Origin: Tenggerimyces flavus
Lineage (GTDB): Bacteria; Actinomycetota; Actinomycetes; Propionibacteriales; Actinopolymorphaceae
Length of the DNA: 64,000 nucleotides
Direction: 5' to 3'
NCBI RefSeq assembly: GCF_016907715.1
Contig: NZ_JAFBCM010000001.1
Coordinates: forward strand, 1,240,001-1,304,000
Positions 1 to 64,000 of the stretch are shown here, piece after piece. Under the pieces are notes generated by a model. That model was not told the origin of the DNA. It worked only from the letters and a program-made list of their open reading frames with translations, and searched no databases. A program made the position numbers and the translations under genes. Position 1 is the first letter of the stretch; each line of letters starts with the position of its first letter.

Positions 1-8
1 CGCCTGCC

Positions 9-656
9 GTGCCCGGACACGCGACGCACGCCGAGGAGCTGACCGGCGCCGCCGTTCGCCTCCCGCCCGGCGGGGTCGTGCTCGGCTCCGGCCAGGACGG
101 CGTGCTCGTCGTACGGCTCTTCCGCGCGCAGCCCGTCCGCCTGTGCATCCACTCGGCCGGTCAGCTCGCGCAGCTGATCGCGTACCGGGCGATGGCGCTC
201 GGCGCGCACGTGACCGTGGTGACCGACACCGTGTCGGCGTGGAGCCGGCTGGTGCAGTCCGTTCCGCGCGGTCCGGCGTGGTTCACCGTGCTGCCGGCGG
301 GCTCGCGGGTGACGGCGACGGGAACGATCACGCGGCCGTCGCTGGTGATCGACGCGACGAGCGACAACCGCGCGCTGCCTCGGTGGGAGCAGGGGCAGTG
401 GCAGACGTTCGCCTCGGTGGATCGCGAGATCACGCCGTCCGACCTGCACGTCTTGCGGACGTACGACCTGCTGGTCACCCAGCGGCTGCAGCCGACGGCC
501 GCGGAGATCGCGCGGCGAGCGTTCGGCCTGGCCCCTGACCGCGCGACCTGGCTGACGCAGATGCCGGCCGGGGTGCTGGCCGTGGCGGCGCCTGGTCAGC
601 TGGCCTTCGGGCAGATGACCGTGAGCAACGCCGAGCAGCGGCTGCTGGGCTCGTGA
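9..656 (+). CDS. EccE-like type VII secretion-associated protein, possibly 5'-truncated
   Basis: A soluble-looking protein of at least 215 residues. Its first half has a Rossmann-like pattern, alternating hydrophobic strands (residues about 22-75) with small-residue turns, including a run of VTVVTDTVSAW. This resembles the C-terminal domain of actinobacterial EccE-type proteins encoded in ESX clusters, and the genes that follow (eccD, eccC, mycosin) fit. The only start inside the window is GTG at base 9 with no visible ribosome binding site, so the gene probably begins upstream and loses its membrane part here. The stop overlaps the next gene by 4 bases (GTGA), so the two are likely translationally coupled. 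The family call rests on a weak similarity and context; an unrelated hypothetical protein is possible. Confidence 0.4.
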   Translation: MPGHATHAEELTGAAVRLPPGGVVLGSGQDGVLVVRLFRAQPVRLCIHSAGQLAQLIAYRAMALGAHVTVVTDTVSAWSRLVQSVPRGPAWFTVLPAGSRVTATGTITRPSLVIDATSDNRALPRWEQGQWQTFASVDREITPSDLHVLRTYDLLVTQRLQPTAAEIARRAFGLAPDRATWLTQMPAGVLAVAAPGQLAFGQMTVSNAEQRLLGS

Positions 657-1378
657 GCGCGCTCGTCACCGGCGCCTCGCGCGGGCTGGGTGCGGTGATG
701 GCCGTTCACCTCGCTCGTGCTGGGCATGCCGTCGCGGTGAACTATCACGCGGGTGCCGCGCTCGCTGACGAGGTCGTCGCGTCGATCCGGTCCGCTGGCG
801 GAGTGGCCGAGGCGTTCGGGGCGGACGTGACCGACGAGGCCGCGGTGACCGACTTGGTGGCTCGCGTCACCGCGTCGCTCGGGCCGGTGGACGTGCTGGT
901 GTGCAATGCGACCGGTCCCCAACCTGCTGTCCCCGTTGAGGATTTGACGTGGGAGGACCACCTCGACCAGCTGCGGTTCTTCGTGAAGTCGCCGACGCTG
1001 TTGTTGCGCGAGGTGCTGCCGGCGATGAAGGAACGCGGGCGCGGGCGGGTGATCCAGATCGGCTCGGACATGTTCGAGCGGGCGCTGCCACGTTCGTCGG
1101 CGTACGTCGCGGCGAAGGGCGCGCAGCTCGGGCTGACCCGCTCGTGGGCGCGTGAGCTCGGGCCGCACGGCATCACGGTCAACTACGTCGCGCCGGGCTG
1201 GATCCCGGTCGAACGGCACGAGGGCGCGTCGACGGCGGGGTACATCGCGGAGACGCCGATGAGCCGGCAGGGCGTGCCGGACGACATCGCGGCGGCAGTC
1301 GTCTATCTCGCGAGTGAGGCGGCTTCGTTCGTCACCGGGACGCGGCTCACCGTCAACGGTGGGCACACGATCGACTGA
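653..1378 (+). CDS. SDR-family oxidoreductase (3-oxoacyl-ACP reductase-like)
   Basis: This 241-residue protein is a classical short-chain dehydrogenase. It has a glycine-rich nucleotide-binding motif TGASRGLG near residues 6-13, a GADVTD acidic turn, an NATG block in place of the usual NNAG, a catalytic YVAAK near residue 151, and the C-terminal TVNGGHTID signature of FabG-like enzymes. It should reduce or oxidise a carbonyl/alcohol with NAD(P)H in the cytoplasm; the substrate cannot be told. The usual NAG asparagine-glycine block is altered (ATGPQP), which occurs in divergent SDRs. The GTG start overlaps the upstream stop. It lies beside type VII secretion genes, but nothing in the sequence ties it to secretion. 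Confidence 0.85.
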   Translation: MSALVTGASRGLGAVMAVHLARAGHAVAVNYHAGAALADEVVASIRSAGGVAEAFGADVTDEAAVTDLVARVTASLGPVDVLVCNATGPQPAVPVEDLTWEDHLDQLRFFVKSPTLLLREVLPAMKERGRGRVIQIGSDMFERALPRSSAYVAAKGAQLGLTRSWARELGPHGITVNYVAPGWIPVERHEGASTAGYIAETPMSRQGVPDDIAAAVVYLASEAASFVTGTRLTVNGGHTID

Positions 1379-1382
1379 GCTG

Positions 1383-2780
1383 TTAGCCGAGCCACTCCAG
1401 GATCATCTGGTAGACGCCGACCACGCCGAGCGTCAGTGGGACGACCGCCAGCAGCACGACGACCTCGAACAGGTCGGTCGCGCGTGCCCAGTACGGCGAC
1501 ACCCGGCGGCCCGGCATCGTGACCGCCCACGCGCCGAGCGCGGCGGCGACGACGAGGCAGGGCAGGCCGACGATGAGCAGCACGGTCGCGTTGTGCTGGT
1601 CGGTCACGAGGCGGAACACGAGCAGGAACGCGCACGCGACGCCGCCCCAGATCAGCCACAGGCGTTGGGTTCTGCCGAGGTAGTGCCGCGCTCGGAGCAG
1701 CAGCCCGAGGGCGACGACGCCGGTCAGCGCAGGCCCGAACCAGCTGTCGTCGCGGATCAGGAAGATGCTGCCGATGACCGCGACCCCGGTCGTCGCCGCC
1801 ATCAACGCGGCGACGAGCCGGTCAGCGGTGATCGCCTGCTGCAGCACGGTCGGTCCGGGCAGGACGTCGGTCTGCCGGCGGAGGTCGTCCGCGCCGGCGG
1901 GTAGCTGCGGGATCGGCAGCCTGGCCAGGCGGGCGGCGAACGTGGGCACGAACGGTGCGATCGCCAACGTGATCGCGACCGCGATCGCCGCGGCCGCCGC
2001 AGCGTCGGTGTTGAACGCGAGCCTGATGACACACGCGATCGCGCCGATCGTCGCGGCCGCGCCGGCGCCGAAGAACCCGTCCCAGCCGGCCACGATGCCG
2101 AACGCCGCGAGCGTCGCGAGAACGAGCGCGAGGGCGCAGCCCATCAGCAGATGGGGTGGGCCGAACGCGAGGAGCGGCTTGTCGCCGCCGAGCGCGAGCA
2201 GGCCGCCGAGCGCGCCGTACGCCACGCCGCAGGCGCCGAGGTACGCGCCGACGCCGGCCTGGGAGAACGCGCGGGACATCGCCACGCCGCCGAGCACGAG
2301 CCCGACGCCGGCGACCAGCATCACGACGGTCGGGACGGTCCACGACGGGCCGCTGCCGAGCGCGACGAGGGCGCCCACGACGAAGAACAGGCCGGAGGCG
2401 ACGAGGCCGACGCGGCGGGTGTCGGACGGCTGCCAGGCGGGGCGGTGGCTTCTCGTGGCGGTGGAGATCGCGTCGGCGACGTCGTCGAAGGAGAACTCGG
2501 GGAGCGCGGACTCGCGGTGCCTGAGGTAGAGGACGTCGCCGTCTCGTACGCCGAGGACGGACAGGCGCTGCGACGGGTCGAAGGCGGTCTCGCCCAGCCG
2601 CTGGAGGACCCAGCCGGTGCGCAGGAACGCGGGGTCGTCGGGGTTCTCGCCGGCGTGCCGGAGGAGGGTCGGCAGCAGGTCCGCGAGCGGCGCCTCGGCG
2701 GGCAGCGCGAGGTCCATCCGCGTCCGGGGTGCGACCACTGTGACGCGGCAGAGCTCGACTCCACTAGTCGCGTCGACCAC
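1383..2780 (-). CDS. eccD: Type VII secretion integral membrane protein EccD
   Basis: EccD forms the membrane channel part of ESX/type VII secretion systems together with EccB, EccC and EccE. The predicted protein has 465 residues. An N-terminal ubiquitin-like domain (about residues 1-95, with the VELCRVTVVAPRTRMDLALP strand start) is followed by about eleven hydrophobic helices to the C terminus, the normal EccD layout and length. The GTG start at 2780 is chosen because AAGGAG lies 6 bases upstream; a longer reading frame upstream has no such signal. It is divergent from eccC across a 276-bp region that must hold both promoters. The 3' end lies 4 bases from the end of the SDR gene. Confidence 0.9.
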   Translation of the reverse strand: MVDATSGVELCRVTVVAPRTRMDLALPAEAPLADLLPTLLRHAGENPDDPAFLRTGWVLQRLGETAFDPSQRLSVLGVRDGDVLYLRHRESALPEFSFDDVADAISTATRSHRPAWQPSDTRRVGLVASGLFFVVGALVALGSGPSWTVPTVVMLVAGVGLVLGGVAMSRAFSQAGVGAYLGACGVAYGALGGLLALGGDKPLLAFGPPHLLMGCALALVLATLAAFGIVAGWDGFFGAGAAATIGAIACVIRLAFNTDAAAAAAIAVAITLAIAPFVPTFAARLARLPIPQLPAGADDLRRQTDVLPGPTVLQQAITADRLVAALMAATTGVAVIGSIFLIRDDSWFGPALTGVVALGLLLRARHYLGRTQRLWLIWGGVACAFLLVFRLVTDQHNATVLLIVGLPCLVVAAALGAWAVTMPGRRVSPYWARATDLFEVVVLLAVVPLTLGVVGVYQMILEWLG

Positions 2781-3056
2781 GTACGGCTCCTTCTTGTCAC
2801 CCTGGCCAAGCCCCCGCCGACCCCGGAGACTACCGTCCACGTCTCGCCCCCGGCCAAACCCACCACCGCACGCCGGCCGTTTGGGCGTGGCCCGTGCCGG
2901 GCACTGGCCCGGTTCTCGTCCACAAGCCGACCCCATCGCCGACTTATCCCCAGATCTGGACGTCCACGCCTCGGCCGGCGACCGTCTGTCGAGCTACCCG
3001 ACTAAAGTTCACCCCAGACCGACTCAGACTCACGCCGACGGGGAAAGGGGTCCGAC

Positions 3057-6000
3057 GTGAGCACGACGCTCTACCGGCGACCACCTCGCCGGCCGCCACC
3101 GCCGATGCCGAAGGGCGAGGTGCTCTTCGAGTCGCCTCCTGAGCTGCCCGAGGTCACCACCGGCTCGTCGATGCAGAAGATGATCGGCATCCTTCCGATG
3201 CTCGCCGGCGGCGCGTCGATGGCGTTCCTGTTCACCTCCGGCCGCGACACCATGCGGCTGGTCGCCGGCGGCATGATGGCGCTGTCCATGTTCGGCATGT
3301 ACTTCAGCCAGATGGGCGGGCGCGGCGACGAGCGCAAGCAGGAGGTCGACGCGAGTCGGCGCGACTACATGCGCTACCTCTCCCAGCTGCGCCGGCGCGT
3401 ACGGTCCGCGGCGGAGAAGCAGCGCGAGGGCCTCGAGTGGCGCTACCCCGATCCCGACAACCTCTGGGCGATCCCGCTCAGCAAACGGCTCTGGGAGCGC
3501 CGCGCCGCCGACCGGGACTTCGGGCACATACGCGTGGCCCGCGGGCCGCAGCAGTTCGTGCTCAACCTCGTCGCCCCGGAGACGAAACCGGTCGAGGATC
3601 TCGAGCCGGTCTCCGCCGGCGCGCTGCGCAGGTTCATCCAGACGTACCGCGTCGTCCCCGACGTTCCGATCTCGCTGTCCCTCCGCGGGTTCGCGCACAT
3701 CCGTTTCGAGGGTGACCCGACCGCGATCCGCGAGCTCGCCCGCGCCATGCTCGGCCACCTCGTGTCGCTGCACGCGCCGCACGAGCTGATGACCGCGTAC
3801 TGCGTCGGGCCCGACCGGCGCGGCGAGTGGGACTGGGCCAAGTGGCTCCCGCACGCACTGCACCCCACGACGTACGACGGCGCCGGCAACGCCCGGCTGG
3901 TCACGGCCTCGCTGTCGGAGCTCGAACGACTCCTCGGCAACCTCACCGAGAACCGGCCGTACTTCACCGCCAACGGCGCCCCGATCCCCGACCAACCGCA
4001 CATCGTGGTGATCCTCGACGGCGGCCACGCGAGCTACGACGCGCGGCTGCTGAGCGCGCCGCCGCACGGCATCACGCTGTTCGACCTCACCGGCACCGCG
4101 GTCCGCGGTGGCGGCGAGGGCATGCTCCGGCTGCACGTGAGCGCCGACGACGTCGCCGTGGTCCGTACGGACGCCGATGGCCAGGCTCGTCGGCAGTCCC
4201 TCGGCACCGCCGACCGGCTCAGCGTCCCGGAGATGGAGTCCCTCGCCCGGCAGCTCGCCCCGCTGCGCTCGACCACGCCGGCCGGCGTCGAGGCGACCGA
4301 AGAGGTCGAGGTCGAGGAGAAGCCGGTCCTCACCGACCTCACGCTCACCAACCTGCTGGGCATCCGGGACGCGTTCGCGATCGACCCGGCCGTCGTCTGG
4401 CGGCCGCGCCCCTCCCGCGAGCGGCTGCGGACGCCGTTCGGCGTGACGCCACAAGGTGTGCCGGTCGAGCTGGACATCAAGGAGTCGGCGCAGGGCGGCA
4501 TGGGCCCGCACGGGTTGGTCATCGGTGCGACCGGCTCGGGTAAGTCCGAGCTGCTCCGGACGATGGTGCTCGGCCTGACCATGACGCACTCGTCCGACGT
4601 GCTCAACCTCGTGCTGGTCGACTTCAAGGGTGGTGCGACGTTCCTCGGGCTGGACGACCTGCCGCACGTGTCGGCGACGATCACCAACCTCGAGGACGAG
4701 CTCATCCTCGTCGACCGCATGCAGGACGCGCTCGCCGGTGAGATGAACCGCCGGCAGGAGCTGCTCCGCTCCGCCGGCAACTACGCCTCGCTGCGCGACT
4801 ACGAGGAGGCGCGCGAGAAGGGCGCGCCGCTCGACCCGATGCCGTCGCTGTGGGTCGTTGTCGACGAGTTCTCCGAGCTGCTGACCGCGAAGCCGGAGTT
4901 CATCGAGCTGTTCGTGATGATCGGCCGGCTCGGCCGGTCGCTCGGCGTGCACCTGCTGCTCGCCTCGCAGCGACTGGAGGAGGGTCGGCTGCGCGGGCTC
5001 GACACGCACCTGTCGTACCGGATCGGTCTGCGGACCTTCTCCGCCGGCGAGAGCCGCGTGGTGCTGGGCGTGCCGGACGCGTACGAGCTGCCGCGCGAGC
5101 CCGGACACGGCTACCTCAAGGTGGCCACCGAGAACCTCGTGCAGTTCCGCGCCGCGTACGTGTCGGGCATCTACAAGCGGCCGGCGGCGCAGGCCGCGGT
5201 CGAGGCGGTGCGCACGGTGGCGGGCGAGCCCGTGCAGCGGCAGCCGCAGATCACCGCGTACACGACGGACTACGTCGAGCCGCAGGCCGAGCCCGTCGAG
5301 GAGCTGCCGCCGGAGCCGGTCGCGCTCCAGGAGCCGGAGCAGCAGCCGGAGTCGACCGAGCCGCAGAAGGTGCTGCTCGACCTGGTCGTCGACCAGCTTC
5401 GCGACCAGGGTCGGCCGGCGCACGCGGTCTGGTTGCCGCCGCTGGACGAGCCGCCGACGATCAACGAGCTGCTGCCGCCGCTCGAGGTCTCCGCCGAGCT
5501 CGGGCTCAACACGGTGCAGTGGGACGGCCGCGGGCGGCTGCACGCGCCGGTCGCGATCGTGGACCGTCCGTACGACCAGCGCCGCGACCCGCTCTGGATC
5601 GACCTGTCCGGCGCGGCCGGGCACGTCGGCATCGTCGGCGGTCCGCAGAGCGGCAAGAGCACGCTGCTGCGGAGCCTGATGTCCTCGTTCGCGTTGACGC
5701 ACACGCCGGACGAGGTGCAGTTCTACTGCCTCGACTTCGGTGGCGGCACGCTGTCCGCCCTGCAGGGACTGCCGCACGTCGGCGGGGTCGCGGCCCGGCT
5801 CGAGACCGACGCCGTACGCAGGACGATCGGCGAGCTGACCTCGTTGCTGGAGTCGCGCGAGGTGATGTTCACCGAGCACGGCGTGGACTCGATCGCCGGG
5901 TATCGGCGACTGCGGCGGACCGGGCGGATCGCGCCGGACCGGTTCGCGCCGGACGTCTTCCTCGTCGTCGACGGCTGGATGACGCTGCGCCAGGACTACG

Positions 6001-7115
6001 AGACGCTCGAGGCCACGATCACCCAGCTCGCTGCGCGCGGTCTCGGTTACGGCATCCACGTCGTGCTGACCGCGAACAAGTGGTCGGAGTTCCGGATCAC
6101 GATCAAGGACGTGATCCAGACCCGGCTGGAGCTCAAGCTCGGTGACGCGTACGACTCCGAGGTCAACCGGCGGGCGGCGACGAACGTGCCGGCCAACCGC
6201 CCGGGTCGCGGCCTCTCGCCGGACGGGCTGCACTTCCTTTCCGCGCTGCCGCGAGTGGACGACGTGCACGAGGCCGAGGACCTCGCTGACGGCGTGAAGG
6301 CGATGGTCGAGTCGGTCGCGCAGGCTTGGCAGCGTCCTGCTGCTCCGCCCGTACGGCTGCTGCCGCTGGAGCTGCCGTTCGAGTCGCTGCCGAAGGCTGG
6401 CGCGGATGTCCGGTCGGGCGTGCCGATCGCCATCGACGAGGACGAGCTGGCGCCGGTCTACCTCGACTTCGACGAGGAGCCGCACTTCGTCGTGTTCGGC
6501 TCGAACGAGTGCGGAAAGTCCAACCTGCTCGAGGTGATCGCCAAGGGCATCGTGGCTCGGCACGAGCCGAAGGACGCCCGCATCGTGATGGTCGACTTCC
6601 GGCGTTCGCTGCTGGAGGCGATCGACACCGAGCACCTGATCTCGTACGCGGCCTCGTCCGACGCGGCGGGCTCGATGATGAAGGACCTCGCGTCGTCGCT
6701 CCGCAAGCGGATGCCCGGGCCCGACGTCACGCCCGACCAGCTGAAGAACCGCACCTGGTGGTCCGGGTCGGACATCTACATCATCGTGGACGACTACGAC
6801 CTGGTGGCGACCTCGTCCGGCAACCCGCTCGCACCGGTCGCCGACCTGGTGAGCCAGGCCCGCGACATCGGCCTGCATCTGATCATCTCGCGCGGCTTCG
6901 GCGGTGCGGGCCGGGCGATGTACGACCCGATCATCCAGCGCATCCGCGACCTCGGCTGCCCCGGCCTGATCATGAGCGGCACCAAGGACGAGGGCGCGCT
7001 CTGGGGCGGCATCCGCGGCGCCCCGCTCCCCGCCGGCCGCGGCACGTTCATCTCCCGCCGCGTCGGCACCAAGCTCATCCAGACCGGCTACATTCCGAAG
7101 CCCGACGACAACTGA
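3057..7115 (+). CDS. eccC: Type VII secretion ATPase EccC (EccCa-EccCb fused)
   Basis: EccC is the motor ATPase that recognises and exports WXG100 substrates. The 1352-residue protein has two N-terminal membrane helices (about residues 42-62 and 70-90) and three FtsK/SpoIIIE-type ATPase domains. Their Walker A motifs are GATGSGKS (about 490), GGPQSGKS (about 861) and GSNECGKS (about 1148). The first domain has a normal Walker B ending VVVDEF. The second and third read VVDGW and IVDDY, without the glutamate after the aspartate, so only the first looks fully catalytic; this is common in EccC, where the rear domains bind substrate. The GTG start follows an AAAGGGG ribosome binding site at 3041-3047. 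A single fused gene is typical of non-mycobacterial ESX loci. Confidence 0.95.
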   Translation: MSTTLYRRPPRRPPPPMPKGEVLFESPPELPEVTTGSSMQKMIGILPMLAGGASMAFLFTSGRDTMRLVAGGMMALSMFGMYFSQMGGRGDERKQEVDASRRDYMRYLSQLRRRVRSAAEKQREGLEWRYPDPDNLWAIPLSKRLWERRAADRDFGHIRVARGPQQFVLNLVAPETKPVEDLEPVSAGALRRFIQTYRVVPDVPISLSLRGFAHIRFEGDPTAIRELARAMLGHLVSLHAPHELMTAYCVGPDRRGEWDWAKWLPHALHPTTYDGAGNARLVTASLSELERLLGNLTENRPYFTANGAPIPDQPHIVVILDGGHASYDARLLSAPPHGITLFDLTGTAVRGGGEGMLRLHVSADDVAVVRTDADGQARRQSLGTADRLSVPEMESLARQLAPLRSTTPAGVEATEEVEVEEKPVLTDLTLTNLLGIRDAFAIDPAVVWRPRPSRERLRTPFGVTPQGVPVELDIKESAQGGMGPHGLVIGATGSGKSELLRTMVLGLTMTHSSDVLNLVLVDFKGGATFLGLDDLPHVSATITNLEDELILVDRMQDALAGEMNRRQELLRSAGNYASLRDYEEAREKGAPLDPMPSLWVVVDEFSELLTAKPEFIELFVMIGRLGRSLGVHLLLASQRLEEGRLRGLDTHLSYRIGLRTFSAGESRVVLGVPDAYELPREPGHGYLKVATENLVQFRAAYVSGIYKRPAAQAAVEAVRTVAGEPVQRQPQITAYTTDYVEPQAEPVEELPPEPVALQEPEQQPESTEPQKVLLDLVVDQLRDQGRPAHAVWLPPLDEPPTINELLPPLEVSAELGLNTVQWDGRGRLHAPVAIVDRPYDQRRDPLWIDLSGAAGHVGIVGGPQSGKSTLLRSLMSSFALTHTPDEVQFYCLDFGGGTLSALQGLPHVGGVAARLETDAVRRTIGELTSLLESREVMFTEHGVDSIAGYRRLRRTGRIAPDRFAPDVFLVVDGWMTLRQDYETLEATITQLAARGLGYGIHVVLTANKWSEFRITIKDVIQTRLELKLGDAYDSEVNRRAATNVPANRPGRGLSPDGLHFLSALPRVDDVHEAEDLADGVKAMVESVAQAWQRPAAPPVRLLPLELPFESLPKAGADVRSGVPIAIDEDELAPVYLDFDEEPHFVVFGSNECGKSNLLEVIAKGIVARHEPKDARIVMVDFRRSLLEAIDTEHLISYAASSDAAGSMMKDLASSLRKRMPGPDVTPDQLKNRTWWSGSDIYIIVDDYDLVATSSGNPLAPVADLVSQARDIGLHLIISRGFGGAGRAMYDPIIQRIRDLGCPGLIMSGTKDEGALWGGIRGAPLPAGRGTFISRRVGTKLIQTGYIPKPDDN

Positions 7116-7130
7116 CCCCCCGAGGTCATC

Positions 7131-7161
7131 AGGCCCGCTGCAGCTGAGCTGCAACGGGCCT
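7131..7161 (+). terminator. Hairpin terminator after eccC
   Basis: AGGCCCG and CGGGCCT flank an inner TGCAGC-TGA-GCTGCA hairpin, giving a nearly perfect 14-pair stem with one C/A mismatch and a 3-base loop. It begins 15 bases after the eccC stop. The T-run after it is weak (GAAATCTGT), as in many GC-rich terminators. It separates eccC from the next gene, which has its own ribosome binding site, but read-through is possible. Confidence 0.7.
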
Positions 7162-7225
7162 GAAATCTGTGCGCCCACCCTGCTGACCAAGCAGATACCT
7201 CGAAACCCTCGAAGGGGTGGGCACC

Positions 7226-8320
7226 ATGACCGCACGGTCACCCGAGCAGATCCTCAACTCCATCGTCCAGAAGCAGGGACGAGGAGCGACGGTACGGCGG
7301 AAGCTGGCGGCGAACAAGGAGCGCAACTGGATGCTCGCGCTCACGCTCAAGGCGTTCGCCAAGCTGGCCGACAACGAGAAGCTGACCGACCTCGACCAGA
7401 CGATCGTCGACGCGTACCGCAAGAACGGCTACACCGACGCCAAGCTCAAGGAGCAGGGCAAGCTCGCCAAGGGCCTCAGCCAGCAGGTGCGGGACGAGAT
7501 CTTCCCGCAGGCCTACGCCCGGCTCGACACCGCCACCAAGGCGTACGCGCTCAAGGACCTCGAGCGCGACGCCGACGGCATCGTCAAGCGCGTCTTGACG
7601 CAGCGGAACGTCAACCACATCGACGTGCACGGGATCCACGCGGGCCGTGCCAGCCTGCGCGACTTCCCGAGCATCAGCCGCTCCGTCCTGAGCGAGACCG
7701 GCGCCGAGATGATGGTCGCCACCGAGTCGGCGGTCGCGCCGGCGAACGGGCGCTACACGATCAAGGCGACCTCGTTCCGCTGCAACGACCGGCAGACCGA
7801 CAGCGTGTTCGGGCCGTCGAACGAGCCGTACTGGATCTTCGGCTCGCTGGGCAACAACACCGCGGTCACGACGCGCAGCCAGGAGTTCAGCGACGTCGAC
7901 AACGGCGAGTCCCGCACGTTCGCCTCCGGCGAGGGCTGCATCTGGGGCCAGAACTGCTCCGCCCAGACGCTGCCCGAGGGCGAGGTCGGCTCGCTCGTCG
8001 CCCTGTGGGAGCACGACGAGGGCAACAAGGAGGAGGTCCGCAAGGGTGTCGCGGCGGCGTTCGCGGCAGCGGCGGGCATCCTTGCGGCGACCGGTGTGGC
8101 CGCCTGGGTGGCGGCCGTCGTCGCCGGCGTCGGCGGCGTCGTGCAGTGGCTGCTCGGCTTCATGGACGACGACCACATCGCCGACCAGACGTTCGTGTTC
8201 ACCCGCGACGTGGTGCAGAAGCAGATCCCGAGCGTCGGCCAGTCGTTCAACGTCACCCGCCGGTTCACCGACGGCGACGGCGACTACACGCTGACGCTCA
8301 AGGTCACGCACGCCTCGTAG
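7226..8320 (+). CDS. Hypothetical protein following eccC; candidate type VII substrate
   Basis: A 364-residue protein I do not recognise. Residues 1-120 are charged and mostly helical. They contain two Y-x-x-x-D sequences, YARLD (97-101) and YALKD (107-111), reminiscent of the YxxxD/E export tag of type VII substrates. The middle part is beta-rich with the phrase FGPSNEPYWIFGS and two cysteines. Near residues 270-310 lies an alanine/glycine-rich hydrophobic stretch (AAAFAAAAGILAATGVAAWV) long enough for one or two membrane helices, followed by a beta-rich tail. No classical signal peptide is present. ATG at 7226 is chosen because GAAGGGG lies 8 bases upstream; an in-frame GTG at 7217 overlaps that site. 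A membrane-active exported effector is an inference only. Confidence 0.6.
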   Translation: MTARSPEQILNSIVQKQGRGATVRRKLAANKERNWMLALTLKAFAKLADNEKLTDLDQTIVDAYRKNGYTDAKLKEQGKLAKGLSQQVRDEIFPQAYARLDTATKAYALKDLERDADGIVKRVLTQRNVNHIDVHGIHAGRASLRDFPSISRSVLSETGAEMMVATESAVAPANGRYTIKATSFRCNDRQTDSVFGPSNEPYWIFGSLGNNTAVTTRSQEFSDVDNGESRTFASGEGCIWGQNCSAQTLPEGEVGSLVALWEHDEGNKEEVRKGVAAAFAAAAGILAATGVAAWVAAVVAGVGGVVQWLLGFMDDDHIADQTFVFTRDVVQKQIPSVGQSFNVTRRFTDGDGDYTLTLKVTHAS

Positions 8321-8324
8321 GGTC

Positions 8325-9059
8325 CTACGACCGCAAGATCGCCAGATGCAGCTCCCTCGTCACCGACGCCGGGTCCACCCCGAGGTCCGCGGCGAGGGAC
8401 TGCCGGAACTTCTCGTACGCACGCAACGCCCGCGCTGGTTCACCCGCGCGGGCGTGTGCGCGCATCAGCAACCGGCACGCCGTCTCGTCGAGCGGGTCGA
8501 CCACCAGCGCCGACATCGCCGTGGACTGCGCGAGCCGTACATCGCCGACCGCACAGGCCGCGCCCGCCACCGCGTGCCGCGCCCTCCGGCAGAGCTCACC
8601 GTGGAACGCTCGCGCCGGCTCGGCCCAGTCCGCGCAGCCCTGGTCGGAGAGCACCAGCCCACGCTGCAAGGAACGCAACGCCGACCGCGCCGGCTGGAGC
8701 GCGTGTGCGGGATCGCCCACGGCCAGCGCCGCCTCCGAACGGGTGACCAGCCGGACCACCTCGTAGAGGTCGACCTGAACCCGTTCGCCCAGCCGGTACC
8801 CGCTGCGACCACCGACCACGGCGAACTGCCCGAGCACCCCGCGCAGCCGGCTCACCAGCGTCGCGGCCGAGGCTTCCGGCCGCCGTGGCGGCCGGTCCTC
8901 CCACACGACGTCGACCAGCCGGTCGACCCCGACGACGCACCCGCGCTCGACCGCGAGCAGCGCGAGCAGGGTCCGGCCCTTCCGGCTGCCCACCTCCGCG
9001 GGCGGCCGGACCTGACCGGCGAGCACGACGGTCAGCGGGCCGATGACCTGGACGACCAC
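8325..9059 (-). CDS. Small SARP-type transcriptional regulator (OmpR-like DNA-binding + BTAD)
   Basis: About 244 residues. An N-terminal winged-helix domain of the AfsR/SARP type (starting QVIGPLTVVLAG, with RKGRTLLALLAVERG and VSRLRGVLG blocks) is followed by a bacterial transcriptional activation domain ending RALRAYEKFRQSLAADLGVD. There is no NB-ARC or TPR part, so it is the short SARP form known from antibiotic pathway activators. The start is uncertain: GTG at 9059 matches the family N-terminus but has no clear ribosome binding site, and an in-frame ATG at 9164 would add 35 residues. It converges on the unknown gene after eccC with a 4-base gap. Its target genes cannot be deduced. Confidence 0.75.
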   Translation of the reverse strand: MVVQVIGPLTVVLAGQVRPPAEVGSRKGRTLLALLAVERGCVVGVDRLVDVVWEDRPPRRPEASAATLVSRLRGVLGQFAVVGGRSGYRLGERVQVDLYEVVRLVTRSEAALAVGDPAHALQPARSALRSLQRGLVLSDQGCADWAEPARAFHGELCRRARHAVAGAACAVGDVRLAQSTAMSALVVDPLDETACRLLMRAHARAGEPARALRAYEKFRQSLAADLGVDPASVTRELHLAILRS

Positions 9060-9367
9060 GGCGGGCGGGTCCGTACGTGGTCGGATCGCCGCTCCTCGGC
9101 ACACCGGACGGGTGTGCCGCTCCACGATCCCCTGCCGTCCCCAACGCACGTTGCCGCCCGACATCTCCGCACCCGTCTCCCTGGTCGCGGATCCGGCTGC
9201 ACGTCGCTGTCCCACCCCCGGTTGTGGCCTCTGTCCGCGATACCTCAGCACGACTGTGCGCCGGCCGACGACCGCCCACCACGGTCGCCGCACCTTAGAT
9301 TTCGGCCGCTGCGCCTTAGGCTCGATCTTTCGTCCGGCGGTGGGTTCGACCGGTCCGGCCCCGCCGA

Positions 9368-9396
9368 GGGCCAATGATCATGTAAACATGGTCATT
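9368..9396. repeat. Left part of a palindrome split by the IS element
   Basis: GGGCCAATGATCATGT (9368-9383), two bases, then ACATGGTCATT runs into the IS at 9397. Beyond the IS and its repeated ATT, the sequence continues GGCCC at 10440-10444. Rejoined, this gives two 16-bp arms with one mismatch around a 2-base loop. It would have formed a strong hairpin about 115 bases after the minus-strand PIG-L stop and may have been its terminator. The rest of 9060-9367 upstream of the SARP gene shows no further gene. Confidence 0.75.
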
Positions 9397-9435
9397 GAGC
9401 CTTTTTCATCGTGGCGGCGTGGTGGCGGGTGTGGT

Positions 9436-9494
9436 GAGGCCCTCTTCGGTAGAAGTGCGATCGCCAAGATCAACTTCAAGCCGAAGAGGGCCTC
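9436..9494 (+). promoter_or_regulatory. Hairpin covering the transposase ribosome binding site
   Basis: GAGGCCCTCTTCGG (9436-9449) is a perfect 14-bp inverted match of CCGAAGAGGGCCTC (9481-9494), with a 31-base loop. The right arm contains the purine-rich GAAGAGGG ribosome binding site and ends directly at the transposase ATG at 9495. RNA that reads through from outside the IS would fold and hide the site. A transcript starting inside the loop would not contain the left arm and would leave it open. Confidence 0.75.
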
Positions 9495-10427
9495 ATGCTG
9501 AGATATCCTGCCACCCTTCCGGGTCTGTCCACCGTCCAGCTGTGCTATCTGGCGAAGCTGCTGCGGGCTCATCGCCAGCGGATCGGGTCGAGGTGGCGCA
9601 AGCTGTCGCCGGGCCGGCAGGCGTTGCTGGTGTTGGCGTATCTGCGCAAGAACGAGACATACGAGGCGTTGGCGGCCGGGTTCGGGATCGGCGTGGCAAC
9701 GGCGTGGCGCTATATCCAGGAAGCGGTCCGGCTGCTCGCCGATCAGGCACCCACACTGGTCGAGGCGTGCTGGCAGCTGGCCTGGTCGGGGTCGAACTTC
9801 GCGTTCGCCGATGGCACCGCGGTGCCGATCGACCGGGTCCGTGGAGTGCCCGACCCGCACCGAGCCTCGGCCTGGACCGGCAGCGCCGCCAAAGCCCAGG
9901 CCAGAGCCAAAGCCGAACGGCAACGACGCGCCCGACAAGCCGGGAGAGTGCTCAACCCAGCCGCTGACGCCGCCCGCGAAACAGCCCGGCGTGCGGACCT
10001 GAACCGGCTGTACTTCTCCGGCAAACACAAACGCCACACCGTCAACCTGCAAGCCCTCGTCAACCCCCACGGCCAGCTGGTGTGGATCTCCGACGGACTA
10101 CCCGGCTCGGTCCAAGATCTCCACGCCGCCCGCACCCACGGCGTCATCGACATGTGCGAACGCGCAGAACTCACCCTGCTCTGCGACCTCGGCTACACCG
10201 GCTCCGACAGCCCCCGCGTACTCACCGGCTACAAACGCCCCAAGACCCGAACCCTCGCACCCGCCTACCGCGACGCCAACCGAGCCCTGGCCTCCATCCG
10301 CGCCCGCTGCGAACACGGCTTCGCACCCTTCAAACACTGGCGCATCCTGCACCGCCATCGCAGCTGCCCACGCAAAACCGGCACCATCGCCAAAGCCATC
10401 CACGCACTCATGACCCGACCAGGATGA
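9495..10427 (+). CDS. IS5-family transposase (DDE superfamily, Tnp_4-like)
   Basis: A 310-residue transposase. Residues 1-95 hold a helix-turn-helix DNA-binding region (YEALAAGFGIGVATAWRYIQ). The DDE catalytic core follows, with a first aspartate in FADGTAVPID (about 110), a second in CDLGYTG (about 232) and a glutamate in RCEHGFAPFKHW near residue 280. It catalyses cut-and-paste movement of the surrounding element. The ORF is full length and uninterrupted, with GAAGAGGG as ribosome binding site just before the ATG. That site is embedded in a hairpin, so translation is probably repressed on read-through mRNA. Confidence 0.92.
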   Translation: MLRYPATLPGLSTVQLCYLAKLLRAHRQRIGSRWRKLSPGRQALLVLAYLRKNETYEALAAGFGIGVATAWRYIQEAVRLLADQAPTLVEACWQLAWSGSNFAFADGTAVPIDRVRGVPDPHRASAWTGSAAKAQARAKAERQRRARQAGRVLNPAADAARETARRADLNRLYFSGKHKRHTVNLQALVNPHGQLVWISDGLPGSVQDLHAARTHGVIDMCERAELTLLCDLGYTGSDSPRVLTGYKRPKTRTLAPAYRDANRALASIRARCEHGFAPFKHWRILHRHRSCPRKTGTIAKAIHALMTRPG

Positions 10428-10557
10428 AAAAGGCTCATTGGCCCCTTTACGTGGGGTGGACGCCAGGTAGAGCGGGCACTGGCCGGGTAAGGCGACCACG
10501 CCACGCCACGCCCTACGTCCACCTCGTCCGGCAGCGATGTCGGTCGGATCGTCGGGC

Positions 10558-13500
10558 TCATCGAGCCAACCGCACGGCCACCGCCTGGACCTGGTCCGAA
10601 GCCGTCTCGTACGACAGCAACAGCCAGCCGTCCGCCTTCAGTTTCGCCCGCTGTGCCGGCGACAACGGCACCGTTACGCGCTTCTCGCCGGACCGCACCG
10701 GCTGCGACAACGACGACACCACATGGCCGCTCTGGTCCGGCGACCACACCGGGATCCCGCCGTCCGTCACCGCGCACGGCGTCAACCCGTAGTCCGGCGG
10801 CAGATCCGCCGCGAGCGAGCACGACGTCAGATACACCGGAATCGCGCCCAAGCCCAACGAACCGGCCCACAGGAACGTTCGCGCCGTCCCACCCGCGCGC
10901 GACCCGTGCAGGGTGAACGACAACGACGAACTCCCAAGCCGTACGGACGAAACCCGCACCCGCGACCCAGGCGAGACCGGCACCCGACCGGAGATCGGCA
11001 CGTCATTGCGCGCCGACTGCGCGATCGTCTGCGGCGACAACGCGCCGTTCAGGTTCGGCGACGACACGTTCGGCGGCGACGGCTCGACCGGCCGGTCCGC
11101 GGGCGGCGTGTAGCCCGGCAGCGACGCCAGGCCCCATCGGTACGGATCCGACTGCACCGACCCGAACGCCGACCAGGCGAGCCGCGTGCTCGCGTCGATG
11201 TGCCGCAACTCGGTCGTGCCCTCGGCCGCGGTGTTGTCGTTGTCGTACGGCGTGATGTTCAGTCCCAGCCGCGCCGGATCGACCGCGGACGGCAACACAG
11301 CAAGGGGAATCTTCACCTCGATCGAGTACCCGCCACCGGCGTACGCGTGCGGTACCGTCGTCGAGTTCGAGCCGACCCACTGAGCCGTCGACGCCACCTG
11401 GACGCCCGGCGCGTTCGGCGCGTCCGACACCGTCGACGCCAGCGGTCCGGTCGAGTACCCCTGGTGGTTGTCGGCGTCACGCGACCAGCACGGCCCGTTC
11501 GCGCCGTTCCCGTTCCCGTTGCGGTTCGTCGGATCGTTCGTGTACGGGAACACGCCCAGCTTGAACGTCGTCGCCGTGTCCTTCAGCCGCGCCGACGAGT
11601 CACCGCGCGGGTCGAGCAGGATCTCCACCGAGTCCGCCTGCCAGTGCCCGATGCACTCCTCCGGCGTCACCGCGTACGACTGGTAGTCGTCCCGCACGTT
11701 GACGAAGAAGTACAGGGCATCGTCGGTCCAGCTCACCCGTGCCGTGTTGCCGCCGACACCACAGTCGTCGATGCCCGTGCAGCCACCCGGGTTCTGCCAG
11801 ATGCGCCCGATGTCCAACGTCGGACCGGTGTACTCACCCGGCGACTCGACCCCGTCGACCACTGGCGCTGTCGACGCGTTCGCGATCGACGTCGACGGAA
11901 CGATCGACAGGGTCAGCGTCTCCGAGCCCGACCCTGCCGGCGCGGAGTACGTCGTCGTGATCGGCACCGCGACGGTCTGTGTCGCCGGCAGCGCAGTGTC
12001 GGTGTTCGTCAACGAGAACGTGACCACGGTCTCCGCCCCGGCGGCCAAAGAGGCGTACGGCTTGGACGTAGCGTCCGCCGTGAAGCCGGCCGGCACCGCC
12101 AGCGACACCGTTCCGGACTGCGCGACCGTCGACCAGTTGTGCACCACGACCGGGACCGACACCGTCCCGCCGACCACCACCGACTGCGCGGCGGACGACC
12201 GGCCGAGCCGCGCGGCTTGCGGCGCCACGGACGACAGCCACGCGTCGTACTCCGCCCAGTTTCCCCAACGCTGGAAGCGTCCTTCGGTCGGCGACACGAT
12301 CCGCACCACGTTGTCCGTGTAGCCCGATCGCGACCCGGTCGTGTACCGCGCCGAGATCCGCGCGTTCGCGTTCGCCGCGGCTGAGGCCGACGGCGTCACC
12401 GTGAAGCGCACCAGCGTCTCGCGCTTGGCGGACACCTCGCCGACCTTCTTCGGCCCGTCCACCGACCACCCCGCGGGCACTGTCAAGGCCACCTTGCCCG
12501 GCCGCAGCGAACCCGAGCCCGAACGCAGATGCACCACAGCCTCGAACGGTGCGCCCGCCACGTTGTCGAAGCGGGAGAACGTCAGGTACTCCAAGGTGCC
12601 CTTCGGCAGCCCACCCGGATCGGCACGCACCGCGCCGAACAGCACCGCGTCATCCTGACCAGCCAGCGGATTCGCAACCCCAGAAGGCGAAACGTTCGGC
12701 TGGAACGGCACGAACGACTGCGTCATCCCGAACCGCGAACACGTCGGAGCCGCCGCGCCCTTGAACATCACCCGCGACTGCGTCGGATAGGCCGCCCGAC
12801 CCTCGCTCGTGACCTGGCTCCACGACTTCGGCGTCCCCGCGGCGACACCCTGCAGGTTGCCCGCCGGCCAGCGGTACGGTGACGGGTACCCCGTCCACAC
12901 GCCCACGACCGCGTCGAGGTTGTCGGCGGCCGGGACGAATCCGGTCGTGCAGTGGGCGGCGTCGGTCGTACCGCCCGTTCCCGCCGTGTTGCCGCCGGAG
13001 AAGACCTTCTTGACCTGCCACGTACTCAACGCGCCAGGCCCGCGCAGCTGCTCGGGGAAGCGCGAGGGATCCGCTGCCGCGAGCACGCCCTCCCAGATCA
13101 GCCGCCCCGCCTGCTGGTGGTTGCCGTGCCCGGCGTTGAGCGTCGGCGTGAAGCCGATGTAGATCTCGGGCTGCGTCGTCCGAATCACCCGCGTCACCCG
13201 GCGGAGCGTCTCCTCTTCGTCCCAGAAGTACTGCGTCAGCGGCGCGCTCTGGTTGTAGAAGAAGTCGATCCGGTCGAGGTTGAAGATGTCGACCGTTCCG
13301 GACCGGTAGTGCGCGATGCGGTCCTCGTTCTCCCGGCGCAGGCCGAGAGCGGGGCCGAGCTCGGTGCCCACCGCGTTCCCGCCGCCCTCGCCGCGGGTCA
13401 CCATGATCACGCCGCATTTCACGCCATAGCGGTCATGCCAGACACCGCACGGCCCGATGATGCTGGTGTCGTCGTCGGGGTGGGCCCACTCGCCCATGAT

Positions 13501-13626
13501 GTGGATCTTGGTGTCGCGATCGGCGACGTACGATCCGGAGGAGCCCGACGCGAAGGCCGGAAGACCGACGACCGCGAGCGCCAGGACGAGTGCGATGGTG
13601 CCGAGCCTTCTGCTGTTGTGCCCCAT
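10558..13626 (-). CDS. Secreted PIG-L family deacetylase with C-terminal carbohydrate-binding-like domains
   Basis: A 1022-residue secreted protein. It has an N-terminal signal sequence (residues 1-28, ending FASG) and a PIG-L/LmbE-type deacetylase domain with the zinc motif AHPDDD (48-53) and a later GHGNHQQAG block. The long rear part has Ig-like NEW3-type segments (for example SLAVPAGF) and a CBM9-like domain (WTDDALYFFVNVRD and DSVEILLDPRGD). PIG-L enzymes remove N-acetyl groups from sugars; an extracellular form probably acts on a polysaccharide or glycoconjugate. ATG at 13626 is chosen because it starts the signal peptide. The gene lies 56 bases downstream of the mycosin gene on the same strand. 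Its terminator region appears to be disrupted by the IS. Confidence 0.85.
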   Translation of the reverse strand: MGHNSRRLGTIALVLALAVVGLPAFASGSSGSYVADRDTKIHIMGEWAHPDDDTSIIGPCGVWHDRYGVKCGVIMVTRGEGGGNAVGTELGPALGLRRENEDRIAHYRSGTVDIFNLDRIDFFYNQSAPLTQYFWDEEETLRRVTRVIRTTQPEIYIGFTPTLNAGHGNHQQAGRLIWEGVLAAADPSRFPEQLRGPGALSTWQVKKVFSGGNTAGTGGTTDAAHCTTGFVPAADNLDAVVGVWTGYPSPYRWPAGNLQGVAAGTPKSWSQVTSEGRAAYPTQSRVMFKGAAAPTCSRFGMTQSFVPFQPNVSPSGVANPLAGQDDAVLFGAVRADPGGLPKGTLEYLTFSRFDNVAGAPFEAVVHLRSGSGSLRPGKVALTVPAGWSVDGPKKVGEVSAKRETLVRFTVTPSASAAANANARISARYTTGSRSGYTDNVVRIVSPTEGRFQRWGNWAEYDAWLSSVAPQAARLGRSSAAQSVVVGGTVSVPVVVHNWSTVAQSGTVSLAVPAGFTADATSKPYASLAAGAETVVTFSLTNTDTALPATQTVAVPITTTYSAPAGSGSETLTLSIVPSTSIANASTAPVVDGVESPGEYTGPTLDIGRIWQNPGGCTGIDDCGVGGNTARVSWTDDALYFFVNVRDDYQSYAVTPEECIGHWQADSVEILLDPRGDSSARLKDTATTFKLGVFPYTNDPTNRNGNGNGANGPCWSRDADNHQGYSTGPLASTVSDAPNAPGVQVASTAQWVGSNSTTVPHAYAGGGYSIEVKIPLAVLPSAVDPARLGLNITPYDNDNTAAEGTTELRHIDASTRLAWSAFGSVQSDPYRWGLASLPGYTPPADRPVEPSPPNVSSPNLNGALSPQTIAQSARNDVPISGRVPVSPGSRVRVSSVRLGSSSLSFTLHGSRAGGTARTFLWAGSLGLGAIPVYLTSCSLAADLPPDYGLTPCAVTDGGIPVWSPDQSGHVVSSLSQPVRSGEKRVTVPLSPAQRAKLKADGWLLLSYETASDQVQAVAVRLAR

Positions 13627-13630
13627 CGCC

Positions 13631-13664
13631 GCATTGTTGGCCTGCCAACCCACCGCAACAATGC
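13631..13664. promoter_or_regulatory. Palindrome between mycosin stop and PIG-L start
   Basis: GCATTGTTG (13631-13639) pairs with CAACAATGC (13656-13664), and an inner TTGG-CCTG-CCAA gives a second small hairpin. It fills most of the gap between the two minus-strand genes and ends 4 bases before the PIG-L ATG. It could be an operator, a translation-control hairpin or a weak terminator. Confidence 0.45.
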
Positions 13665-13682
13665 CGACGGCCAAGTTGGCCG

Positions 13683-14867
13683 CTAGAGATCGTCCACTGG
13701 GGTCGACGCCATCCCCGGCTGCCAGCGTCGCTTCTGACCGCGCTTGTACGTCGTCACGGCGATCAGTGCGACCAACGTGAACGCCGCCGCGCCGCCGAAC
13801 GCGATCAGCGCGATGCGGATCGGCCGCTGGTCGGTCTCGGCCGGTCCGGCGATGGGCGGGATCGGCGCGGTCGCCCGCTTGGTCGGCTGGAGGCCCTCCG
13901 AGGGCACGATCGCGGTGACCGCTTCGTACGGGTTCACCACGCCCCACCCCAGCTTCGAGTCGGGCAGGTTGCCGCCGGGATGGTCCGCGGTGACCTCGAG
14001 CCGCCGCTTGACCTCGGCGGCGGAGAGGTTCGGGTACGCCGAACGGACCAGCGCCGCGACGCCGGAGACGAACGGCGCGGCGAAGCTCGTACCGCTCTCC
14101 GTGGCATGCCCGGTGTCCGGAGCGGTACTCACCACCGAGGCGCCCGGCGCCGCCACCGAGATCTGGAACGAGGACGTGGAGAACCCGGCCAGCTCACCCT
14201 TCTGGTCCGTCGCGCCGACCGCGATGACGCCGGGGTAGGCCGCCGGATAGCTGATCGCGTTGCCCTGCTCGCCGTCGTTGCCCGCGGCCGCGACGATCAC
14301 GACGTCGCGGGCGAGCGCGTACTCCACGGCCTGGCGGAGCGTGTCGTTGTCGCCGTGGGTGACCGACGACACGTTGATGATGTTCGCGTTGTGGTCGACG
14401 GCCCACCGGATCGCCTTGGCGAGCACCGTCACCGAGGCCTTGTCGACGCCCTCGGTGAACCGCACCGGCATGATCCGGGCGAGCGGCGCGACGCCCAGGA
14501 ACGGGGTGCCCTGCACCGGCTGCGCGCTGATGATGCCCGCGACGAACGTGCCGTGCCCGTCGCAGTCCCGCGAAGCGGGCACGGCGTCAGTCGTAACGAA
14601 GTTGTGACCTCCGCCGAGCCGCATGCCCTTCAGCTGCGGATTCCGCAGGTCGACGCCGGTGTCGACGACCGCGACCGTCGACCGGCGGCCGTCCGAGAAC
14701 GGCCAGGCGCGCTCGAACTGGAGCCGCTTCTGCTGCCACGGAACGGTCGTCACAGGCGCGGAACCGAACTGGTTGTCGCACACAGGCGCGGAAGTGTCCG
14801 CGAACGCGGCCGGAGCGGGTCCGAGCAGCGTCGCGAAGAGGGCGGCCAGGAGGCCGGCAGCTCTCAT
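13683..14867 (-). CDS. mycP: Type VII secretion-associated serine protease (mycosin)
   Basis: A 394-residue subtilisin-type (S8) protease of the mycosin family, which stabilises the ESX membrane complex and cleaves some substrates at the cell surface. A signal peptide (residues 1-23, ending AFA) is followed by the catalytic domain with D69 (VVDTGVD), H105 (DGHGTFVAG), oxyanion N197 (AAAGNDG) and S261 (SGTSFAAP). A proline-rich linker leads to one C-terminal membrane helix (AFTLVALIAVTTY) and a short basic cytoplasmic tail. All key residues are present. ATG at 14867 is preferred over GTG at 14882 because a GGGGA lies just before it. The distance from eccC/eccD shows the locus has been opened up by other genes. 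Confidence 0.92.
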   Translation of the reverse strand: MRAAGLLAALFATLLGPAPAAFADTSAPVCDNQFGSAPVTTVPWQQKRLQFERAWPFSDGRRSTVAVVDTGVDLRNPQLKGMRLGGGHNFVTTDAVPASRDCDGHGTFVAGIISAQPVQGTPFLGVAPLARIMPVRFTEGVDKASVTVLAKAIRWAVDHNANIINVSSVTHGDNDTLRQAVEYALARDVVIVAAAGNDGEQGNAISYPAAYPGVIAVGATDQKGELAGFSTSSFQISVAAPGASVVSTAPDTGHATESGTSFAAPFVSGVAALVRSAYPNLSAAEVKRRLEVTADHPGGNLPDSKLGWGVVNPYEAVTAIVPSEGLQPTKRATAPIPPIAGPAETDQRPIRIALIAFGGAAAFTLVALIAVTTYKRGQKRRWQPGMASTPVDDL

Positions 14868-15026
14868 CGTTCCCCGCTTCACAGCGGCGAGACTACCGGG
14901 CGCCGAATGCTGTCGCCCGAGCTAGGTTTTTGTCCTGCCATCTCAGGGAAGCAATGCGTCAGGTCAACGCGCGAACTTGAGACGCTCGATGGGGAAGGCG
15001 CGGACCGAGTCAGTGAAGGAGTAGGC

Positions 15027-15467
15027 GTGCCTGTGGCTGTGGTTGGTGGGTCGTCCGCCCCCTCGGTGCTGGCATTGCCGTTCGAGGTGGCCAGCGTTCC
15101 GAGGGCGAGGCGGCGCCTTGCCATGGATCTGCGTCGAGCGCACGTCTCGGCGGACCGGATCGACGACGCTCTGCTGGTCCTCAGCGAGCTGATCGGGAAC
15201 GCCCTCCGGCACGCCCGACCCCTGGCCTCGGGTCAGCTGCAGGTCTCGTGGTCGTCCGGCCCGGACGGGTTGGAGATCAGCGTGGCCGACGGCGGCGGTC
15301 CGACGAACCCGCGCGAGCTGCATCCGCCGGTGACCGCGCTCGGCGGCCGCGGGCTGTCCATCGTTCGCGATCTCGCGGTCGACTGGGGCGTGAAGCACCA
15401 CGACGGCGGGACGACGGTGTACGCCGTCCTCGCGATGGGACGGCTCGGGCTGCGGAACGGTCACTGA
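15027..15467 (+). CDS. Anti-sigma-factor-type ATP-binding protein (HATPase, RsbW-like)
   Basis: A 146-residue GHKL ATPase domain without a histidine-transfer region. The N-box is ELIGNALRHA (about residues 55-64), the G1 box is VADGGG and the G2 box GGRGLSIVRDLA. Such stand-alone domains are typical actinobacterial anti-sigma kinases that bind a sigma factor or phosphorylate an anti-anti-sigma factor. The GTG start at 15027 has AAGGAG 5 bases upstream. The DUF5926 gene follows 24 bases downstream in the same direction, but that gene has its own -10 box. The partner sigma factor is not in the window. Confidence 0.8.
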   Translation: MPVAVVGGSSAPSVLALPFEVASVPRARRRLAMDLRRAHVSADRIDDALLVLSELIGNALRHARPLASGQLQVSWSSGPDGLEISVADGGGPTNPRELHPPVTALGGRGLSIVRDLAVDWGVKHHDGGTTVYAVLAMGRLGLRNGH

Positions 15468-15491
15468 ACCGACTGCCCTACCCTCGCTCGA

Positions 15492-16457
15492 ATGGCGAAG
15501 AAGGCGCGTGCTCCGCGACGGCGGCCCGAACTGACCTCCGACCAGGTGCCCGTGGTGGGGCTCCGCGAGCCGTGCCCCTGTGGGTCGGGCAAGCGCTACA
15601 AGCAGTGCCACGGCCGCGCTTCGCGTGAGGTCCGGGACCTGCCGCCTGCGCGGTCGTTCGAAGGTCTTGCCGGTGAGTGCGACTGGGTCGCCTTGCGTAC
15701 GTTCGTCCCTGCCGCGACGGCGCCGCTGCGGTTGGCGGGCTCGGATCAGTCGGTGCTTGTCGCGACCGTCTTGCCGCTCGCCTGGCCCTCGTTGGTGGCG
15801 CCGGACGGGACCGTCTACCTCGGGGCGCAGGTGCCGACTCCTGGGAGTGGCGACGCGAGCCGCGACCTCGGCGCTGCTCTGGCGGCGGGCTTGGCCGCGA
15901 AGGCCGGGACTGTGCCCGAGGTGCCGATCGACTCTTCGTCCCCGCGGTTGCAGGACTTGCTCGACGTGTCAGTCGCGCCCTCGGTGGAGGTGCATCCGGA
16001 CGTCTCGTACTGGTCCTCGGGCCTGGTGCCGGAGGGCGACGACGACCTGGTCGCGGCCGTCGCGTCGTCGGTCGAACGGGTGAACGCGGCGATCGACCCG
16101 ACCGTGCGGCTGTCGTCGGTCGACGCGGCGTACTGGGTGCACGCGGGCGACAAGTGGAACCTGCGCTGGGTGCTGCCGCACGAGGAGGACGCGGTGATGG
16201 ACGCCTTCGCCCGGCTGCACGCGGCCGGCGGGTCGGCGTTGATCGAGGGGAGCCGGATGGTCGGCTCCTTCCGGGCGCACGGACTGACGGTGCCGGTGTG
16301 GGAGCTCCCGCCCTCGACGCCGGCCGCCGCACTCGAGGAACCCGCCGCCACGTTCGCCGCCCGCCTGGGCGACGCGCTCGCCGTGACCGGCCCGCTGACC
16401 TCCGACGAACGTCGCGCCCGCGCCGGCCTCGCCGGCCGCCAGGTCACCCTCCGCTAG
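15492..16457 (+). CDS. DUF5926 family protein with SEC-C zinc motif
   Basis: A 321-residue protein with a basic N-terminus, then a SEC-C metal-binding motif CPCGSGKRYKQCHG near residues 32-45, the same kind of zinc knuckle found at the end of SecA. The remainder is an actinobacterial DUF5926 domain (DVSYWSSGL, GDKWNLRWVLPHEEDAVMD). Its biochemical role is not known. It carries no signal or membrane segment, so it is cytoplasmic. A TACCCT box at 15479-15484 is only 7 bases before the ATG and no ribosome binding site is present, so the mRNA is probably leaderless. Confidence 0.8.
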   Translation: MAKKARAPRRRPELTSDQVPVVGLREPCPCGSGKRYKQCHGRASREVRDLPPARSFEGLAGECDWVALRTFVPAATAPLRLAGSDQSVLVATVLPLAWPSLVAPDGTVYLGAQVPTPGSGDASRDLGAALAAGLAAKAGTVPEVPIDSSSPRLQDLLDVSVAPSVEVHPDVSYWSSGLVPEGDDDLVAAVASSVERVNAAIDPTVRLSSVDAAYWVHAGDKWNLRWVLPHEEDAVMDAFARLHAAGGSALIEGSRMVGSFRAHGLTVPVWELPPSTPAAALEEPAATFAARLGDALAVTGPLTSDERRARAGLAGRQVTLR

Positions 16458-16548
16458 TCCCCGCCCCCGACGCGCGCACGTTCCCGAGACGTCGGACCTC
16501 ACCGGAACGCCTCCTTCGCGGGCACAGTCGTGATGCGGGATGGCGCGG

Positions 16549-16623
16549 GTGATCATGAACGTGATCATGAAGGCTGAGCCGTCGCATGTGCCGGTCCCGC
16601 TTCATGATCACGTTCATGATCAC
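16549..16623. repeat. 24-bp perfect inverted repeat built of tandem 12-mers
   Basis: The left arm (16549-16572) is two tandem 12-mers, GTGATCATGAAC then GTGATCATGAAG. The right arm (16600-16623) is its exact reverse complement, with a 27-base spacer. It therefore presents four copies of TGATCATGAA. It starts about 90 bases after the DUF5926 stop and ends 138 bases before the next gene. It could be a bidirectional terminator or a multi-site operator; the regular 12-bp repeat within each arm favours protein binding or a repeat family. Bases 16458-16548 show nothing else. Confidence 0.8.
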
Positions 16624-16761
16624 GGGCAGGAGGGGTCGTCGAGGGCCAGGTCGCCCGGCATCGCTACTCGGGAATTCATCACTCATTGACTTCCGTCGAG
16701 CGTCGCAGTACTTTCGGCTCAAGAATTCAACGCCTGATGAATACTCCAAGGAGATCGACCC

Positions 16762-17835
16762 ATGGCTACCTCGCATGCCCCACGACCGGTGGCGGTCGGG
16801 GTTCTGGCCGCGCTGGTCGGGGCGCTCGTCGCGATCGTGCTCGGCTTCCTCACGTTCGGCGTCCAGGCGACGCTCGCCCCCAAAGACGTCCCGCTCGCGA
16901 TCGCCACCAGCCAGCCGCAGCTCGCCCAGCTCGCGCAACGGCTCACCGCGCAAGGCGGCGACGACGTCGAGTGGACGCTCACCTCGCCCAACGAGGCCCG
17001 CCAACTGCTCGCCGACAAGGAGGTCTACGGCGTCCTCGAGCTCGAGCCGGGCAAGGCGACCGTCCGTACGAGCGGCGCGATCAACCCGACCGGCACCCAG
17101 CTCGCGCAGCAGATCCTCACCGGCGCCGCGCAGGGCCTCGCCGCCGCCAGCGCTCAGCGGGGGGCGCCGACCGTCGAGATCGTTCAGGCCGCCGAGCAGC
17201 CGGCCAGCCCCGCGGGCAGGACGGCGCCGCTCGCCGCGAGTGCGCTGCTGTGGATCGCCGGTCTCGTCGCGGCGGCCGCGTTCGCCCTCATGGCAGCCCG
17301 CACTGGCCGCAAGCCCGGCGTCGGCGCCAGGCTGGTCGAGGTCAGCTCGGCCGCGGTCGTCGCGACCGGCGTGGCCGGCGGGTTCGTCGCGCTCTGGGAC
17401 TCCACGCTCAACCTGGACGCGAGAACGTGGGGCTTCCTGCTCCTCGTCGCGTTCGGCTTCGCCGCGATCCAGGGCGGTGTCGTACGCCTGCTGGGCATCC
17501 GCGCTCTCGCGATCCTCGCCCCGCTGTATCTGATGGCCCCCGCCGTCGCGGGCCAGATCCCCGAGCTGCTCAACAGCGCCTACCGCGTCCTGCTCTGGTC
17601 CTGGACCCCGTTCCGCTTCTCCAGCGAAGGCCTGCGCAGCCTGCTCTTCGGCAGCCCGGAAGCGCCGGACGTCACCACCGCGATCTGGGTGTTCGCCGGC
17701 CTCGCGCTCGCCGGCCTCGTCGTGCTCGTCTGGCCGTCACGTCGAGTGAACGAGCCGCCCGCCGAGCCAGGTCCCGAGGACGCGGGCGTCCCAGAGCTCG
17801 ACCGGCGTGGCCGTACGCGGGTCGACGTCGAGTAG
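16762..17835 (+). CDS. Polytopic membrane protein, ABC-2/YhgE-like
   Basis: A 357-residue protein with one N-terminal membrane helix (residues 11-33), an extracytoplasmic domain of about 120 residues (with ATSQPQLAQLAQRL), and then about five membrane helices between residues 150 and 330. This layout resembles ABC-2 type permease or YhgE/Pip-related proteins, but no ATPase is encoded next to it. The substrate is unknown. An AAGGAG ribosome binding site lies 8 bases before the ATG. The charged C-terminal tail (after WPSRRVNEPP) is encoded in a 99-bp tail-to-tail overlap with the amidohydrolase gene. Confidence 0.65.
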   Translation: MATSHAPRPVAVGVLAALVGALVAIVLGFLTFGVQATLAPKDVPLAIATSQPQLAQLAQRLTAQGGDDVEWTLTSPNEARQLLADKEVYGVLELEPGKATVRTSGAINPTGTQLAQQILTGAAQGLAAASAQRGAPTVEIVQAAEQPASPAGRTAPLAASALLWIAGLVAAAAFALMAARTGRKPGVGARLVEVSSAAVVATGVAGGFVALWDSTLNLDARTWGFLLLVAFGFAAIQGGVVRLLGIRALAILAPLYLMAPAVAGQIPELLNSAYRVLLWSWTPFRFSSEGLRSLLFGSPEAPDVTTAIWVFAGLALAGLVVLVWPSRRVNEPPAEPGPEDAGVPELDRRGRTRVDVE

Positions 17836-19338
17836 CACGAAGTCGGCCCGCTGACCTAGCGAGATCTCGCCAGCGTCGTCGTCGAACGCCTGGTACGCCG
17901 TCCCGGCCGTGTACGCCGCGAGCGCCTCCATCAGCCCGAGGCGCTCGCCCGGCACCCAGCCGTCGGACGGCGTACCGTCGTGCAGCTGCCGGCTCGCCGC
18001 CACCGCGCACCCGATCGTCGGCGACACCTCCGAGACCGGCCAGTCGCTGCCGAACGAGATCCGCCCACCCAGCCGCGCGATCGTCGCCATCGGATACTGC
18101 CGATCACCGCGCTCGACACCGATCCGCGGCAACGTCAGCTCGACCTGCAGCTCGTCGAGTTTCGCCCAGTACGGTTCGAAGTTCGCGATCACGCCGAGCT
18201 CACCGAAGCGCGGCAGATCGGCGGGATCGAGCAGCTGCGTGTGCGCGATCACCGGCCGCCGCGAAGACGGCCCGTTGTGCGAAGCGGCGTACGCGAGAGC
18301 GTCCAGCGAGCTGCGGATCGCCGCGTCGCCGATCGCGTGGATGTGGATCTGGAACCCGTCGGCGTCGAAGGCGCGGACCGCCTCCCGCAGCTCCGAAGCG
18401 GAGAAGTTCGGCAGCCCGACCGACCCGGGCTCGTCGTCGTACTCGGCGAGCAGATGCCCGGTGCCCTGCTCGATCACGCCGTCGGCGAAGAACTTCACCG
18501 TACGAGCCGTGACGAACGCGCCGACGTCGGAAATCTCCTTACGGCATTGCAGAAACTCTGCTCGCTGGTCCCGCCACGAAGCCGGGTCGACCCAGAACGC
18601 CGTGTTGAACCGACACGTCAGAACGCCACGCCGCGCGGCCTCCGCGTACGCCAACACCTCGGCGGGCTTGGCCGCAGCCTCCTGTGCCCACACGATCCCG
18701 TGCCGGGCCAGATGCTCACAGGCTCGTTGGAGCGCGAGGAGGTGCTCGTCAAGGCTGGGTTGCGGCATGACCCGTTCGACCAGCGCGAGCGCGTCCCACT
18801 CCAGCAGCGTGCCCCGCGGCGACCCGTCGGCAGAGCGAATGATCTTGCCCAGTGGAGGATCCGGCGTCTCCCGCGTAATTCCGGCCGCCTCCAACGCCGC
18901 CGTGTTGACCCACATCGTGTGGTGATCGGCGGCGTACAGAACGACGGGCCGCTCGCGGCAGGCGGCGTCGAGCACCGAGGCGTCGCCGAGCCCGTCGGGC
19001 AGCAGCGTGGGATCGTACGGACCACCAATCACCCACGACAGTTGCGGATTCGAAGTGGCGTACGCACCGACAGCCGCCACGAGCTCGGCGGCGCTCGTGC
19101 AGTGGCCCAACGGCAGCCGGTTGAGCTCCATCCCGCCCCACAGCGGATGCGCGTGCCCGTCCCGGAACGCCGGCAGCAGGTACCCGCCGCCCAGATCGAC
19201 GACCTCCCCGCCACCCGCCTCGAGGGCCACCACCCGGCTGTCGGAGACGGTGACGGCCTCGACGGCGGTGGGGTTCGACAGCGGGCCGGTGAGGATCGTG
19301 CCGCCCCGGAAGGACGTCGTCAACCGATCTTGGCGCAC
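17737..19338 (-). CDS. Amidohydrolase family 3 protein (YtcJ-like metal-dependent hydrolase)
   Basis: A 533-residue cytoplasmic amidohydrolase. It has the N-terminal metal-ligand pair in FRDGHAHPLWGG, a later HIHAIGDAAI histidine block, a GSDWPV aspartate motif and the C-terminal beta-sandwich closing strand ADFVLLDVDP, all family features. These enzymes hydrolyse amide or imine bonds, for example in N-substituted formamides; the substrate is unknown here. The GTG at 19338 is chosen because TACCCT lies 6 bases upstream (leaderless) and longer frames have no start signal. It is divergent from the GT2 gene, with only 58 bases between the starts. Its 3' end overlaps the convergent membrane protein gene by 99 bp. 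Confidence 0.88.
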   Translation of the reverse strand: MRQDRLTTSFRGGTILTGPLSNPTAVEAVTVSDSRVVALEAGGGEVVDLGGGYLLPAFRDGHAHPLWGGMELNRLPLGHCTSAAELVAAVGAYATSNPQLSWVIGGPYDPTLLPDGLGDASVLDAACRERPVVLYAADHHTMWVNTAALEAAGITRETPDPPLGKIIRSADGSPRGTLLEWDALALVERVMPQPSLDEHLLALQRACEHLARHGIVWAQEAAAKPAEVLAYAEAARRGVLTCRFNTAFWVDPASWRDQRAEFLQCRKEISDVGAFVTARTVKFFADGVIEQGTGHLLAEYDDEPGSVGLPNFSASELREAVRAFDADGFQIHIHAIGDAAIRSSLDALAYAASHNGPSSRRPVIAHTQLLDPADLPRFGELGVIANFEPYWAKLDELQVELTLPRIGVERGDRQYPMATIARLGGRISFGSDWPVSEVSPTIGCAVAASRQLHDGTPSDGWVPGERLGLMEALAAYTAGTAYQAFDDDAGEISLGQRADFVLLDVDPRTATPVELWDARVLGTWLGGRLVHST

Positions 19339-19396
19339 TCGGGCAGGGTAGCGGGCGCCGAAGCCGTAGCCGGCCGCGCTCGATAACCTCTGTCCC

Positions 19397-20149
19397 GTGT
19401 CCGCTCCCGTGCCCGTTCCGCGTGTCGCCGCGGTGATCCCCGCGAAGGACGAGGCCGAGCGGATCGCCGCCACCGTACGGGCCGCGAAGGACGTGGCCGG
19501 CGTGGATCTCGTGCTGGTCGTCGACGACGGGTCGCGCGACGACACGGCCCGGCTCGCCGAGAACGCGGGCGCGATCGTCGTCTCCCACGCGAGGCCCCGA
19601 GGTAAGGCGGCCGCGATGGAGACCGGCAGCCAGGCCGTGCAGGCCATCGACGCCCGCGAGGAACGGACGAGCCCACGCCACCTGCTGTTCCTCGACGCCG
19701 ACCTCGAGGACAGCGCGAGCGCGGCCGGCGAACTCGTCGCCCCGGTGCTCGACGGCAAGGTGGACATGACGATCGCCGTCCTTCCGTCGACGGGCCAGGG
19801 CGGCGGGCACGGCTTCGTCGTACGGCTGTCCCGCGACGGCATCGCCCGCGCGACCGGCTGGCAGGCCCAGGCCCCACTCTCCGGCCAGCGCTGCCTCACC
19901 AGGCGGGCGCTCGAGGCAGCGCGGCCACTCGCGTACGGGTTCGGCGTCGAGACCGGCCTCACGATCGACCTGCTCCGCAAAGGGTTCCGCGTCGAAGAGG
20001 TCCCCGTCGACTTCCACCACCGCGTCACCGGCGGCGACTGGCGTGGCCAGCTGCACCGCGGCAAGCAGTGGCTGCACGTCGCCGGCGCCCTCGCCCAGCG
20101 CGGCATCCTCCTGAACCCGAGGGCCGTGATCGGCAAGGGTCAGAAGTGA
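19397..20149 (+). CDS. Glycosyltransferase family 2
   Basis: A 250-residue GT-A fold transferase. The nucleotide-sugar site is seen in VIPAKDEAERI and LVVDDGSRDDT, and the DxD-type metal motif is FLDADLED near residue 100. It lacks membrane helices, so it resembles dolichol-phosphate-mannose synthase-type enzymes that load a sugar onto a polyprenyl phosphate. That fits the next gene, a polytopic transferase, whose GTG overlaps this stop by 4 bases. TAACCT (19384-19389) lies 7 bases before the GTG, so the transcript is probably leaderless. The sugar donor is not determined. Confidence 0.87.
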   Translation: MSAPVPVPRVAAVIPAKDEAERIAATVRAAKDVAGVDLVLVVDDGSRDDTARLAENAGAIVVSHARPRGKAAAMETGSQAVQAIDAREERTSPRHLLFLDADLEDSASAAGELVAPVLDGKVDMTIAVLPSTGQGGGHGFVVRLSRDGIARATGWQAQAPLSGQRCLTRRALEAARPLAYGFGVETGLTIDLLRKGFRVEEVPVDFHHRVTGGDWRGQLHRGKQWLHVAGALAQRGILLNPRAVIGKGQK

Positions 20150-21609
20150 ACGAGCAGGGCCGCCGCGCGATCGTGCTGGTCGCGACCAGCTTCGCGCTGG
20201 TCTTCCTCGTCGGGTTCCTCGGTCCGTCGATCGCGGTGGTCACGCTGCCGCAGCGGCAGAGCTGGCATCCACCGTTCTGGATCGACGCGCACCCGCATCC
20301 GGCGATCATCATCAGCCTGATCGTCGCCGCCATCGCGTGCGGCGGCATCGGCATCTACCAGGGGCTCCGGGCGCTCGCTGCCGGCTGGCAGCCGCGCCAC
20401 CTCGCGAAGCTGGGCATCGCCGGCATCGTCGCGGTCACACTGGTGCCGCCGATGGGTTCCGGCGACATCCTCATGTACGCGGCGTACGGGCGGATCGCCG
20501 CGCTCGGCAGCAGCCCGTACGTCCTCTCGCCCGCCGACCTCAGCCGGCTGATCAACGACCCGATCGCCAACGCCACCGAGGCGCCCTGGCAGGAGAAGAC
20601 CTCCGTCTATGGTCCGATCGCGACGTGGCTGCAGCAGGGCTCGTCGTTCCTCGGCGGCGACTCCACGCACGCGACAGTGATGTGGCTGCAGCTCGTCAAC
20701 GCGCTCGCGTACGTCGGCGTCGGCCTGCTCACGATCGTGCTCGCCGGACAGGACCCGAAGGACCGCGCCCGCGCCACGCTGTTCATCCTCGCCAACCCGG
20801 TCCTCGTGCTCGCAGTCGTCGGCGGCGCGCACAACGACGCGCAGGCCGTGGTGTTCGCGATCGCGGCGCTCGTCGTGGCGCGCCGGATGCCGTTCGCCGC
20901 TGGCCTGCTGCTCGGTCTCGGCGGCGCGGTGAAGCTGAACGTCGGGCTGTTCGGCCTTGCCCTGTTGTGGGGTCTACGCAAGTCCAAGCGCAGGATGGCG
21001 GAGCTCTGCGCCGGCGCCGCGCTCGCGCTGGTGGGAACGTACGTCACCGCCGGGCCGGAGGCGTTCCATCAGATCACAGCGGCGGTCGGGTACGTCTCGA
21101 CCGGAACGCCATGGAGATGGATCTTCTCCCTTCTCCACTTGACGATTCTGCCGATCCCACTGGCGCGTACGGTCGTCGCGCTGCTCGCGATCACCTCGAT
21201 CGTGCTCGTCTCGATCCTGCTGCATCGCGCGCTCCCGGCGGCGATCAAGCCGCCTGCAGGGCCGGACGATCCCACGCCGGACGCCGTACGCGCCGCCGCG
21301 GTGCTCGGGCTCGCGTGGGTGCTGCTCACGCACTACACGTTGCCCTGGTACGACATCGTCGCCTGGGCGCCGCTCGCCGCCGTCGCCGCGACGCAGCTCG
21401 ACAAGCTGTTACTGCTGCGGACCTCGGTCCTCGCCGCCGCGTACACCGGCAGCCGCGCCATCGTCCTGCCGGCGTGGCTGCAGTTCATCCAGTCCCGCCT
21501 GCTCGACACGATCTCCCCGCTCGTCCAGCTCACCGTCATCGTGCTGCTCATCCGCTGGTGCCGCCGCCGGTCGGCCGCGCCGAAGGAGCCGGTGCACGAA
21601 CGGCAGTAA
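20146..21609 (+). CDS. Polytopic mannosyltransferase-like membrane protein (GT-C fold)
   Basis: A 487-residue protein with about twelve membrane helices, resembling polyprenyl-phosphomannose-dependent transferases (MptA/MptB) and related GT-C enzymes. The first extracytoplasmic loop has acidic and charged residues (GSGDILMYAAYGR, then SPYVLSPADL) as in that family, with ANPVLVLAVVGGAHND in a later helix. It would use the polyprenyl-linked sugar made by the preceding GT2 to extend a lipoglycan or wall polysaccharide outside the membrane. The GTG start at 20146 overlaps the GT2 stop (GTGA). Its last 201 bases overlap the convergent HTTM-like gene, and they still encode a plausible final helix. 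Confidence 0.75.
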   Translation: MNEQGRRAIVLVATSFALVFLVGFLGPSIAVVTLPQRQSWHPPFWIDAHPHPAIIISLIVAAIACGGIGIYQGLRALAAGWQPRHLAKLGIAGIVAVTLVPPMGSGDILMYAAYGRIAALGSSPYVLSPADLSRLINDPIANATEAPWQEKTSVYGPIATWLQQGSSFLGGDSTHATVMWLQLVNALAYVGVGLLTIVLAGQDPKDRARATLFILANPVLVLAVVGGAHNDAQAVVFAIAALVVARRMPFAAGLLLGLGGAVKLNVGLFGLALLWGLRKSKRRMAELCAGAALALVGTYVTAGPEAFHQITAAVGYVSTGTPWRWIFSLLHLTILPIPLARTVVALLAITSIVLVSILLHRALPAAIKPPAGPDDPTPDAVRAAAVLGLAWVLLTHYTLPWYDIVAWAPLAAVAATQLDKLLLLRTSVLAAAYTGSRAIVLPAWLQFIQSRLLDTISPLVQLTVIVLLIRWCRRRSAAPKEPVHERQ

Positions 21610-22404
21610 CCGTTCGAGCGGCGCGAACGCCAACCAGCACACGACGGTCGGCAGGAAGTGGATGCCGAGCAGCGCGAACGTCATCGCGTGGAACCCGAGC
21701 CAGAACAGCGCGGCCAGCAGCAACGCGCGCCGCTTGAGGAACAGCGTGACCGGCGACAGCAGCTCGGCGGTGAACGAGATGTACTGCAGCACGACGAGCA
21801 GCGCCGGGTACTGCAGCAGCTGCGTGGAGACGGGATTCGGCCGGCGCATGATCGCCCACGCGAGGATCGCGCTGTTCGGCCAGCCGAACGTCCACTGGTG
21901 CGCGCGGATCTTCGCGATCGACGACAGGAAGTACGTGGCGATCGTCGCGACCTGGATGCACCGCAACGCCCAGCCGGCGGCCTCCGTACTCGCCGTCGAG
22001 CGGAACGGAGCGCGCCCGACCGTCGGCAGCACCAGCATCGCGATGAGGATCGCGAGATGGTCGTGGTCGACCTTCCCGTAGCTCATCGAGATCACGACCC
22101 ACCACGTGTACGAGAGCCCGGCCACCCAGCCCGCGATGCGTGGCAGCCGCCCCGAGGCGGCGACGACCGCGGACACGATCAGCACTGCCTGGAGGACGTG
22201 GACGAGCGTCTCGGTGGGCGTCGGGAGATGGAGGAGCTGCCCGATGAACAGGGGTCGGTAGAACTCCGGCGCGTATCCGTACGGGATCACGTCGTTGACG
22301 AACAGCGTCATGTCGACGAGCGCGAACGCGTACAAACCCACGCGCAGCAAGGCGATCCGGGCCAGCGGCAGCGGGGCGGTCCACCACCGTACGGCCGCGC
22401 CCAT
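21409..22404 (-). CDS. HTTM-like polytopic membrane protein
   Basis: A 331-residue protein with about seven membrane helices. The opening RIALLRVGLYAFALVD, the FYRPLFIGQLLHL segment and the late FLKRRALLLAALFWLGFH helix resemble HTTM-domain proteins, distant relatives of vitamin K-dependent gamma-carboxylase. Function is unknown. The ATG overlaps the stop of the preceding 165-residue gene (ATGA), so the two form a pair. The last 60 residues are hydrophilic and low in complexity and are encoded antisense to the end of the mannosyltransferase-like gene; they are probably a non-essential tail. Confidence 0.65.
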   Translation of the reverse strand: MGAAVRWWTAPLPLARIALLRVGLYAFALVDMTLFVNDVIPYGYAPEFYRPLFIGQLLHLPTPTETLVHVLQAVLIVSAVVAASGRLPRIAGWVAGLSYTWWVVISMSYGKVDHDHLAILIAMLVLPTVGRAPFRSTASTEAAGWALRCIQVATIATYFLSSIAKIRAHQWTFGWPNSAILAWAIMRRPNPVSTQLLQYPALLVVLQYISFTAELLSPVTLFLKRRALLLAALFWLGFHAMTFALLGIHFLPTVVCWLAFAPLERLLPFVHRLLRRGRPAAAPADEQHDDGELDERGDRVEQAGLDELQPRRQDDGAAAGVRGGEDRGPQQ

Positions 22405-22901
22405 CAGCGAACCACCCACGTGGCAAGGACCTTCGTGGACATCGGGCCGATCGCCTTGCCGTTCTCGAGGAGCTGGGTGTCCTGCTTGAGGAACAGCTTC
22501 TTGAACGGGATCGCGTTCGGCTCCAGCTTGCGTTGCGCTCGGGCGAGGGCCTGCAGCATCGACGGATCCTTGACGATGTCGCCGACGTGGCCCTCGATGT
22601 CCGCGCGCCCGAGGCCGACCTTCGTCTGCTTCAGCTGGACCTCGACCTCGGCCACCGGCGCGGGGCCGCCCGGCTCTGTGACCTGGAGGGCGGGGATCTC
22701 GACCTCGGCGGTGACGTACGTCGACACGACCTCGCCGCCGGTGGAGTCGATCCGCCCGGCGTACTGCGACAGCGGCCCGAACGGGAAGTGGTAGTCGGTG
22801 CCGATCGTGCTGCCGTACGCCAGTCCCGCGAACGCGAGCACGACGACACCGAGTCGCCACCACCGCCCGGGGCCGGTCAGTCTTTGGATCCCCGCTTGCA
22901 C
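22404..22901 (-). CDS. Hypothetical single-span membrane protein paired with HTTM-like protein
   Basis: A 165-residue protein with an N-terminal membrane anchor (WWRLGVVVLAFAGLAYGS, about residues 15-32). The remainder is an extracytoplasmic domain starting DYHFPFGPLSQYAGRID and ending with charged helices. No family is recognised. The start is GTG at 22901, with a TACGTT -10 box 7 bases upstream and no ribosome binding site, so probably leaderless. Its stop overlaps the HTTM-like gene start, implying a two-component membrane complex. Confidence 0.65.
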   Translation of the reverse strand: MQAGIQRLTGPGRWWRLGVVVLAFAGLAYGSTIGTDYHFPFGPLSQYAGRIDSTGGEVVSTYVTAEVEIPALQVTEPGGPAPVAEVEVQLKQTKVGLGRADIEGHVGDIVKDPSMLQALARAQRKLEPNAIPFKKLFLKQDTQLLENGKAIGPMSTKVLATWVVR

Positions 22902-22923
22902 GCGGGCTAACGTACCGGCTGTG

Positions 22924-23306
22924 TCATGGTTGCGCTCCGCGCAACGTGGCCGGGGCTTTGAACGTGGCCCCTTCACTCCGGCGAAGGGCCACGTCGCCAG
23001 TTGGGTGCGGACCGAACGGCCGGAGCGAAAGGACCACGGCCCCGGCCGGGTCATGGTTGCGCTCCGCGCAACGTGGCCGGGGCTTTGAACGTGGCCCCTT
23101 CACTCCGGCCGAAGGGCCACGTCGCCAGTTGGGTGCGGACCGAACGGCCGGAGCGAAAGGACCACGGCCCCGGCCGGGTCATGGTTGCGCTCCGCGCAAC
23201 GTGGCCGGGGCTTTGAACGTGGCCCCTTCACTCCGGCCGAAGGGCCACGTCGCCAGTTGGGTGCGGACCGAACGGCAGGAGCGAAAGGACCACGGCCCCG
23301 GCCGGG
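22924..23306. repeat. Three tandem 127/128-bp repeats with internal hairpins
   Basis: Units run 22924-23050 (127 bp), 23051-23178 and 23179-23306 (128 bp each). They differ only by one missing C in unit 1 and one C-to-A change in unit 3. Each unit contains TTGCGC-tcc-GCGCAA, a 12-bp hairpin from ACGTGGCCC to GGGCCACGT, and an outer GGCCGGGGC/GCCCCGGCC pairing that closes most of the unit. Frames are open through the repeat in several directions, but none looks like a protein. It fills the gap between two minus-strand genes. Confidence 0.9.
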
Positions 23307-23319
23307 TCGGCTACTGCTG

Positions 23320-24264
23320 TTAGCGACGGACCGCGACCGCGTTGTAGGTGGTGTCCGGCGTGGGCGGGGTGTTGAAGCGGGCGTTCGGCAGGTACAGCCG
23401 GTGACCGAACGCCGCGACCGTCGTCGGGATGTCGAAGCGCGGGTCGGTGATGTTCTTCACCAGCTTGCCCTCGCGCCCGGACTTGTCCAGCTTGAAGACC
23501 GCGACCAGGTTGAGCTGGTTGCGCACCACGTACAGGGTCCGGTCGAGCACGAGCAGCCCGTCCCCGGCCGACACGCTCTCCCCGCCGAGGTCGACGGTGG
23601 TGGCGACGCCAGTCCTCGGGTTGACCCGGAACAGCGTCCCGGTGTTGGACTGCACGATCAGCAGCGCCTTGCGGTCCGGCGTCTGCGCGATGCCGTTCGC
23701 GTTGAACCCGGGCGTGTGCACGTAGTCGCCGCTCAGCGGCAGGGTCTTGACGTCGCGCTGCTTCGGCAGCTTGCCGTGCCGGAGCGGCACCTTGTAGAGG
23801 ACAGCCCGCTGGGAATCGGTGAACCAGGCGGCATCCTTCGTGAGCACGACGTCGTTCACGAACGTCGCGGTCTCGGTCGTGAACTGGTAGCTCGCGACGA
23901 TCTTGCCGGACCTGAGGTCCACGACGCGACCGTTCCCCGCCGGCCCGCCGGCGATGAACAGCCAGCGCTTCCCGTCGCTCTTCAGCCCGATGGACGGCGT
24001 GCCCGGGCCCTGGCTGAACACCTTGCCGCGGCCCGTCCGCAGGTCGACCCGGTAGACGTCACCGTCGGCACGCGAGCCGAAGTACGCGGTGGCACCGGGG
24101 CCGATCGCGATGCCTTCCGGCAGGAACGCGTTCGGCAGCGGAAACTCTTTGGGGAAGCTTTGGTGCGACTCGTGCTGTGGTGCGGCATTCGCGGCGGTCG
24201 TGGGTACGGCGAGGCCCAGGGCGGCCAACGCGACGAGTGGTAGTAGGTAGCGACGACGGAGCAT
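23320..24264 (-). CDS. Secreted SMP-30/NHL-type beta-propeller protein
   Basis: A 314-residue secreted protein with a clear signal peptide (residues 1-27, ending ANA). Six-bladed propeller repeats follow, of the kind in the SMP-30/gluconolactonase/LRE-like superfamily: LPEGIAIGPGATAYFGSRADG, DGKRWLFIAGG, FVNDVVLTKDAAWFTD, NANGIAQTPDRKALLIVQSN. The N-D pairs near residues 165 and 210 are typical propeller metal or ligand positions. An extracellular lactonase or a binding role is possible; the substrate is unknown. It is a single-gene unit, flanked downstream by the tandem repeats. Confidence 0.8.
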   Translation of the reverse strand: MLRRRYLLPLVALAALGLAVPTTAANAAPQHESHQSFPKEFPLPNAFLPEGIAIGPGATAYFGSRADGDVYRVDLRTGRGKVFSQGPGTPSIGLKSDGKRWLFIAGGPAGNGRVVDLRSGKIVASYQFTTETATFVNDVVLTKDAAWFTDSQRAVLYKVPLRHGKLPKQRDVKTLPLSGDYVHTPGFNANGIAQTPDRKALLIVQSNTGTLFRVNPRTGVATTVDLGGESVSAGDGLLVLDRTLYVVRNQLNLVAVFKLDKSGREGKLVKNITDPRFDIPTTVAAFGHRLYLPNARFNTPPTPDTTYNAVAVRR

Positions 24265-24392
24265 CGACAGTTCCTCCCAGCTTTGGCGGCCCCCATCTCT
24301 ACCTGAGCAGAACGAAAATCCGCCGAATGTCGTTCACTTCGTGCTCGCCGCTACTGCTCCTGTGCCGCTCGTCCACCGGACGGCCGCCACCC

Positions 24393-24620
24393 CGGCCCCA
24401 TCTCCGGCCGCCGCGCCGGTCGCCACCTCACCGCGGTCGCCGGCCCCATCTCCGGCCGCCGGTAGCCACCCACCCCCGGCCACAGGTCGCCACCTCATCC
24501 CCGGCCGCCACCTCATCCCCGGCCACAGGTCGCCACCTCATCCCCGGCCACAGGTCGCCACCTCATCCCGGCCACAGGTCGCCACCTCGTCCCCGGCCAC
24601 CACCTCGCCCCCGGCCGCCA
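24393..24620. repeat. GC-rich imperfect tandem array
   Basis: A 25-base unit beginning CCGGCCACAGGTCGCC occurs in full at 24476-24500, 24519-24543, about 24544-24567 and next to that, with shortened copies between and after. It is preceded by two copies of CCGGCCCCATCTCCGGCCGC. The spacing is irregular and there are no unique spacers, so it is not CRISPR. Bases 24265-24392 and 24621-24810 show no gene; the whole 24265-25097 interval is non-coding by my reading. Confidence 0.75.
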
Positions 24621-24810
24621 CGTTGCGTGCCGCCGTTGCTGCGTTCCATCCCGGCAGCCATCGCCCTCCCGTCCCTTCGACCTGTCGACCAACAGTCGCC
24701 CCTCTCCGCCATCGCCCCTTGGGGGCGATGCTGTGCTTCTGCTCGTCCTGTTGCTTTGCCCAACTGTGCTTGGGTGAAGTAGCTGGTCGGGCTGTGGCGG
24801 CGGTCGAGTG

Positions 24811-24917
24811 TGGTGGCCGGTCCGGGGCGCGTCAAGGGCGCCGCGGCGGCTTCGCAGGCGGGCAGCGTCGCTTCGCGACCGCTTTGCGGCCCTTGACTCG
24901 CCCCGGTCCGGCCACCA
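24811..24917. other. Long inverted repeat with nested hairpins upstream of the DUF222-HNH gene
   Basis: The left arm (24811-24839) and right arm (24889-24917) are 29 bases each and match in reverse complement at 27 positions. They begin TGGTGGCCGG and end with GTCAAGGGC. The 49-base interior contains GTCGC-TTC-GCGAC and CCGC-TTT-GCGG mini-hairpins, giving a branched fold. Two more palindromes follow before the gene: GGAAC-A-GTTCC, and GGCAAG-GCCTG-CTTGCC. This may be a structured non-coding RNA or a DNA recognition element tied to the nuclease gene; a terminator is the dull alternative. Confidence 0.7.
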
Positions 24918-25060
24918 GTTTCATACGCGCCGCCCCCGCCCCCCGGAACAGTTCCCCGGGCAAGGCCTGCTTGCCTTTCCGTCTGCTGCCGTGCTCGCGT
25001 CGCTGGTGGAGCCCGCGGCTTCGTGTGGTGGCGATGATGCCGGGGATTTCCCTTGCCGGG

Positions 25061-25097
25061 TTGAGCATTAGGCCGATTCGGCTGGTAGAATTGTGCT
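25061..25097 (+). promoter_or_regulatory. Promoter of the DUF222-HNH gene, leaderless
   Basis: TTGAGC at 25061-25066 and TAGAAT at 25086-25091 form -35 and -10 elements with a 19-base spacer. The -10 ends 6 bases before the ATG at 25098, so transcription should start at or next to the start codon. There is no ribosome binding site. The base composition here is more AT-rich than around it. Confidence 0.65.
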
Positions 25098-26351
25098 ATG
25101 GAATCGACCACCTGCTCGAACACCATCGACACCGCCGATGGGGTGTCGGCGTGGTCGATGACCGATGACCAACTCGCCACCGCACTCCTCGACAACCAGG
25201 CCGCCCTCCACCGGCACGAAGCCCGCCGGCTCGAGCTGATCCGCGAGGCCGACTCCCGGAACCTCGCCGTGTCGGCGGGTGCGGCGAACACCGCGCAGTG
25301 GGTTGCCGGCGTCCTTCGTGTTCCTTCGGCTGAGGCGGGTGCGATGGTGAAGCTCGCCAGCCACCTCGACGCCGAGCTTCCTGCGACCGCGCGGGCGTTA
25401 GCTGAGGGCGAGATCTCTGTTCCGCATGCGCGGGTGATCTCGCGGGTCGTGACGATGCTGCCGCCGCAGATCTCGACCCCGGAACTCCGCTCCGAGGTCG
25501 AAGCCACCCTGTTAGAGAGCGCAGCCACCTTCGACCCGAAGGTCTTGTCGAAGGTCGGGAACCATCTGTTGGAGGTCGTCGCTCCCGATCTTGCCGACCA
25601 GGTCCTGGAACTGAAGCTCAAGCAGGAAGAGGCCAGCGCCGAACGCGACCGGTTCCTGCGTATGTCCTTCGACGAGTCGTCGGGGACGTGGCGGGTCACC
25701 GCCCGGCTGCCAAAGGTGGTCGGGGAGCGCCTCAAGCTGGTTCTCGATCCGTTGGCGGCGCCGCAGCCTGGACCCGACGGGCGTGACACCCGGTTCCCCG
25801 AGCAGCGCAATGTGGATGCTTTGGACGAGGCCTGCCGCCGACTCCTGGCCGAGCGGTTGGTGCCTTCCCATGGCGGGAACCCCACCCAACTCGTCGTCAC
25901 CCTCACCAACACCGGCGGGCGGACCCTGCACACCGGGATCGAACTCTCGCGCAAACTCGTCGACCAGCTGATGTGCGAGGCGGACCTCAACTACTTGGTG
26001 AAGCCCGAGGACCAGCCCGGCAGAGTCACACTGCTGACCGACACCCAACAGCGGCTGTTCCAAGGGAAGCTCCGCCGGTTGCTCGAGCTCCGTGACGGCG
26101 GGTGCGCGTTCCCCGGGTGTGATCGCCCACCTGGTTGGTGTCACGCTCACCACCTCACCCCGTGGAGCCAGGGCGGTCCGACTACTCGGGACAACGGGGT
26201 GCTGCTCTGCGGCTACCACCACCGCCTCATCCACCAAGGCGCGTGGCAAGTCCGCATCGCACGAGACGGATTACCCGAGTTCTTACCCCCGGACTGGATC
26301 GATCGCCAGCGACGACCACTCCGCAACCGCCGCTTCGCCACGGCGTCCTGA
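25098..26351 (+). CDS. DUF222 domain-containing HNH endonuclease
   Basis: A 417-residue protein with an N-terminal DUF222 domain (about residues 15-290) and a C-terminal HNH nuclease domain. The nuclease has two zinc knuckles, CAFPGC and the later LLCGYHH, around the catalytic AHHLTPWSQGG with N near residue 363 and the closing H in HHRLIHQG. DUF222-HNH genes (the 13E12 family in mycobacteria) are highly amplified in actinobacteria and are suspected selfish or recombination-related genes. The true substrate is not known. All HNH residues are present, so it looks active. It is a single gene with its own leaderless promoter and unusual repetitive upstream DNA. Confidence 0.92.
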   Translation: MESTTCSNTIDTADGVSAWSMTDDQLATALLDNQAALHRHEARRLELIREADSRNLAVSAGAANTAQWVAGVLRVPSAEAGAMVKLASHLDAELPATARALAEGEISVPHARVISRVVTMLPPQISTPELRSEVEATLLESAATFDPKVLSKVGNHLLEVVAPDLADQVLELKLKQEEASAERDRFLRMSFDESSGTWRVTARLPKVVGERLKLVLDPLAAPQPGPDGRDTRFPEQRNVDALDEACRRLLAERLVPSHGGNPTQLVVTLTNTGGRTLHTGIELSRKLVDQLMCEADLNYLVKPEDQPGRVTLLTDTQQRLFQGKLRRLLELRDGGCAFPGCDRPPGWCHAHHLTPWSQGGPTTRDNGVLLCGYHHRLIHQGAWQVRIARDGLPEFLPPDWIDRQRRPLRNRRFATAS

Positions 26352-26359
26352 CCGCGACT

Positions 26360-26986
26360 TCACTTTGCGCGCGCGGTCAGGGCGTGGAAGGGGTTGCGCG
26401 TGCCCGGGAACACTGTGTGCGTGTCCACGACCGTGAACGAGTCCGCGAGCGCGCTCTCGAGTTGGGCCAGCGTGCGCCAGGCGAAGAAGCGGGGTGGGGT
26501 GTGGGAGTCGTCCTCCAACAGGCCCTCGGTGCCGTCGCCGCCCCAGGAGCCGAAGTAGAAGAGGCCGCCCGGGCGGAGCATCGCGCGGATCTGCGCGACG
26601 ATCGGGGGCAGGTCGGCGGTGGGTACGTGTTGCAGGCAGTTCATCGACCACACCGCGTCGAACGAGGCGGCCGGGAACTCCGACGTCAGCCCGGTGAAGT
26701 CCAACACCCGCGCGTCGAGGCCCTTCTCGACGCAGCGGGCGACCATGGCCGGCGACAGGTCGATCGCCACGACCGAGAGCCCGTGCTCGGTGAAGAACAC
26801 GCTGTCCTGCCCGGTCCCCGCGCCGATCTCCAACAGGCGTTGGGATCCTGCCTCGCGCAGTCGGGCGAGGAAGGCGGCGCGTTCCTCGACCTTCCAGGGG
26901 TACTTGCTCAGCTGGTCGCGCTGAGAAGCGCCGCCGTCGTACGCCGTGCGGAGGTCCGCGAGCAGGTCCGCGTACCGGCGCGCCAT
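26360..26986 (-). CDS. SAM-dependent methyltransferase (class I)
   Basis: A 208-residue class I methyltransferase. The SAM-binding motif I is LLEIGAGTGQDS (about residues 49-60), the acidic motif is VVAIDLSPAMV and the later motif is WSMNCLQHVP. The acceptor is unknown. The ATG overlaps the stop of the ABC permease gene (ATGA), so it is the last gene of the LolA-like/ABC operon. It converges on the HNH gene with an 8-base gap. Confidence 0.85.
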   Translation of the reverse strand: MARRYADLLADLRTAYDGGASQRDQLSKYPWKVEERAAFLARLREAGSQRLLEIGAGTGQDSVFFTEHGLSVVAIDLSPAMVARCVEKGLDARVLDFTGLTSEFPAASFDAVWSMNCLQHVPTADLPPIVAQIRAMLRPGGLFYFGSWGGDGTEGLLEDDSHTPPRFFAWRTLAQLESALADSFTVVDTHTVFPGTRNPFHALTARAK

Positions 26987-27843
26987 CAGCTGCTGACGTC
27001 TCTCGACGCGAAGCGGGCCCAGGACGCGGCGACGAAGATCGCGATGTACGCGGCCGAGAGTTGAAGGCCCGGCCAGACGCTCGACGTCGCGATCGGGTCG
27101 GTCAGCAGGTCGCCGAACGCGAGCCAGTAGCGCGTGAACAGGTACGGGTGCAGCCAGTCCAGCTGCGGGATCTGGCCGAGGATCTGCGAGACGATCGTGA
27201 GGATCATCGCCGCGATCGTGGCGCCGATCGGTTGCTCGGTCAGCGTCGAGATGAACAGGCCGATCGCGCCTAGGGCCGACAGGCAGACCGCCATGTAGAG
27301 GGCGACCAGCAGGACGCGGAACAGGCCCTCCCAGAGCGAGACCTGCGTCCCGGACAGCAGCGTCACCGGCCCGCCACCGAACAAGGCCAGGCCGATCAGC
27401 GTGCCGACCACGAGCACCAGCAGGACGGCGGCGAGCGCGAACACCACGATCGCCGCGTACTTCGTGAGGATCAGCCGGGTGCGGTGGACGGGCACGGTGA
27501 GCAGGTTGCGCAGCGTGCCGAGGTTGGCCTCGCCGGCGATCGCGTCGCCGGAGATCGCGCCGACCGCGAGTGGCAGGAACAGTGGCAGCTCGACGCTCAG
27601 CGCGGCGAGCGCGACGAACATCCCGTTGTCGGTGATCGAGCCGAAGAACGTGCCGCCGCCCTCGTCGTTGCTGAGGCGCATCGCGACCGCGATGATGATC
27701 GGCACCGCGGCGAGCACGGCCATGCCGGCCCAGTTGCGCCGGCGGCCGAAGATCAGCCACAGCTCGGAGACGAAGAACCGCGGGCTCGGCGGCCGCGTAC
27801 GTACGCGTACGGGCTCCGCGGTCGCCACGTCAGCCGCTGACAT
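26986..27843 (-). CDS. ABC-2 type transporter permease
   Basis: A 285-residue protein with six hydrophobic segments in the pattern of ABC-2 exporter permeases (first helix AGMAVLAAVPIIIAVAM, last VWPGLQLSAAYIAIFVAASW). The conserved ANLGTLRNLLTVPVHRTRLI coupling region lies near residue 105. It pairs with the ATPase gene just upstream, overlapping it by 14 bases. The cargo is unknown, but exporters of this type often move antibiotics or lipids. Confidence 0.85.
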   Translation of the reverse strand: MSAADVATAEPVRVRTRPPSPRFFVSELWLIFGRRRNWAGMAVLAAVPIIIAVAMRLSNDEGGGTFFGSITDNGMFVALAALSVELPLFLPLAVGAISGDAIAGEANLGTLRNLLTVPVHRTRLILTKYAAIVVFALAAVLLVLVVGTLIGLALFGGGPVTLLSGTQVSLWEGLFRVLLVALYMAVCLSALGAIGLFISTLTEQPIGATIAAMILTIVSQILGQIPQLDWLHPYLFTRYWLAFGDLLTDPIATSSVWPGLQLSAAYIAIFVAASWARFASRDVSS

Positions 27844-28777
27844 CGAAGCCCTCCCCCGTGAGTTGCACGAACAGCTCCTCCAGGTCCGGCGCCTCGATCG
27901 CGAAGCCGCGGACCGGAACGTCGTCCTCGACCAGCCCGCGCACCAGCTTCTCCGGCTGCGCCTCGCCCAGCAACGCGATGACGACGGACGGTCCGATCCG
28001 TTCCAGCCCGGTGAGGCCGAACCGGCGCAACGTCACCAGCGCCTCGTCCGGCCGATCCGACTCGACGCGTACGCGCGGCGCCGCGGCGGCTCGCAGCTCG
28101 GCGAGCGGTGCCTGCGCGACCAGCTTGCCGACGTGCATCACGCCGACGTGGGTGCAGATCTGTTCGACCTCGGCCAGCAGGTGCGTCGACAGCATCACGG
28201 TCGCGCCGCCGCGGGCGAGGTCGGAGATCAGCGACCGCACCTCGCGCGTGCCCTGCGGGTCGAGGCCGTTGGTCGGCTCGTCCAGGATCAGCAGCTCGCG
28301 CGGCTGCAGCAGGACCGACGCGAGCGCGAGGCGTTGCCGCATGCCGAGCGAGTACGCGCGGTACCGCTTCTTCGCGGCCGCCAACAGGCCGACGCGCTCG
28401 AGCGCCTCGTCGATCCGCTTCCGGCTCGTCCTCGGGTCCGCCGTACGGTCGCCCGCGTCCAGCCTTCGGAGGTTGTCGAGCCCGTTCAGGTACGGGTGGA
28501 ACGCCGGCCCCTCGACCAGCGAGCCGATCCGGGGCAGCGCCTGGCCGGCGCCCGACGGCATCGGCCAGTCGAGCAGTTCGTGCTTGCCGGCGGTCGGGCG
28601 GATCAGCCCGAGCAGCATCCGGATCGTGGTGGTCTTGCCGGATCCGTTCGGTCCGAGGAACCCGTACACCGCGCCACGCGGAACGGACAGGTCGACGGCG
28701 TTGACCGCGACCTGTCCGGACCGGAACCGCTTGGTGAGTCCCTCGCTGCGGATCGCTTCTGGAGTCGTCGTGCTCAC
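27830..28777 (-). CDS. ABC transporter ATP-binding protein
   Basis: A 315-residue ATPase subunit. It has Walker A GPNGSGKTT near residue 39, a Q-loop, the signature YSLGMRQRLALA, Walker B LLILDEPTNGLD and the H-loop in MLSTHLL. A C-terminal extension of about 85 residues is of the kind seen in drug and lantibiotic exporter ATPases. The GTG start overlaps the LolA-like stop (GTGA), and its end overlaps the permease start. It powers the ABC-2 exporter. Confidence 0.93.
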   Translation of the reverse strand: MSTTTPEAIRSEGLTKRFRSGQVAVNAVDLSVPRGAVYGFLGPNGSGKTTTIRMLLGLIRPTAGKHELLDWPMPSGAGQALPRIGSLVEGPAFHPYLNGLDNLRRLDAGDRTADPRTSRKRIDEALERVGLLAAAKKRYRAYSLGMRQRLALASVLLQPRELLILDEPTNGLDPQGTREVRSLISDLARGGATVMLSTHLLAEVEQICTHVGVMHVGKLVAQAPLAELRAAAAPRVRVESDRPDEALVTLRRFGLTGLERIGPSVVIALLGEAQPEKLVRGLVEDDVPVRGFAIEAPDLEELFVQLTGEGFDVSG

Positions 28778-29907
28778 TTCTGGGCAGCCACGGCGTACAG
28801 GCGCTCAGGCGTCACCAGGCCCGCGACCAGGCGGCCGTCGTCGGTGAGCAGGGCGGTGAACAGCTTGCCCTTCAACAAGTAGCCGCTGCCCCAGGAGCCA
28901 CTGGCCCGCGGGAGCGAGGTCAGGTAGCCACCCAGCGCGTCCTCGGGGCCGTCGCCGCCGCTCGCGCTCGGAGTCGATCCGGTCTTCGCGACCAGCACCG
29001 ACGTCCAGCCCTTGCCGATGACCCGCATGCCGTCCGGCGGTCCCTGCTTCTCTGGCTTCTCGGGCGTCGCGTGCTCGCGCTTGCCAGTGTCGGACGGTGC
29101 GGTCTCCTCGGTGACCTTGACGCCCGCCGGCGGCTTGAACGTGAACTGCTCCTCACCCGGCTGGACGAAGCTCACCTGGGTGAACGCGACCTCGAACGCC
29201 GGCTCGCCGGAGCTCTTCGGGAACACCTGGACGCGGAGCGGGATCTTGTTCTCGCCGTCGAGCGCGAGCCGGATCTGCCCGACCAGCGAGCTCGTGTCGC
29301 GCGGGGTGAGGATCAGCTCGTACACGTCGCGGCCGGCGACCCGCCCGGTGCCGGACGTGGTGACCTTGGTGGTCGGGTCGAGCGCGGCGAGGGTACGTTC
29401 GGCCGCCTCCTGCGGAGTCTTCGGCAGGTCGGTCGGGAGGTCCTGCTTGTCTTTCGCCTTGTCGGGCGAGGCAGGGAGGCGAATGTGCGTCGCGGCGTTC
29501 TCCCGGCTGGACCAGGTCCAGACGTCGCGGCCGTTGTTGATGATGTCGGACTCGCCGAGCGTGCCGAGGAGCGCGATCCGGGTCTTCGTCGGGCCGCCGT
29601 ACCAGACCCGCAACGTGTGGCTGCCGGACACGAGGGACTGCAGCTCGGTGTCGCCGCCGCCCATCGGACCGCCGCCCTGAATGGAGGGCAGGGCGGGGAT
29701 GCCGAGGTCGGCCCGCTGGACCACGGTGCCGGAGAACCCGTCGACAGCGGCTTCCTGGACGTCGACGAGCAGCTGGCCCGCCGTCCTCGGTGGCAGCGAG
29801 CCGGCCGCGTCGGCGTTCAACAGCGACCCGCCGAGGCCGATCGCGAACGTCGCCGCCAAGACACCAGCCGGAACCACCCAGCGCAACGCTGGTCGAGATG
29901 CGAACAC
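28774..29907 (-). CDS. LolA-like exported lipoprotein-carrier-fold protein
   Basis: A 377-residue protein with an N-terminal membrane or signal segment (VVPAGVLAATFAIGLGGSLL) and a LolA/RseB-like beta-sheet domain (GFSGTVVQRADLGIP, LRVWYGGPTKTRIALL, DVWTWSSRENAATHIRLP, GRDVYELILTPRD). Such folds bind lipid or sense envelope state. There is no lipobox cysteine, so it is exported or anchored by its N-terminal helix. The GTG start has a strong AGGAGG site upstream. It is first in an operon with the ABC exporter and methyltransferase and is divergent from a two-component system, which suggests envelope-stress sensing and response. Confidence 0.75.
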   Translation of the reverse strand: MFASRPALRWVVPAGVLAATFAIGLGGSLLNADAAGSLPPRTAGQLLVDVQEAAVDGFSGTVVQRADLGIPALPSIQGGGPMGGGDTELQSLVSGSHTLRVWYGGPTKTRIALLGTLGESDIINNGRDVWTWSSRENAATHIRLPASPDKAKDKQDLPTDLPKTPQEAAERTLAALDPTTKVTTSGTGRVAGRDVYELILTPRDTSSLVGQIRLALDGENKIPLRVQVFPKSSGEPAFEVAFTQVSFVQPGEEQFTFKPPAGVKVTEETAPSDTGKREHATPEKPEKQGPPDGMRVIGKGWTSVLVAKTGSTPSASGGDGPEDALGGYLTSLPRASGSWGSGYLLKGKLFTALLTDDGRLVAGLVTPERLYAVAAQK

Positions 29908-29956
29908 AGGTCCTCCTCAGTCCTCCGTGACTACCATCCTGCGTCACGGGACCTGT
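29906..29956. promoter_or_regulatory. Nested inverted repeats between LolA-like gene and two-component system
   Basis: ACAGGTCC (29906-29913) pairs with GGACCTGT (29949-29956), and inside it CCGTGAC (29925-29931) pairs with GTCACGG (29943-29949). The outer left arm overlaps the GTG and ribosome-binding region of the LolA-like gene. The position between divergent units makes it a likely operator, possibly for the response regulator next to it. Confidence 0.5.
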
Positions 29957-29996
29957 GAGCACGCTGAGAGCGCTCGACTCTGCCAAAGTGAGCCGC

Positions 29997-30665
29997 ATGC
30001 GCTTGCTGCTGGTCGAGGACGAGGTGCGGCTCGGCCGTGCCCTCGCTCGCGGACTGGGCGCCGAGGGGTTCGTGGTCGACATCGCCCTCGACGGGGTCGA
30101 CGGGCTGGAGCGGGCGCGGCACGGGCAGTACGACGCGATCGTGCTCGACGTGATGCTGCCGCGGCTGTCCGGCTACCGCGTCGTCCAGGCGCTGCGCACC
30201 GAGGAGATCTGGACGCCGGTGCTGATGCTGTCGGCCAAGGACGGCGAGTACGACCAGGCGGACGGGCTCGACGCCGGCGCGGACGACTACCTGACCAAGC
30301 CGTTCTCGTTCGTGGTCCTGCTCGCCAGGCTGCGCGCGCTGCTCCGCCGGGGCGCTCCAGAACGGCCGACGGTCCTGGTCGCCGGCGAGCTGGCGCTCGA
30401 CCCGGCAACGCGGCGGGTCACGCTGGCCGGCGCCGAGGTCACGCTGACGCTGCGGGAGTACTCGCTGCTCGAGTACCTCATCCGCCGCGTCGGCGAGGTC
30501 GTGCCGAAGACCGAGCTGCTCGACCACGTGTGGGATGCCGCCGAGGACCTCGACCCGAACGTCGTCGAGGTGTACGTCGGCTACCTGCGGCGGAAGATCG
30601 GCCGGTCCGCGCTGGAGACCGTACGCGGCGCGGGCTACCGGCTGATCGAGAGCACCGGGGACTGA
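29997..30665 (+). CDS. OmpR-family response regulator
   Basis: A 222-residue two-domain response regulator. The receiver domain has the acidic pair in VEDE, phospho-acceptor D51 (LDVMLPR) and K101 (LTKPF). The C-terminal winged helix ends with the usual VEVYVGYLRRKIG and VRGAGYRL. It is encoded 6 bases before its sensor kinase. The ATG at 29997 gives the canonical N-terminus; GTG at 29988 is an alternative adding 3 residues. It likely controls the divergent LolA-like/ABC operon. Confidence 0.92.
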   Translation: MRLLLVEDEVRLGRALARGLGAEGFVVDIALDGVDGLERARHGQYDAIVLDVMLPRLSGYRVVQALRTEEIWTPVLMLSAKDGEYDQADGLDAGADDYLTKPFSFVVLLARLRALLRRGAPERPTVLVAGELALDPATRRVTLAGAEVTLTLREYSLLEYLIRRVGEVVPKTELLDHVWDAAEDLDPNVVEVYVGYLRRKIGRSALETVRGAGYRLIESTGD

Positions 30666-30671
30666 CCTTCG

Positions 30672-32036
30672 ATGCGCTGGTGGCGGACGGCCAGCCTGCG
30701 GGCGCGGCTGATCCTGATCGGCTCCGCCGGTGTGGCCGGTGGGCTGGCGATCGGTGGCGTCGTGCTGATCGCGACGCTGTCGTTCGTTCTGCAACGCAGC
30801 TTGGACATCGGGCTGGACGAGACGAGCGACGAGATCGCCTCGCTGATCCAGACCGGCGAGCTGCCGAACCCGATCCCGGTCGGGCGGAGCGGGATGACCG
30901 CCCAGGTGCTGGACCCCGATCAGCGCGTCGTGGCTGGATCGGCCGCGGCCGATCGGCTCGTTCCGCTGCTTCGCGCCGGCGAGCTGCGGAACGCCCTGCA
31001 GGGCAAGGTGGTCGTGGTGGAGGGCGAGCGGCTCGGGCTGCGTGGTCCGTTGCGCGTCGCCGCTCGTTCGGTCACGGGGGACGACGGGCCGCGGACGGTC
31101 GTGGTCGCGCTGTCGTCGAGCGACGTGGTGGACGCCGTACGCATCGTCACGCGCAGCTTGCTGATCGCGTTTCCCCTGCTGGTGTTGGGATTGGCGCTGA
31201 TCGCCTGGCGGATCGTGGGCTTGACGCTGCGCCCGGTGGAGTCGCTGCGGCGGGGCGCGGAGGAGATCACGGGGGCGAACGCCGAGGGCCGGCTGCCCGT
31301 ACCGCGCGGCCAGGACGAGGTGCACAAGCTCGCGGTGACGTTGAACGACATGCTCGGCCGGCTGGAGGCGGCGCGGCGCCGGCAGGAGTCGTTCGTCGCG
31401 GACGCGGCGCACGAGTTCCGTTCGCCGTTGGCGAGCATGCGGACGCAGCTCGAGGTGGCGTCGCGGTTGGCGTCGCGTACGGACTGGACGGAGACCAGCG
31501 CCGACCTGCTCGCGGACGTGGAACGGCTGGGCCGGCTGACCGACGACCTGCTGTTGTTGGCGCGGGCGGACGAGGGCGAGCTCCCGTCGCCTGCGGACTC
31601 GGTCGACCTGGGCGCGCTCGTTCGGGAGGCCGGGCCGCGCTACGCCGACGCCCGGGTGCCGGTGACGGTGGACGCTCCTCGTTCGCTCGCCCTGCATGGA
31701 CGGGCGGACCAGCTGCGGCGGGTGATCGCGAACCTGACCGACAACGCGGTAAGGCACGCCACTGCCAAGGTCGCCTTGACGGCCCGCGCGGAGGGCCCGT
31801 GGGCGGTGCTCGAGGTCGCGGACGACGGGCCGGGGATCGCCGAAGCGGACCTGGAGCGGGTGTTCGACCGCTTCACGCGACTCGACGACGCCCGGGCCCG
31901 CGACGAGGGCGGAGCGGGGCTGGGCTTGGCGATCGTCCGGGAGCTGGTCCGCCTGCACGGCGGCTCGGTGACGCTGTCGTCGGCGTCCCCGGGGGTCCGC
32001 GCCGTCGTTCGCCTGCCCAGGGACCGAAGCGCCTAG
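30672..32036 (+). CDS. Sensor histidine kinase
   Basis: A 454-residue membrane kinase. The first helix (about residues 15-38), an extracytoplasmic sensor domain of about 110 residues and a second helix (about 163-183) lead into HAMP, then a dimerisation domain with phospho-acceptor H247 in DAAHEFRSPL. The ATPase domain has an N box (NLTDNAVRHA), G1 (VADDGPGI) and G2 (GGAGLGLAIV). It senses an envelope signal and phosphorylates the upstream response regulator. It converges on the ArsR-type gene with a 4-base overlap of the stops. Confidence 0.93.
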   Translation: MRWWRTASLRARLILIGSAGVAGGLAIGGVVLIATLSFVLQRSLDIGLDETSDEIASLIQTGELPNPIPVGRSGMTAQVLDPDQRVVAGSAAADRLVPLLRAGELRNALQGKVVVVEGERLGLRGPLRVAARSVTGDDGPRTVVVALSSSDVVDAVRIVTRSLLIAFPLLVLGLALIAWRIVGLTLRPVESLRRGAEEITGANAEGRLPVPRGQDEVHKLAVTLNDMLGRLEAARRRQESFVADAAHEFRSPLASMRTQLEVASRLASRTDWTETSADLLADVERLGRLTDDLLLLARADEGELPSPADSVDLGALVREAGPRYADARVPVTVDAPRSLALHGRADQLRRVIANLTDNAVRHATAKVALTARAEGPWAVLEVADDGPGIAEADLERVFDRFTRLDDARARDEGGAGLGLAIVRELVRLHGGSVTLSSASPGVRAVVRLPRDRSA

Positions 32037-32401
32037 CTCCGCGCGGGGTGGCGAGGCTCGGGCGGGTCGGGCGCGAGCGTTCCGTCGGGCGCGATGTGGG
32101 CGAAGATCTGGTCGACCAGCGTGAGAACGTGCGGGTCCTCCACCGCGTAGATCTGCCTGCGGCCGTCCCGCCGCGCCGCGACGAGGCTGGCGAGGCGGAG
32201 CTTGGCGAGGTGCTGGCTGACCGCGGCGACCGACGCGCCGGTGTGCTCGGCGAGCGTGCCGACGTCGTACTCGTGCCTGGCCAGCAGCCAGACGATGTGC
32301 AGACGCGTCGGGGCGGCGAGCAGCGCGAACGTCTCCGCCGCCGCCTTCAGCTGGGGGCTGGTCGGCTCAACGGTCGGATACTCGCTCACCGGTTCGCTCA
32401 T
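32033..32401 (-). CDS. ArsR-family transcriptional regulator
   Basis: A 122-residue winged-helix repressor. The helix-turn-helix lies in TLAEHTGASVAAVSQHLAKL with the wing VAARRDGRRQIYAVED, matching ArsR/SmtB-type regulators. There are no cysteine pairs for soft metals in the recognition helix; a histidine/aspartate-rich end (DPHVLTLVDQIFAHI) resembles zinc/nickel-sensing members (CzrA/NmtR-like), which is an inference. It lies 28 bases after the aldo/keto reductase gene on the same strand and probably shares its transcript. Confidence 0.85.
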   Translation of the reverse strand: MSEPVSEYPTVEPTSPQLKAAAETFALLAAPTRLHIVWLLARHEYDVGTLAEHTGASVAAVSQHLAKLRLASLVAARRDGRRQIYAVEDPHVLTLVDQIFAHIAPDGTLAPDPPEPRHPARS

Positions 32402-32429
32402 CAGGAGACCGATTGTCCCTTAGGGCCCC

Positions 32430-33404
32430 TCAGGTGTCGCGGTCGACCAGCTTCAGCTTGTCCTCGTCGTACCGCTCGCCGGACACGGCGTCGGCGCCGA
32501 AGACGGCATTCAGGTCGGTGAGCTCCGCGGGCGTGAGGGTCACCGACTCCGCGACGAGGTTCTCTGCCAGGTTGGTGCGGCGCTTCGTGCCCGGGATTGG
32601 GGCGATGTCGTCGCCGTGGGAGAGGAGCCACGCCAACGCGACCTGGCCCGGCGTCACACCCTTCGCGGCGGCCAGCCCACGGACGGCGTCGACGAGGTCG
32701 AGGTTGCGCTGGAAGTTCGCGCCCATGAACCGGGGCAGCTCGCGCCGCATGTCGTCCGGCGCGAAGTCGTCGGGCGTACGGAGCTGGCCGGTCAGGAACC
32801 CCCGGCCCAGCGGGCTGAACGGGACGAACCCCACCCCCAGCGAACGCAGAGCAGGCAGGACGTCGGACTCCGGGTCGCGCGTCCACAGCGACCACTCGCT
32901 CTGCACCGCCGCGATCGGGTGCACTGCGTGCGCCGCGCGCACGGTCCGCCCGGACACCTCCGACAGCCCGAGGTACCGCACCTTCCCGGCCGAGACGGCC
33001 GAGGCCATCGCGCCGACCGTCTCCTCCACGGGCACGGCGGGGTCGAGGCGGTGCAGGTACCACAGGTCGATGTGGTCGACGCCGAGCCGCGTGAGCGAGG
33101 CGTCGAGAGCGGCGGCAGCGTACGCCGGCGACCCGTCGACGCCAGCGCCGTCGAGCCGGAAGCCGAACTTCGTCGCCAGGACCACGCCGTCCCGGCGGCC
33201 GGCAAGCGCTCGCCCGACCAACTCCTCGTTGGCGCCGTTGCCATAGATGTCGGCGGTGTCGAGGAACGTGCAGCCCGCATCGATCGCCGCATGAACGGTC
33301 GCGATCGACTCCGTCTCGTCCGCGTCGCCGTACGCGTCGGACATACCCATGCAGCCGAGGCCGAGGCAGGACACCGAGAGCTCACCCAGTCGTGACTGTC
33401 GCAT
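32430..33404 (-). CDS. Aldo/keto reductase
   Basis: A 324-residue TIM-barrel NADPH-dependent oxidoreductase of the YajO/pyridoxal-reductase-like group. Catalytic D and Y lie in [12 protein letters not shown] in VLATKFGF and H in LWYLHRLDP; the NADP site is [13 protein letters not shown]. It reduces aldehydes or ketones in the cytoplasm; the substrate is unknown. A TAGCCT -10 box (33413-33418) lies 8 bases before the ATG with no ribosome binding site, so the transcript is probably leaderless. The ArsR-type gene follows. Confidence 0.9.
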
Positions 33405-33491
33405 GGATCCCGAGGCTAGCCCTGTTTGTTAGCGACTTGTGAGAGTCCGCGACCAGACTCACGGCCCTGTCGATCTCCTAGGGGGTTCTTC

Positions 33492-34958
33492 GTGTCAACC
33501 ACACCGCGTTCCCGCAGATCGGTCATCGGCCTGGGTCTGGCCGCAGCCACGTCCGTCGCCGTCGGCGCGGGATCCGTACGCACCGCGTTCGCCGCACCGG
33601 CGATCCCGTCGTTCAACAGGCCACCGGAGGGCTACGCCGCGTACGACGGGCAGAGCACCTGCTCGCCGACGGAGAAACCCGGCGTCCGCGACTTCCTCAA
33701 CCTGCTCGTCGCCGCCTATCCGTCGACGGGCAACCTCGGCATCATCCGCTCCTGCAGCGCAGCTGGAGTGAGCGAGCACAAGGAAGGCCGCGCGCTCGAC
33801 TGGCGGGTCTCCGCGTCTTCTCAAGCAGGCATAGCGAACGAGCTGCTGAACTGGCTCCTCGCCACCAGGGATGGCGCCGCGCATGCGCTGATCAGGCGCT
33901 TCGGGATCATGTACATGATCTGGAACAGGCGGATCTGGCGCGCGTACCAGCCCAGCTCCGGCTGGCAGCCGTACAACGGCACCAACCCGCACACCGACCA
34001 CGTGCACTTCAGCTTCAGCTGGGCCGGTGCGCGCAGGGAGACGACCTGGTGGACCGCCCGTGGCCCGGAGGACCCCGTCGACCTTCCCGGCTTGGCGGTG
34101 ACGTCGCAGGCGGTCAACAGCCTCGACGTGTTCGCGACGACCACCGACAACCTGGTGAAGACGCGCCCGTACCGCAACGGCGTCTGGGGGTGCTGGACGA
34201 CGCTGCCGAGCAACGCGAAGGTGAAGGGCGATCCAGCGGCGATCTCCTTGCAGCCCGGGCGAATCGACCTGCTCGCACAGGGCATCGACAACCGGCTGAA
34301 GAAGATCGTGTGGACGTCCGGCAACGGCTGGTACCCGTGGGCGGACCTGGGAACGTACGCGATCACCTCGTCCCCCGCGGCGACGAGCCGTGGGCCGAAC
34401 GGGATCGACGTGTTCGCCAAGAACACCGCGAACAAGATCGTCTACCGGCACTTCGACACCGTGGCCGGCTGGACCACCGCGTGGAGCAACATCGGCGAGA
34501 ACGCGGGCTCGATCACCGCGTCGAGTGCGCCGGCGGCGGTGGCGAGTCCGGACGGGACGCGGATGAACGTGTTCGCGCGGGCGGCGGACGGCAGCCTGCT
34601 GTCGTTGATGTGGACCAAGGCGAACGGTTGGTACAACTGGGTCGACCGGGGACAGAGCATCGTCGGCCGGCCGTCGGCGTCGACGCGGGGTGGCTTCGCG
34701 GTCGACATCTTCGTACGCGACGACGACCACAGCCTCATGCACTGGTACTCACCCGACGGCGCGGACTGGACGTCCAACCCACCCAGCGACTTCGGCGGCT
34801 ACCTGCACACGAGTCCGGCCGCGGTGTCGTGGAACGGGCAGCGGATCGACGTGTTCAGCCGCAACAACCTGGCTGACCTGATCCGCAAGACCTGGGTGTC
34901 CGGCAGCCCCTGGGCCAACTGGGTGAGTCACGGCGCCGTCGGCGCGCCTGCCTGCTGA
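33492..34958 (+). CDS. Tat-exported peptidase-like protein with C-terminal beta-propeller lectin-like domain
   Basis: A 488-residue secreted protein. The N-terminus has a twin-arginine signal, RSRRSVIGLGLAA, cleaved near AFA (residue 34). Residues 40-180 carry a VanY/M15-like zinc set: H96 and D103 in SEHKEGRALDW, and H170/H172 in HTDHVHFS. The rest has five to six repeats of about 50 residues (WYPWADLG, WYNWVDRG, PWANWVSHG) as in PLL-type fucose-lectin propellers. It may bind and trim cell-wall material. The GTG start follows GGGGG. Tat export suggests it folds, perhaps with metal, before export. Confidence 0.75.
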   Translation: MSTTPRSRRSVIGLGLAAATSVAVGAGSVRTAFAAPAIPSFNRPPEGYAAYDGQSTCSPTEKPGVRDFLNLLVAAYPSTGNLGIIRSCSAAGVSEHKEGRALDWRVSASSQAGIANELLNWLLATRDGAAHALIRRFGIMYMIWNRRIWRAYQPSSGWQPYNGTNPHTDHVHFSFSWAGARRETTWWTARGPEDPVDLPGLAVTSQAVNSLDVFATTTDNLVKTRPYRNGVWGCWTTLPSNAKVKGDPAAISLQPGRIDLLAQGIDNRLKKIVWTSGNGWYPWADLGTYAITSSPAATSRGPNGIDVFAKNTANKIVYRHFDTVAGWTTAWSNIGENAGSITASSAPAAVASPDGTRMNVFARAADGSLLSLMWTKANGWYNWVDRGQSIVGRPSASTRGGFAVDIFVRDDDHSLMHWYSPDGADWTSNPPSDFGGYLHTSPAAVSWNGQRIDVFSRNNLADLIRKTWVSGSPWANWVSHGAVGAPAC

Positions 34959-34972
34959 GTAGCGGTACACGA

Positions 34973-34999
34973 CGTGGGCGGCGCGGCGCGCCGCCCACG
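34973..34999. terminator. Bidirectional hairpin terminator
   Basis: Two perfect 11-base arms, CGTGGGCGGCG and its reverse complement, flank a 5-base loop. The hairpin lies between the convergent ends of the Tat-exported protein gene (34958) and the AfsR-type gene (35005). It can serve both strands. No T-run is present, as is normal in this GC-rich DNA. Confidence 0.8.
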
Positions 35000-35004
35000 G
35001 ACAC

Positions 35005-37800
35005 TCACATGTCGCGCAGCACCGCCGGTCGGGTGGGCTTGGGCGCGGCGAGGACGCGGTCGGCCTCGGCGGTGGTGAGGGAGTCGGTCTCGACCAGCAG
35101 GTCCAGCGAGCGGCGCCAGGCGGTGCGGGCGGCGGCCGGTTGGGCGAGGGCGTCGTGGGTCTCGCCGAGGTGCCAGCGGCCAAGCGCTTCCAGCCAGCTG
35201 TGGCCGGACCGCCGCAGGAGCTCGGTGCCGTCCTCGAGCCAGCGGAGCGCGACCGCGGCCCGGCCGGCTGCCAGGTGCGTCGCGCCGATGTTGACCAGCG
35301 AGATGCCGCGGTCCCGGTCGTCGTCGGGCGACGTGGCTGCCAAGCTGCGTTGGAAGTCCTCGATCGCCTCGTCCAGCCGGCCCGCACTGCGGTGCACGTT
35401 GCCGAGGTTGTTGAGGATCGTCGCCTCACCGGCCGTGCGACCAAGGCCCCGGTAGATGGCGAGGACCTCCTGATACCGCACCACGCTCTGGTCCAGCCGA
35501 CCATCCTGCTGGCAGCAGATCCCGAGGTTGTTCAGTGCGACCGCCTGCCCGAGCACGTCGCCGAGCTGCCGGTAGATCGCCAGCGCTGCCTCGAGCTCGG
35601 GTTCGGCCCGGTCGTACCGCTCGAGGTCGGAGTACGCGCTGCCGAGATCGTTGTGCGCGCGGGCCAGCCACTCCGGAGGCGTCTCGGGTCCCGCGGCCTC
35701 GATGGCGATCAGGTTGACCTCGACCAGCACAGCCCAGAAGCCCTGGCTGGAGAACGTACGGCCCAGCGCCGCCGCCAATCCGGCGAGCAGACCCGGGCCG
35801 TCGTCGGCCAGCCGGGCCGCGTGCCGCGCGACGAGCGGCAGGTTGGCCGCCTCCGCCCGCATCCAGTCGACCAGCGCGGCCTCGTCGGGCAGCTGCGCCG
35901 CAGGAGCCTGGAGCTCGGCGCTCGCCGGGCCGATCGCGAGGCGGCGCGACGGATCACGCACCAGCTGGCGCAGTACCTCCCGAGCGGTGGCCAGGTAGTG
36001 GTGGACGACCCGTCGCAGCGCGGCATTTCGGAGCTCGGCGGGGAGCCGGGCGGCCTGCTCTCGCGCGTACAACCTGAGCAGGTCGTGCAGCCGGTAGCGG
36101 TCTCCGGCCCCGGTCAGCAGCTGGGCGTCGACGAGGTCGTCCAGGTCTTGGGCGGTCTCGTCGTACGGCCGGTTCGTCAGCGCTGCGGCGACCCGTACAC
36201 CGAAGTCGTTCAGGTCGAGCAGACCCAGCAGCTCCCACAGCCGTGCCCCGTCCGGGCCGAGCGCGTCGTGGCTCACCGCGCAGCTCGCTCGGACGTCGAG
36301 GTCGGCGTAGGTGAACGCGTCGAGGCGCCGGCGTTCGTCGGCGAGCAGGGCGACGTACGAGGCCAGCGTCCGGTCCGGACGGACGGCGAGCCGCGCACCG
36401 GCGATCCGGAGCGCGAGCGGCAACCCACCGCAGAGCCGGGCGATCTCGGTGGCCGCTGCTGGCTCGGCCGCGACTCGTTCGGGACCGGCGAGCTCTCCCA
36501 GGAGGGCGACGGCCTCGGCCTCCGGGAGCTCGCCGAGGGGCAGCTGGAGGACGCCGTCGAGCGCGGCCGGCGCGACCCGGCTCGTCACGAGGACCGTCGA
36601 GCCGGAGTCCGCGGGAAGCAGAACGCGCAGCGGGGCCGGGTCGGCGACGTCGTCCAGGACGACGAGCAGCCGGCGGCCGGCGGTGAGGGTACGGAACCTC
36701 GCGGCCGCCTCCTGCGGTTCGGCCGGGATCCGGGTGTCGTCGACGCCGAGCGAACGCAGGAAACGTGCGAGCACGTCGCCGGCGCCGAGCGGGACCGCGC
36801 CGGGGGTGGCGCCGTGCAGGTCGACGTACAGCTGTCCGTCCGGGAAGCGCTCCTTCACCTGGTGCGCCGCCTGGACCGCGAGCGCGGACTTGCCCACGCC
36901 GCCCAGCCCGTTGACCGCGGCGACGACAGGCCCGGCCTGGGTCGGTGTCAGGAGGACCTCGATGAGCTTGCCGAGCTCGGCGTTCCGTCCGGTGAACGTC
37001 GCGAGCGCGGGCGGGAGCTCGGCCGGAACGCGCAGGCTCTGCGCGGAACCTACGACCGCCAGGTCCGGATCGTCGCGCAGGATGCGCGCGTGAACGTCGG
37101 CGAGGGCCGGCCCTGGGTCGAGCCCGAGCTCCTCCGCGAGGAAGCGCCGGCCGTCGTCGTACACCTGCAGGGCGGCGGCCTTCGAACCCGTCGCGTACAG
37201 CACGCGCATCAGCTGGTCGCGCAGGTGCTCCCGCAGGGGGTGCTCGACGAGCCAGCCACGCAGTTCGTCGGCCAGTCCGTCGAGGTCGCCGTTCGCGAGC
37301 CGGGCGTCGGCCCATCGTTCGACGGCCTCGACGCGGCGGTCGTTCAGCCTCGCGGCCATCGCCTCGATGACGGTGCCGGTCAGGCCGGCGAGGGCCGGGC
37401 CGCGCCAGAGACCGATCGCCTCGGTGAGCGCATCGACCGCCTGGTCGGGGTCGGCGGCGCGCTCGAGGTGGCGATCGAACTCGGCGAGGTCGACCTGGCT
37501 CCCGTCGACGGCGAGCCGGTAGCCGGGACCGTCGGTACGTACGACGTCAGGGTCGCCCGCGGCCTCGAGGGTCCGGCGCAGGCGGGCGACGACGTTGTGG
37601 ACCTGCTGGCGGACCGTGGCCGGCGGATCCTCGTCCCAGAGAACGGCGACGACCCGGTCGAACGTGACGATCCTGTCGTTCTCGACGAGCAGGACCGCGA
37701 GCAGTTTGGCGTCCCGCGCACCACCGAGGTGGACAGGACGACCCTCGGCATGGACCTCGACGGGTCCGAGCAGTCGGTAGTGAACCGGCAACGCCCCCAC
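35005..37800 (-). CDS. AfsR/SARP-family regulator with NB-ARC and TPR domains
   Basis: A 931-residue regulator. A SARP winged helix (residues 1-95, opening VHYRLLGPVEVHAEGR) and a BTAD (about 100-245) precede an NB-ARC ATPase with P-loop GLGGVGKSA (about 300), LLVVLDDVADPAPL and VLVTSRVAP. A TPR array (about 650-880) closes the protein, with NNLGICCQQDGRLDQSV and NNLGNVHRSAGRLDEAI. This is the AfsR architecture that activates secondary-metabolite or developmental genes. Its start (GTG 37800, or TTG 37791) lies in the stem of an inverted repeat, so translation may be controlled by RNA folding. Confidence 0.9.
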   Translation of the reverse strand: MGALPVHYRLLGPVEVHAEGRPVHLGGARDAKLLAVLLVENDRIVTFDRVVAVLWDEDPPATVRQQVHNVVARLRRTLEAAGDPDVVRTDGPGYRLAVDGSQVDLAEFDRHLERAADPDQAVDALTEAIGLWRGPALAGLTGTVIEAMAARLNDRRVEAVERWADARLANGDLDGLADELRGWLVEHPLREHLRDQLMRVLYATGSKAAALQVYDDGRRFLAEELGLDPGPALADVHARILRDDPDLAVVGSAQSLRVPAELPPALATFTGRNAELGKLIEVLLTPTQAGPVVAAVNGLGGVGKSALAVQAAHQVKERFPDGQLYVDLHGATPGAVPLGAGDVLARFLRSLGVDDTRIPAEPQEAAARFRTLTAGRRLLVVLDDVADPAPLRVLLPADSGSTVLVTSRVAPAALDGVLQLPLGELPEAEAVALLGELAGPERVAAEPAAATEIARLCGGLPLALRIAGARLAVRPDRTLASYVALLADERRRLDAFTYADLDVRASCAVSHDALGPDGARLWELLGLLDLNDFGVRVAAALTNRPYDETAQDLDDLVDAQLLTGAGDRYRLHDLLRLYAREQAARLPAELRNAALRRVVHHYLATAREVLRQLVRDPSRRLAIGPASAELQAPAAQLPDEAALVDWMRAEAANLPLVARHAARLADDGPGLLAGLAAALGRTFSSQGFWAVLVEVNLIAIEAAGPETPPEWLARAHNDLGSAYSDLERYDRAEPELEAALAIYRQLGDVLGQAVALNNLGICCQQDGRLDQSVVRYQEVLAIYRGLGRTAGEATILNNLGNVHRSAGRLDEAIEDFQRSLAATSPDDDRDRGISLVNIGATHLAAGRAAVALRWLEDGTELLRRSGHSWLEALGRWHLGETHDALAQPAAARTAWRRSLDLLVETDSLTTAEADRVLAAPKPTRPAVLRDM

Positions 37801-37853
37801 CGCTTCGTCCGGACAAACGGTCCGGTCCGGACTTTACCGGTGCGGTGGGGGCG
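37792..37853 (-). promoter_or_regulatory. Inverted repeat spanning the AfsR-type gene start
   Basis: CGCCCCCACCGC (37792-37803) and GCGGTGGGGGCG (37842-37853) are perfect 12-base arms. The loop holds a second pairing of TCCGGAC/GTCCGGA. It begins 10 bases after the stop of the small secreted protein gene and covers the GTG at 37800. It can act as that gene's terminator and as a lid on the regulator's start codon. Confidence 0.65.
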
Positions 37854-37863
37854 TCAGCCAGGC

Positions 37864-38292
37864 CTAAGCGATCATCAAGTAGGCGCCGCTCGCGTCGGTG
37901 CCGTCCTTCTCGCGGACGATCATGATGAGCTTGCGCCCGTCGCGGAAGTTGAGGTCGTAGGTCTCGGTGTCCACGGAGCCCTCGTTGGGGCCGCTGTCGT
38001 AGTAGCCGTAGTGCCGCCAGGCGCCGTTGTAGCACCACAGGATCTGGGCCTGCGTACGGACTCCGTTGCCGTCGGTGTCGCGCACCGTGAGCTTCTCGTC
38101 GTACTCGTAGAACGTCGCGTTGCCCTTGCCGTTCTTCGCGCGCACCGTCCAGGCCCAGCCGTTGTAGGCGTCCGGGTTGCTGACCACACAGTCGACCGCC
38201 GCCGATGCCTGGGTGGCTGTCATCCCGACGAGCAGCCCCGCCGGCGCCAACGTCGCCGCCAGGAGCGCGGCGGCCTTCCGTAGCTTCATCAT
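37864..38292 (-). CDS. Small secreted protein of unknown function
   Basis: A 142-residue protein with a strong signal peptide (residues 1-32, ending ASA). The mature part has about 110 residues, is rich in aromatic residues and beta-strand-like, and contains two cysteines (VDCVVSN and ILWCYNG) that could form a disulfide. No family is recognised. GGAGGA lies 7 bases before the first of two adjacent ATGs. It is probably a monocistron, ended by the inverted repeat downstream. Confidence 0.7.
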   Translation of the reverse strand: MMKLRKAAALLAATLAPAGLLVGMTATQASAAVDCVVSNPDAYNGWAWTVRAKNGKGNATFYEYDEKLTVRDTDGNGVRTQAQILWCYNGAWRHYGYYDSGPNEGSVDTETYDLNFRDGRKLIMIVREKDGTDASGAYLMIA

Positions 38293-38399
38293 CGCTGTTC
38301 CTCCGTGTTGGGCGAACTGACTCCGGAACCATCCCGTCGCCCGCTACCAGCGCCCTACCACCGGACAACCACGACGTGAGACCCGTCACGATCGCGCGG

Positions 38400-38423
38400 T
38401 TGCGCAAACAATCACTTGCGCAA
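38400..38423. promoter_or_regulatory. Double TTGCGCAA operator upstream of the GDT1-like gene
   Basis: The 8-bp palindrome TTGCGCAA occurs at 38400-38407 and 38416-38423, 16 bases apart. The second copy is part of CTTGCGCAAG. A TTGACA (38428-38433) follows and could be the -35 element. Spaced palindromes like this are typical of MarR- or TetR-type repressor sites; no cognate regulator is adjacent. Confidence 0.6.
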
Positions 38424-38459
38424 GCCATTGACAATTGAATCCGGGCGGGCGAGCCTGGA

Positions 38460-39077
38460 ATGGCCATGGATCTGACCGCCCTGTTCACCAGCTTCGCGCT
38501 GATCTTCCCGGTCGAGCTCCCCGACAAGACGTTCGTCGCCGCCCTCGTGCTCGCGACACGGTTCCGGGCGCTGCCGGTGTGGATCGGCGTGAGTGCCGCG
38601 TTCGCGATCCAGTCCGTCGTCGCCGTCACGGCCGGGCAGCTGCTCTCGCTGCTGCCGATGGTGATCGTGCACGGCGTGGCGGCGGCGCTGTTCGCGGTGG
38701 GGGCGTTCGTGCTGCTCAGGGGCGCGCGCAAGGCGGACCAGAACGAGGCCGAGCAGGAGCACGCCTTCGAGGCGAAGATGACCGACGGCGCGAATGGCGG
38801 GTGGCGCGCGGCGGGGACGAGCTTCCTGATCCTGTTCGCCGCCGAGTGGGGCGACCTGTCCCAGCTGCTCACCGCCGGCATGAGCGCGCGGTTCGACGCG
38901 CCGGTCGAGGTGTTCACGGGCAGCTTCGCCGCGCTCGTCACGGTCAGCGGCCTCGCCGTGCTGGCCGGCCGAACGCTGCTCAAGCACGTGAAGCTCTCGC
39001 TCATCCAGACGATCGGTGGCCTCGTCTGCGCCGCGCTGGCGGTGTACACGACGTACCAAACGGTGGTCGCCCTTTAA
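38460..39077 (+). CDS. GDT1/TMEM165 (UPF0016) family cation transporter
   Basis: A 205-residue inner-membrane protein with six helices in two similar halves. The two hallmark motifs are ELPDKT (residues 19-24) and AEWGDLSQ (around E129), which line the ion path. Family members export manganese or exchange Ca2+/Mn2+ for protons, so manganese homeostasis is the likely role. Two ATGs lie close together; 38460 gives the longer form. No yybP-ykoY-type manganese riboswitch was recognised upstream; instead there is a double palindromic operator. It is followed 11 bases later by the large membrane protein gene. Confidence 0.88.
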   Translation: MAMDLTALFTSFALIFPVELPDKTFVAALVLATRFRALPVWIGVSAAFAIQSVVAVTAGQLLSLLPMVIVHGVAAALFAVGAFVLLRGARKADQNEAEQEHAFEAKMTDGANGGWRAAGTSFLILFAAEWGDLSQLLTAGMSARFDAPVEVFTGSFAALVTVSGLAVLAGRTLLKHVKLSLIQTIGGLVCAALAVYTTYQTVVAL

Positions 39078-39088
39078 GGTGAGCGGCG

Positions 39089-41077
39089 ATGCGCCGGATC
39101 GTCGTTGCCCTCGTGTGCACCGTGCTCGGTGTGGTCGCCGGGACCCTCCCCGCGGCGGCCGCCGACCCGGCGCCCGTGCTCGTTGTCGGGATCGCCGGGC
39201 TGCGCTGGACCGACGTCACTCCCGAGCAGACGCCCAACCTCTCCAAGCTCGCCGGCAACGCCGCCCTCGGCACCGTCACGGTACGAGCCGTGCACGAACG
39301 CGCCTGCCCGCTCGACGGCTGGCTCACCCTCTCCGCCGGCCGCCGGGCCGGCGGCCCCCAAGACTGCGGCGAGCTACCCGACGTCGTCGGCGGCAAGGTC
39401 GAGGGCTGGCCCGAGCTTGTCGCCGCGCAGCAGCAGTTCAGCTATCGAGCCACCCCGGGCGGCTGGGGCGAGCAGGTCACCTGCGCCACCGCCGTCGGCA
39501 GGGGCGCCGCGGTCGCCCTCGCCGACCGGCAGGGCAACGTCGACAGGTACGTCGAGGAGCCCTCCATCGACGCGCTCGACGACTGCCCGCTCACCGTCGT
39601 CGACGCCGGCGCGATCCCGGCCGGCAGCGGTCGCGAGGCCGCGGTCAAGGCAGCCGACGTACGCCTCGGCCAAGCACTCGGCGCCACCACCAGGCCCACG
39701 ACCGTTCTCGTCGCCGGCCTCTCCGACGAGCCGAACGCCACCGGACCGGCCCTCCGCGTAGCGCTCGCGACCGGACGAGGCTTCGACACCGACTACCTCA
39801 CCAGCCACTCCACCCGCTGGCCTGGCCTGGTCCAGCTCCCCGACCTCCGCGCCACCGTCACCGAGCTCCTCGCTCTCCCCAAGACCGACGACGAGCCCAA
39901 CACCCAGTGGGAGAACGGCAAACCGCGTCCCGAGCCCGCCGAAGCCGCCCGCGAGCTCACCGGCATCGACACCGCCGCCCAGGTCCTCCGCGAGCAGGCG
40001 ATCCCGCTCATCGCCGTCATCGCGGCGGTCGTCCTCCTCGCGTTCGGCGCCGCGGTCCTCCGCAGGTCCCACCTCGCCGCCGCGCTCGGTCTGCTCGGCG
40101 CGGCCTTCCCCGTCTCGGCGTACGCGGCCGGCCTCATCGGCTGGTGGCGCTCGGACTCGCCGACCCGCACCGCCTGGATCGCCGTGGTGGTCTGCGCCCT
40201 GCTGGTCGCCGCGCTCGCGTACGGGGCCCGCCGCGCCCTGCCGCACCTCCGCTTCGTCGGCCCCGCCACCGTCGCCGCGGTCACCGTCGTCGTGCTCGCC
40301 GCGGATGTCATCACCGGCTCGAACCTCCAGCACACCACGCTGCTCGGCTCCGGCGTCTCGCCGATCCTCGCCGGCCGGTTCTTCGGCTTCGGGAACGTCG
40401 CGTTCTCCGTCTTCGCCGCCAGCGTCCTCCTGCTGCTGGGCGCGCTGGCCACCCAGGTGAACGGCAGACTGGCGAAGGGCGGCGTCGTGCTCGGCGTCGG
40501 CCTGCTCGCGGTGGCGGTCGACGGCTGGCCGGACTGGGGCGCGGACTTCGGCGGCGTCCTCGCGCTCGTCCCGGCCGTCCTGCTGCTCGCCGCGAACGTC
40601 GCCAACATCCGCCTCACCCCGCTGCGCGTCATCCTCGCGGGCCTCGCCGCCGTGGTCGTCGTCGGCGGCATCGCGGTCGCCGACTGGCTCCGCCCCGCCG
40701 CGGACCGTACCCACCTCGGCGGCTTCGTCCAGCAGATCCTCGACGGCGAGCTCTGGCCCGCCCTCCTCCGCAAGCTCGAGACCAGCTTCGGCATCGCGGT
40801 CGCCGCGGGGGTGCTGAGCCTGATCGCGATCCCGGTCTTCATCGCCGTCTTCGTGACCGTGTTCCGGCCGGACTGGTTCCGCGCGAACGGCCTCATCAAG
40901 GCGTACGAGAGCTGGCCCACGCTCAAACCGTCCTTGCAGGCCGTGGTGGTCGCCGCGATCGTGGGGTTCGCGCTCAACGACTCCGGGCTGGTCGTGCCGG
41001 CCACGATGTTGATGACCGCGCTGCCGCTCGTCGTCGTGGCGAGCGTCTCGAACGGGAGGGTTCGCGAGAGGGCGTGA
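39089..41077 (+). CDS. Large membrane protein with extracytoplasmic N-terminal domain
   Basis: A 662-residue protein. A signal peptide (residues 1-25, ending AAA) leads to an extracytoplasmic domain of about 270 residues. Its opening VLVVGIAGLRWTDVTPEQTPNLSKLA looks like the first metal-site region of the alkaline phosphatase superfamily, but the later metal ligands are not evident. The C-terminal half has about nine membrane helices. It resembles conserved actinobacterial membrane proteins of unknown function with an N-terminal phosphatase-like fold. It is probably co-transcribed with the GDT1-like gene. Function not assigned. Confidence 0.7.
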   Translation: MRRIVVALVCTVLGVVAGTLPAAAADPAPVLVVGIAGLRWTDVTPEQTPNLSKLAGNAALGTVTVRAVHERACPLDGWLTLSAGRRAGGPQDCGELPDVVGGKVEGWPELVAAQQQFSYRATPGGWGEQVTCATAVGRGAAVALADRQGNVDRYVEEPSIDALDDCPLTVVDAGAIPAGSGREAAVKAADVRLGQALGATTRPTTVLVAGLSDEPNATGPALRVALATGRGFDTDYLTSHSTRWPGLVQLPDLRATVTELLALPKTDDEPNTQWENGKPRPEPAEAARELTGIDTAAQVLREQAIPLIAVIAAVVLLAFGAAVLRRSHLAAALGLLGAAFPVSAYAAGLIGWWRSDSPTRTAWIAVVVCALLVAALAYGARRALPHLRFVGPATVAAVTVVVLAADVITGSNLQHTTLLGSGVSPILAGRFFGFGNVAFSVFAASVLLLLGALATQVNGRLAKGGVVLGVGLLAVAVDGWPDWGADFGGVLALVPAVLLLAANVANIRLTPLRVILAGLAAVVVVGGIAVADWLRPAADRTHLGGFVQQILDGELWPALLRKLETSFGIAVAAGVLSLIAIPVFIAVFVTVFRPDWFRANGLIKAYESWPTLKPSLQAVVVAAIVGFALNDSGLVVPATMLMTALPLVVVASVSNGRVRERA

Positions 41078-41096
41078 CTCCGGCAGGCTCGCCGGA

Positions 41097-41435
41097 CTAG
41101 CCACGGACCGCCACGATGTGCGCCATGTGCTTCTCGCCCCAGTCACCCAACGGCAGCAGGGCCTCGTTCAACGACTGGCCGAGGTCCGTCAGCGAGTACT
41201 CCACCTTCGGCGGCACCTCGCGGTAGATCTCGCGGTGCACGATCCCGTCGTGCTCGAGCTCTCGCAGCTGCTGGATCAGCATCTTCTCGCTGACCCCCGC
41301 CACCTTCCGCCGCAGCTCGCCGAAGCGCACCGGGCCGTAGTGCAGCGCCCACAGGATGCGCGGCTTCCACTTGCCGTCGATCACGTCCGCCGCCGCGTCC
41401 AGCCCGCACGCGTATGGTCCACCGATCTTCGCCAT
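41097..41435 (-). CDS. HxlR-family transcriptional regulator
   Basis: A 112-residue winged-helix regulator with the family pattern: a cysteine near the N-terminus (PYACGLDAAADVIDGKW), then FGELRRKVAGVSEKMLIQQL and the wing YREVPPKVEYSLTDLG. Some HxlR proteins sense aldehydes or oxidants through that cysteine. ATG at 41435 is chosen as family-typical. The -10-like TAAGAAT lies within the operator CTTAC-N6-GTAAG, so it probably represses itself and the divergent oxidoreductase gene. Confidence 0.87.
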   Translation of the reverse strand: MAKIGGPYACGLDAAADVIDGKWKPRILWALHYGPVRFGELRRKVAGVSEKMLIQQLRELEHDGIVHREIYREVPPKVEYSLTDLGQSLNEALLPLGDWGEKHMAHIVAVRG

Positions 41436-41444
41436 GCTCCAATT

Positions 41445-41484
41445 CTTACCAGTTCGTAAGTACCGAACCAAATAGTCGGTACTT
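41445..41484. promoter_or_regulatory. Two operators between hxlR-type and imine-reductase-like genes
   Basis: CTTAC (41445-41449) and GTAAG (41456-41460) form one inverted repeat. AAGTACCGA (41458-41466) and TCGGTACTT (41476-41484) form a second, perfect 9-base repeat with a 9-base spacer that overlaps the first. They fill the short divergent region and are the likely binding sites of the HxlR-type regulator. Confidence 0.65.
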
Positions 41485-41518
41485 GTCCACCCGCCAGCGC
41501 CGAGCAAGGATCGAGAAC

Positions 41519-42382
41519 GTGACCACGATCTCCGTCCTCGGCCTCGGCGCGATGGGCTCCGCCCTCGCCAAGGCCTTCCTGAAGAACGGCTACGCGACCA
41601 CCGTCTGGAACCGCACCGAAGCCAAGGCCGACGCCCTTGTCGCGCAGGGCGCCAGCAAGGCCAGCACCATCGAGCAGGCCATCGAGGCCAGCGACACCCT
41701 CGTGCTCTGCGTCGTGACGAACGACGTCGTCCACGCGATCCTCGACGAGGCGAAAGACGCCATCCAAGGCAAGACCATCGTCAACCTCACCAACGGAACC
41801 CCCAACCAGGCAAGGGATCTCGCCGTCCGCGCGACCAAGCACCACGCCGAGTACCTCGACGGCGGCATCATGGCCGTGCCGCCGATGATCGGCACCGAGG
41901 CCGGCTATGTCCTCTACAGCGGCCCGCAGCCGGTCTTCGAACGGCTCGAGAAAACCCTCCGGGCCCTCGGCGGCACCAAGTACGTCGGCGCCGACGCCGG
42001 CCTCGCCGCGCTCTACGACCTCGCGCTGCTCACCGGCATGTACGGCCAGACGATCGGCCAGGTCCAGGCCCTCGCGCTCATCCGCTCGGCGGGCGTCGAG
42101 GCCGAAGGGTTCATGCGCGACCTCCTCGACCCGTGGATGAAGGCGATGGCCGCGTTCAGCACCGAGTTCGCCCAGCAGGTCGACGCCGGCAACCACACCG
42201 AGAACGTCGTCTCGCCGCTCGGCATGCAGGCCGCCGCGTTCCACAACCTCATCGACGCCGCCGGCGAGCAGGGCGTCTCGGCCGACCTGTTCAAGCCGCT
42301 GCAGAGCCTGCTGAACGAGGCCGTCGACCAGGGCCACGACAACGCGGACCTGTCAGTGCTCGTCGATCTCCTGCGCCGCTAG
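41519..42382 (+). CDS. NAD(P)-dependent oxidoreductase, imine-reductase/beta-hydroxyacid dehydrogenase type
   Basis: A 287-residue enzyme with an N-terminal Rossmann domain (VLGLGAMGSALAKAFLKNG; WNRTEAKAD indicates NADPH by the arginine) and an all-helical C-terminal domain. The usual catalytic lysine region of hydroxyisobutyrate dehydrogenases is replaced, and ALYDLALLTGMYG carries the aspartate (about residue 165) typical of imine reductases. It may reduce cyclic imines; the substrate is unknown. The GTG start has AAGGA 8 bases upstream. It is divergent from the HxlR-type regulator and likely controlled by it. It overlaps larC at the 3' end by 30 bp. Confidence 0.82.
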   Translation: MTTISVLGLGAMGSALAKAFLKNGYATTVWNRTEAKADALVAQGASKASTIEQAIEASDTLVLCVVTNDVVHAILDEAKDAIQGKTIVNLTNGTPNQARDLAVRATKHHAEYLDGGIMAVPPMIGTEAGYVLYSGPQPVFERLEKTLRALGGTKYVGADAGLAALYDLALLTGMYGQTIGQVQALALIRSAGVEAEGFMRDLLDPWMKAMAAFSTEFAQQVDAGNHTENVVSPLGMQAAAFHNLIDAAGEQGVSADLFKPLQSLLNEAVDQGHDNADLSVLVDLLRR

Positions 42383-43537
42383 CCGCGACGCCTCCGCCAG
42401 GACCGACTTCACCGGCTGCCCGGTCGCCTCCGCGAGCGCGAGCACATCGTCGTACTCGGGCTGCACGTTCACCACCGCGCCGTCGTACGAGGCCACCTTC
42501 ACCCGCACCTCGCCGCCCGCGAGCCGCACGGACCGCATCGACCGAGCGAGCGGCTCCTTGGTGACGGAGTACGAGCGCAGCCCGATCGACGACGTCTCGG
42601 TGAAGATCACCCGCCGCACGGCGTCGGCGTACGGAGCGGCGACCAACACCGACAACGTGTGCGCCGGGCGGCCCTTCTTCATCAGGATCGGGGTCAGCCA
42701 GGCGTCCGCCGCGCCCGCGGCGAGCAGCCGCGCGAGCACGGCCGGCCAGATCCGCGGGTCGAGGTCGTCGACGTTCGTCTCCAGCACCAGCTCGCTCGCG
42801 GCCGCGCCGGAGGCGGTACCGACGAGCAGCCGCAACGCGTTCGCCCGCCCCTCGAGCTCCTTCGTCCCCGCGCCGAACCCCTGCGCGGACACCACCATCG
42901 GCGGCTGTGCGCCCCACGCGGTCACGTGGCTCACCAGCAGCGCCGCGCCGGTCGGGGTGCACAGCTCCATCGCGACGTCGCCCGCGTACGAAGGCACGCC
43001 CGCCGCCGCGAACAGCTCCACCACCGCGGGCACCGGCACCGGCAGCCGCCCGTGCGCCGCCCGCACGAAGCCGGACCCCACCGCCACGGGCGAGGCGTGC
43101 AGCTCCGCCAAGCCCAGGTGGACGAAGCCCGCGCATGCCCCCACCACGTCGGCGATCGCGTCCAGCGCGCCGACCTCGTGGAAGTGGATGCGGTCGGTCG
43201 TCGTCCCGTGCACCTTGGCCTCGGCCTCGGCCAGCGCGAGGAACGTCGCGTGCGCGCGCTCCCGGACGGCCTCGTCGAGCGGCGCCGAGGCGAGCAGCTT
43301 CGCGATGTCGGTCCAGGTCCGGTGATGATGGGACTCGGTGCCATCGACCCGTACGTGGGTCGCGGCGAGCTCGTTCCGCCGCACGGGCTCGGCGGACAGC
43401 CGCACCGGCTCCGGCGCCACCGCGTCGACCGCCGCCTGCATGACGGCCAACGGGACGCCCGCGTCCACGAGCGCGCCGAGCATCATGTCGCCGCTGGCCC
43501 CGGATGCGCAGTCCAGCCAGCCGATCCGCTCGTTCAC
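42353..43537 (-). CDS. larC: Nickel-pincer cofactor biosynthesis protein LarC
   Basis: A 394-residue protein that inserts nickel into the pincer nucleotide (P2TMN) used by lactate racemase and related enzymes. It shows the LarC opening GWLDCASGASGDMMLGALVDAG, histidine-rich metal region (ESHHHRTW, IHFHEVGALDAIADVVG), PVPVPAVVEL and the C-terminal domain with ETNVDDLDPR and KKGRPAHTLSV. It is encoded in one frame, unlike the two-frame larC1/larC2 of Lactobacillus. Its GTG overlaps the larB stop (GTGA). Confidence 0.92.
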   Translation of the reverse strand: MNERIGWLDCASGASGDMMLGALVDAGVPLAVMQAAVDAVAPEPVRLSAEPVRRNELAATHVRVDGTESHHHRTWTDIAKLLASAPLDEAVRERAHATFLALAEAEAKVHGTTTDRIHFHEVGALDAIADVVGACAGFVHLGLAELHASPVAVGSGFVRAAHGRLPVPVPAVVELFAAAGVPSYAGDVAMELCTPTGAALLVSHVTAWGAQPPMVVSAQGFGAGTKELEGRANALRLLVGTASGAAASELVLETNVDDLDPRIWPAVLARLLAAGAADAWLTPILMKKGRPAHTLSVLVAAPYADAVRRVIFTETSSIGLRSYSVTKEPLARSMRSVRLAGGEVRVKVASYDGAVVNVQPEYDDVLALAEATGQPVKSVLAEASRLAAQEIDEH

Positions 43538-44223
43538 GCCGGCTTCCCCGCCCGCCGCGCGACCCGAGCCGCGAACACGCCCGCGCCGAATCCGTTGTCG
43601 ATGTTCGTCACCACGACGCCCGGCGCGCACGAGTTCAGCATCGCGAGCAGCGCGGCCACACCGCCGAACGAGGCGCCGTACCCCACGCTCGTCGGCACCG
43701 CGACCAGCGGCACGCCGGTCAGCCCGCCGACCACCGAAGGCAGGGCGCCTTCCATGCCGGCGATGACGATGAGGCAGTCGGCCTCGTCGAGCTGGTCCTT
43801 CACGTCCATCAGCCGGTGCAGGCCGGCGACGCCGACGTCGACGATCTTCCGGACGCCGGCGCCGAACGCCTGCGCGGTGAACGTCGCCTCCGCCGCCACC
43901 GAGGCGTCCGACGTCCCGGCCGCGACGACACACACCAACCCCACCGGAGTCGGCATCGGCCCGACGGCGATCGCGCCCGCGACGTCGTCGACCGTCGCTT
44001 CCGGGAACGCCGCGCGGACCGTCGCCAGCGACTCGGCGGACAGTCGCGTGGCGAGCGCCGGCCGGTCGGGGTGCGCCTCGGTCAGCGCGCGCAGCAGCCC
44101 GATCGTCTGCTCGGCGGTCTTGCCCGCGCCGTAGACGACCTCAGGGTCACCGGTTCGTTGCAGCCTGTGCGTATCCAGTCGGGCGTAGCCGAGGTCGCGG
44201 TAGCCGGGGTCGTGCTCAGTCAC
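43534..44223 (-). CDS. larB: Nickel-pincer cofactor biosynthesis protein LarB
   Basis: A 229-residue enzyme that carboxylates nicotinic acid adenine dinucleotide, the first step of pincer-cofactor synthesis. The C-terminal AIR-carboxylase-like domain is clear: VVAAGTSDASVAAEA, VDVGVAGLHRLM, IAGMEGALPSVVGGL, PTSVGYGASFGG. The GTG start is 10 bases after the ParA-type stop and the stop overlaps larC. LarE, the sulfur-transfer step, and a lactate racemase gene are not in the window, so they must be elsewhere or absent. Confidence 0.92.
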   Translation of the reverse strand: MTEHDPGYRDLGYARLDTHRLQRTGDPEVVYGAGKTAEQTIGLLRALTEAHPDRPALATRLSAESLATVRAAFPEATVDDVAGAIAVGPMPTPVGLVCVVAAGTSDASVAAEATFTAQAFGAGVRKIVDVGVAGLHRLMDVKDQLDEADCLIVIAGMEGALPSVVGGLTGVPLVAVPTSVGYGASFGGVAALLAMLNSCAPGVVVTNIDNGFGAGVFAARVARRAGKPA

Positions 44224-44233
44224 GCTGTTGAGC

Positions 44234-44980
44234 TTAGACAGCGCCGCGAGCGAACAGTTCAGCCCACAGGGCTTCGTACGCCTTGGCCGCCGGACTGCGC
44301 GGCGCCCACTCGACCACCGGCGCCCGCCGCACGGCCATCTGCTCGATCTGCGAGAGCGCCGGAACGGAGGCCTCCGCCACGTCCGACCGGCCCTCCGACA
44401 GCGAGGCGATCAGGTTGCGGTGCAGGGTCTTGCGCCGGTCGACCATCGAGAAGAACGCGATCACGTTCGGCTGGTGGCCGTTGAACTTCGCGACGAACGA
44501 CGTCAGCTGGTCGAACGTCCGCGTCGAGAGCGTCGTCGGGATCACCGGAACGAGCAGCGTGTCGGCGGCGTGCAGCACGTTCTCCGACACCAGCGAGATG
44601 CTCGGCGGGCAGTCGAGCACCACCAGGTCGTAGTCCCGCGCCAGCGGCGCGAGCAGTTGCGAGATCCGGCGCGTCGGCTTCTTCGTGGCGTCCAGGACGA
44701 GATCCATGTTGCGGTACGTGAAGTCCGCCGGAAGCAAGTCCAGGTTGACGAAGTCCGTTCCCTTGATCGCGTCGTCGATCGCACGGGTGCCGCGGATCAG
44801 CGCCTTGCCGCCGCCCTTGACGCGCGGGCGGACCCGGAACATGTACGTCGCGGCGCCCTGCGGGTCGAGATCCCACAGCAGCGTACGGAGCCCGTCCCGG
44901 CCGGCGAGGTAGCCGAGGTTGACCGCGGCCGAGGTCTTTCCGACCCCGCCCTTGATGTTGTAGGTCGCGAGGACCTTCAC
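44234..44980 (-). CDS. ParA-family ATPase
   Basis: A 248-residue MinD/ParA-type ATPase. It has the deviant Walker A KGGVGKTS (about residues 10-17), DLDPQGAATYMF, and Walker B-like DLVVLDCPPS. Such ATPases position DNA, plasmids or protein clusters on the nucleoid. No ParB gene or parS-like repeat is near; the partner here may be the CHAD protein encoded just before it, since the GTG overlaps that stop by 4 bases. It is chromosomal by context (no replication gene nearby). The larB gene follows within 10 bases. Confidence 0.87.
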   Translation of the reverse strand: MKVLATYNIKGGVGKTSAAVNLGYLAGRDGLRTLLWDLDPQGAATYMFRVRPRVKGGGKALIRGTRAIDDAIKGTDFVNLDLLPADFTYRNMDLVLDATKKPTRRISQLLAPLARDYDLVVLDCPPSISLVSENVLHAADTLLVPVIPTTLSTRTFDQLTSFVAKFNGHQPNVIAFFSMVDRRKTLHRNLIASLSEGRSDVAEASVPALSQIEQMAVRRAPVVEWAPRSPAAKAYEALWAELFARGAV

Positions 44981-46440
44981 TTCGTGCTCCCCGTCAACAA
45001 CGCCTTGACACGGTCGGTGTTCTCCGCGCTCGCGAACCGGGCGAAACGACCCGCGAACTCCTCCCGGGCGTGGTGCTGGCCCTGGTCGAGGCGCCCCGTC
45101 AACTCGCCCATCGCCAGGATCGTCTCCGGCGCGGCATTGCCGGCCGTCATCATCTCGGCCGCGAACGTACGGATCGCGTGCGCCTGCACCTCGTTGTCCT
45201 GGAACTCGCCGAGGCAGTCCTGCAGGCCCTTGAGGTCCTTGATCAACCCGCGATGGATCGCCGGATCGTGCAGCGAGGCGAAGAACTCCAGCAGATAGCG
45301 CAGCTCCTTGCAGCGCTTGCGCAGATCGTGCAGCGACTCGGCCGGGGAGTCCGCGGTGATCGCGGAGCCGCGCTTCACCGCGCGCCGGTGGGCATGCTTG
45401 ATGCGTGCGGCGGCGAGCTGGCCGGCGGTGAGCTCGCCGGTGTCCTCGACCGCGGCCAGCTTGTCCCGCCAGGTCCGCAGGAGCCTGCCGAACCGTACGG
45501 ACCGCAGGCTCCGGGCGAGCTTGCGTTGGGCGATGCCCCGTTGGTGTTCGAGGAAGGCGCGGAACGGTTCGAGGTCGGGCGAGCCGCCGAACGCGTCGAA
45601 GCCGAGCACGTACACGTCGAGATCGCGGGTCGGCGTGGTGATGTCGCCGAGCCACTTGAACTGCGTGGCGTACCGCGCGGCAAGGCCGTCGGGCAGCGCG
45701 TCGCCGCAGAGCTTCAGCGCGGTGCGCGTCCTCCGTACGGCGATGCGCAGGTCGTGCAGGAACTCGGTGTCCCAGTCCTCGACCGTGCCCTCGACGTTCG
45801 CCTCGGCGGTGTCGAGCAGGTCGAGCAGGATAGTGGTGACCGCGTGGGTGGCGGAGTCGTCGCGGTCGAGCTGGATCGAGACCTTGCCGGTGTAGCCGCC
45901 TGGTTGGCGGTCGGATCCGTTCAGCACGGCGGCGAGCCGGGATCCCCGCAGGGGCGCGACGCCTTCGACGTTGTCGAGCGCCTTGGTGACCTTGTCGGCC
46001 TGCGCCCGGTAGCCGCGGACGGGCTGAACGGTGAGGAAGGACTCGTCGTGGGTGAGGCGGACGACCGTCTTCTCGTCGGCGTTGAGGACGCGGAGGTCGG
46101 TCGCGACGCCGGTCGTCTCGGCGACCGGAAGCAGCGCGCGGATGCCGAGGATCGGCGCGAGCTGGTCGCGCAATGGTCCGGCCGGCAGCGCGTCGGCGAA
46201 CGTCGGTCCGCCGAGCGCGTGCGCGAGCTGAACGAGCTGCTCGCCGTCGTCGCGGGTCAAGGTGAGCTGGGTGCCGACCTGCTCGAGGACCAAGCCGGCG
46301 CGATGCAGTCGCCAGTCGAACGTGTCGTACCAGCGGCGTTGGAGCTTGCGCTGGCCGTCGTCGACCACGGTGAAGCTCGCGCGGACGGCCGCGACGGCGG
46401 CGGACGCGTCGCGTAGCGCGGGATCGAGGACGAACTCCAC
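44977..46440 (-). CDS. CYTH and CHAD domain-containing protein
   Basis: A 487-residue protein. The N-terminal CYTH-like tunnel (about residues 1-195) starts at EFVLDP rather than the usual ExExK motif, so the catalytic signature is degenerate. The C-terminal CHAD domain (about 205-480) shows the conserved basic helices: FLHDLRIAVRRTRTALKL and ESLHDLRKRCKELRYLLEFF. CHAD domains bind polyphosphate, and such proteins gather on polyphosphate granules. A TAGGCT -10 box lies 6 bases before the GTG, so an internal leaderless promoter is likely. Followed directly by a ParA-type ATPase gene, which could position granules (inference). Confidence 0.88.
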   Translation of the reverse strand: MEFVLDPALRDASAAVAAVRASFTVVDDGQRKLQRRWYDTFDWRLHRAGLVLEQVGTQLTLTRDDGEQLVQLAHALGGPTFADALPAGPLRDQLAPILGIRALLPVAETTGVATDLRVLNADEKTVVRLTHDESFLTVQPVRGYRAQADKVTKALDNVEGVAPLRGSRLAAVLNGSDRQPGGYTGKVSIQLDRDDSATHAVTTILLDLLDTAEANVEGTVEDWDTEFLHDLRIAVRRTRTALKLCGDALPDGLAARYATQFKWLGDITTPTRDLDVYVLGFDAFGGSPDLEPFRAFLEHQRGIAQRKLARSLRSVRFGRLLRTWRDKLAAVEDTGELTAGQLAAARIKHAHRRAVKRGSAITADSPAESLHDLRKRCKELRYLLEFFASLHDPAIHRGLIKDLKGLQDCLGEFQDNEVQAHAIRTFAAEMMTAGNAAPETILAMGELTGRLDQGQHHAREEFAGRFARFASAENTDRVKALLTGSTK

Positions 46441-46449
46441 GCTGCGAGC

Positions 46450-47475
46450 CTATCGGTCGGAAGTGGCCTTCATGACCTGGAGCGCGACCGTGAAATCGGC
46501 ATACCAGTCGTCCGCCGCGCGACCGTCCAGGTCGTGGCCGAGGCCCTCGAGATGCGCGTACCAACCGGCTCCTTGGCCCTTCGCCGACGCCTCGTCGGCG
46601 CCGGTGTGCCGGAGCTCGAGCACGGTGCCGTCACCCTGCGGCGTCAGCGTGACGGAGACCTCGGCGGCGGGTCGTTCGGCTGGCTCGTGGTCCCAGTGCC
46701 AGCTGGTGACGAACCGTTCGCCCGGCACGCACTCGCGCACCGTGCCGCGGGCCGAGCCGTTGTCGAACGTCACCGTCCACTCGCCGTGCTCGCGGAGGTC
46801 GCCCTTGGCGGTGCCGAACCATCGACTCAGGCGGTCCGGATCGGTCAGCGCCGCCCACACCTCGGCCGGCGGCGCCGCGTAGGCGCACCGCGCGGTGATC
46901 GTCCCGCCCTCGACGTGCGGCCAGCGGTTCGTCGCGGCGTCGGCCTCGAGCAGTGGCTGCCAGTGCGGGTCGAGAACGGCCTCGATCTCGGGCCACGGCG
47001 GTTCGGTCGTCGGCTCGCCGCGGAGCAGCCGGTCGAGCTTCCACAGACCGCTCTCCCAGCCCTCGCCGTAGCCCGCCGCCAGCCGGGCGGAGTCCGCCGC
47101 GACGTGCTCGAGCAGCAGCTCGACCGCGTCGCCGGCGGAGCGCAGTCGCAGGTCGAGTGCGGTGTCGACCTCACCCGGCCACTGCCAGGTCAGCGTCAGC
47201 CGGCGGGGCTGGTCGCAGCGCACGACCTCGCAGGTCGCGGTGTCGTCCCGCCCGCCGAGGTCGACCGTGACCGTGCCGCCCTCGATCAGGTCGCCGGCGA
47301 CGACGCCGAGCCAGCGGCCCAGCCGTTCGGGCTCGGTGCAGGCCGCCCACACCTCGTCCGGCGTCGCGTCGGCGAACGTCCGGCGCAGCGCGATCGAACG
47401 CGCCCGCCCCGAGCGCGTCAGGGAACGGTCGGTCGCGCGCAGCCACTCGGCGAGGTCGGTCATGCCGACCATCAT
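46450..47475 (-). CDS. Tandem SRPBCC (AHSA1-type) protein
   Basis: A 341-residue protein made of two START-like SRPBCC domains: the first has TPDEVWAACTEPERLGRWLG, the second PPAEVWAALTDPDRLSRWFG. Both carry the family's late tryptophan-rich helix (GWESGLWKLDRLL and GWYAHLEGLGHDL). AHSA1-type domains bind hydrophobic ligands or chaperone clients; the function here is unknown. Start ATG 47475 directly follows the stop of the AfsR-type gene (TGAATG), so translation is coupled; ATG 47463 is an alternative. Such genes are often paired with a regulator. Confidence 0.82.
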   Translation of the reverse strand: MMVGMTDLAEWLRATDRSLTRSGRARSIALRRTFADATPDEVWAACTEPERLGRWLGVVAGDLIEGGTVTVDLGGRDDTATCEVVRCDQPRRLTLTWQWPGEVDTALDLRLRSAGDAVELLLEHVAADSARLAAGYGEGWESGLWKLDRLLRGEPTTEPPWPEIEAVLDPHWQPLLEADAATNRWPHVEGGTITARCAYAAPPAEVWAALTDPDRLSRWFGTAKGDLREHGEWTVTFDNGSARGTVRECVPGERFVTSWHWDHEPAERPAAEVSVTLTPQGDGTVLELRHTGADEASAKGQGAGWYAHLEGLGHDLDGRAADDWYADFTVALQVMKATSDR

Positions 47476-50244
47476 TCAGTCGGGTCGTATATAAGTCAAG
47501 ACTGAAATTTCGTCGACCATCGCGGACCAGGACAGCTCCCGGCCGGCCTGCTCGGCGGCCCGCCGTTCGTCCGGATCGAGGCCGGCCAACGGGTCGTCGG
47601 TGGTCACGCGCCGGGCACCCATCCAGTCGGGCTGGATGCCCATCCGGGCCGCGTGCCGCTCCACCGCGGCGAACAGCCGGGCTGCGTGGAGCGGGTCGCC
47701 GGTCAGGGCCAGCAGCCGCACGCTCGCGTAGCAGGCCGCTTGGGCGAACGCCGGCGACTCCTGCTGCCGGAACGACTCCACTGCCCGGTGCAGGGCGGCC
47801 TGAGCGTCGCTGGCGGCCGACCGATCGCCGGTCTGGTAGCGCTCGAGGAGGACGTTCCCGAGCAGCAGGTCAGCCATCGTGACCGCCCAGCTCACCTCGT
47901 GGGCGGCGGCGAGTTCGCGCGCGCTCCGCACCAGGTCCGCGTCCGCGAGCCCGGTGCCGAGCAGCATCCGCCCGGTGGCGACGATGGTGGGGTCGCCAAG
48001 GCGCTCGCCGATGTCGATCGCGGCCCTGGCTCGATCCCGAAGCGCCTCGAAGTCGCCGAGAGCCAGCCGCGCGAACGCGTCGTAGTAGGTGAGATAGCCG
48101 AGGTGGCGTACGTCTTCCGGGTCGGTCGCGCCGTCCATGATCGCGTACATCTCGTCGCGCGGCGCCACCGCCGTGACCAGGTCGCCGGCCTGGTACACCG
48201 CGGACATCTTGGCGAGCAGGGCGCGGAAGACCTCGAGCTTCGGCGGGTCGACGGCGGCGGCGACGGCGGTGTCGATCAGCCGGACGCATTCGCTCGTATG
48301 GCCGAGCCGCACCCAGAACCAGAGCAGATCGCCGAGCGATCGGAGTGCGGCGTTCGGCGCCAGCTCGAGGTCATGCTGGATGCCCGCGCGGAGGTTGGGC
48401 AGCTCGTGCGTCAGCAGGCGGGTGTACCAGCCGCCTCGGCTCCCCTGCATCAGCTCGGGGCAGCGGGCGGTGAGCGTACGGACCCAGGCGGCGTGCGCCT
48501 CACGGGTCGCGTCGGGCTCGGGGTCGGTCGCCTGGCAGTACGCGCGGATCGTCTCGAGCAGCCGGTAGCGCGCCGGCGCTGAGGTGGTGTCGGCGACGAC
48601 CACCGACCGCGACACCAGCGACGACAGCGAGCCGAGCGCGGAGCCCGTTCCGTCCCACACGGCTTCGGCCGCGTCGAGGGAGAAGCCGCCTTCGAACGGC
48701 CACAACCGCAGCAGGAACGCGCGATCCGTCGGCGAGAGCAGGTCGACGCTCCACGCGATCGCGGTCTCGAGCGTCGCGTGCGGCGCGAGCGAACCGCGCG
48801 GCACGCTGCCCAGCAGCGCGAACCGGTTGCCGAGCCGCTCGGTGATCTCGCCGAGGGACAGTGTCCTGGTCCTCGCTGCGGCGAGCTCCAGCGCGAGCGG
48901 TACGCCGTCGAGTGCCGCGCAGAGCTGGTGCGCCTCGTCCAACTCGTCGTCGGTCGGACGCCAGCCCGGGCGCATGGCTCGTACGCGGTCGACGAGCAGA
49001 GTGACGGCCGCTGCTGCCTCGAGCGGCGCGAGCTGCAGCACGGACTCGCCGTCGACGTCGAGCGGCTCGCGACTGGTGGCGAGGATGGTGAGGCCGGGAC
49101 ACGCGTTCAGCAGCTCGATCGCCAACGTGGCAACGGGATCGACGAGGTGCTCGCAGTTGTCGAGGACGAGCAGGCTTTCTGTCTCCGCGAGGGCGCGGAC
49201 GACGAGCGGCAGCGGGTCGCCGGTGACTCCCGCGAGACCGATCGCCTCGGCGACGGCTGGCACGACCACGTCGGGTCGCTGGACGTCGGCCAGCCGGACG
49301 AACCACGGTCCGTCGTGATCGTCGCGCGCGACTGTGTACTCGACCGTCAACCGCGTCTTGCCCACACCCGCCGGTCCGACGAGCGTGACAAGTCGCTGCT
49401 GAGTAAGGAGATTCGTGAGCGTCGCGACGTCCCGTTCGCGGCCGACGAACGACGAGATCGGCTTGCTCAACCTGTGGCCGGTGGGTGGGCTCGGTCGCGG
49501 CTCGGCCAGCAGCAGTTGGGGATCCTGGCCGAGGACGCGCTGCTCGAGCTGCTGGAGGTCCGGTCCGGGGTCGACGCCGAGCTCGTCGGCGAGCAGCGCG
49601 CGGACTCTGCGGAGGGCGGCGAGCGCCTCGGCTTGGCGACCGCTGCGGTAGAGGCCGAGGATCAGCAGTGCCCAGCGACGTTCGCGGTACGGCTCGGCCT
49701 TGACCGCTGCTTCGAGCTCGGCCACCGCGTTCGGGGCGTCGCCGGCGCCGAGCCGGGCGGCGAGCCGTTCCTCGACGGCGACCTCCCTGAGCTCGCGGAG
49801 CCGCGTCCCGGCCGTGCCGGCGTCGGGCAGGTCGGCGTACGGGTCACCACGCCAGAGCGCGAGGGCGTTCGTGAACGTCGTCACCGCTGCGCTCTGTTGG
49901 CCGTTCTCGAGCTGTGCCTGCCCGCGGCCGATCGCCGCGACGAACTCGGCGGCGTCGGTGGAGTCGGTCGGGTCGGGCGACAGCTGGTAGCCGGCGCCGG
50001 AGCGGACGATGGTGTCGCGGCCGAGCGCCCTGCGCAGCCGCGACACGTACGCCTGCAGCGCGACCGCCGGCTGCGGAGGCGGCTCGCCGTCCCACATCGC
50101 CTCGGCGAGCCGGTCGTCGGAGACGGCGTGGCCCTCGGCCGCGAGCTGGGTGGCGACGAGCCGACGGGGGAGCGGACCACCGAGGTCGATCCGCGTGCCC
50201 CCGTCGAGCACTTCCAGCGGTCCGAGGACGCGCCAGGCCAGCAT
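47476..50244 (-). CDS. AfsR-type regulator with BTAD and NB-ARC/ATPase domains
   Basis: A 922-residue regulator. The SARP winged helix (opening MLAWRVLGPLEVLDGG) and BTAD (to about 250) precede an ATPase with P-loop GPAGVGKTR (about 289-297), LLVLDNCEHLVDP and LTILATSREPLDV, and a TPR-like helical rear half. The LDNCEHL/TSREPL motifs mark the large actinobacterial group of BTAD-ATPase regulators. A TAAGCT -10 box lies 7 bases before the ATG (leaderless). It heads the run of six closely spaced minus-strand genes and is likely to control at least the SRPBCC gene. Confidence 0.9.
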   Translation of the reverse strand: MLAWRVLGPLEVLDGGTRIDLGGPLPRRLVATQLAAEGHAVSDDRLAEAMWDGEPPPQPAVALQAYVSRLRRALGRDTIVRSGAGYQLSPDPTDSTDAAEFVAAIGRGQAQLENGQQSAAVTTFTNALALWRGDPYADLPDAGTAGTRLRELREVAVEERLAARLGAGDAPNAVAELEAAVKAEPYRERRWALLILGLYRSGRQAEALAALRRVRALLADELGVDPGPDLQQLEQRVLGQDPQLLLAEPRPSPPTGHRLSKPISSFVGRERDVATLTNLLTQQRLVTLVGPAGVGKTRLTVEYTVARDDHDGPWFVRLADVQRPDVVVPAVAEAIGLAGVTGDPLPLVVRALAETESLLVLDNCEHLVDPVATLAIELLNACPGLTILATSREPLDVDGESVLQLAPLEAAAAVTLLVDRVRAMRPGWRPTDDELDEAHQLCAALDGVPLALELAAARTRTLSLGEITERLGNRFALLGSVPRGSLAPHATLETAIAWSVDLLSPTDRAFLLRLWPFEGGFSLDAAEAVWDGTGSALGSLSSLVSRSVVVADTTSAPARYRLLETIRAYCQATDPEPDATREAHAAWVRTLTARCPELMQGSRGGWYTRLLTHELPNLRAGIQHDLELAPNAALRSLGDLLWFWVRLGHTSECVRLIDTAVAAAVDPPKLEVFRALLAKMSAVYQAGDLVTAVAPRDEMYAIMDGATDPEDVRHLGYLTYYDAFARLALGDFEALRDRARAAIDIGERLGDPTIVATGRMLLGTGLADADLVRSARELAAAHEVSWAVTMADLLLGNVLLERYQTGDRSAASDAQAALHRAVESFRQQESPAFAQAACYASVRLLALTGDPLHAARLFAAVERHAARMGIQPDWMGARRVTTDDPLAGLDPDERRAAEQAGRELSWSAMVDEISVLTYIRPD

Positions 50245-50264
50245 GCGGTGGAGCTTACAAAGCC

Positions 50265-52646
50265 CTATCTGACCTGAACAGTCGCTGTCAGCGGCAGGTC
50301 CGCCGACGACGAGGCGGCGTGGAACGTGCGCTTGCCGGTGCCGAGCTGCCAGCCGTGCTTCCCGGCGTTCCAGTACTCCAGCTGCCGCTGGTCGACGTGG
50401 ATCCGGACGCGGCGCGTCTCGCCGGGGCGCAGCGTGATCGCCTGGTAGCCGACCAGCTTGCGCTTGGCCTGCTGGGCTTGCACGTTCGGGCTCGCGCCGA
50501 GGTAGATCTGCGGCACGGCCTTGCCCGCGCGCTTGCCAGTGTTGCGCACGGTCAGCGAGACCTCGAGCCCGCCGCGGAACGGGTTCCGGGCGACCGAGAG
50601 ATGCCGGTAGTCGAACGACGTGTAGGTGAGCCCGTGGCCGAACGGGAACAGCGGCTTGACGCCGTGGTTGTCGTACCAGCGATAGCCGACCTCGATGCCC
50701 TCGGCGTAGTCGACCTCCTTGTTCACGCCCGGGTAGCGCTTCGGGTCGCCGGCGACCGGCGTCTGCTGCTCCGACGCGGGGAACGTCTGCGTCAGCCGCC
50801 CGCCCGGCGCGACGTCACCGAACAGCAGCGCCGCCGTCGCCTCCGCACCCTGCTCGCCGGGGTAGTACAGGTCGAGCACGGCACGTACGCCCTTCAGCCA
50901 CGGCATCGAGATCGCCGAGCAGGTATTGAGCACGACGGTGGTGTGCGGATTCGCCTTGGCTACTTGGGAAACGAGGTCGTCCTGGTACGCGGTGAGGCCG
51001 AGGCCAGGTCGGTCGGCGCCCTCGCTCTCCTCGTCGTACACGAACACGACGGCCTGGTCCGACTGCTTCGCGACGGCGGCCGCGTCCTGGATCAGCTCGG
51101 CGGTCTCGTCCGGCGTCACCATGCCGAGCTTCATCTTGCTGGGCTTGGGGCCGACGATCGGGAGGATGACGAGGTCGTGCTGACCCTTGGCCAGGTGCAT
51201 CGCGAGCGACAGGTCGCCGAGCCCGTACGCGCCGCCGATCGTGTTGCGGTCGTCGACGTACAGCTGGACCAGCTGGTCGGGGCCGGGCCGGATCGAGACC
51301 CGGTAGTCGCCGTCCTCGGGCACGGTGAGCTTGCCGACGTACGGCTCGATCGGGTTCAGGCCGATCGTGCCGTCGGCCTCCATCGGGAGCTTCGGCTCGA
51401 GCGACGCCTCGGGGATCGGTGCGCCGAACAGGTCGCCGCCCGGTGCGTACGTCACGCGGTCCTTGCCGGCGCGGGCGGCGATCGTGTCGATCGGCGCGTT
51501 CACGCTGACCGGGTTGCCCTTGCCGCTGCCGCCGCCGCTGAACTTCGGGGTCTTCGCGGTCGGGCCGATCACGGCGATGCTGTCGTCGTTGTCCTTCAGT
51601 GGCAGTGTGCCGCGGTCGTTCTTGAGTAGGACGGCGCCCTGTTCGGCAACCTGCTTCGCGACCCTCGCGTTGCCCTCCTGATCGCGCTTCGGCCTCGGCT
51701 TGTGGTCGAGCAGGCCGAATCGCTCGTACTGCTTGAGGATTCTCGTCACCGAGGCGTTGAGTGCCGAGATCGGGAGGTCGCCCTTCTCGATGGCTTCCTC
51801 GAGCTTGTCGGCCATGAACTTGCCTTCCGGCATCTCCATGTCCAGCCCGTGCACGATCGAGTCGGTGGAGTGCGTGGCTTCCCAGTCCGACATGACCCGG
51901 CCGCGGAATCCCCATTCCTCCTTGAGGATCGTCTTCAGCACGTCGTCGTTCTGGCACGACTGGGTGCCGTTGACCTTGTTGTACGAGCACATGAACGCGC
52001 CGCTGCCGGCCTTCGCCGCCGCCTCGAACGCGGGTAGCTCGATCTCGCGCAGCGCCTGTTCGCCGACCTTGACGTTCAGACCGTCCCGGTTGGCTTCCTG
52101 GTTGTTCTCGGCGTAGTGCTTCGTCGTCGCGATCACGCCCTGCGACTGCACGCCGGTGAGGTGGCCGACGACGGTGTTGGCCGAGACGAGCGGGTCCTCG
52201 CTGAACGACTCGAAGTTGCGGCCGCCGTACGGCATCCGGATCACGCCGGTGGTCGGGCCGAGCAGCACGTCCATGCCGAGCGCCTTGCCATCGCGGCCGA
52301 CGGCGGCGCCGTACTTCTTCGCGAGGTTGGCGTCGAACGCCGACGCGAGCATCACCGGCGCGGGCATCGAGGTGGCCGGCTCGTTGACGCGGATGCCGGC
52401 CGCGCCGTCGGCCATGCGGACCTCCGGGATGCCGAGGCGTGGCACGCCGGGCAGATAGCCGGACTGACCCATGCTGTGCGGGTCACCCAGCCCGTGGACG
52501 AACGAGAGCTTCTCGTCGAGCGTCAGCTTGCTGAGGAGACGTTCGACGCGGCCAGGTTCGTGGCTGGTGGTGGGGCTGGCCGAGGCCATCGTGGTGGGAA
52601 CGAGGGCCAGCGCGAGCGCGCCGGCGAGCAGGATCTTCCTGACCAT
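50265..52646 (-). CDS. Secreted glycoside hydrolase family 3 beta-glucosidase
   Basis: A 793-residue exported enzyme. The signal peptide (residues 1-24, ending ASA) is followed by the GH3 barrel with catalytic nucleophile D254 in VMSDWEA and substrate residues in ATTKHYAENNQE. An alpha/beta second domain has a PA14-like insertion (around DYRVSIRPGPDQLVQLYVDD), and a fibronectin III-like tail starts near PFGHGLTYTSFDY. It splits beta-glucosides, probably plant-derived oligosaccharides, outside the cell. The ATG at 52646 begins the signal peptide; longer frames are not supported. Confidence 0.93.
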   Translation of the reverse strand: MVRKILLAGALALALVPTTMASASPTTSHEPGRVERLLSKLTLDEKLSFVHGLGDPHSMGQSGYLPGVPRLGIPEVRMADGAAGIRVNEPATSMPAPVMLASAFDANLAKKYGAAVGRDGKALGMDVLLGPTTGVIRMPYGGRNFESFSEDPLVSANTVVGHLTGVQSQGVIATTKHYAENNQEANRDGLNVKVGEQALREIELPAFEAAAKAGSGAFMCSYNKVNGTQSCQNDDVLKTILKEEWGFRGRVMSDWEATHSTDSIVHGLDMEMPEGKFMADKLEEAIEKGDLPISALNASVTRILKQYERFGLLDHKPRPKRDQEGNARVAKQVAEQGAVLLKNDRGTLPLKDNDDSIAVIGPTAKTPKFSGGGSGKGNPVSVNAPIDTIAARAGKDRVTYAPGGDLFGAPIPEASLEPKLPMEADGTIGLNPIEPYVGKLTVPEDGDYRVSIRPGPDQLVQLYVDDRNTIGGAYGLGDLSLAMHLAKGQHDLVILPIVGPKPSKMKLGMVTPDETAELIQDAAAVAKQSDQAVVFVYDEESEGADRPGLGLTAYQDDLVSQVAKANPHTTVVLNTCSAISMPWLKGVRAVLDLYYPGEQGAEATAALLFGDVAPGGRLTQTFPASEQQTPVAGDPKRYPGVNKEVDYAEGIEVGYRWYDNHGVKPLFPFGHGLTYTSFDYRHLSVARNPFRGGLEVSLTVRNTGKRAGKAVPQIYLGASPNVQAQQAKRKLVGYQAITLRPGETRRVRIHVDQRQLEYWNAGKHGWQLGTGKRTFHAASSSADLPLTATVQVR

Positions 52647-52875
52647 GACCGCAGTCAATCCGGTCGAACCGCCGCTCGATACGTACCTTGGGCACGTTTC
52701 GCCGGCACTTTCGTCAGCCCTTGCAAGCCGGCCGCAAGGTCGTTGCAGGTCGCGTGCGCGAGCGTCGGGACGTACACCGGGCACGGGGAGAGGAGCAGGT
52801 CGTGGAAATCGCACTCCTGGGCTCCCGCGTGGGATGACACTGGATCGCGGGATCTGGAACAAGGGGAGGACAGCA

Positions 52876-53544
52876 ATGACGGCGAGCATGGAGCGCACCG
52901 ACACGTCGGACATGATCATCGTGCACCGACTGTTCCGGCGGGAGTTTCGCCGGGCGCCACGGCTCATCCTCGGCGTGGCCGAGGGCGACACCGAGCGCGC
53001 GGAGTTCATCGGCTCGTACCTGGCCGACATCGCGGCCGGGCTGCACCATCACCACCACGCCGAGGACGAGCTGCTCTGGCCGAAGCTGCTCGAGCGGGTG
53101 AGCCTGCAGGCCGAGCTCATCCACCGGATGGAGGGGCAGCACGAACGGCTGGCCGTGCTCCTCGGCCGGATCGACGAGCTGCTGCCTGTGTGGCGTACTC
53201 GGGCGGAGGCGTCCGTCCGCGACGAGCTGGCCGACGTGATCGCGCAGGCTTCGGGTGCGTTGGACGAGCACCTGGGCGAGGAGGAGAGCGAGATCCTCCC
53301 GCTCGTCGCCGAGCACCTGTCGCCGGACGAGTGGGAAGCGATCGGGAAGCGCGCGCAGGAGGGCATCCCGAAGGAGGGGACGAAGCCGTTCGTCGCGCTG
53401 GGAGCGTTGCTGGACGAGGCTTCACCGACCGAGCGGAGGTTCATGCTCGCGAAGCTGCCCCTGCCGCTCCGGGTCATCTATGGCCTGATCGGGGAGCGGA
53501 TCTACCGCCGCGCGATGACCCGGCTCGTGGGAACTGCAAACTAG
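52876..53544 (+). CDS. Hemerythrin-type (HHE) domain protein
   Basis: A 222-residue cytoplasmic protein with a four-helix HHE domain. Metal ligands are visible as IIVHRLFRREF, HHHHHAEDELLWPKL, MEGQHERL and LDEHLGEEESEILPL. It may carry a di-iron centre for oxygen or nitric oxide sensing or repair. A strong GGGGAGGA lies before the ATG. The gene ends 4 bases before anmK, so they share a transcript, but no functional link is obvious. Confidence 0.87.
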   Translation: MTASMERTDTSDMIIVHRLFRREFRRAPRLILGVAEGDTERAEFIGSYLADIAAGLHHHHHAEDELLWPKLLERVSLQAELIHRMEGQHERLAVLLGRIDELLPVWRTRAEASVRDELADVIAQASGALDEHLGEEESEILPLVAEHLSPDEWEAIGKRAQEGIPKEGTKPFVALGALLDEASPTERRFMLAKLPLPLRVIYGLIGERIYRRAMTRLVGTAN

Positions 53545-53548
53545 GGGG

Positions 53549-54697
53549 ATGCGAGTCGTCGGGTTGATGTCGGGAACGTCGTACGACGGGATCGACGTCG
53601 CGGTCGCCGACCTCGCTCTCGAGGGCGCCGACGTGGTCCTGCGACCGCTCGGCGCCCTCGAACGTCCGCACTCTCCGGAGGTCGTCGCGCTGCTGTCCGG
53701 GATGCTGCCGCCTGCGTCGACGACACTCGCGGACGTGTGCCGGTTGGACACATTGCTCGGGCAGTCGTTCGCTTCGGCGGCTGCCGCCGGGGTCGAGCTG
53801 GTCGGGGGCGCGGACCTGGTGGTGTCGCACGGGCAGACCGTCTACCACTGGGTGTGGTCCGGCTCCGTCCTCGGCACGCTGCAGTTGGGCCAGCCCGCGT
53901 GGATCGCCGCTTCGACCGGGTTGCCGGTGGTGTCCGACCTGCGCGCGCGTGACATCGCGGTCGGCGGCCAGGGCGCGCCACTTGCCTCGATCCTCGACGT
54001 TCTCCTGCTGCCCCCTGGTCCGTCGGCGCGCGCGGCGTTGAACCTCGGCGGCATCGCCAACCTCACCGTGATCCCACCGGCCGGCGACCCGCTCGCCTTC
54101 GACGTGGGACCCGCGAACGCCCTGATCGACCTGTGCGCCCGGTCGCTGCTCGGCGAGCCTTTCGACCGCGACGGCGCCCATGCCCGGGCCGGCGTGGTCG
54201 ACGAGTCGTGGCTCGCGCGGCTGCTCGATCACCCGTACTTCGACCAGCCAGCGCCGAAGTCGACCGGCAAGGAGCTGTTCCACACCGGCTACCTCGGTTC
54301 GCTCCCCGCTCTGTCCGCGGCCGACGTCCTGGCCACGCTGACCGAGCTCACCGCGCGGACGATCGCGACCGACCTGGCCAAGCACGCGATCACCGAGGTC
54401 GTGCCCTCGGGCGGCGGTGTCCGCAACCTGTTCCTGATGGAGCGGCTGGCGGCGTTGGCTCCGGGGGTGACGTTCCGGCCGATCGACTCGCTGGGGATTC
54501 CGTCGGACGCGAAGGAGGCCTACCTGTTCGCCCTGCTGGGCTTCCTGACGTTCCACGGCCTGCCAGCCACCGTGCCGTCCTGTACGGGCGCGTCGGCGCC
54601 GTCGTTGTTGGGCAGCATCACGCCCGGCGTCGGCCCGCTTCGTCTCCCGCCTCCGGCCCCGGCGATGCCTTCGCTTCTACGAGTCGTCTCGGATTGA
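53549..54697 (+). CDS. anmK: Anhydro-N-acetylmuramic acid kinase
   Basis: A 382-residue ASKHA-fold kinase that opens and phosphorylates 1,6-anhydro-MurNAc from turned-over peptidoglycan. Hallmarks are MSGTSYDGID (residues 7-16), SHGQTVYHW, LNLGGIANLT, FDVGPANALID and the late VPSGGGVRN. It lets the cell recycle its own wall sugars. GGGGG lies just before the ATG. gnd follows 44 bases downstream. Confidence 0.95.
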   Translation: MRVVGLMSGTSYDGIDVAVADLALEGADVVLRPLGALERPHSPEVVALLSGMLPPASTTLADVCRLDTLLGQSFASAAAAGVELVGGADLVVSHGQTVYHWVWSGSVLGTLQLGQPAWIAASTGLPVVSDLRARDIAVGGQGAPLASILDVLLLPPGPSARAALNLGGIANLTVIPPAGDPLAFDVGPANALIDLCARSLLGEPFDRDGAHARAGVVDESWLARLLDHPYFDQPAPKSTGKELFHTGYLGSLPALSAADVLATLTELTARTIATDLAKHAITEVVPSGGGVRNLFLMERLAALAPGVTFRPIDSLGIPSDAKEAYLFALLGFLTFHGLPATVPSCTGASAPSLLGSITPGVGPLRLPPPAPAMPSLLRVVSD

Positions 54698-54741
54698 GGG
54701 CCGGTCTGGCGGGCCGCGCGTTCGGAGGAGAGGATCGGGGC

Positions 54742-56178
54742 ATGACCGCCACCGCAGATATCGCCGTCACGGGCCTCGCCGTCATGGGGCGCAACCTGGC
54801 CCGCAACCTCGCCCGCCATGGCCACGTCGTCGGCCTCCACAACCGCACGAAGGCGCGTACCGACGAACTGGTCGCCCAGTTCGGCTCGGAGGGAACGTTC
54901 GTCGCGGCCGACTCGCTCGCCGACCTCGTCGCGAGCCTGAAGCGGCCGCGCAAGGTGATCATCATGGTCAAGGCCGGCGCCGGCACCGACGCGGTGATCG
55001 ACGAGCTCGCCGACCTGCTCGAAGAGGGCGACATCGTCGTCGACGGCGGCAACGCGCACTATGCCGACACCCGGCGGCGCGAGGCGGCGCTGCGCGAGCG
55101 CGGGCTGCACTTCGTCGGCACCGGCGTCTCCGGCGGCGAGGAAGGCGCGCTGAACGGGCCGTCGATCATGCCCGGTGGCACGCGAGAGGCGTACTCCACA
55201 CTCGGCCCGATCCTCGAGTCGATCGCGGCGGTCGTCGACGGCACGCCATGCTGCGTCCACGTCGGGGCGGACGGCGCGGGGCACTTCGTGAAGATGGTGC
55301 ACAACGGCATCGAGTACGCCGACATGCAGCTGATCGCCGAGGCGTACGACCTGATGCGGTCGCTGCTCGGTCGTACGCCCGCGGAGCTGGCCGAGGTGTT
55401 CCAGGGGTGGAACGAGGGCGACCTCGAGTCGTTCCTCATCGAGATCACCGCCGAGGTGCTGGCGACCCCGGACCCGCGGACCGGGTCGGGCGCGCTGGTG
55501 GACGTGGTGCTCGACCAGGCCGAGCAGAAGGGCACCGGCCGATGGACGGTGCAGATCGCGCTGGACCTCGGGACGCCGGTGTCGGGCATCGCGGAGGCGG
55601 TGTTCGCGCGGTCGCTGTCGGGCCACGCTGAGCAGCGCCGGGCGGCTGCCGGCGTTCTCCCTGGGCCGGCGGGCTCGGTGACGGTCGGCGAGGAGTTCGT
55701 CGAGGACGTGCGGCGGGCGTTGTACGCGTCGAAGGTCGTGGCGTACGCGCAGGGCTTCGACATGATCCGCGCGGGCGCGGCGGAGTACGGCTGGGACATC
55801 GACCTCGGCGCGATGGCGACGATCTGGCGTGGAGGCTGCATCATCCGGGCGCGGTTCCTGGACCGGATCCGCGAGGCGTACGAGAAGACGCCGGACCTCA
55901 CGAGCTTGCTGGTCGACCCGTACTTCGCTTCCGCCGTGTCCGAGGCGCAGGAGGCCTGGCGGCGCGTGGTCGCGACCGCGGCGGCCGCTGGCGTTCCGGC
56001 GCCGGGCTTCGCGTCGGCGCTGGCGTACTACGACGGCCTGCGCCGCGACCGGCTGCCGGCCTCGCTGGTGCAGGGGCTGCGGGACCTGTTCGGTGCGCAC
56101 ACGTACAAGCGGATCGACGCGGAGGGCACGTTCCACGTCGACTGGTCCGGCGACAAGAGCGAACAGGACGCCTCCTGA
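54742..56178 (+). CDS. gnd: 6-phosphogluconate dehydrogenase, NADP-dependent decarboxylating
   Basis: A 478-residue enzyme of the oxidative pentose phosphate pathway; it makes ribulose 5-phosphate, CO2 and NADPH. Residues include the nucleotide site GLAVMGRNLARNLA with NRT (NADP type), GVSGGEEGAL, the catalytic KMVHNGIEYADMQ and the C-terminal FHVDWSG. Length is normal. Its stop overlaps the next gene's ATG, an RpiB-like isomerase, placing two consecutive pentose-pathway steps together. Confidence 0.96.
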   Translation: MTATADIAVTGLAVMGRNLARNLARHGHVVGLHNRTKARTDELVAQFGSEGTFVAADSLADLVASLKRPRKVIIMVKAGAGTDAVIDELADLLEEGDIVVDGGNAHYADTRRREAALRERGLHFVGTGVSGGEEGALNGPSIMPGGTREAYSTLGPILESIAAVVDGTPCCVHVGADGAGHFVKMVHNGIEYADMQLIAEAYDLMRSLLGRTPAELAEVFQGWNEGDLESFLIEITAEVLATPDPRTGSGALVDVVLDQAEQKGTGRWTVQIALDLGTPVSGIAEAVFARSLSGHAEQRRAAAGVLPGPAGSVTVGEEFVEDVRRALYASKVVAYAQGFDMIRAGAAEYGWDIDLGAMATIWRGGCIIRARFLDRIREAYEKTPDLTSLLVDPYFASAVSEAQEAWRRVVATAAAAGVPAPGFASALAYYDGLRRDRLPASLVQGLRDLFGAHTYKRIDAEGTFHVDWSGDKSEQDAS

Positions 56179-56615
56179 TGCGCGTCTCGCTGTCGTCCGA
56201 CATGCCGGACGGGATCGCGTCGGTCCTCGCGTCGGAGATCACGAATCGCGGGCACTCGGTGCTGCTCCATGGGGCGCTGACGGCCGAGGACCGCGCCGAC
56301 TGGGCCTGGAGCGCCTCGGCCGCCGCGCGCGACGTTGCCACCGGCCACGCCGACCAGGCCATCGTCTGCTGCTGGACCGGGACCGGAGCGTCGATCGCGG
56401 CCAACAAGGTGCCTGGCGTCCGCGCGGCCCTGTGCGCGGACGCGTACACGGCAACGGGCGCGCGGAAGTGGAACGACGCCAATGTGTTGGCGCTCAGCGT
56501 CCGCGCCACCTCCGTGCCGCTGCTGATCGAGATCCTCGACGCCTGGTTCGCGGAGGAGTCATCGTCGGACCAGACCGACGACCGGGCCAACATCGACCAC
56601 GTCGACGACATCTGA
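56178..56615 (+). CDS. RpiB/LacA/LacB family sugar-phosphate isomerase (divergent)
   Basis: A 145-residue protein with the RpiB core CWTGTGASIAANKVPGVRAA (catalytic-type cysteine near residue 64) and KWNDANVLALSVR. The N-terminal D-H-A-G motif typical of RpiB reads D-M-P-D here, so the histidine usually near the phosphate/ring is missing, and the glycine after the cysteine is tryptophan. It follows gnd with overlapping codons and may isomerise ribulose 5-phosphate or a related sugar phosphate. The acidic tail of about 20 residues is extra. Confidence 0.85.
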   Translation: MRVSLSSDMPDGIASVLASEITNRGHSVLLHGALTAEDRADWAWSASAAARDVATGHADQAIVCCWTGTGASIAANKVPGVRAALCADAYTATGARKWNDANVLALSVRATSVPLLIEILDAWFAEESSSDQTDDRANIDHVDDI

Positions 56616-56745
56616 TCAGCGCCAGCGCAGCGCCATCAGTCGGTGGCACACTCGGTGCCATCGGCATGTCGAAGATATGTACGAGATATCGGAGACGGGA
56701 GCTCCTTGATCCTGCCGACCAACCCGGCGTGGAGGGGAGAGCGTT

Positions 56746-59511
56746 GTGATGGCGAGGGTGATGACGCTGTGGTTGGTGGCGAGTGTGGTGGTGGCCGGGT
56801 CGGTGGTGGCGGTCGGGACGCCCACCTCCTCTGCCAACGAGTCCGCCATCGGAGCCCGGGCCGCGCTGGACGCCTGCGACCCGGTCGACTCCTATCGCCG
56901 GGCCTTCGTCTCTGCCCGTAACGCGGGCGGTACCGCTGGAGCCGGAGACCGGTTCGGCGAGGTACTCGCCTCTGGCGACTTCGACGCCGACGGATACGTC
57001 GACGCGGTTGTCGGCGCGCCGAACGACGACATCGGCGGTGTCCGTTCCGGCGCGGTGTACGTGTTCCGCGGGTCTGCCGCCGGAACGACCACGGGGGTGC
57101 GGATCGGGCAGGCGGCTGGCGGGGGCGCGGACGAGGCCGGCGACGCGTTCGGCGCCGCGCTCGCGGCCGGCGACTACGACGGTGACGGATTCGCCGACCT
57201 CGCGGTCGGGGCCCCGGCCGAGGACTTCAACGGTGTCGTCGACACCGGGCTGGTCTTCGTGTTTCGTGGCAGCGCGTCTGGTCTCGGCGTCGGGGGGTAC
57301 TTCGACCAGTCGTCCGCCGGCGGGCTGAACGAGGGCGGCGACCGCTTCGGCGCCGCGCTCGCCGCGGCCAACGTCACTGGCGACGGGACCGTCGACCTCG
57401 CGGTCGGCGTGCCTGGGGAGGCGCCCAACTCCGATGCCGCCGGCGGAGCTGTCGCGGTGCTGCGGGGCTCCGCGACGGGGCTCGGCGCGGGCACGTTCCG
57501 TACCCAGGCCGATGCGGCTGGCGCGAGCGAGGCCGGTGACGCGTTCGGTGCCGCGCTGGCGACGGGCGACGTGACGGGCGACGACGTCGTCGACCTCGTC
57601 GTCGGCGCACCGAACGAGGCGCCCGGCTCGGCACCCGCTGGTGGGGCGGTGTCGGTTCTACCGGGACCGGGGTTGACCGGCGGATACTGGCGCGAGCAGG
57701 GCCAGGCTCAGGGGCTCACCGAAGGTGGCGACCGGTTTGGCGCCGCCGTCGCGGCGGGCGACCTCGACGGCGACGGCGTCGACGAGATCGTCGTCGGCGC
57801 GCCGGGCGAGGACCTCTCCGTCACCTCGACCACGACCGCGGCCGACGCGGGCGCGCTCTTCGTTCTCGACCAGACGGGGATCGTCCTCACCGAGTACGCC
57901 GGGGGCGACATCCCCGAGGCCTCCGATGCGCTCGGGACGTCGGTCGCCGTGGCGGACCTCGACTCCGACGGGTTCTCCGACGTCGTCGCGGGCGCTCCCG
58001 GCGAGGGACCGGACGCGGCGCCGTCGTCCGCGGGCTCCGTGTTCGTCTTCGGTGGTCGCCCCGGCGCGATCGACGCTGGCCGGCGGATGGAACAGGGTCA
58101 GCTCCAGGCCGCCAGTGAGTCCGGCGACCGGTTCGGTGCGGCGCTGGCAGTTGGGCGCAGCGCGGCGACCGGCCGTACGGACGTCCTGGTGGGAGCGACC
58201 GGTGAGGCGCTCGACGGTTTCCCTGCGGGAGGAGCGCTCGCCGTGGTGAGCGGGCTGGGGGCGAACCTGTCGATCGGCGCGGGGCTCGGCGCGGTGACCG
58301 ACACGTCCGTACGCGTCTGGGCCCGAGGGACCCACCCGAGCGTGCTCCGCGCGCAGTACCGCGTCGCCGGAACGACCGCGTGGACGACGACGCAGCCCGT
58401 CACGTTCGATCCGGCCCTTGACCACACCGCGGTCCTGAGCCTCACCGGCCTCACCGTGCAGACGACGTACGACTACCGACTCGTGACCGGATGCGCGGTC
58501 GACCCGCTCACGACGGGCCGGTTCCGAACGTTGCCAGCAGCCGGCACACCCAGCAGGACCCGGTTCGTTTACGGCGCGGACTTCCAGCACCCCAGCGTGT
58601 TCCTCGGCAGGTCGTTCAGCGTGCTGGATCACGTAGCCGCCTACGACCCGGACTTCGCCATCTTCGGCGGCGACCAGATGTACGCCGACTTCGGCACGCC
58701 GGCGACGACCCTGGCTGGATATCTCGGCAAGTACCGCGAGAACTGGTCCCAGACGCATTTCCGCCGGTTCGTCGGCAACCGTCCGACCTTCGTCATGTGG
58801 GACGACCACGAGATCGCCAACGACTGGTCGGCAGGCGCCGCCGCGCCCTATCCCGCGGCACGCGCCGCGTTCGACGCTTACCAACGCGGACACAGCACGA
58901 CCCCCGTCACGCCGGGGGCGCTGTACTACACGTTCCGCGCTGGCCAAGCGGACTTCTTCGTGCTCGACGTCCGTAGCCACCGCAGTCCCAACGGGGCTGT
59001 GGACAACGCCTCCAAGACGATGCTCGGCGCGACGCAGAAAGCCGCTCTGAAGACCTGGCTGTCCCAGTCGACCGGCGCGTTCAAGCTCATCGTCACCGCG
59101 GTGCCCTTCAACGAGTTCGGCACCACGGGATCGGACTCGTGGAGCGGCTTCCGGACCGAACGTGCGGAAATCTTCCAGTACATCCGCGACCAAGCGATCC
59201 CCGGCGTCGTCCTGGTGGCCGGCGACCAACACTGGTCAGCCGCGGTCCGCATCGACGGCGCAGCCAGCTACCCGCTGTACGAGTTCATGGCGACGCCGAT
59301 CGCCGCCGGAACCCGCACCCCGCCGACCCCCGGGCCCGGCGTGGAATGGCTGGACAGCCAACTCCGCCGAGCGTTCGGCGTCTTCGACATCGACACGACC
59401 GTCACGCCAGCCCAGTTGACCGTGGAGTACCGCTCAGAGACGAACGCGCTCATGTGCCGGATCCGGATCGACGCGACCGGAAGCCTGCTGGCGAAGGAGA
59501 GCTGTACCTAG
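56746..59511 (+). CDS. Secreted FG-GAP repeat protein fused to PhoD-like phosphodiesterase
   Basis: A 921-residue exported protein. After a signal peptide (residues 1-30, ending SAN) come seven FG-GAP blades of the integrin type (about 65-515), each with GDxFG and VVGAP motifs and a calcium-type D-x-D-x-DG loop in most. A fibronectin-like linker follows, then a PhoD-type metallophosphatase: YGADFQHP, IFGGDQMYADF, MWDDHEIANDW, VAGDQHWSA. It may attach to a surface ligand and cleave phosphodiesters such as teichoic acid. GTG 56746 or ATG 56749 is the start; GGAGGGGAGA precedes. Confidence 0.85.
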   Translation: MMARVMTLWLVASVVVAGSVVAVGTPTSSANESAIGARAALDACDPVDSYRRAFVSARNAGGTAGAGDRFGEVLASGDFDADGYVDAVVGAPNDDIGGVRSGAVYVFRGSAAGTTTGVRIGQAAGGGADEAGDAFGAALAAGDYDGDGFADLAVGAPAEDFNGVVDTGLVFVFRGSASGLGVGGYFDQSSAGGLNEGGDRFGAALAAANVTGDGTVDLAVGVPGEAPNSDAAGGAVAVLRGSATGLGAGTFRTQADAAGASEAGDAFGAALATGDVTGDDVVDLVVGAPNEAPGSAPAGGAVSVLPGPGLTGGYWREQGQAQGLTEGGDRFGAAVAAGDLDGDGVDEIVVGAPGEDLSVTSTTTAADAGALFVLDQTGIVLTEYAGGDIPEASDALGTSVAVADLDSDGFSDVVAGAPGEGPDAAPSSAGSVFVFGGRPGAIDAGRRMEQGQLQAASESGDRFGAALAVGRSAATGRTDVLVGATGEALDGFPAGGALAVVSGLGANLSIGAGLGAVTDTSVRVWARGTHPSVLRAQYRVAGTTAWTTTQPVTFDPALDHTAVLSLTGLTVQTTYDYRLVTGCAVDPLTTGRFRTLPAAGTPSRTRFVYGADFQHPSVFLGRSFSVLDHVAAYDPDFAIFGGDQMYADFGTPATTLAGYLGKYRENWSQTHFRRFVGNRPTFVMWDDHEIANDWSAGAAAPYPAARAAFDAYQRGHSTTPVTPGALYYTFRAGQADFFVLDVRSHRSPNGAVDNASKTMLGATQKAALKTWLSQSTGAFKLIVTAVPFNEFGTTGSDSWSGFRTERAEIFQYIRDQAIPGVVLVAGDQHWSAAVRIDGAASYPLYEFMATPIAAGTRTPPTPGPGVEWLDSQLRRAFGVFDIDTTVTPAQLTVEYRSETNALMCRIRIDATGSLLAKESCT

Positions 59512-59526
59512 TTGCCCCCCTCCCGT

Positions 59527-59566
59527 GTCAGGCTTACCCTGACGGAATTGTCAGGATCGACCTGAC
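59527..59566. promoter_or_regulatory. Two identical operators upstream of MFS gene
   Basis: GTCAGG-N5-CCTGAC occurs at 59527-59543 and 59550-59566, 23 bases apart (about two helical turns). They lie 14-53 bases before the GTG of the MFS gene. The perfect dyad symmetry and repetition indicate binding of a dimeric repressor, probably TetR- or MarR-type. No regulator gene is adjacent. Confidence 0.75.
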
Positions 59567-59579
59567 GCGGGAGGGTGTC

Positions 59580-60755
59580 GTGCGGCTCGCGAGCTTCCAC
59601 CGACTCTGGCTGGCGAACGGCATCTCGCTGTTCGGCGACCAGGTGTCGCTGATCGCTCTCCCGCTCGTCGCGGTCGTGACCTTGCAAGCCAGCCCGGCCG
59701 AGGTGGGTCTCCTCACCGCCGTCGCCGGCGTGCCCTTGCTTCTCTTCGGCCTCCCGACCGGAGCGTGGGTCGACCGCACCCGCCGCCGGCGCCTCCTGAT
59801 CGCCGCCGACCTCACCCGCGCCGCCACCCTCGCGGTGATCCCGATCGCCTTCGCCACCGGCACGATCAGCCTCGAGATCCTGCTCGGCGTCGCGTTCGTC
59901 GTGGCCTCGATGTCGGTGGTCTTCAACATCGCGATCTCGGCCGTCCTCCCGAGTCTGGTGCCGGCAGAGCGCCTCGTCGCCGCCAACGCACGTCTCACAC
60001 AGACCCGAGCGGTCATGCAGCTCGCTGGCCCAGGCCTTGGTGGGCTGGTGGTCCAAGTGGTGACCGCGCCGTTCGCGTTGCTGGTCGACGCGGTCTCGTA
60101 CGTCGGCTCCGCACTGCTCCTCCGCCGGCTCCCTGACGCCCCGATCGCGGGGCGCGATCGCTCCATCCGCGCCGGCCTCGCGCTGGTCTGGCGGGAACCA
60201 CTGCTGCGGGCCAGCGCGCTGAGCGCGGGAACGTACTCGTTCTTCAACGCAGCGATCCTCGCCCTGCAGGTGCTCTACCTGACCCGCCAGCTCCACCTGA
60301 CGCCCGCACAGCTCGGGCTGGTCCTCGCCGCCGCGGGGCCGGGCGGCCTCCTCGGCGCGGCTCTCGCGGTCCGGGTGAGCGGCCGGCTCGGGCTCGGACC
60401 AACGATGATCGCCGGCCTCGCGATTGCCGGGCTGGGCAACCTGGCACTGCCGCTGGCGCCGATCGCGGTCATCCTCGCCGCGACTTTCGTCAATGGGGCA
60501 GCGCAACCGCTCTACAACATCAGCCAGTCCAGCCTGCGGCAGATGCTCGTTCCGTCAAGCCTGCAAGGGCGTGTCACCGCCACGATGACGGTCATCGCTG
60601 GGGGAGCGGTGCCACTCGGAGCGCTCGTCGGTGGGCAGGCTGCCGAGCTCGTGGGCGTTCGACCCACGCTGTTCGTCGCCGCCATCGGCACGGTTGCCAG
60701 CTGCCTCTGGGCATGGGGCTCACCGATCCGGCGACTACGGAACGGGGTGGAGTGA
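59580..60755 (+). CDS. MFS transporter (drug:H+ antiporter DHA3-like)
   Basis: A 391-residue 12-helix transporter of the group related to macrolide efflux and enterobactin exporters. It opens FHRLWLANGISLFGDQVSLIALPLVAV, and the conserved loop 2-3 motif is GAWVDRTRRRRLLI. It probably exports a drug or secondary metabolite. GTG at 59580 is chosen because GGGAGGG lies 5 bases upstream; the longer frame overlaps the PhoD gene. Two operators precede it, so it is likely repressed until a ligand appears. Confidence 0.88.
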   Translation: MRLASFHRLWLANGISLFGDQVSLIALPLVAVVTLQASPAEVGLLTAVAGVPLLLFGLPTGAWVDRTRRRRLLIAADLTRAATLAVIPIAFATGTISLEILLGVAFVVASMSVVFNIAISAVLPSLVPAERLVAANARLTQTRAVMQLAGPGLGGLVVQVVTAPFALLVDAVSYVGSALLLRRLPDAPIAGRDRSIRAGLALVWREPLLRASALSAGTYSFFNAAILALQVLYLTRQLHLTPAQLGLVLAAAGPGGLLGAALAVRVSGRLGLGPTMIAGLAIAGLGNLALPLAPIAVILAATFVNGAAQPLYNISQSSLRQMLVPSSLQGRVTATMTVIAGGAVPLGALVGGQAAELVGVRPTLFVAAIGTVASCLWAWGSPIRRLRNGVE

Positions 60756-60789
60756 TCACGTAGAGCGCTTGAGGGCCTACGATTCCGGC

Positions 60790-61212
60790 ATGTCCGGAGT
60801 GCCGGTCATGGTTCTCGCGTTCGGCGGACTGGCCATAGGGCTGGCCGGTCTGGTCGTCGGCGCCATCGCGCTGGGGCAGGTCAGAAGGCTGCGCCAGGCG
60901 GAGATCTCGCATGCTCAGTACGACGCGCGGGCCTTGCAGCGGCTGCATGCGGGGCTGGACGATCTGCGGCTGGGGCTGTCGGAGGCGCTGCGCCACGTCG
61001 CTGTCGTGCGGTACGACGCGTTCGGCGACCAAGCGGGCACCACGTCGTGGTCGATGGCCCTGCTCGACGACGCCGGGGATGGCGTGGTCGTGACGACGAT
61101 CAACGGGCGGGAGTCGGGGCGGGCCTACGCGAAGAACGTGCGGGGTGGGGCGAGTGACGTTCCGCTCTCTCCGGAGGAGAAGGAAGCGCTCAACTACGCG
61201 ATGGATCGCTAG
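60790..61212 (+). CDS. DUF4446 family protein
   Basis: A 140-residue protein with one N-terminal membrane helix (VMVLAFGGLAIGLAGLVVGA), a short coiled-coil-like stretch (LRQAEISHAQYDARALQRLH), and the conserved DUF4446 core (VVRYDAFGDQAGTTSWSMALLDDAGDGVV, then SPEEKEAL). Found across Gram-positive bacteria; function unknown. TACGAT lies 6 bases before the ATG, so it is probably leaderless. Its end overlaps the convergent MFS gene by 23 bases. Confidence 0.8.
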   Translation: MSGVPVMVLAFGGLAIGLAGLVVGAIALGQVRRLRQAEISHAQYDARALQRLHAGLDDLRLGLSEALRHVAVVRYDAFGDQAGTTSWSMALLDDAGDGVVVTTINGRESGRAYAKNVRGGASDVPLSPEEKEALNYAMDR

Positions 61213-62446
61213 AGCGCCGCGCGAAGAGCAGCAGCAGGCCGGTGGCGGCGGCGAGGAATCCGGCCGCCACGTTCAAGGTCGCGTAGCCCCAGGTTCCGAC
61301 GATCAGGCCGGCGCCCGCCGCGCCGAAGGCCGCGGCGCAGCCCACCGCGAGGTCCGAAGCTCCTTGCACGGTTGGCCGATCCTCCAACGGCACCGAGTCG
61401 GTCAGCAGCGCGGAGGAGGCGACCATGCAGCACGACCAGCCCAGGCCCAGCAGGAACAGGCCGACCGTGAGGCCGACCGACGGGCCTGCCGGCGCCAGAC
61501 CCGAGAGCACCACCGACGCCAGCAGGATTGCCGAGCCGAGGCCGATCAGTGGCAGGCGTCCCAGCCGGTCCGCGGCGATGCCCATCAGCGGCGCGAACGC
61601 GAACATCCCCACGATGTGCACGCTGATCACGAACCCGATCACCTCGAGCCCCGCGCCGCCGTGGTGGAGGTGCAGCGGCGTCATCACCATGACCGACACC
61701 ATCACGGTGTGGGCGAGCGCGATCGCCAGCACCGCCACGGTTGCCCGCGGCCGGGACGCGACGACGCGATAGACGTGCCGGATCGATGAGTTCGGGCGGA
61801 TCCGCGGATCGACCGACGCCACCTGCCGCGCCACCAGGAGCGGGTCCGGACGCAGCCGTACGAGGAACACGATCGCCGCCAGCGTCGCCCCGATGGCCCC
61901 GAGTACGAAGGGGCCGACGAACTCCGGCGCGCCCATGCTCATCGTGAGGCGGTCCGCCGGCCCGAGCAGGTTCGGCCCGAGGACGGCACCGACCGTCGAC
62001 GCCCAGACGACCAGCGACAGCGCGGTGGCCCGTTTGTTCGGGGCCGCGAGGTCGGTCGCGGCGTACCGCGACTGGTTGTTCGCGGCGGTCGCCGACCCGA
62101 ACAGCGTCGCGCCGAGCAGCAGCAGGACGAACGACGACAGGAACCCGGACAGCACGCACACGACCGCGCCCACCGCGCCGAGCGCGAACCCGAGCGCGAG
62201 CCCCGGCCGCCGGCCGCGGGTGGTCATGATGCGCGCGAGCAGGAAGGCGACCACCGCCGAGCCCAGCACCTGCGCGGTCTGGGGGACGCCGGCGAGGTCG
62301 GAGGAGCCGAGGATCCGTTCGGCCAGCAGTGTCGCAACCGAGATGCCCACCGACACTCCGGCGCCGCCGAACGCCTGGGCGATGACCAGGGTGACGATCG
62401 TTCGGCGCTGCAGTTTGGCGACGTCCAACCCGGCCTCAGTGGTCAC
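61190..62446 (-). CDS. MFS transporter
   Basis: A 418-residue 12-helix MFS protein. It has an early ATLLAERILGSSDLAG loop, GRRPGLALGFALG between helices 2 and 3, and a central loop (SVDPRIRPNSSIRH) between two six-helix halves. Substrate unknown. The GTG at 62446 has TAGGGT 6 bases upstream (leaderless). The remnant of another MFS gene lies just upstream on the same strand. Confidence 0.87.
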   Translation of the reverse strand: MTTEAGLDVAKLQRRTIVTLVIAQAFGGAGVSVGISVATLLAERILGSSDLAGVPQTAQVLGSAVVAFLLARIMTTRGRRPGLALGFALGAVGAVVCVLSGFLSSFVLLLLGATLFGSATAANNQSRYAATDLAAPNKRATALSLVVWASTVGAVLGPNLLGPADRLTMSMGAPEFVGPFVLGAIGATLAAIVFLVRLRPDPLLVARQVASVDPRIRPNSSIRHVYRVVASRPRATVAVLAIALAHTVMVSVMVMTPLHLHHGGAGLEVIGFVISVHIVGMFAFAPLMGIAADRLGRLPLIGLGSAILLASVVLSGLAPAGPSVGLTVGLFLLGLGWSCCMVASSALLTDSVPLEDRPTVQGASDLAVGCAAAFGAAGAGLIVGTWGYATLNVAAGFLAAATGLLLLFARRSSDPSRS

Positions 62447-62934
62447 TTCCGCACCCTAATGGCGAATGGCCGCTTCCGCGGCAGCGAGTTGAGCGATCCG
62501 GCGTTCGCACGGTCGCCGGGCGACCAGGTGACCGGCTGCCGCCGAGCAGGACGCCGATCCCGCCGCCCAGCCCGGTCAGGCCGTGTCTGGCAAAGATCGC
62601 CTGGCGCGCGACACCCCCCAGAAGTCAGCAGAGGCCGCCTGGACGCGGTGCACCTCGTCACCCATATAACCAATATGAATTCCTCCTGCACCACGCCCAG
62701 CCCGGCGCTATTTGCCAGACACGACCCTAGGCCGATGATCAGCCCCGACAGCGTGGCGGACAGCCCGCGTTCCTGGGTGAGGTAGAACGCGAGCAAGACG
62801 ACGACGAACCCACCGGCACGGTTCACCAGCTCCGCGGCCCACAGGGACCAGAACTGCCCGGGCAATCCGCCAGCCCGTACGTCGTAGCCATCCCATCGCT
62901 GGCCAGCTTGCTGGAACACCTCCGGTCCGGCCAC
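62443..62934 (-). pseudogene. MFS transporter remnant interrupted by a MITE-like element
   Basis: Reading on the minus strand, the stretch from about 62870 down to 62725 encodes a normal MFS beginning: QFWSLWAAELVNRAGGFVVV, then LLAFYLTQERG and LSGLIIGLG. The reading is then broken by a 142-bp element with inverted ends. Beyond it, GLGGGIGVLLGG of an MFS second helix is found in another frame, after which homology ends next to the intact MFS gene. So only about the first 75 residues remain, and the gene is not functional. The start (GTG 62934 or 62919) is uncertain. Confidence 0.75.
62582..62723. mobile_element. MITE-like element, 142 bp
   Basis: The ends CGTGTCTGGCAAA (62582-62594) and TTTGCCAGACACG (62711-62723) are perfect 13-base inverted repeats, extended to 17 of 20 by a matching CGCC after three bases. 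The interior is more AT-rich (CATAT-AACCA-ATATG palindrome at 62663-62677) and encodes no transposase. No clear target duplication was found. It sits in the MFS remnant. An inverted-end remnant of a larger IS is an alternative. Confidence 0.65.
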
Positions 62935-63025
62935 CCATTTGTCGGCCGAGGAGTGATCACTTGCCGTGCGCGGCGCGCGGCTGACCGACCCCTTGCAGAT
63001 CGGTAGGGCGGCATACTCAGCCCAC

Positions 63026-64000
63026 GTGACCGATGTGTTCGCAACGGCGGCGATCCGAGATCGCGTACTCACCTCCTGGACGGCCTCGCCCGCCCGGTTC
63101 CGGGAGGACGCGAACGCCGAGGAAGACCTGGCGCTCGGTGGCTACCGTGACCGGCTGATCGTCGAGCTCGCCCAGAACGCCGCCGACGCGGCCGCCCGGG
63201 CCGAGCTGCCCGGCCGGCTGCGGCTCACGCTGCGCGACCAGAGCGAGGAGGGCGCGGTCCTCGTCGCCGCGAACACCGGCGCACCGCTCACCCCCGCCGG
63301 CGTCGAGTCGCTGGCCACGCTCCGCGCCTCGGCCAAGCGCGACGACGCCACCACCGCCGTCGGCCGCTTCGGCGTCGGCTTCGCCGCCGTCCTCGCCGTT
63401 ACCGACGACCCGATCATCCTGTCGAGGAACGGCAGCGTCCGCTTCTCCCGCGAGGACACCGCCGCCCTGGTCGCGGACGTTCCCCAGCTCGCCGAGGAGC
63501 TCCGGCGCCGCGACGGACATGTCCCGATCCTCCGCCTGCCGTTCGAGGCCGACGGCGAACCACCGGACGGCTTCGAGACCGCCGTCCTCCTCCCGCTGCG
63601 CGACGAGGGCGCGGCCGACCTCGTACGGAGGCTGCTCGCCGAGGTCGACGACACGCTCCTGCTCGCGCTGCCCCAGCTCGAGGCCGTCGAGATCGACATC
63701 GACGGCGAGGTCCGCGAGCTCGAGGGCGCGCTCGACCGCTGGCACGTCCAGAGCACCGCCGACGAGTTCACCACCCACGAACGCGAACGCCTCCTCGCCA
63801 ACCGCCCCACCGAGGAACGGTCCCGCCCGTACTGGTCCGTCCTCTGGGCACTCCCGCACGACGCGACGACGAACGTCCCGCGCACGGTCCACGCGCCGAC
63901 CCCCACGGACGAGCCGCTCTCGCTCCCCGCGCTGCTGCTCGCCACGTTCCCGCTGGATCCCACCCGCAGGCACGTCGCGGACGGGCCGCTCACCGACCGC
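63026..64000 (+). CDS. Sacsin/Hsp90-like N-terminal ATPase domain protein, 3'-truncated by window end
   Basis: The frame is open for 325 codons to the last base. The opening domain has a GHKL ATP site of the Hsp90/sacsin kind: RDRLIVELAQNAADAA (N-box), VLVAANTGAPLT, VGRFGVGFAAVLAVTDDP (G2). A long region follows with FETAVLLPLRDEG. Actinobacterial proteins of this type are about 900-1,000 residues and of unknown role, thought chaperone-like. GTG at 63026 has a CATACT -10 box 8 bases upstream and no ribosome binding site, so it is probably leaderless. Confidence 0.8.
   Translation, partial: MTDVFATAAIRDRVLTSWTASPARFREDANAEEDLALGGYRDRLIVELAQNAADAAARAELPGRLRLTLRDQSEEGAVLVAANTGAPLTPAGVESLATLRASAKRDDATTAVGRFGVGFAAVLAVTDDPIILSRNGSVRFSREDTAALVADVPQLAEELRRRDGHVPILRLPFEADGEPPDGFETAVLLPLRDEGAADLVRRLLAEVDDTLLLALPQLEAVEIDIDGEVRELEGALDRWHVQSTADEFTTHERERLLANRPTEERSRPYWSVLWALPHDATTNVPRTVHAPTPTDEPLSLPALLLATFPLDPTRRHVADGPLTDR

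What the first reader, a model, noticed from the sequence alone, without database searches (positions are those of the whole stretch)
24811..25097. Structured element just upstream of a DUF222-HNH nuclease gene
A 29-bp inverted repeat (27/29 match) encloses two perfect mini-hairpins, and two further palindromes lie between it and the gene. The gene itself seems to have a leaderless promoter (TAGAAT 6 bases before ATG), so this block is not its 5' leader and could be a separate RNA or a recognition site. DUF222-HNH genes are amplified and suspected selfish in actinobacteria. Other HNH families (IscB) are known to use adjacent structured RNAs, so a nuclease-linked RNA or target site is worth testing. 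That link is inference.
Basis: partly seen in the sequence, partly recalled or inferred. Interest (0 to 1): 0.72.

Follow-up and report, generated by a model that had tools for sequence, protein, structure and literature searches.

The report
Dispersed DNA hairpin linked to nuclease genes
The folded block in front of this nuclease gene is one of about a hundred copies of a mobile-looking DNA hairpin scattered through the genome, and nearly two dozen of the copies carry a gene of the same nuclease family, which hints at a new kind of selfish repeat-and-nuclease partnership.

Summary
The inverted repeat is real (27/29; none of 200 shuffles comes near). It is one of at least 102 copies of a structured repeat in this 8.5 Mb genome (outer-stem types: 86 A, 12 B, 4 C). 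23 copies stand just upstream of a DUF222-HNH gene, 180-183 bp away in all 22 type-A cases. Of the 27 DUF222 genes, 22 of 23 in clade A and 1 of 2 in the diverged clade B carry it; the two exceptions show clean deletions. 79 copies have no gene; 55 of 77 readable ones end in another palindrome doublet. Relatives with covarying stems occur in 6 other genomes of the order, with 1 of 39 within 2 kb of a DUF222 match, so the nuclease link is lineage-specific. Changes are nearly all two-sided with few G-U steps, which favours DNA over RNA. The genes are intact (dN/dS 0.13) and heavily gene-converted, no Y1 transposase was found, and DUF222 models as a ParB/Noc-like DNA-binding domain. Best reading: a REPIN-like repeat family with an HNH nuclease instead of a tyrosine transposase. 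Nuclease action on the repeat is inferred; hitch-hiking is a strong rival.

The parts
24796..24934 (+). outer stem of the repeat: GGCGGCG (24796-24802) with CGCCGCC (24928-24934)
   Evidence: read (I8, arms 24789-24802 / 24928-24941); the 25 bases before the hairpin diverge 0.041 among gene-bearing and 0.162 among solo copies
24811..24839 (+). left arm of the hairpin
   Evidence: first 28 bases: mean pairwise divergence 0.019 (gene-bearing) and 0.016 (solo)
24840..24866 (+). inner stem-loop A, variable in length and sequence but covarying
   Evidence: 6 of 8 pairs change on both sides, 79% of cells paired
24867..24879 (+). mini-hairpin B, GTCGC-TTC-GCGAC
   Evidence: (pairs never vary in A1)
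24879..24889 (+). mini-hairpin C, CCGC-TTT-GCGG
   Evidence: (2 of 4 pairs change on both sides)
24889..24917 (+). right arm of the hairpin
   Evidence: last 28 bases: divergence 0.023 and 0.063
24918..25044 (+). spacer shared by gene-bearing and solo copies, with the palindromes at 24941-24960 and 24959-24975; ends at GATGATGCCGGG
   Evidence: alignments; coverage (61-64 of 77 solo copies align from +120 to +220, 2 at +260)
25086..25091 (+). TAGAAT -10-like hexamer, 6 bases before the ATG
   Evidence: 22 of 22 clade-A units with a hairpin
25098..26351 (+). DUF222-HNH gene, 417 aa, one of 27 DUF222 genes of the genome
26349..26379 (+). right end of the gene-bearing unit: stop codon within a stem (TGACCGCG / CGCGGTCA); homology between units ends about here
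   Evidence: coverage falls from 22 of 22 at +1480 to 9 at +1540 and 0 at +1600

Best explanation
The block is one copy of a dispersed, structurally conserved DNA palindrome (a REPIN- or MITE-like repeat). Shown: at least 102 copies in three outer-stem types, most without a gene. One type-A lineage is joined at its 3' side to a DUF222-HNH gene; that roughly 1.6-kb unit (hairpin, spacer, gene, terminator-like stem) is present 23 times, in one of them with the hairpin cleanly deleted. A type-B hairpin is joined to a second, diverged DUF222 gene. Inferred: the DUF222 part is a ParB/Noc-like palindrome-binding domain that recognises the near-invariant arms, the HNH part nicks or cuts at or near the repeat, and repair from another copy both spreads the unit and drives gene conversion among copies. 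The gene-less copies would be non-autonomous members or targets. The hairpin would act as DNA, not as a guide or leader RNA.
For: At least 102 copies, none inside a predicted ORF among the 100 with flanks (crude ORF caller of my own). 23 of 102 have a DUF222 gene just downstream on the same strand (about 0.13 expected for random places, though copies of one unit are not independent); the distance to the ATG is 180-183 bp in 22 of 22 type-A cases and 168 bp in type B. Two nuclease clades 43-46% identical each carry their own outer-stem type. Arms diverge 0.016-0.063 against 0.115-0.251 for the spacer, as expected if something in trans recognises them. No Y1_Tnp match in this genome, while two relatives have 9 and 7. 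22 genes without internal stops, median dN/dS 0.13, linkage falling from r2 0.39 (within 5 bp) to 0.05 (over 500 bp), 0 of 500 permutations as low. AlphaFold model: residues 36-163 match ParB/Noc DNA-binding domains in all of the top 11 rows (Z 8.1-10.5, rmsd 2.1-2.7 A), repeated with the domain alone (Z 7.8-9.8, next unrelated row 4.6).
Against: Gene-bearing type-A copies form one clade (support 100/99), so 22 joint copies are one joining event. Diverged relatives of the repeat exist in 6 other genomes mostly away from DUF222 genes (1 of 39 within 2 kb, about 0.4 expected by chance). DUF222 genes of other genera lack it (0 of 76 loci). No empty site, target duplication or activity was seen. 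Foldseek gives no significant E-value for the ParB match, the profile search gives ParB entries only at E 0.03-0.4, and the aligner's own notes warn that mostly helical models can reach such Z by common arrangement. Gene conversion needs no nuclease.
Confidence: 0.42

Rival explanations
1. Hitch-hiking: the hairpin belongs to an independent repeat family, found across the order, that is moved by some other or lost agent. One copy happened to lie upstream of a DUF222 gene and was carried along when that gene multiplied. The nuclease does nothing to the hairpin.
For: The repeat exists in 6 other genomes of the order, 1 of 39 copies within 2 kb of a DUF222 match. Gene-bearing copies are one clade, drawn among gene-less ones by midpoint rooting. 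Actinopolymorpha alba, another genus of the family, carries different palindromes upstream of its DUF222 genes, and seven upstream regions of a third amplified set show none.
Against: Two diverged DUF222 clades both carry the repeat at a similar distance (168 and 180-183 bp), each with its own outer-stem type. Only 17 of 77 gene-less copies have any same-strand gene start within 300 bp, so a second chance hit on a DUF222 gene is unlikely. The arms are far better conserved than the spacer in gene-bearing copies too.
Confidence: 0.38
2. Terminator or insulator: the hairpins stop transcription, and the copy upstream of the gene shields the leaderless promoter from read-through.
For: Intergenic positions; 29 of 77 gene-less copies with flanks lie between convergent genes; strong fold on both strands.
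Against: The window's own copy has only TTT there and 48 of 102 copies have a run of three or fewer. Many copies lie between divergent or tandem genes. It does not explain dispersal or gene-bearing copies.
Confidence: 0.12
3. Structured RNA that works with the nuclease, as the omega RNA does with IscB.
For: Compensatory base changes; position beside the gene; among solved structures the best profile matches are the HNH stretch of IscB (E 1.8e-6, 42 residues).
Against: 79 of 102 copies have no DUF222 gene; compensatory changes rarely pass through a one-sided step (5 of 57 and 6 of 107 changed standard cells); no transcript evidence; matches to IscB cover the HNH stretch only; no such structure beside DUF222 genes of other genera (0 of 76 loci).
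Confidence: 0.05

Closest known systems
REPIN / REP-RAYT systems (PMC3116915, abstract and outline seen)
   Same: Dispersed extragenic palindromes predicted to form hairpins, several sequence groups in one genome, each with a specific enzyme gene nearby, described as non-autonomous mobile DNA.
   Different: The enzyme here is DUF222-HNH; no Y1_Tnp match was found in the genome. The hairpin is a 103-119-nt structure with inner hairpins. 23 copies carry the gene, where RAYTs are usually one or a few per genome (recalled).
REP13E12 / 13E12 repeat family of Mycobacterium (DUF222-HNH; PMC13061034 and PMC10589994, passages seen)
   Same: Multi-copy DUF222-HNH genes; intense gene conversion among copies (87 conversion events for REP13E12 regions in PMC13061034, which says they lack a defined function; linkage decay here).
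   Different: The passages seen mention no dispersed solo hairpin; mycobacterial copies were not examined here.
IscB with omega RNA (recalled; HNH match)
   Same: HNH nuclease domain; structured element beside the gene.
   Different: Match limited to the HNH stretch; no support for an RNA partner.
ParB/Noc/KorB DNA-binding domain
   Same: Predicted fold of DUF222 residues 36-163; entry titles include complexes with parS and with the Noc-binding site.
   Different: Predicted only; fused here to HNH.
MITEs (recalled definition)
   Same: Gene-less copies next to gene-bearing copies that share one end.
   Different: No transposase and no pattern of terminal inverted repeats with target duplication was established.

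Membership tests
REPIN / REP-RAYT | dispersed extragenic palindromes in high copy | tested here: met
   at least 102 copies; 0 of 100 inside a predicted ORF (crude caller)
REPIN / REP-RAYT | a cognate REP-associated tyrosine transposase (Y1) in the genome | tested here: not met
   0 Y1_Tnp matches in G000, while G001 and G003 have 9 and 7
REPIN / REP-RAYT | repeat types specific to enzyme types | tested here: inconclusive
   types A and B each go with one DUF222 clade; the 4 type-C copies have no DUF222 gene
DUF222-HNH (13E12-type) genes | DUF222 plus HNH above the Pfam cut-offs | tested here: met
   DUF222 122.2 bits against 24.4; HNH 26.7 against 21.4
DUF222-HNH (13E12-type) genes | multi-copy with gene conversion | tested here: met
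   27 genes; linkage decay
IscB-like RNA-guided nuclease | RuvC-like domain interrupted by HNH, with an adjacent omega RNA (recalled) | tested here: inconclusive
   profile and fold matches to IscB cover the HNH stretch only; no RNA data
Rfam RNA family | match at gathering score | tested here: not met
   0 matches in the window
ParB/Noc-type DNA-binding domain | fold of the DNA-binding domain | tested here: inconclusive
   top 11 rows, but no significant Foldseek E-value and weak profile scores
Classical IS/MITE | terminal inverted repeats and target-site duplication at an empty site | not testable with these tools
   only one genome of the genus is held

The most novel reading that the evidence does not exclude
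DUF222-HNH proteins are palindrome-binding nucleases (ParB/Noc-like domain plus HNH) that move or copy dispersed DNA hairpins, forming a transposase-free counterpart of the REP-RAYT system in which gene-bearing and gene-less hairpins form one selfish family spread by nicking and gene conversion.
Probability: 0.3. Interest if true: 0.87.

Novelty: new variant of a known kind. Interest (0 to 1): 0.62.

Why it matters
DUF222-HNH genes are highly multiplied genes of unknown purpose in actinobacteria (recalled; 14 to 28 DUF222 matches in each of six other genomes), including the 13E12 repeats of mycobacteria. No listing or passage seen states what they act on. A genome with gene-bearing and gene-less copies of one hairpin, two nuclease clades with their own hairpin types, and a predicted palindrome-binding domain gives a concrete substrate to test. 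If the link holds, it would be a repeat-mobilising system built on an HNH nuclease. If it fails, there is still a structured DNA repeat family in several genera of the order without a known mover.

Tried and rejected
Rfam and tRNA: nothing. RNA partner in the IscB manner: held unlikely for the reasons given under rivals. RAYT-driven REP: no Y1_Tnp match in the genome. Homing of the gene into a gene-less copy: the right end of gene-less copies (57-bp doublet) is not found anywhere from -2500 to +2900 of the hairpin in 0 of 23 gene-bearing copies (for the near range), so a simple insertion into a solo copy is not supported. Solo copies as decayed gene units: they share no gene sequence with the window unit and most have their own sharp right end. 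Strand bias along the chromosome, as lagging-strand movers show: none seen (p 0.16; origin unknown). Gene tree against hairpin tree as a test of co-descent: gene and hairpin distances are uncorrelated (Mantel r 0.08, p 0.24); the two halves of the gene correlate over all rows (r 0.44, p 0.0015) but not without the two most divergent rows (r -0.02), so exchange has scrambled the signal. A first tree lost 16 of 22 type-A gene rows to a too strict pattern and was redone. A general hairpin upstream of DUF222 genes elsewhere: in 69 loci outside Actinopolymorpha alba three had scores of 15 or more (15, 15, 19), against a maximum of 13 in 10 shuffles per locus, at three different places. Within the family, BLAST gave one weak match in G003 (79% over 56 bases, E 8e-6) that model R1 did not confirm. 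Fold searches: Foldseek alone gave nothing at E 0.001.

Paper searches 'DUF222', '13E12 repeat + HNH endonuclease', 'REP13E12', 'REPIN/RAYT/actinobacteria', 'palindromic/HNH endonuclease/MITE/actinobacteria', 'Actinopolymorpha + repetitive extragenic palindromic', 'DUF222 + ParB', 'Kribbella + palindromic repeat' and 'REP13E12 + homing endonuclease': no title or abstract start in the listings describes this repeat or a DUF222-ParB likeness. Of the two DUF222 + ParB papers, PMC10123090 concerns DUF2220 (passages) and PMC9674854 was not opened.

Full report
OBSERVATION. The block is as described. The arms 24811-24839 and 24889-24917 pair at 27 of 29 positions; the score of 23 is not approached in 200 dinucleotide shuffles (maximum 13). 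Two mini-hairpins lie inside and two palindromes follow. The gene is DUF222 plus HNH. TAGAAT stands 6 bases before the ATG in 22 of 22 clade-A units with a hairpin.

IT IS A DISPERSED REPEAT. BLAST of 24800-24930 against the genome gave 40 near-full copies (only 40 of 170 candidates were scored). A covariance model R1 of 39 distinct copies found about a hundred places, many on both strands (150 of 17,973 candidates scored). With one further place I count 102, a lower bound. By outer stem they are 86 type A, 12 type B and 4 type C (and the pattern each misfile one type-A copy under B). None of the 100 with enough flank lies inside a predicted ORF (my own crude ORF caller).

LINK TO DUF222-HNH IN THIS GENOME. 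The genome has 27 DUF222 genes. Clade A, 76-94% identical to the window protein, has 23; 22 have the hairpin, 180-183 bp before the ATG. In the 23rd (L053) the flanks are intact and the hairpin alone is missing. Clade B, 43-46% identical, has two genes: L055 carries a type-B hairpin 168 bp upstream, and in L054 it is missing between short direct repeats (my reading). The last two genes (L056, L057) show none. So 23 of 102 copies carry a gene and 79 do not. The 22 type-A gene-bearing copies form a single clade among 86 (support 100/99), so they count as one joining event; type B is a second.

TWO KINDS OF COPIES. Gene-bearing units are alike from some 50-100 bases before the hairpin (21 and 16 of 22) to just past the stop codon, where a stem follows. 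Gene-less copies share the hairpin and some 130 bp of spacer, then part company near the GATGA-GCCGGG motif; 55 of 77 have a 57-bp doublet of the palindrome GAATGAAGG...CCTTCATTC there. No such doublet lies between -2500 and +2900 in any of the 23 gene-bearing copies, and 69 of its 74 clusters in 1.21 Mb of sampled sequence lie within 500 bp of a hairpin (the sample is centred on hairpins and DUF222 genes, about 113 kb of it within 500 bp of a hairpin).

DNA RATHER THAN RNA. In 39 type-A copies 8 pairs change on both sides, 52 cells against 15.8 in shuffles, with 5 one-sided cells. Across types A, B, C and seven copies from five other genomes (alignment A4), 22 of 39 pairs change on both sides, 101 cells against 31.3 shuffled and at most 21 for any slid version, with 6 one-sided cells. 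RNA helices usually pass through G-U (recalled); the near absence of that step suggests selection or copying as DNA (inference). 'Further pair types' does not exceed the shuffles (500 of 500 and 167 of 500 as high). The arms diverge 0.016-0.063 while the spacer diverges 0.115-0.251.

BEYOND THIS GENOME. R1 found nothing at E 0.1 in 7 other genomes of the family (BLAST had one weak match in G003) and matches at E 1e-5 in 5 of 195 other genomes of the order, with only 19 candidates scored per genome. The broader model R2 found 39 places in 6 of 12 genomes chosen partly for having hits. One of the 39 lies within 2 kb of a DUF222 match (633 bp, G009), against about 0.4 expected. R2 found none in 76 loci of DUF222 genes from other genera. 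In Actinopolymorpha alba (G001, matched to named contigs through), of 15 DUF222 units aligned, 8 carry two other palindromes upstream, 5 carry one and 2 carry none; matches to these palindromes alone occur elsewhere in that genome and in G000. In a third genome (G003, 17 matches) the seven upstream regions read show no such hairpin. So palindromes joined to DUF222 genes recur in the family, but the palindrome differs and the join is not universal.

THE PROTEIN. The 33-sequence AlphaFold model has mean pLDDT 82. Residues 36-163 match the DNA-binding domain of ParB and Noc in all of the top 11 rows of the second-look aligner (Z 8.1-10.5). The domain predicted alone (pLDDT 86) repeats this (Z 7.8-9.8, next unrelated row 4.6). 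Foldseek E-values are not significant, the sequence profile gives ParB entries at E 0.03-0.4, and the aligner warns that helical models can score so by common arrangement; this is a fold-level suggestion. The HNH part resembles IscB, McrA and other HNH nucleases.

EVOLUTION OF THE UNITS. 22 clade-A genes have no internal stops, median dN/dS 0.13 and dS 0.47; linkage falls from r2 0.39 within 5 bp to 0.05 beyond 500 bp (240 sites, 20 rows, two divergent rows left out; 0 of 500 permutations as low). I read this as short-tract exchange among dispersed copies. [quoted passage not shown]

HOW IT MOST LIKELY WORKS. Shown: dispersal, structure, two arrangements, two gene clades with their own hairpin types, linkage decay, no Y1_Tnp match. 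Inferred: the ParB-like domain binds the arms, HNH nicks, and repair copies the unit. The main rival is hitch-hiking on an unrelated repeat; I put the two close together (0.42 and 0.38). A terminator role gains a little from T runs after the right arm in 54 of 102 copies, and I raised it from 0.10 to 0.12.

VERDICT. New variant of a known kind (REPIN-like repeats), interest 0.62.

Noticed in passing
window 16549-16624: A copy of another dispersed palindrome (TTCATGATCAC / GTGATCATGAA), of the kind found upstream of DUF222 genes in Actinopolymorpha alba and beside many gene-less hairpins here.
   Followed up: partly
L314-L333 (Actinopolymorpha alba regions): DUF222 paralogues exist with two, one or no palindromes upstream (8, 5 and 2 of 15 aligned), which gives natural filled and unfilled forms for the GGGGCACCC...GGGTGCCCC palindrome.
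   Followed up: partly
L059, L065, L073; also L063: Three gene-bearing units share a nearly identical downstream sequence starting right at the stop codon, and in a fourth the frame runs on into a coiled-coil-like tail; it looks like an insertion sequence landing at the gene's end (label recalled).
   Followed up: no
G017, G025, G034, G098 (loci L361-L366): The repeat occurs in at least six inverted pairs about 0.45-1.1 kb apart; in the three pairs read, the DNA between has open frames in many readings, as GC-rich DNA does, but no gene I would trust.
   Followed up: partly
window 24361-24610: Short near-tandem GC-rich units (GGCCACAGGTCGCCACCTCATCCCC) upstream of the hairpin; loosely similar stretches precede some other gene-bearing copies.
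   Followed up: no
copies at 6512592, 3487227, 7932346 of G000: The spacer module after the hairpin appears to be repeated in tandem in three gene-less copies.
   Followed up: no
G009:C1:7548366-7548457 (L368): The one strong copy of the repeat in G009 lies 633 bp from a weak DUF222 match on the same strand (25.3 bits); one of 39, so possibly chance.
   Followed up: partly
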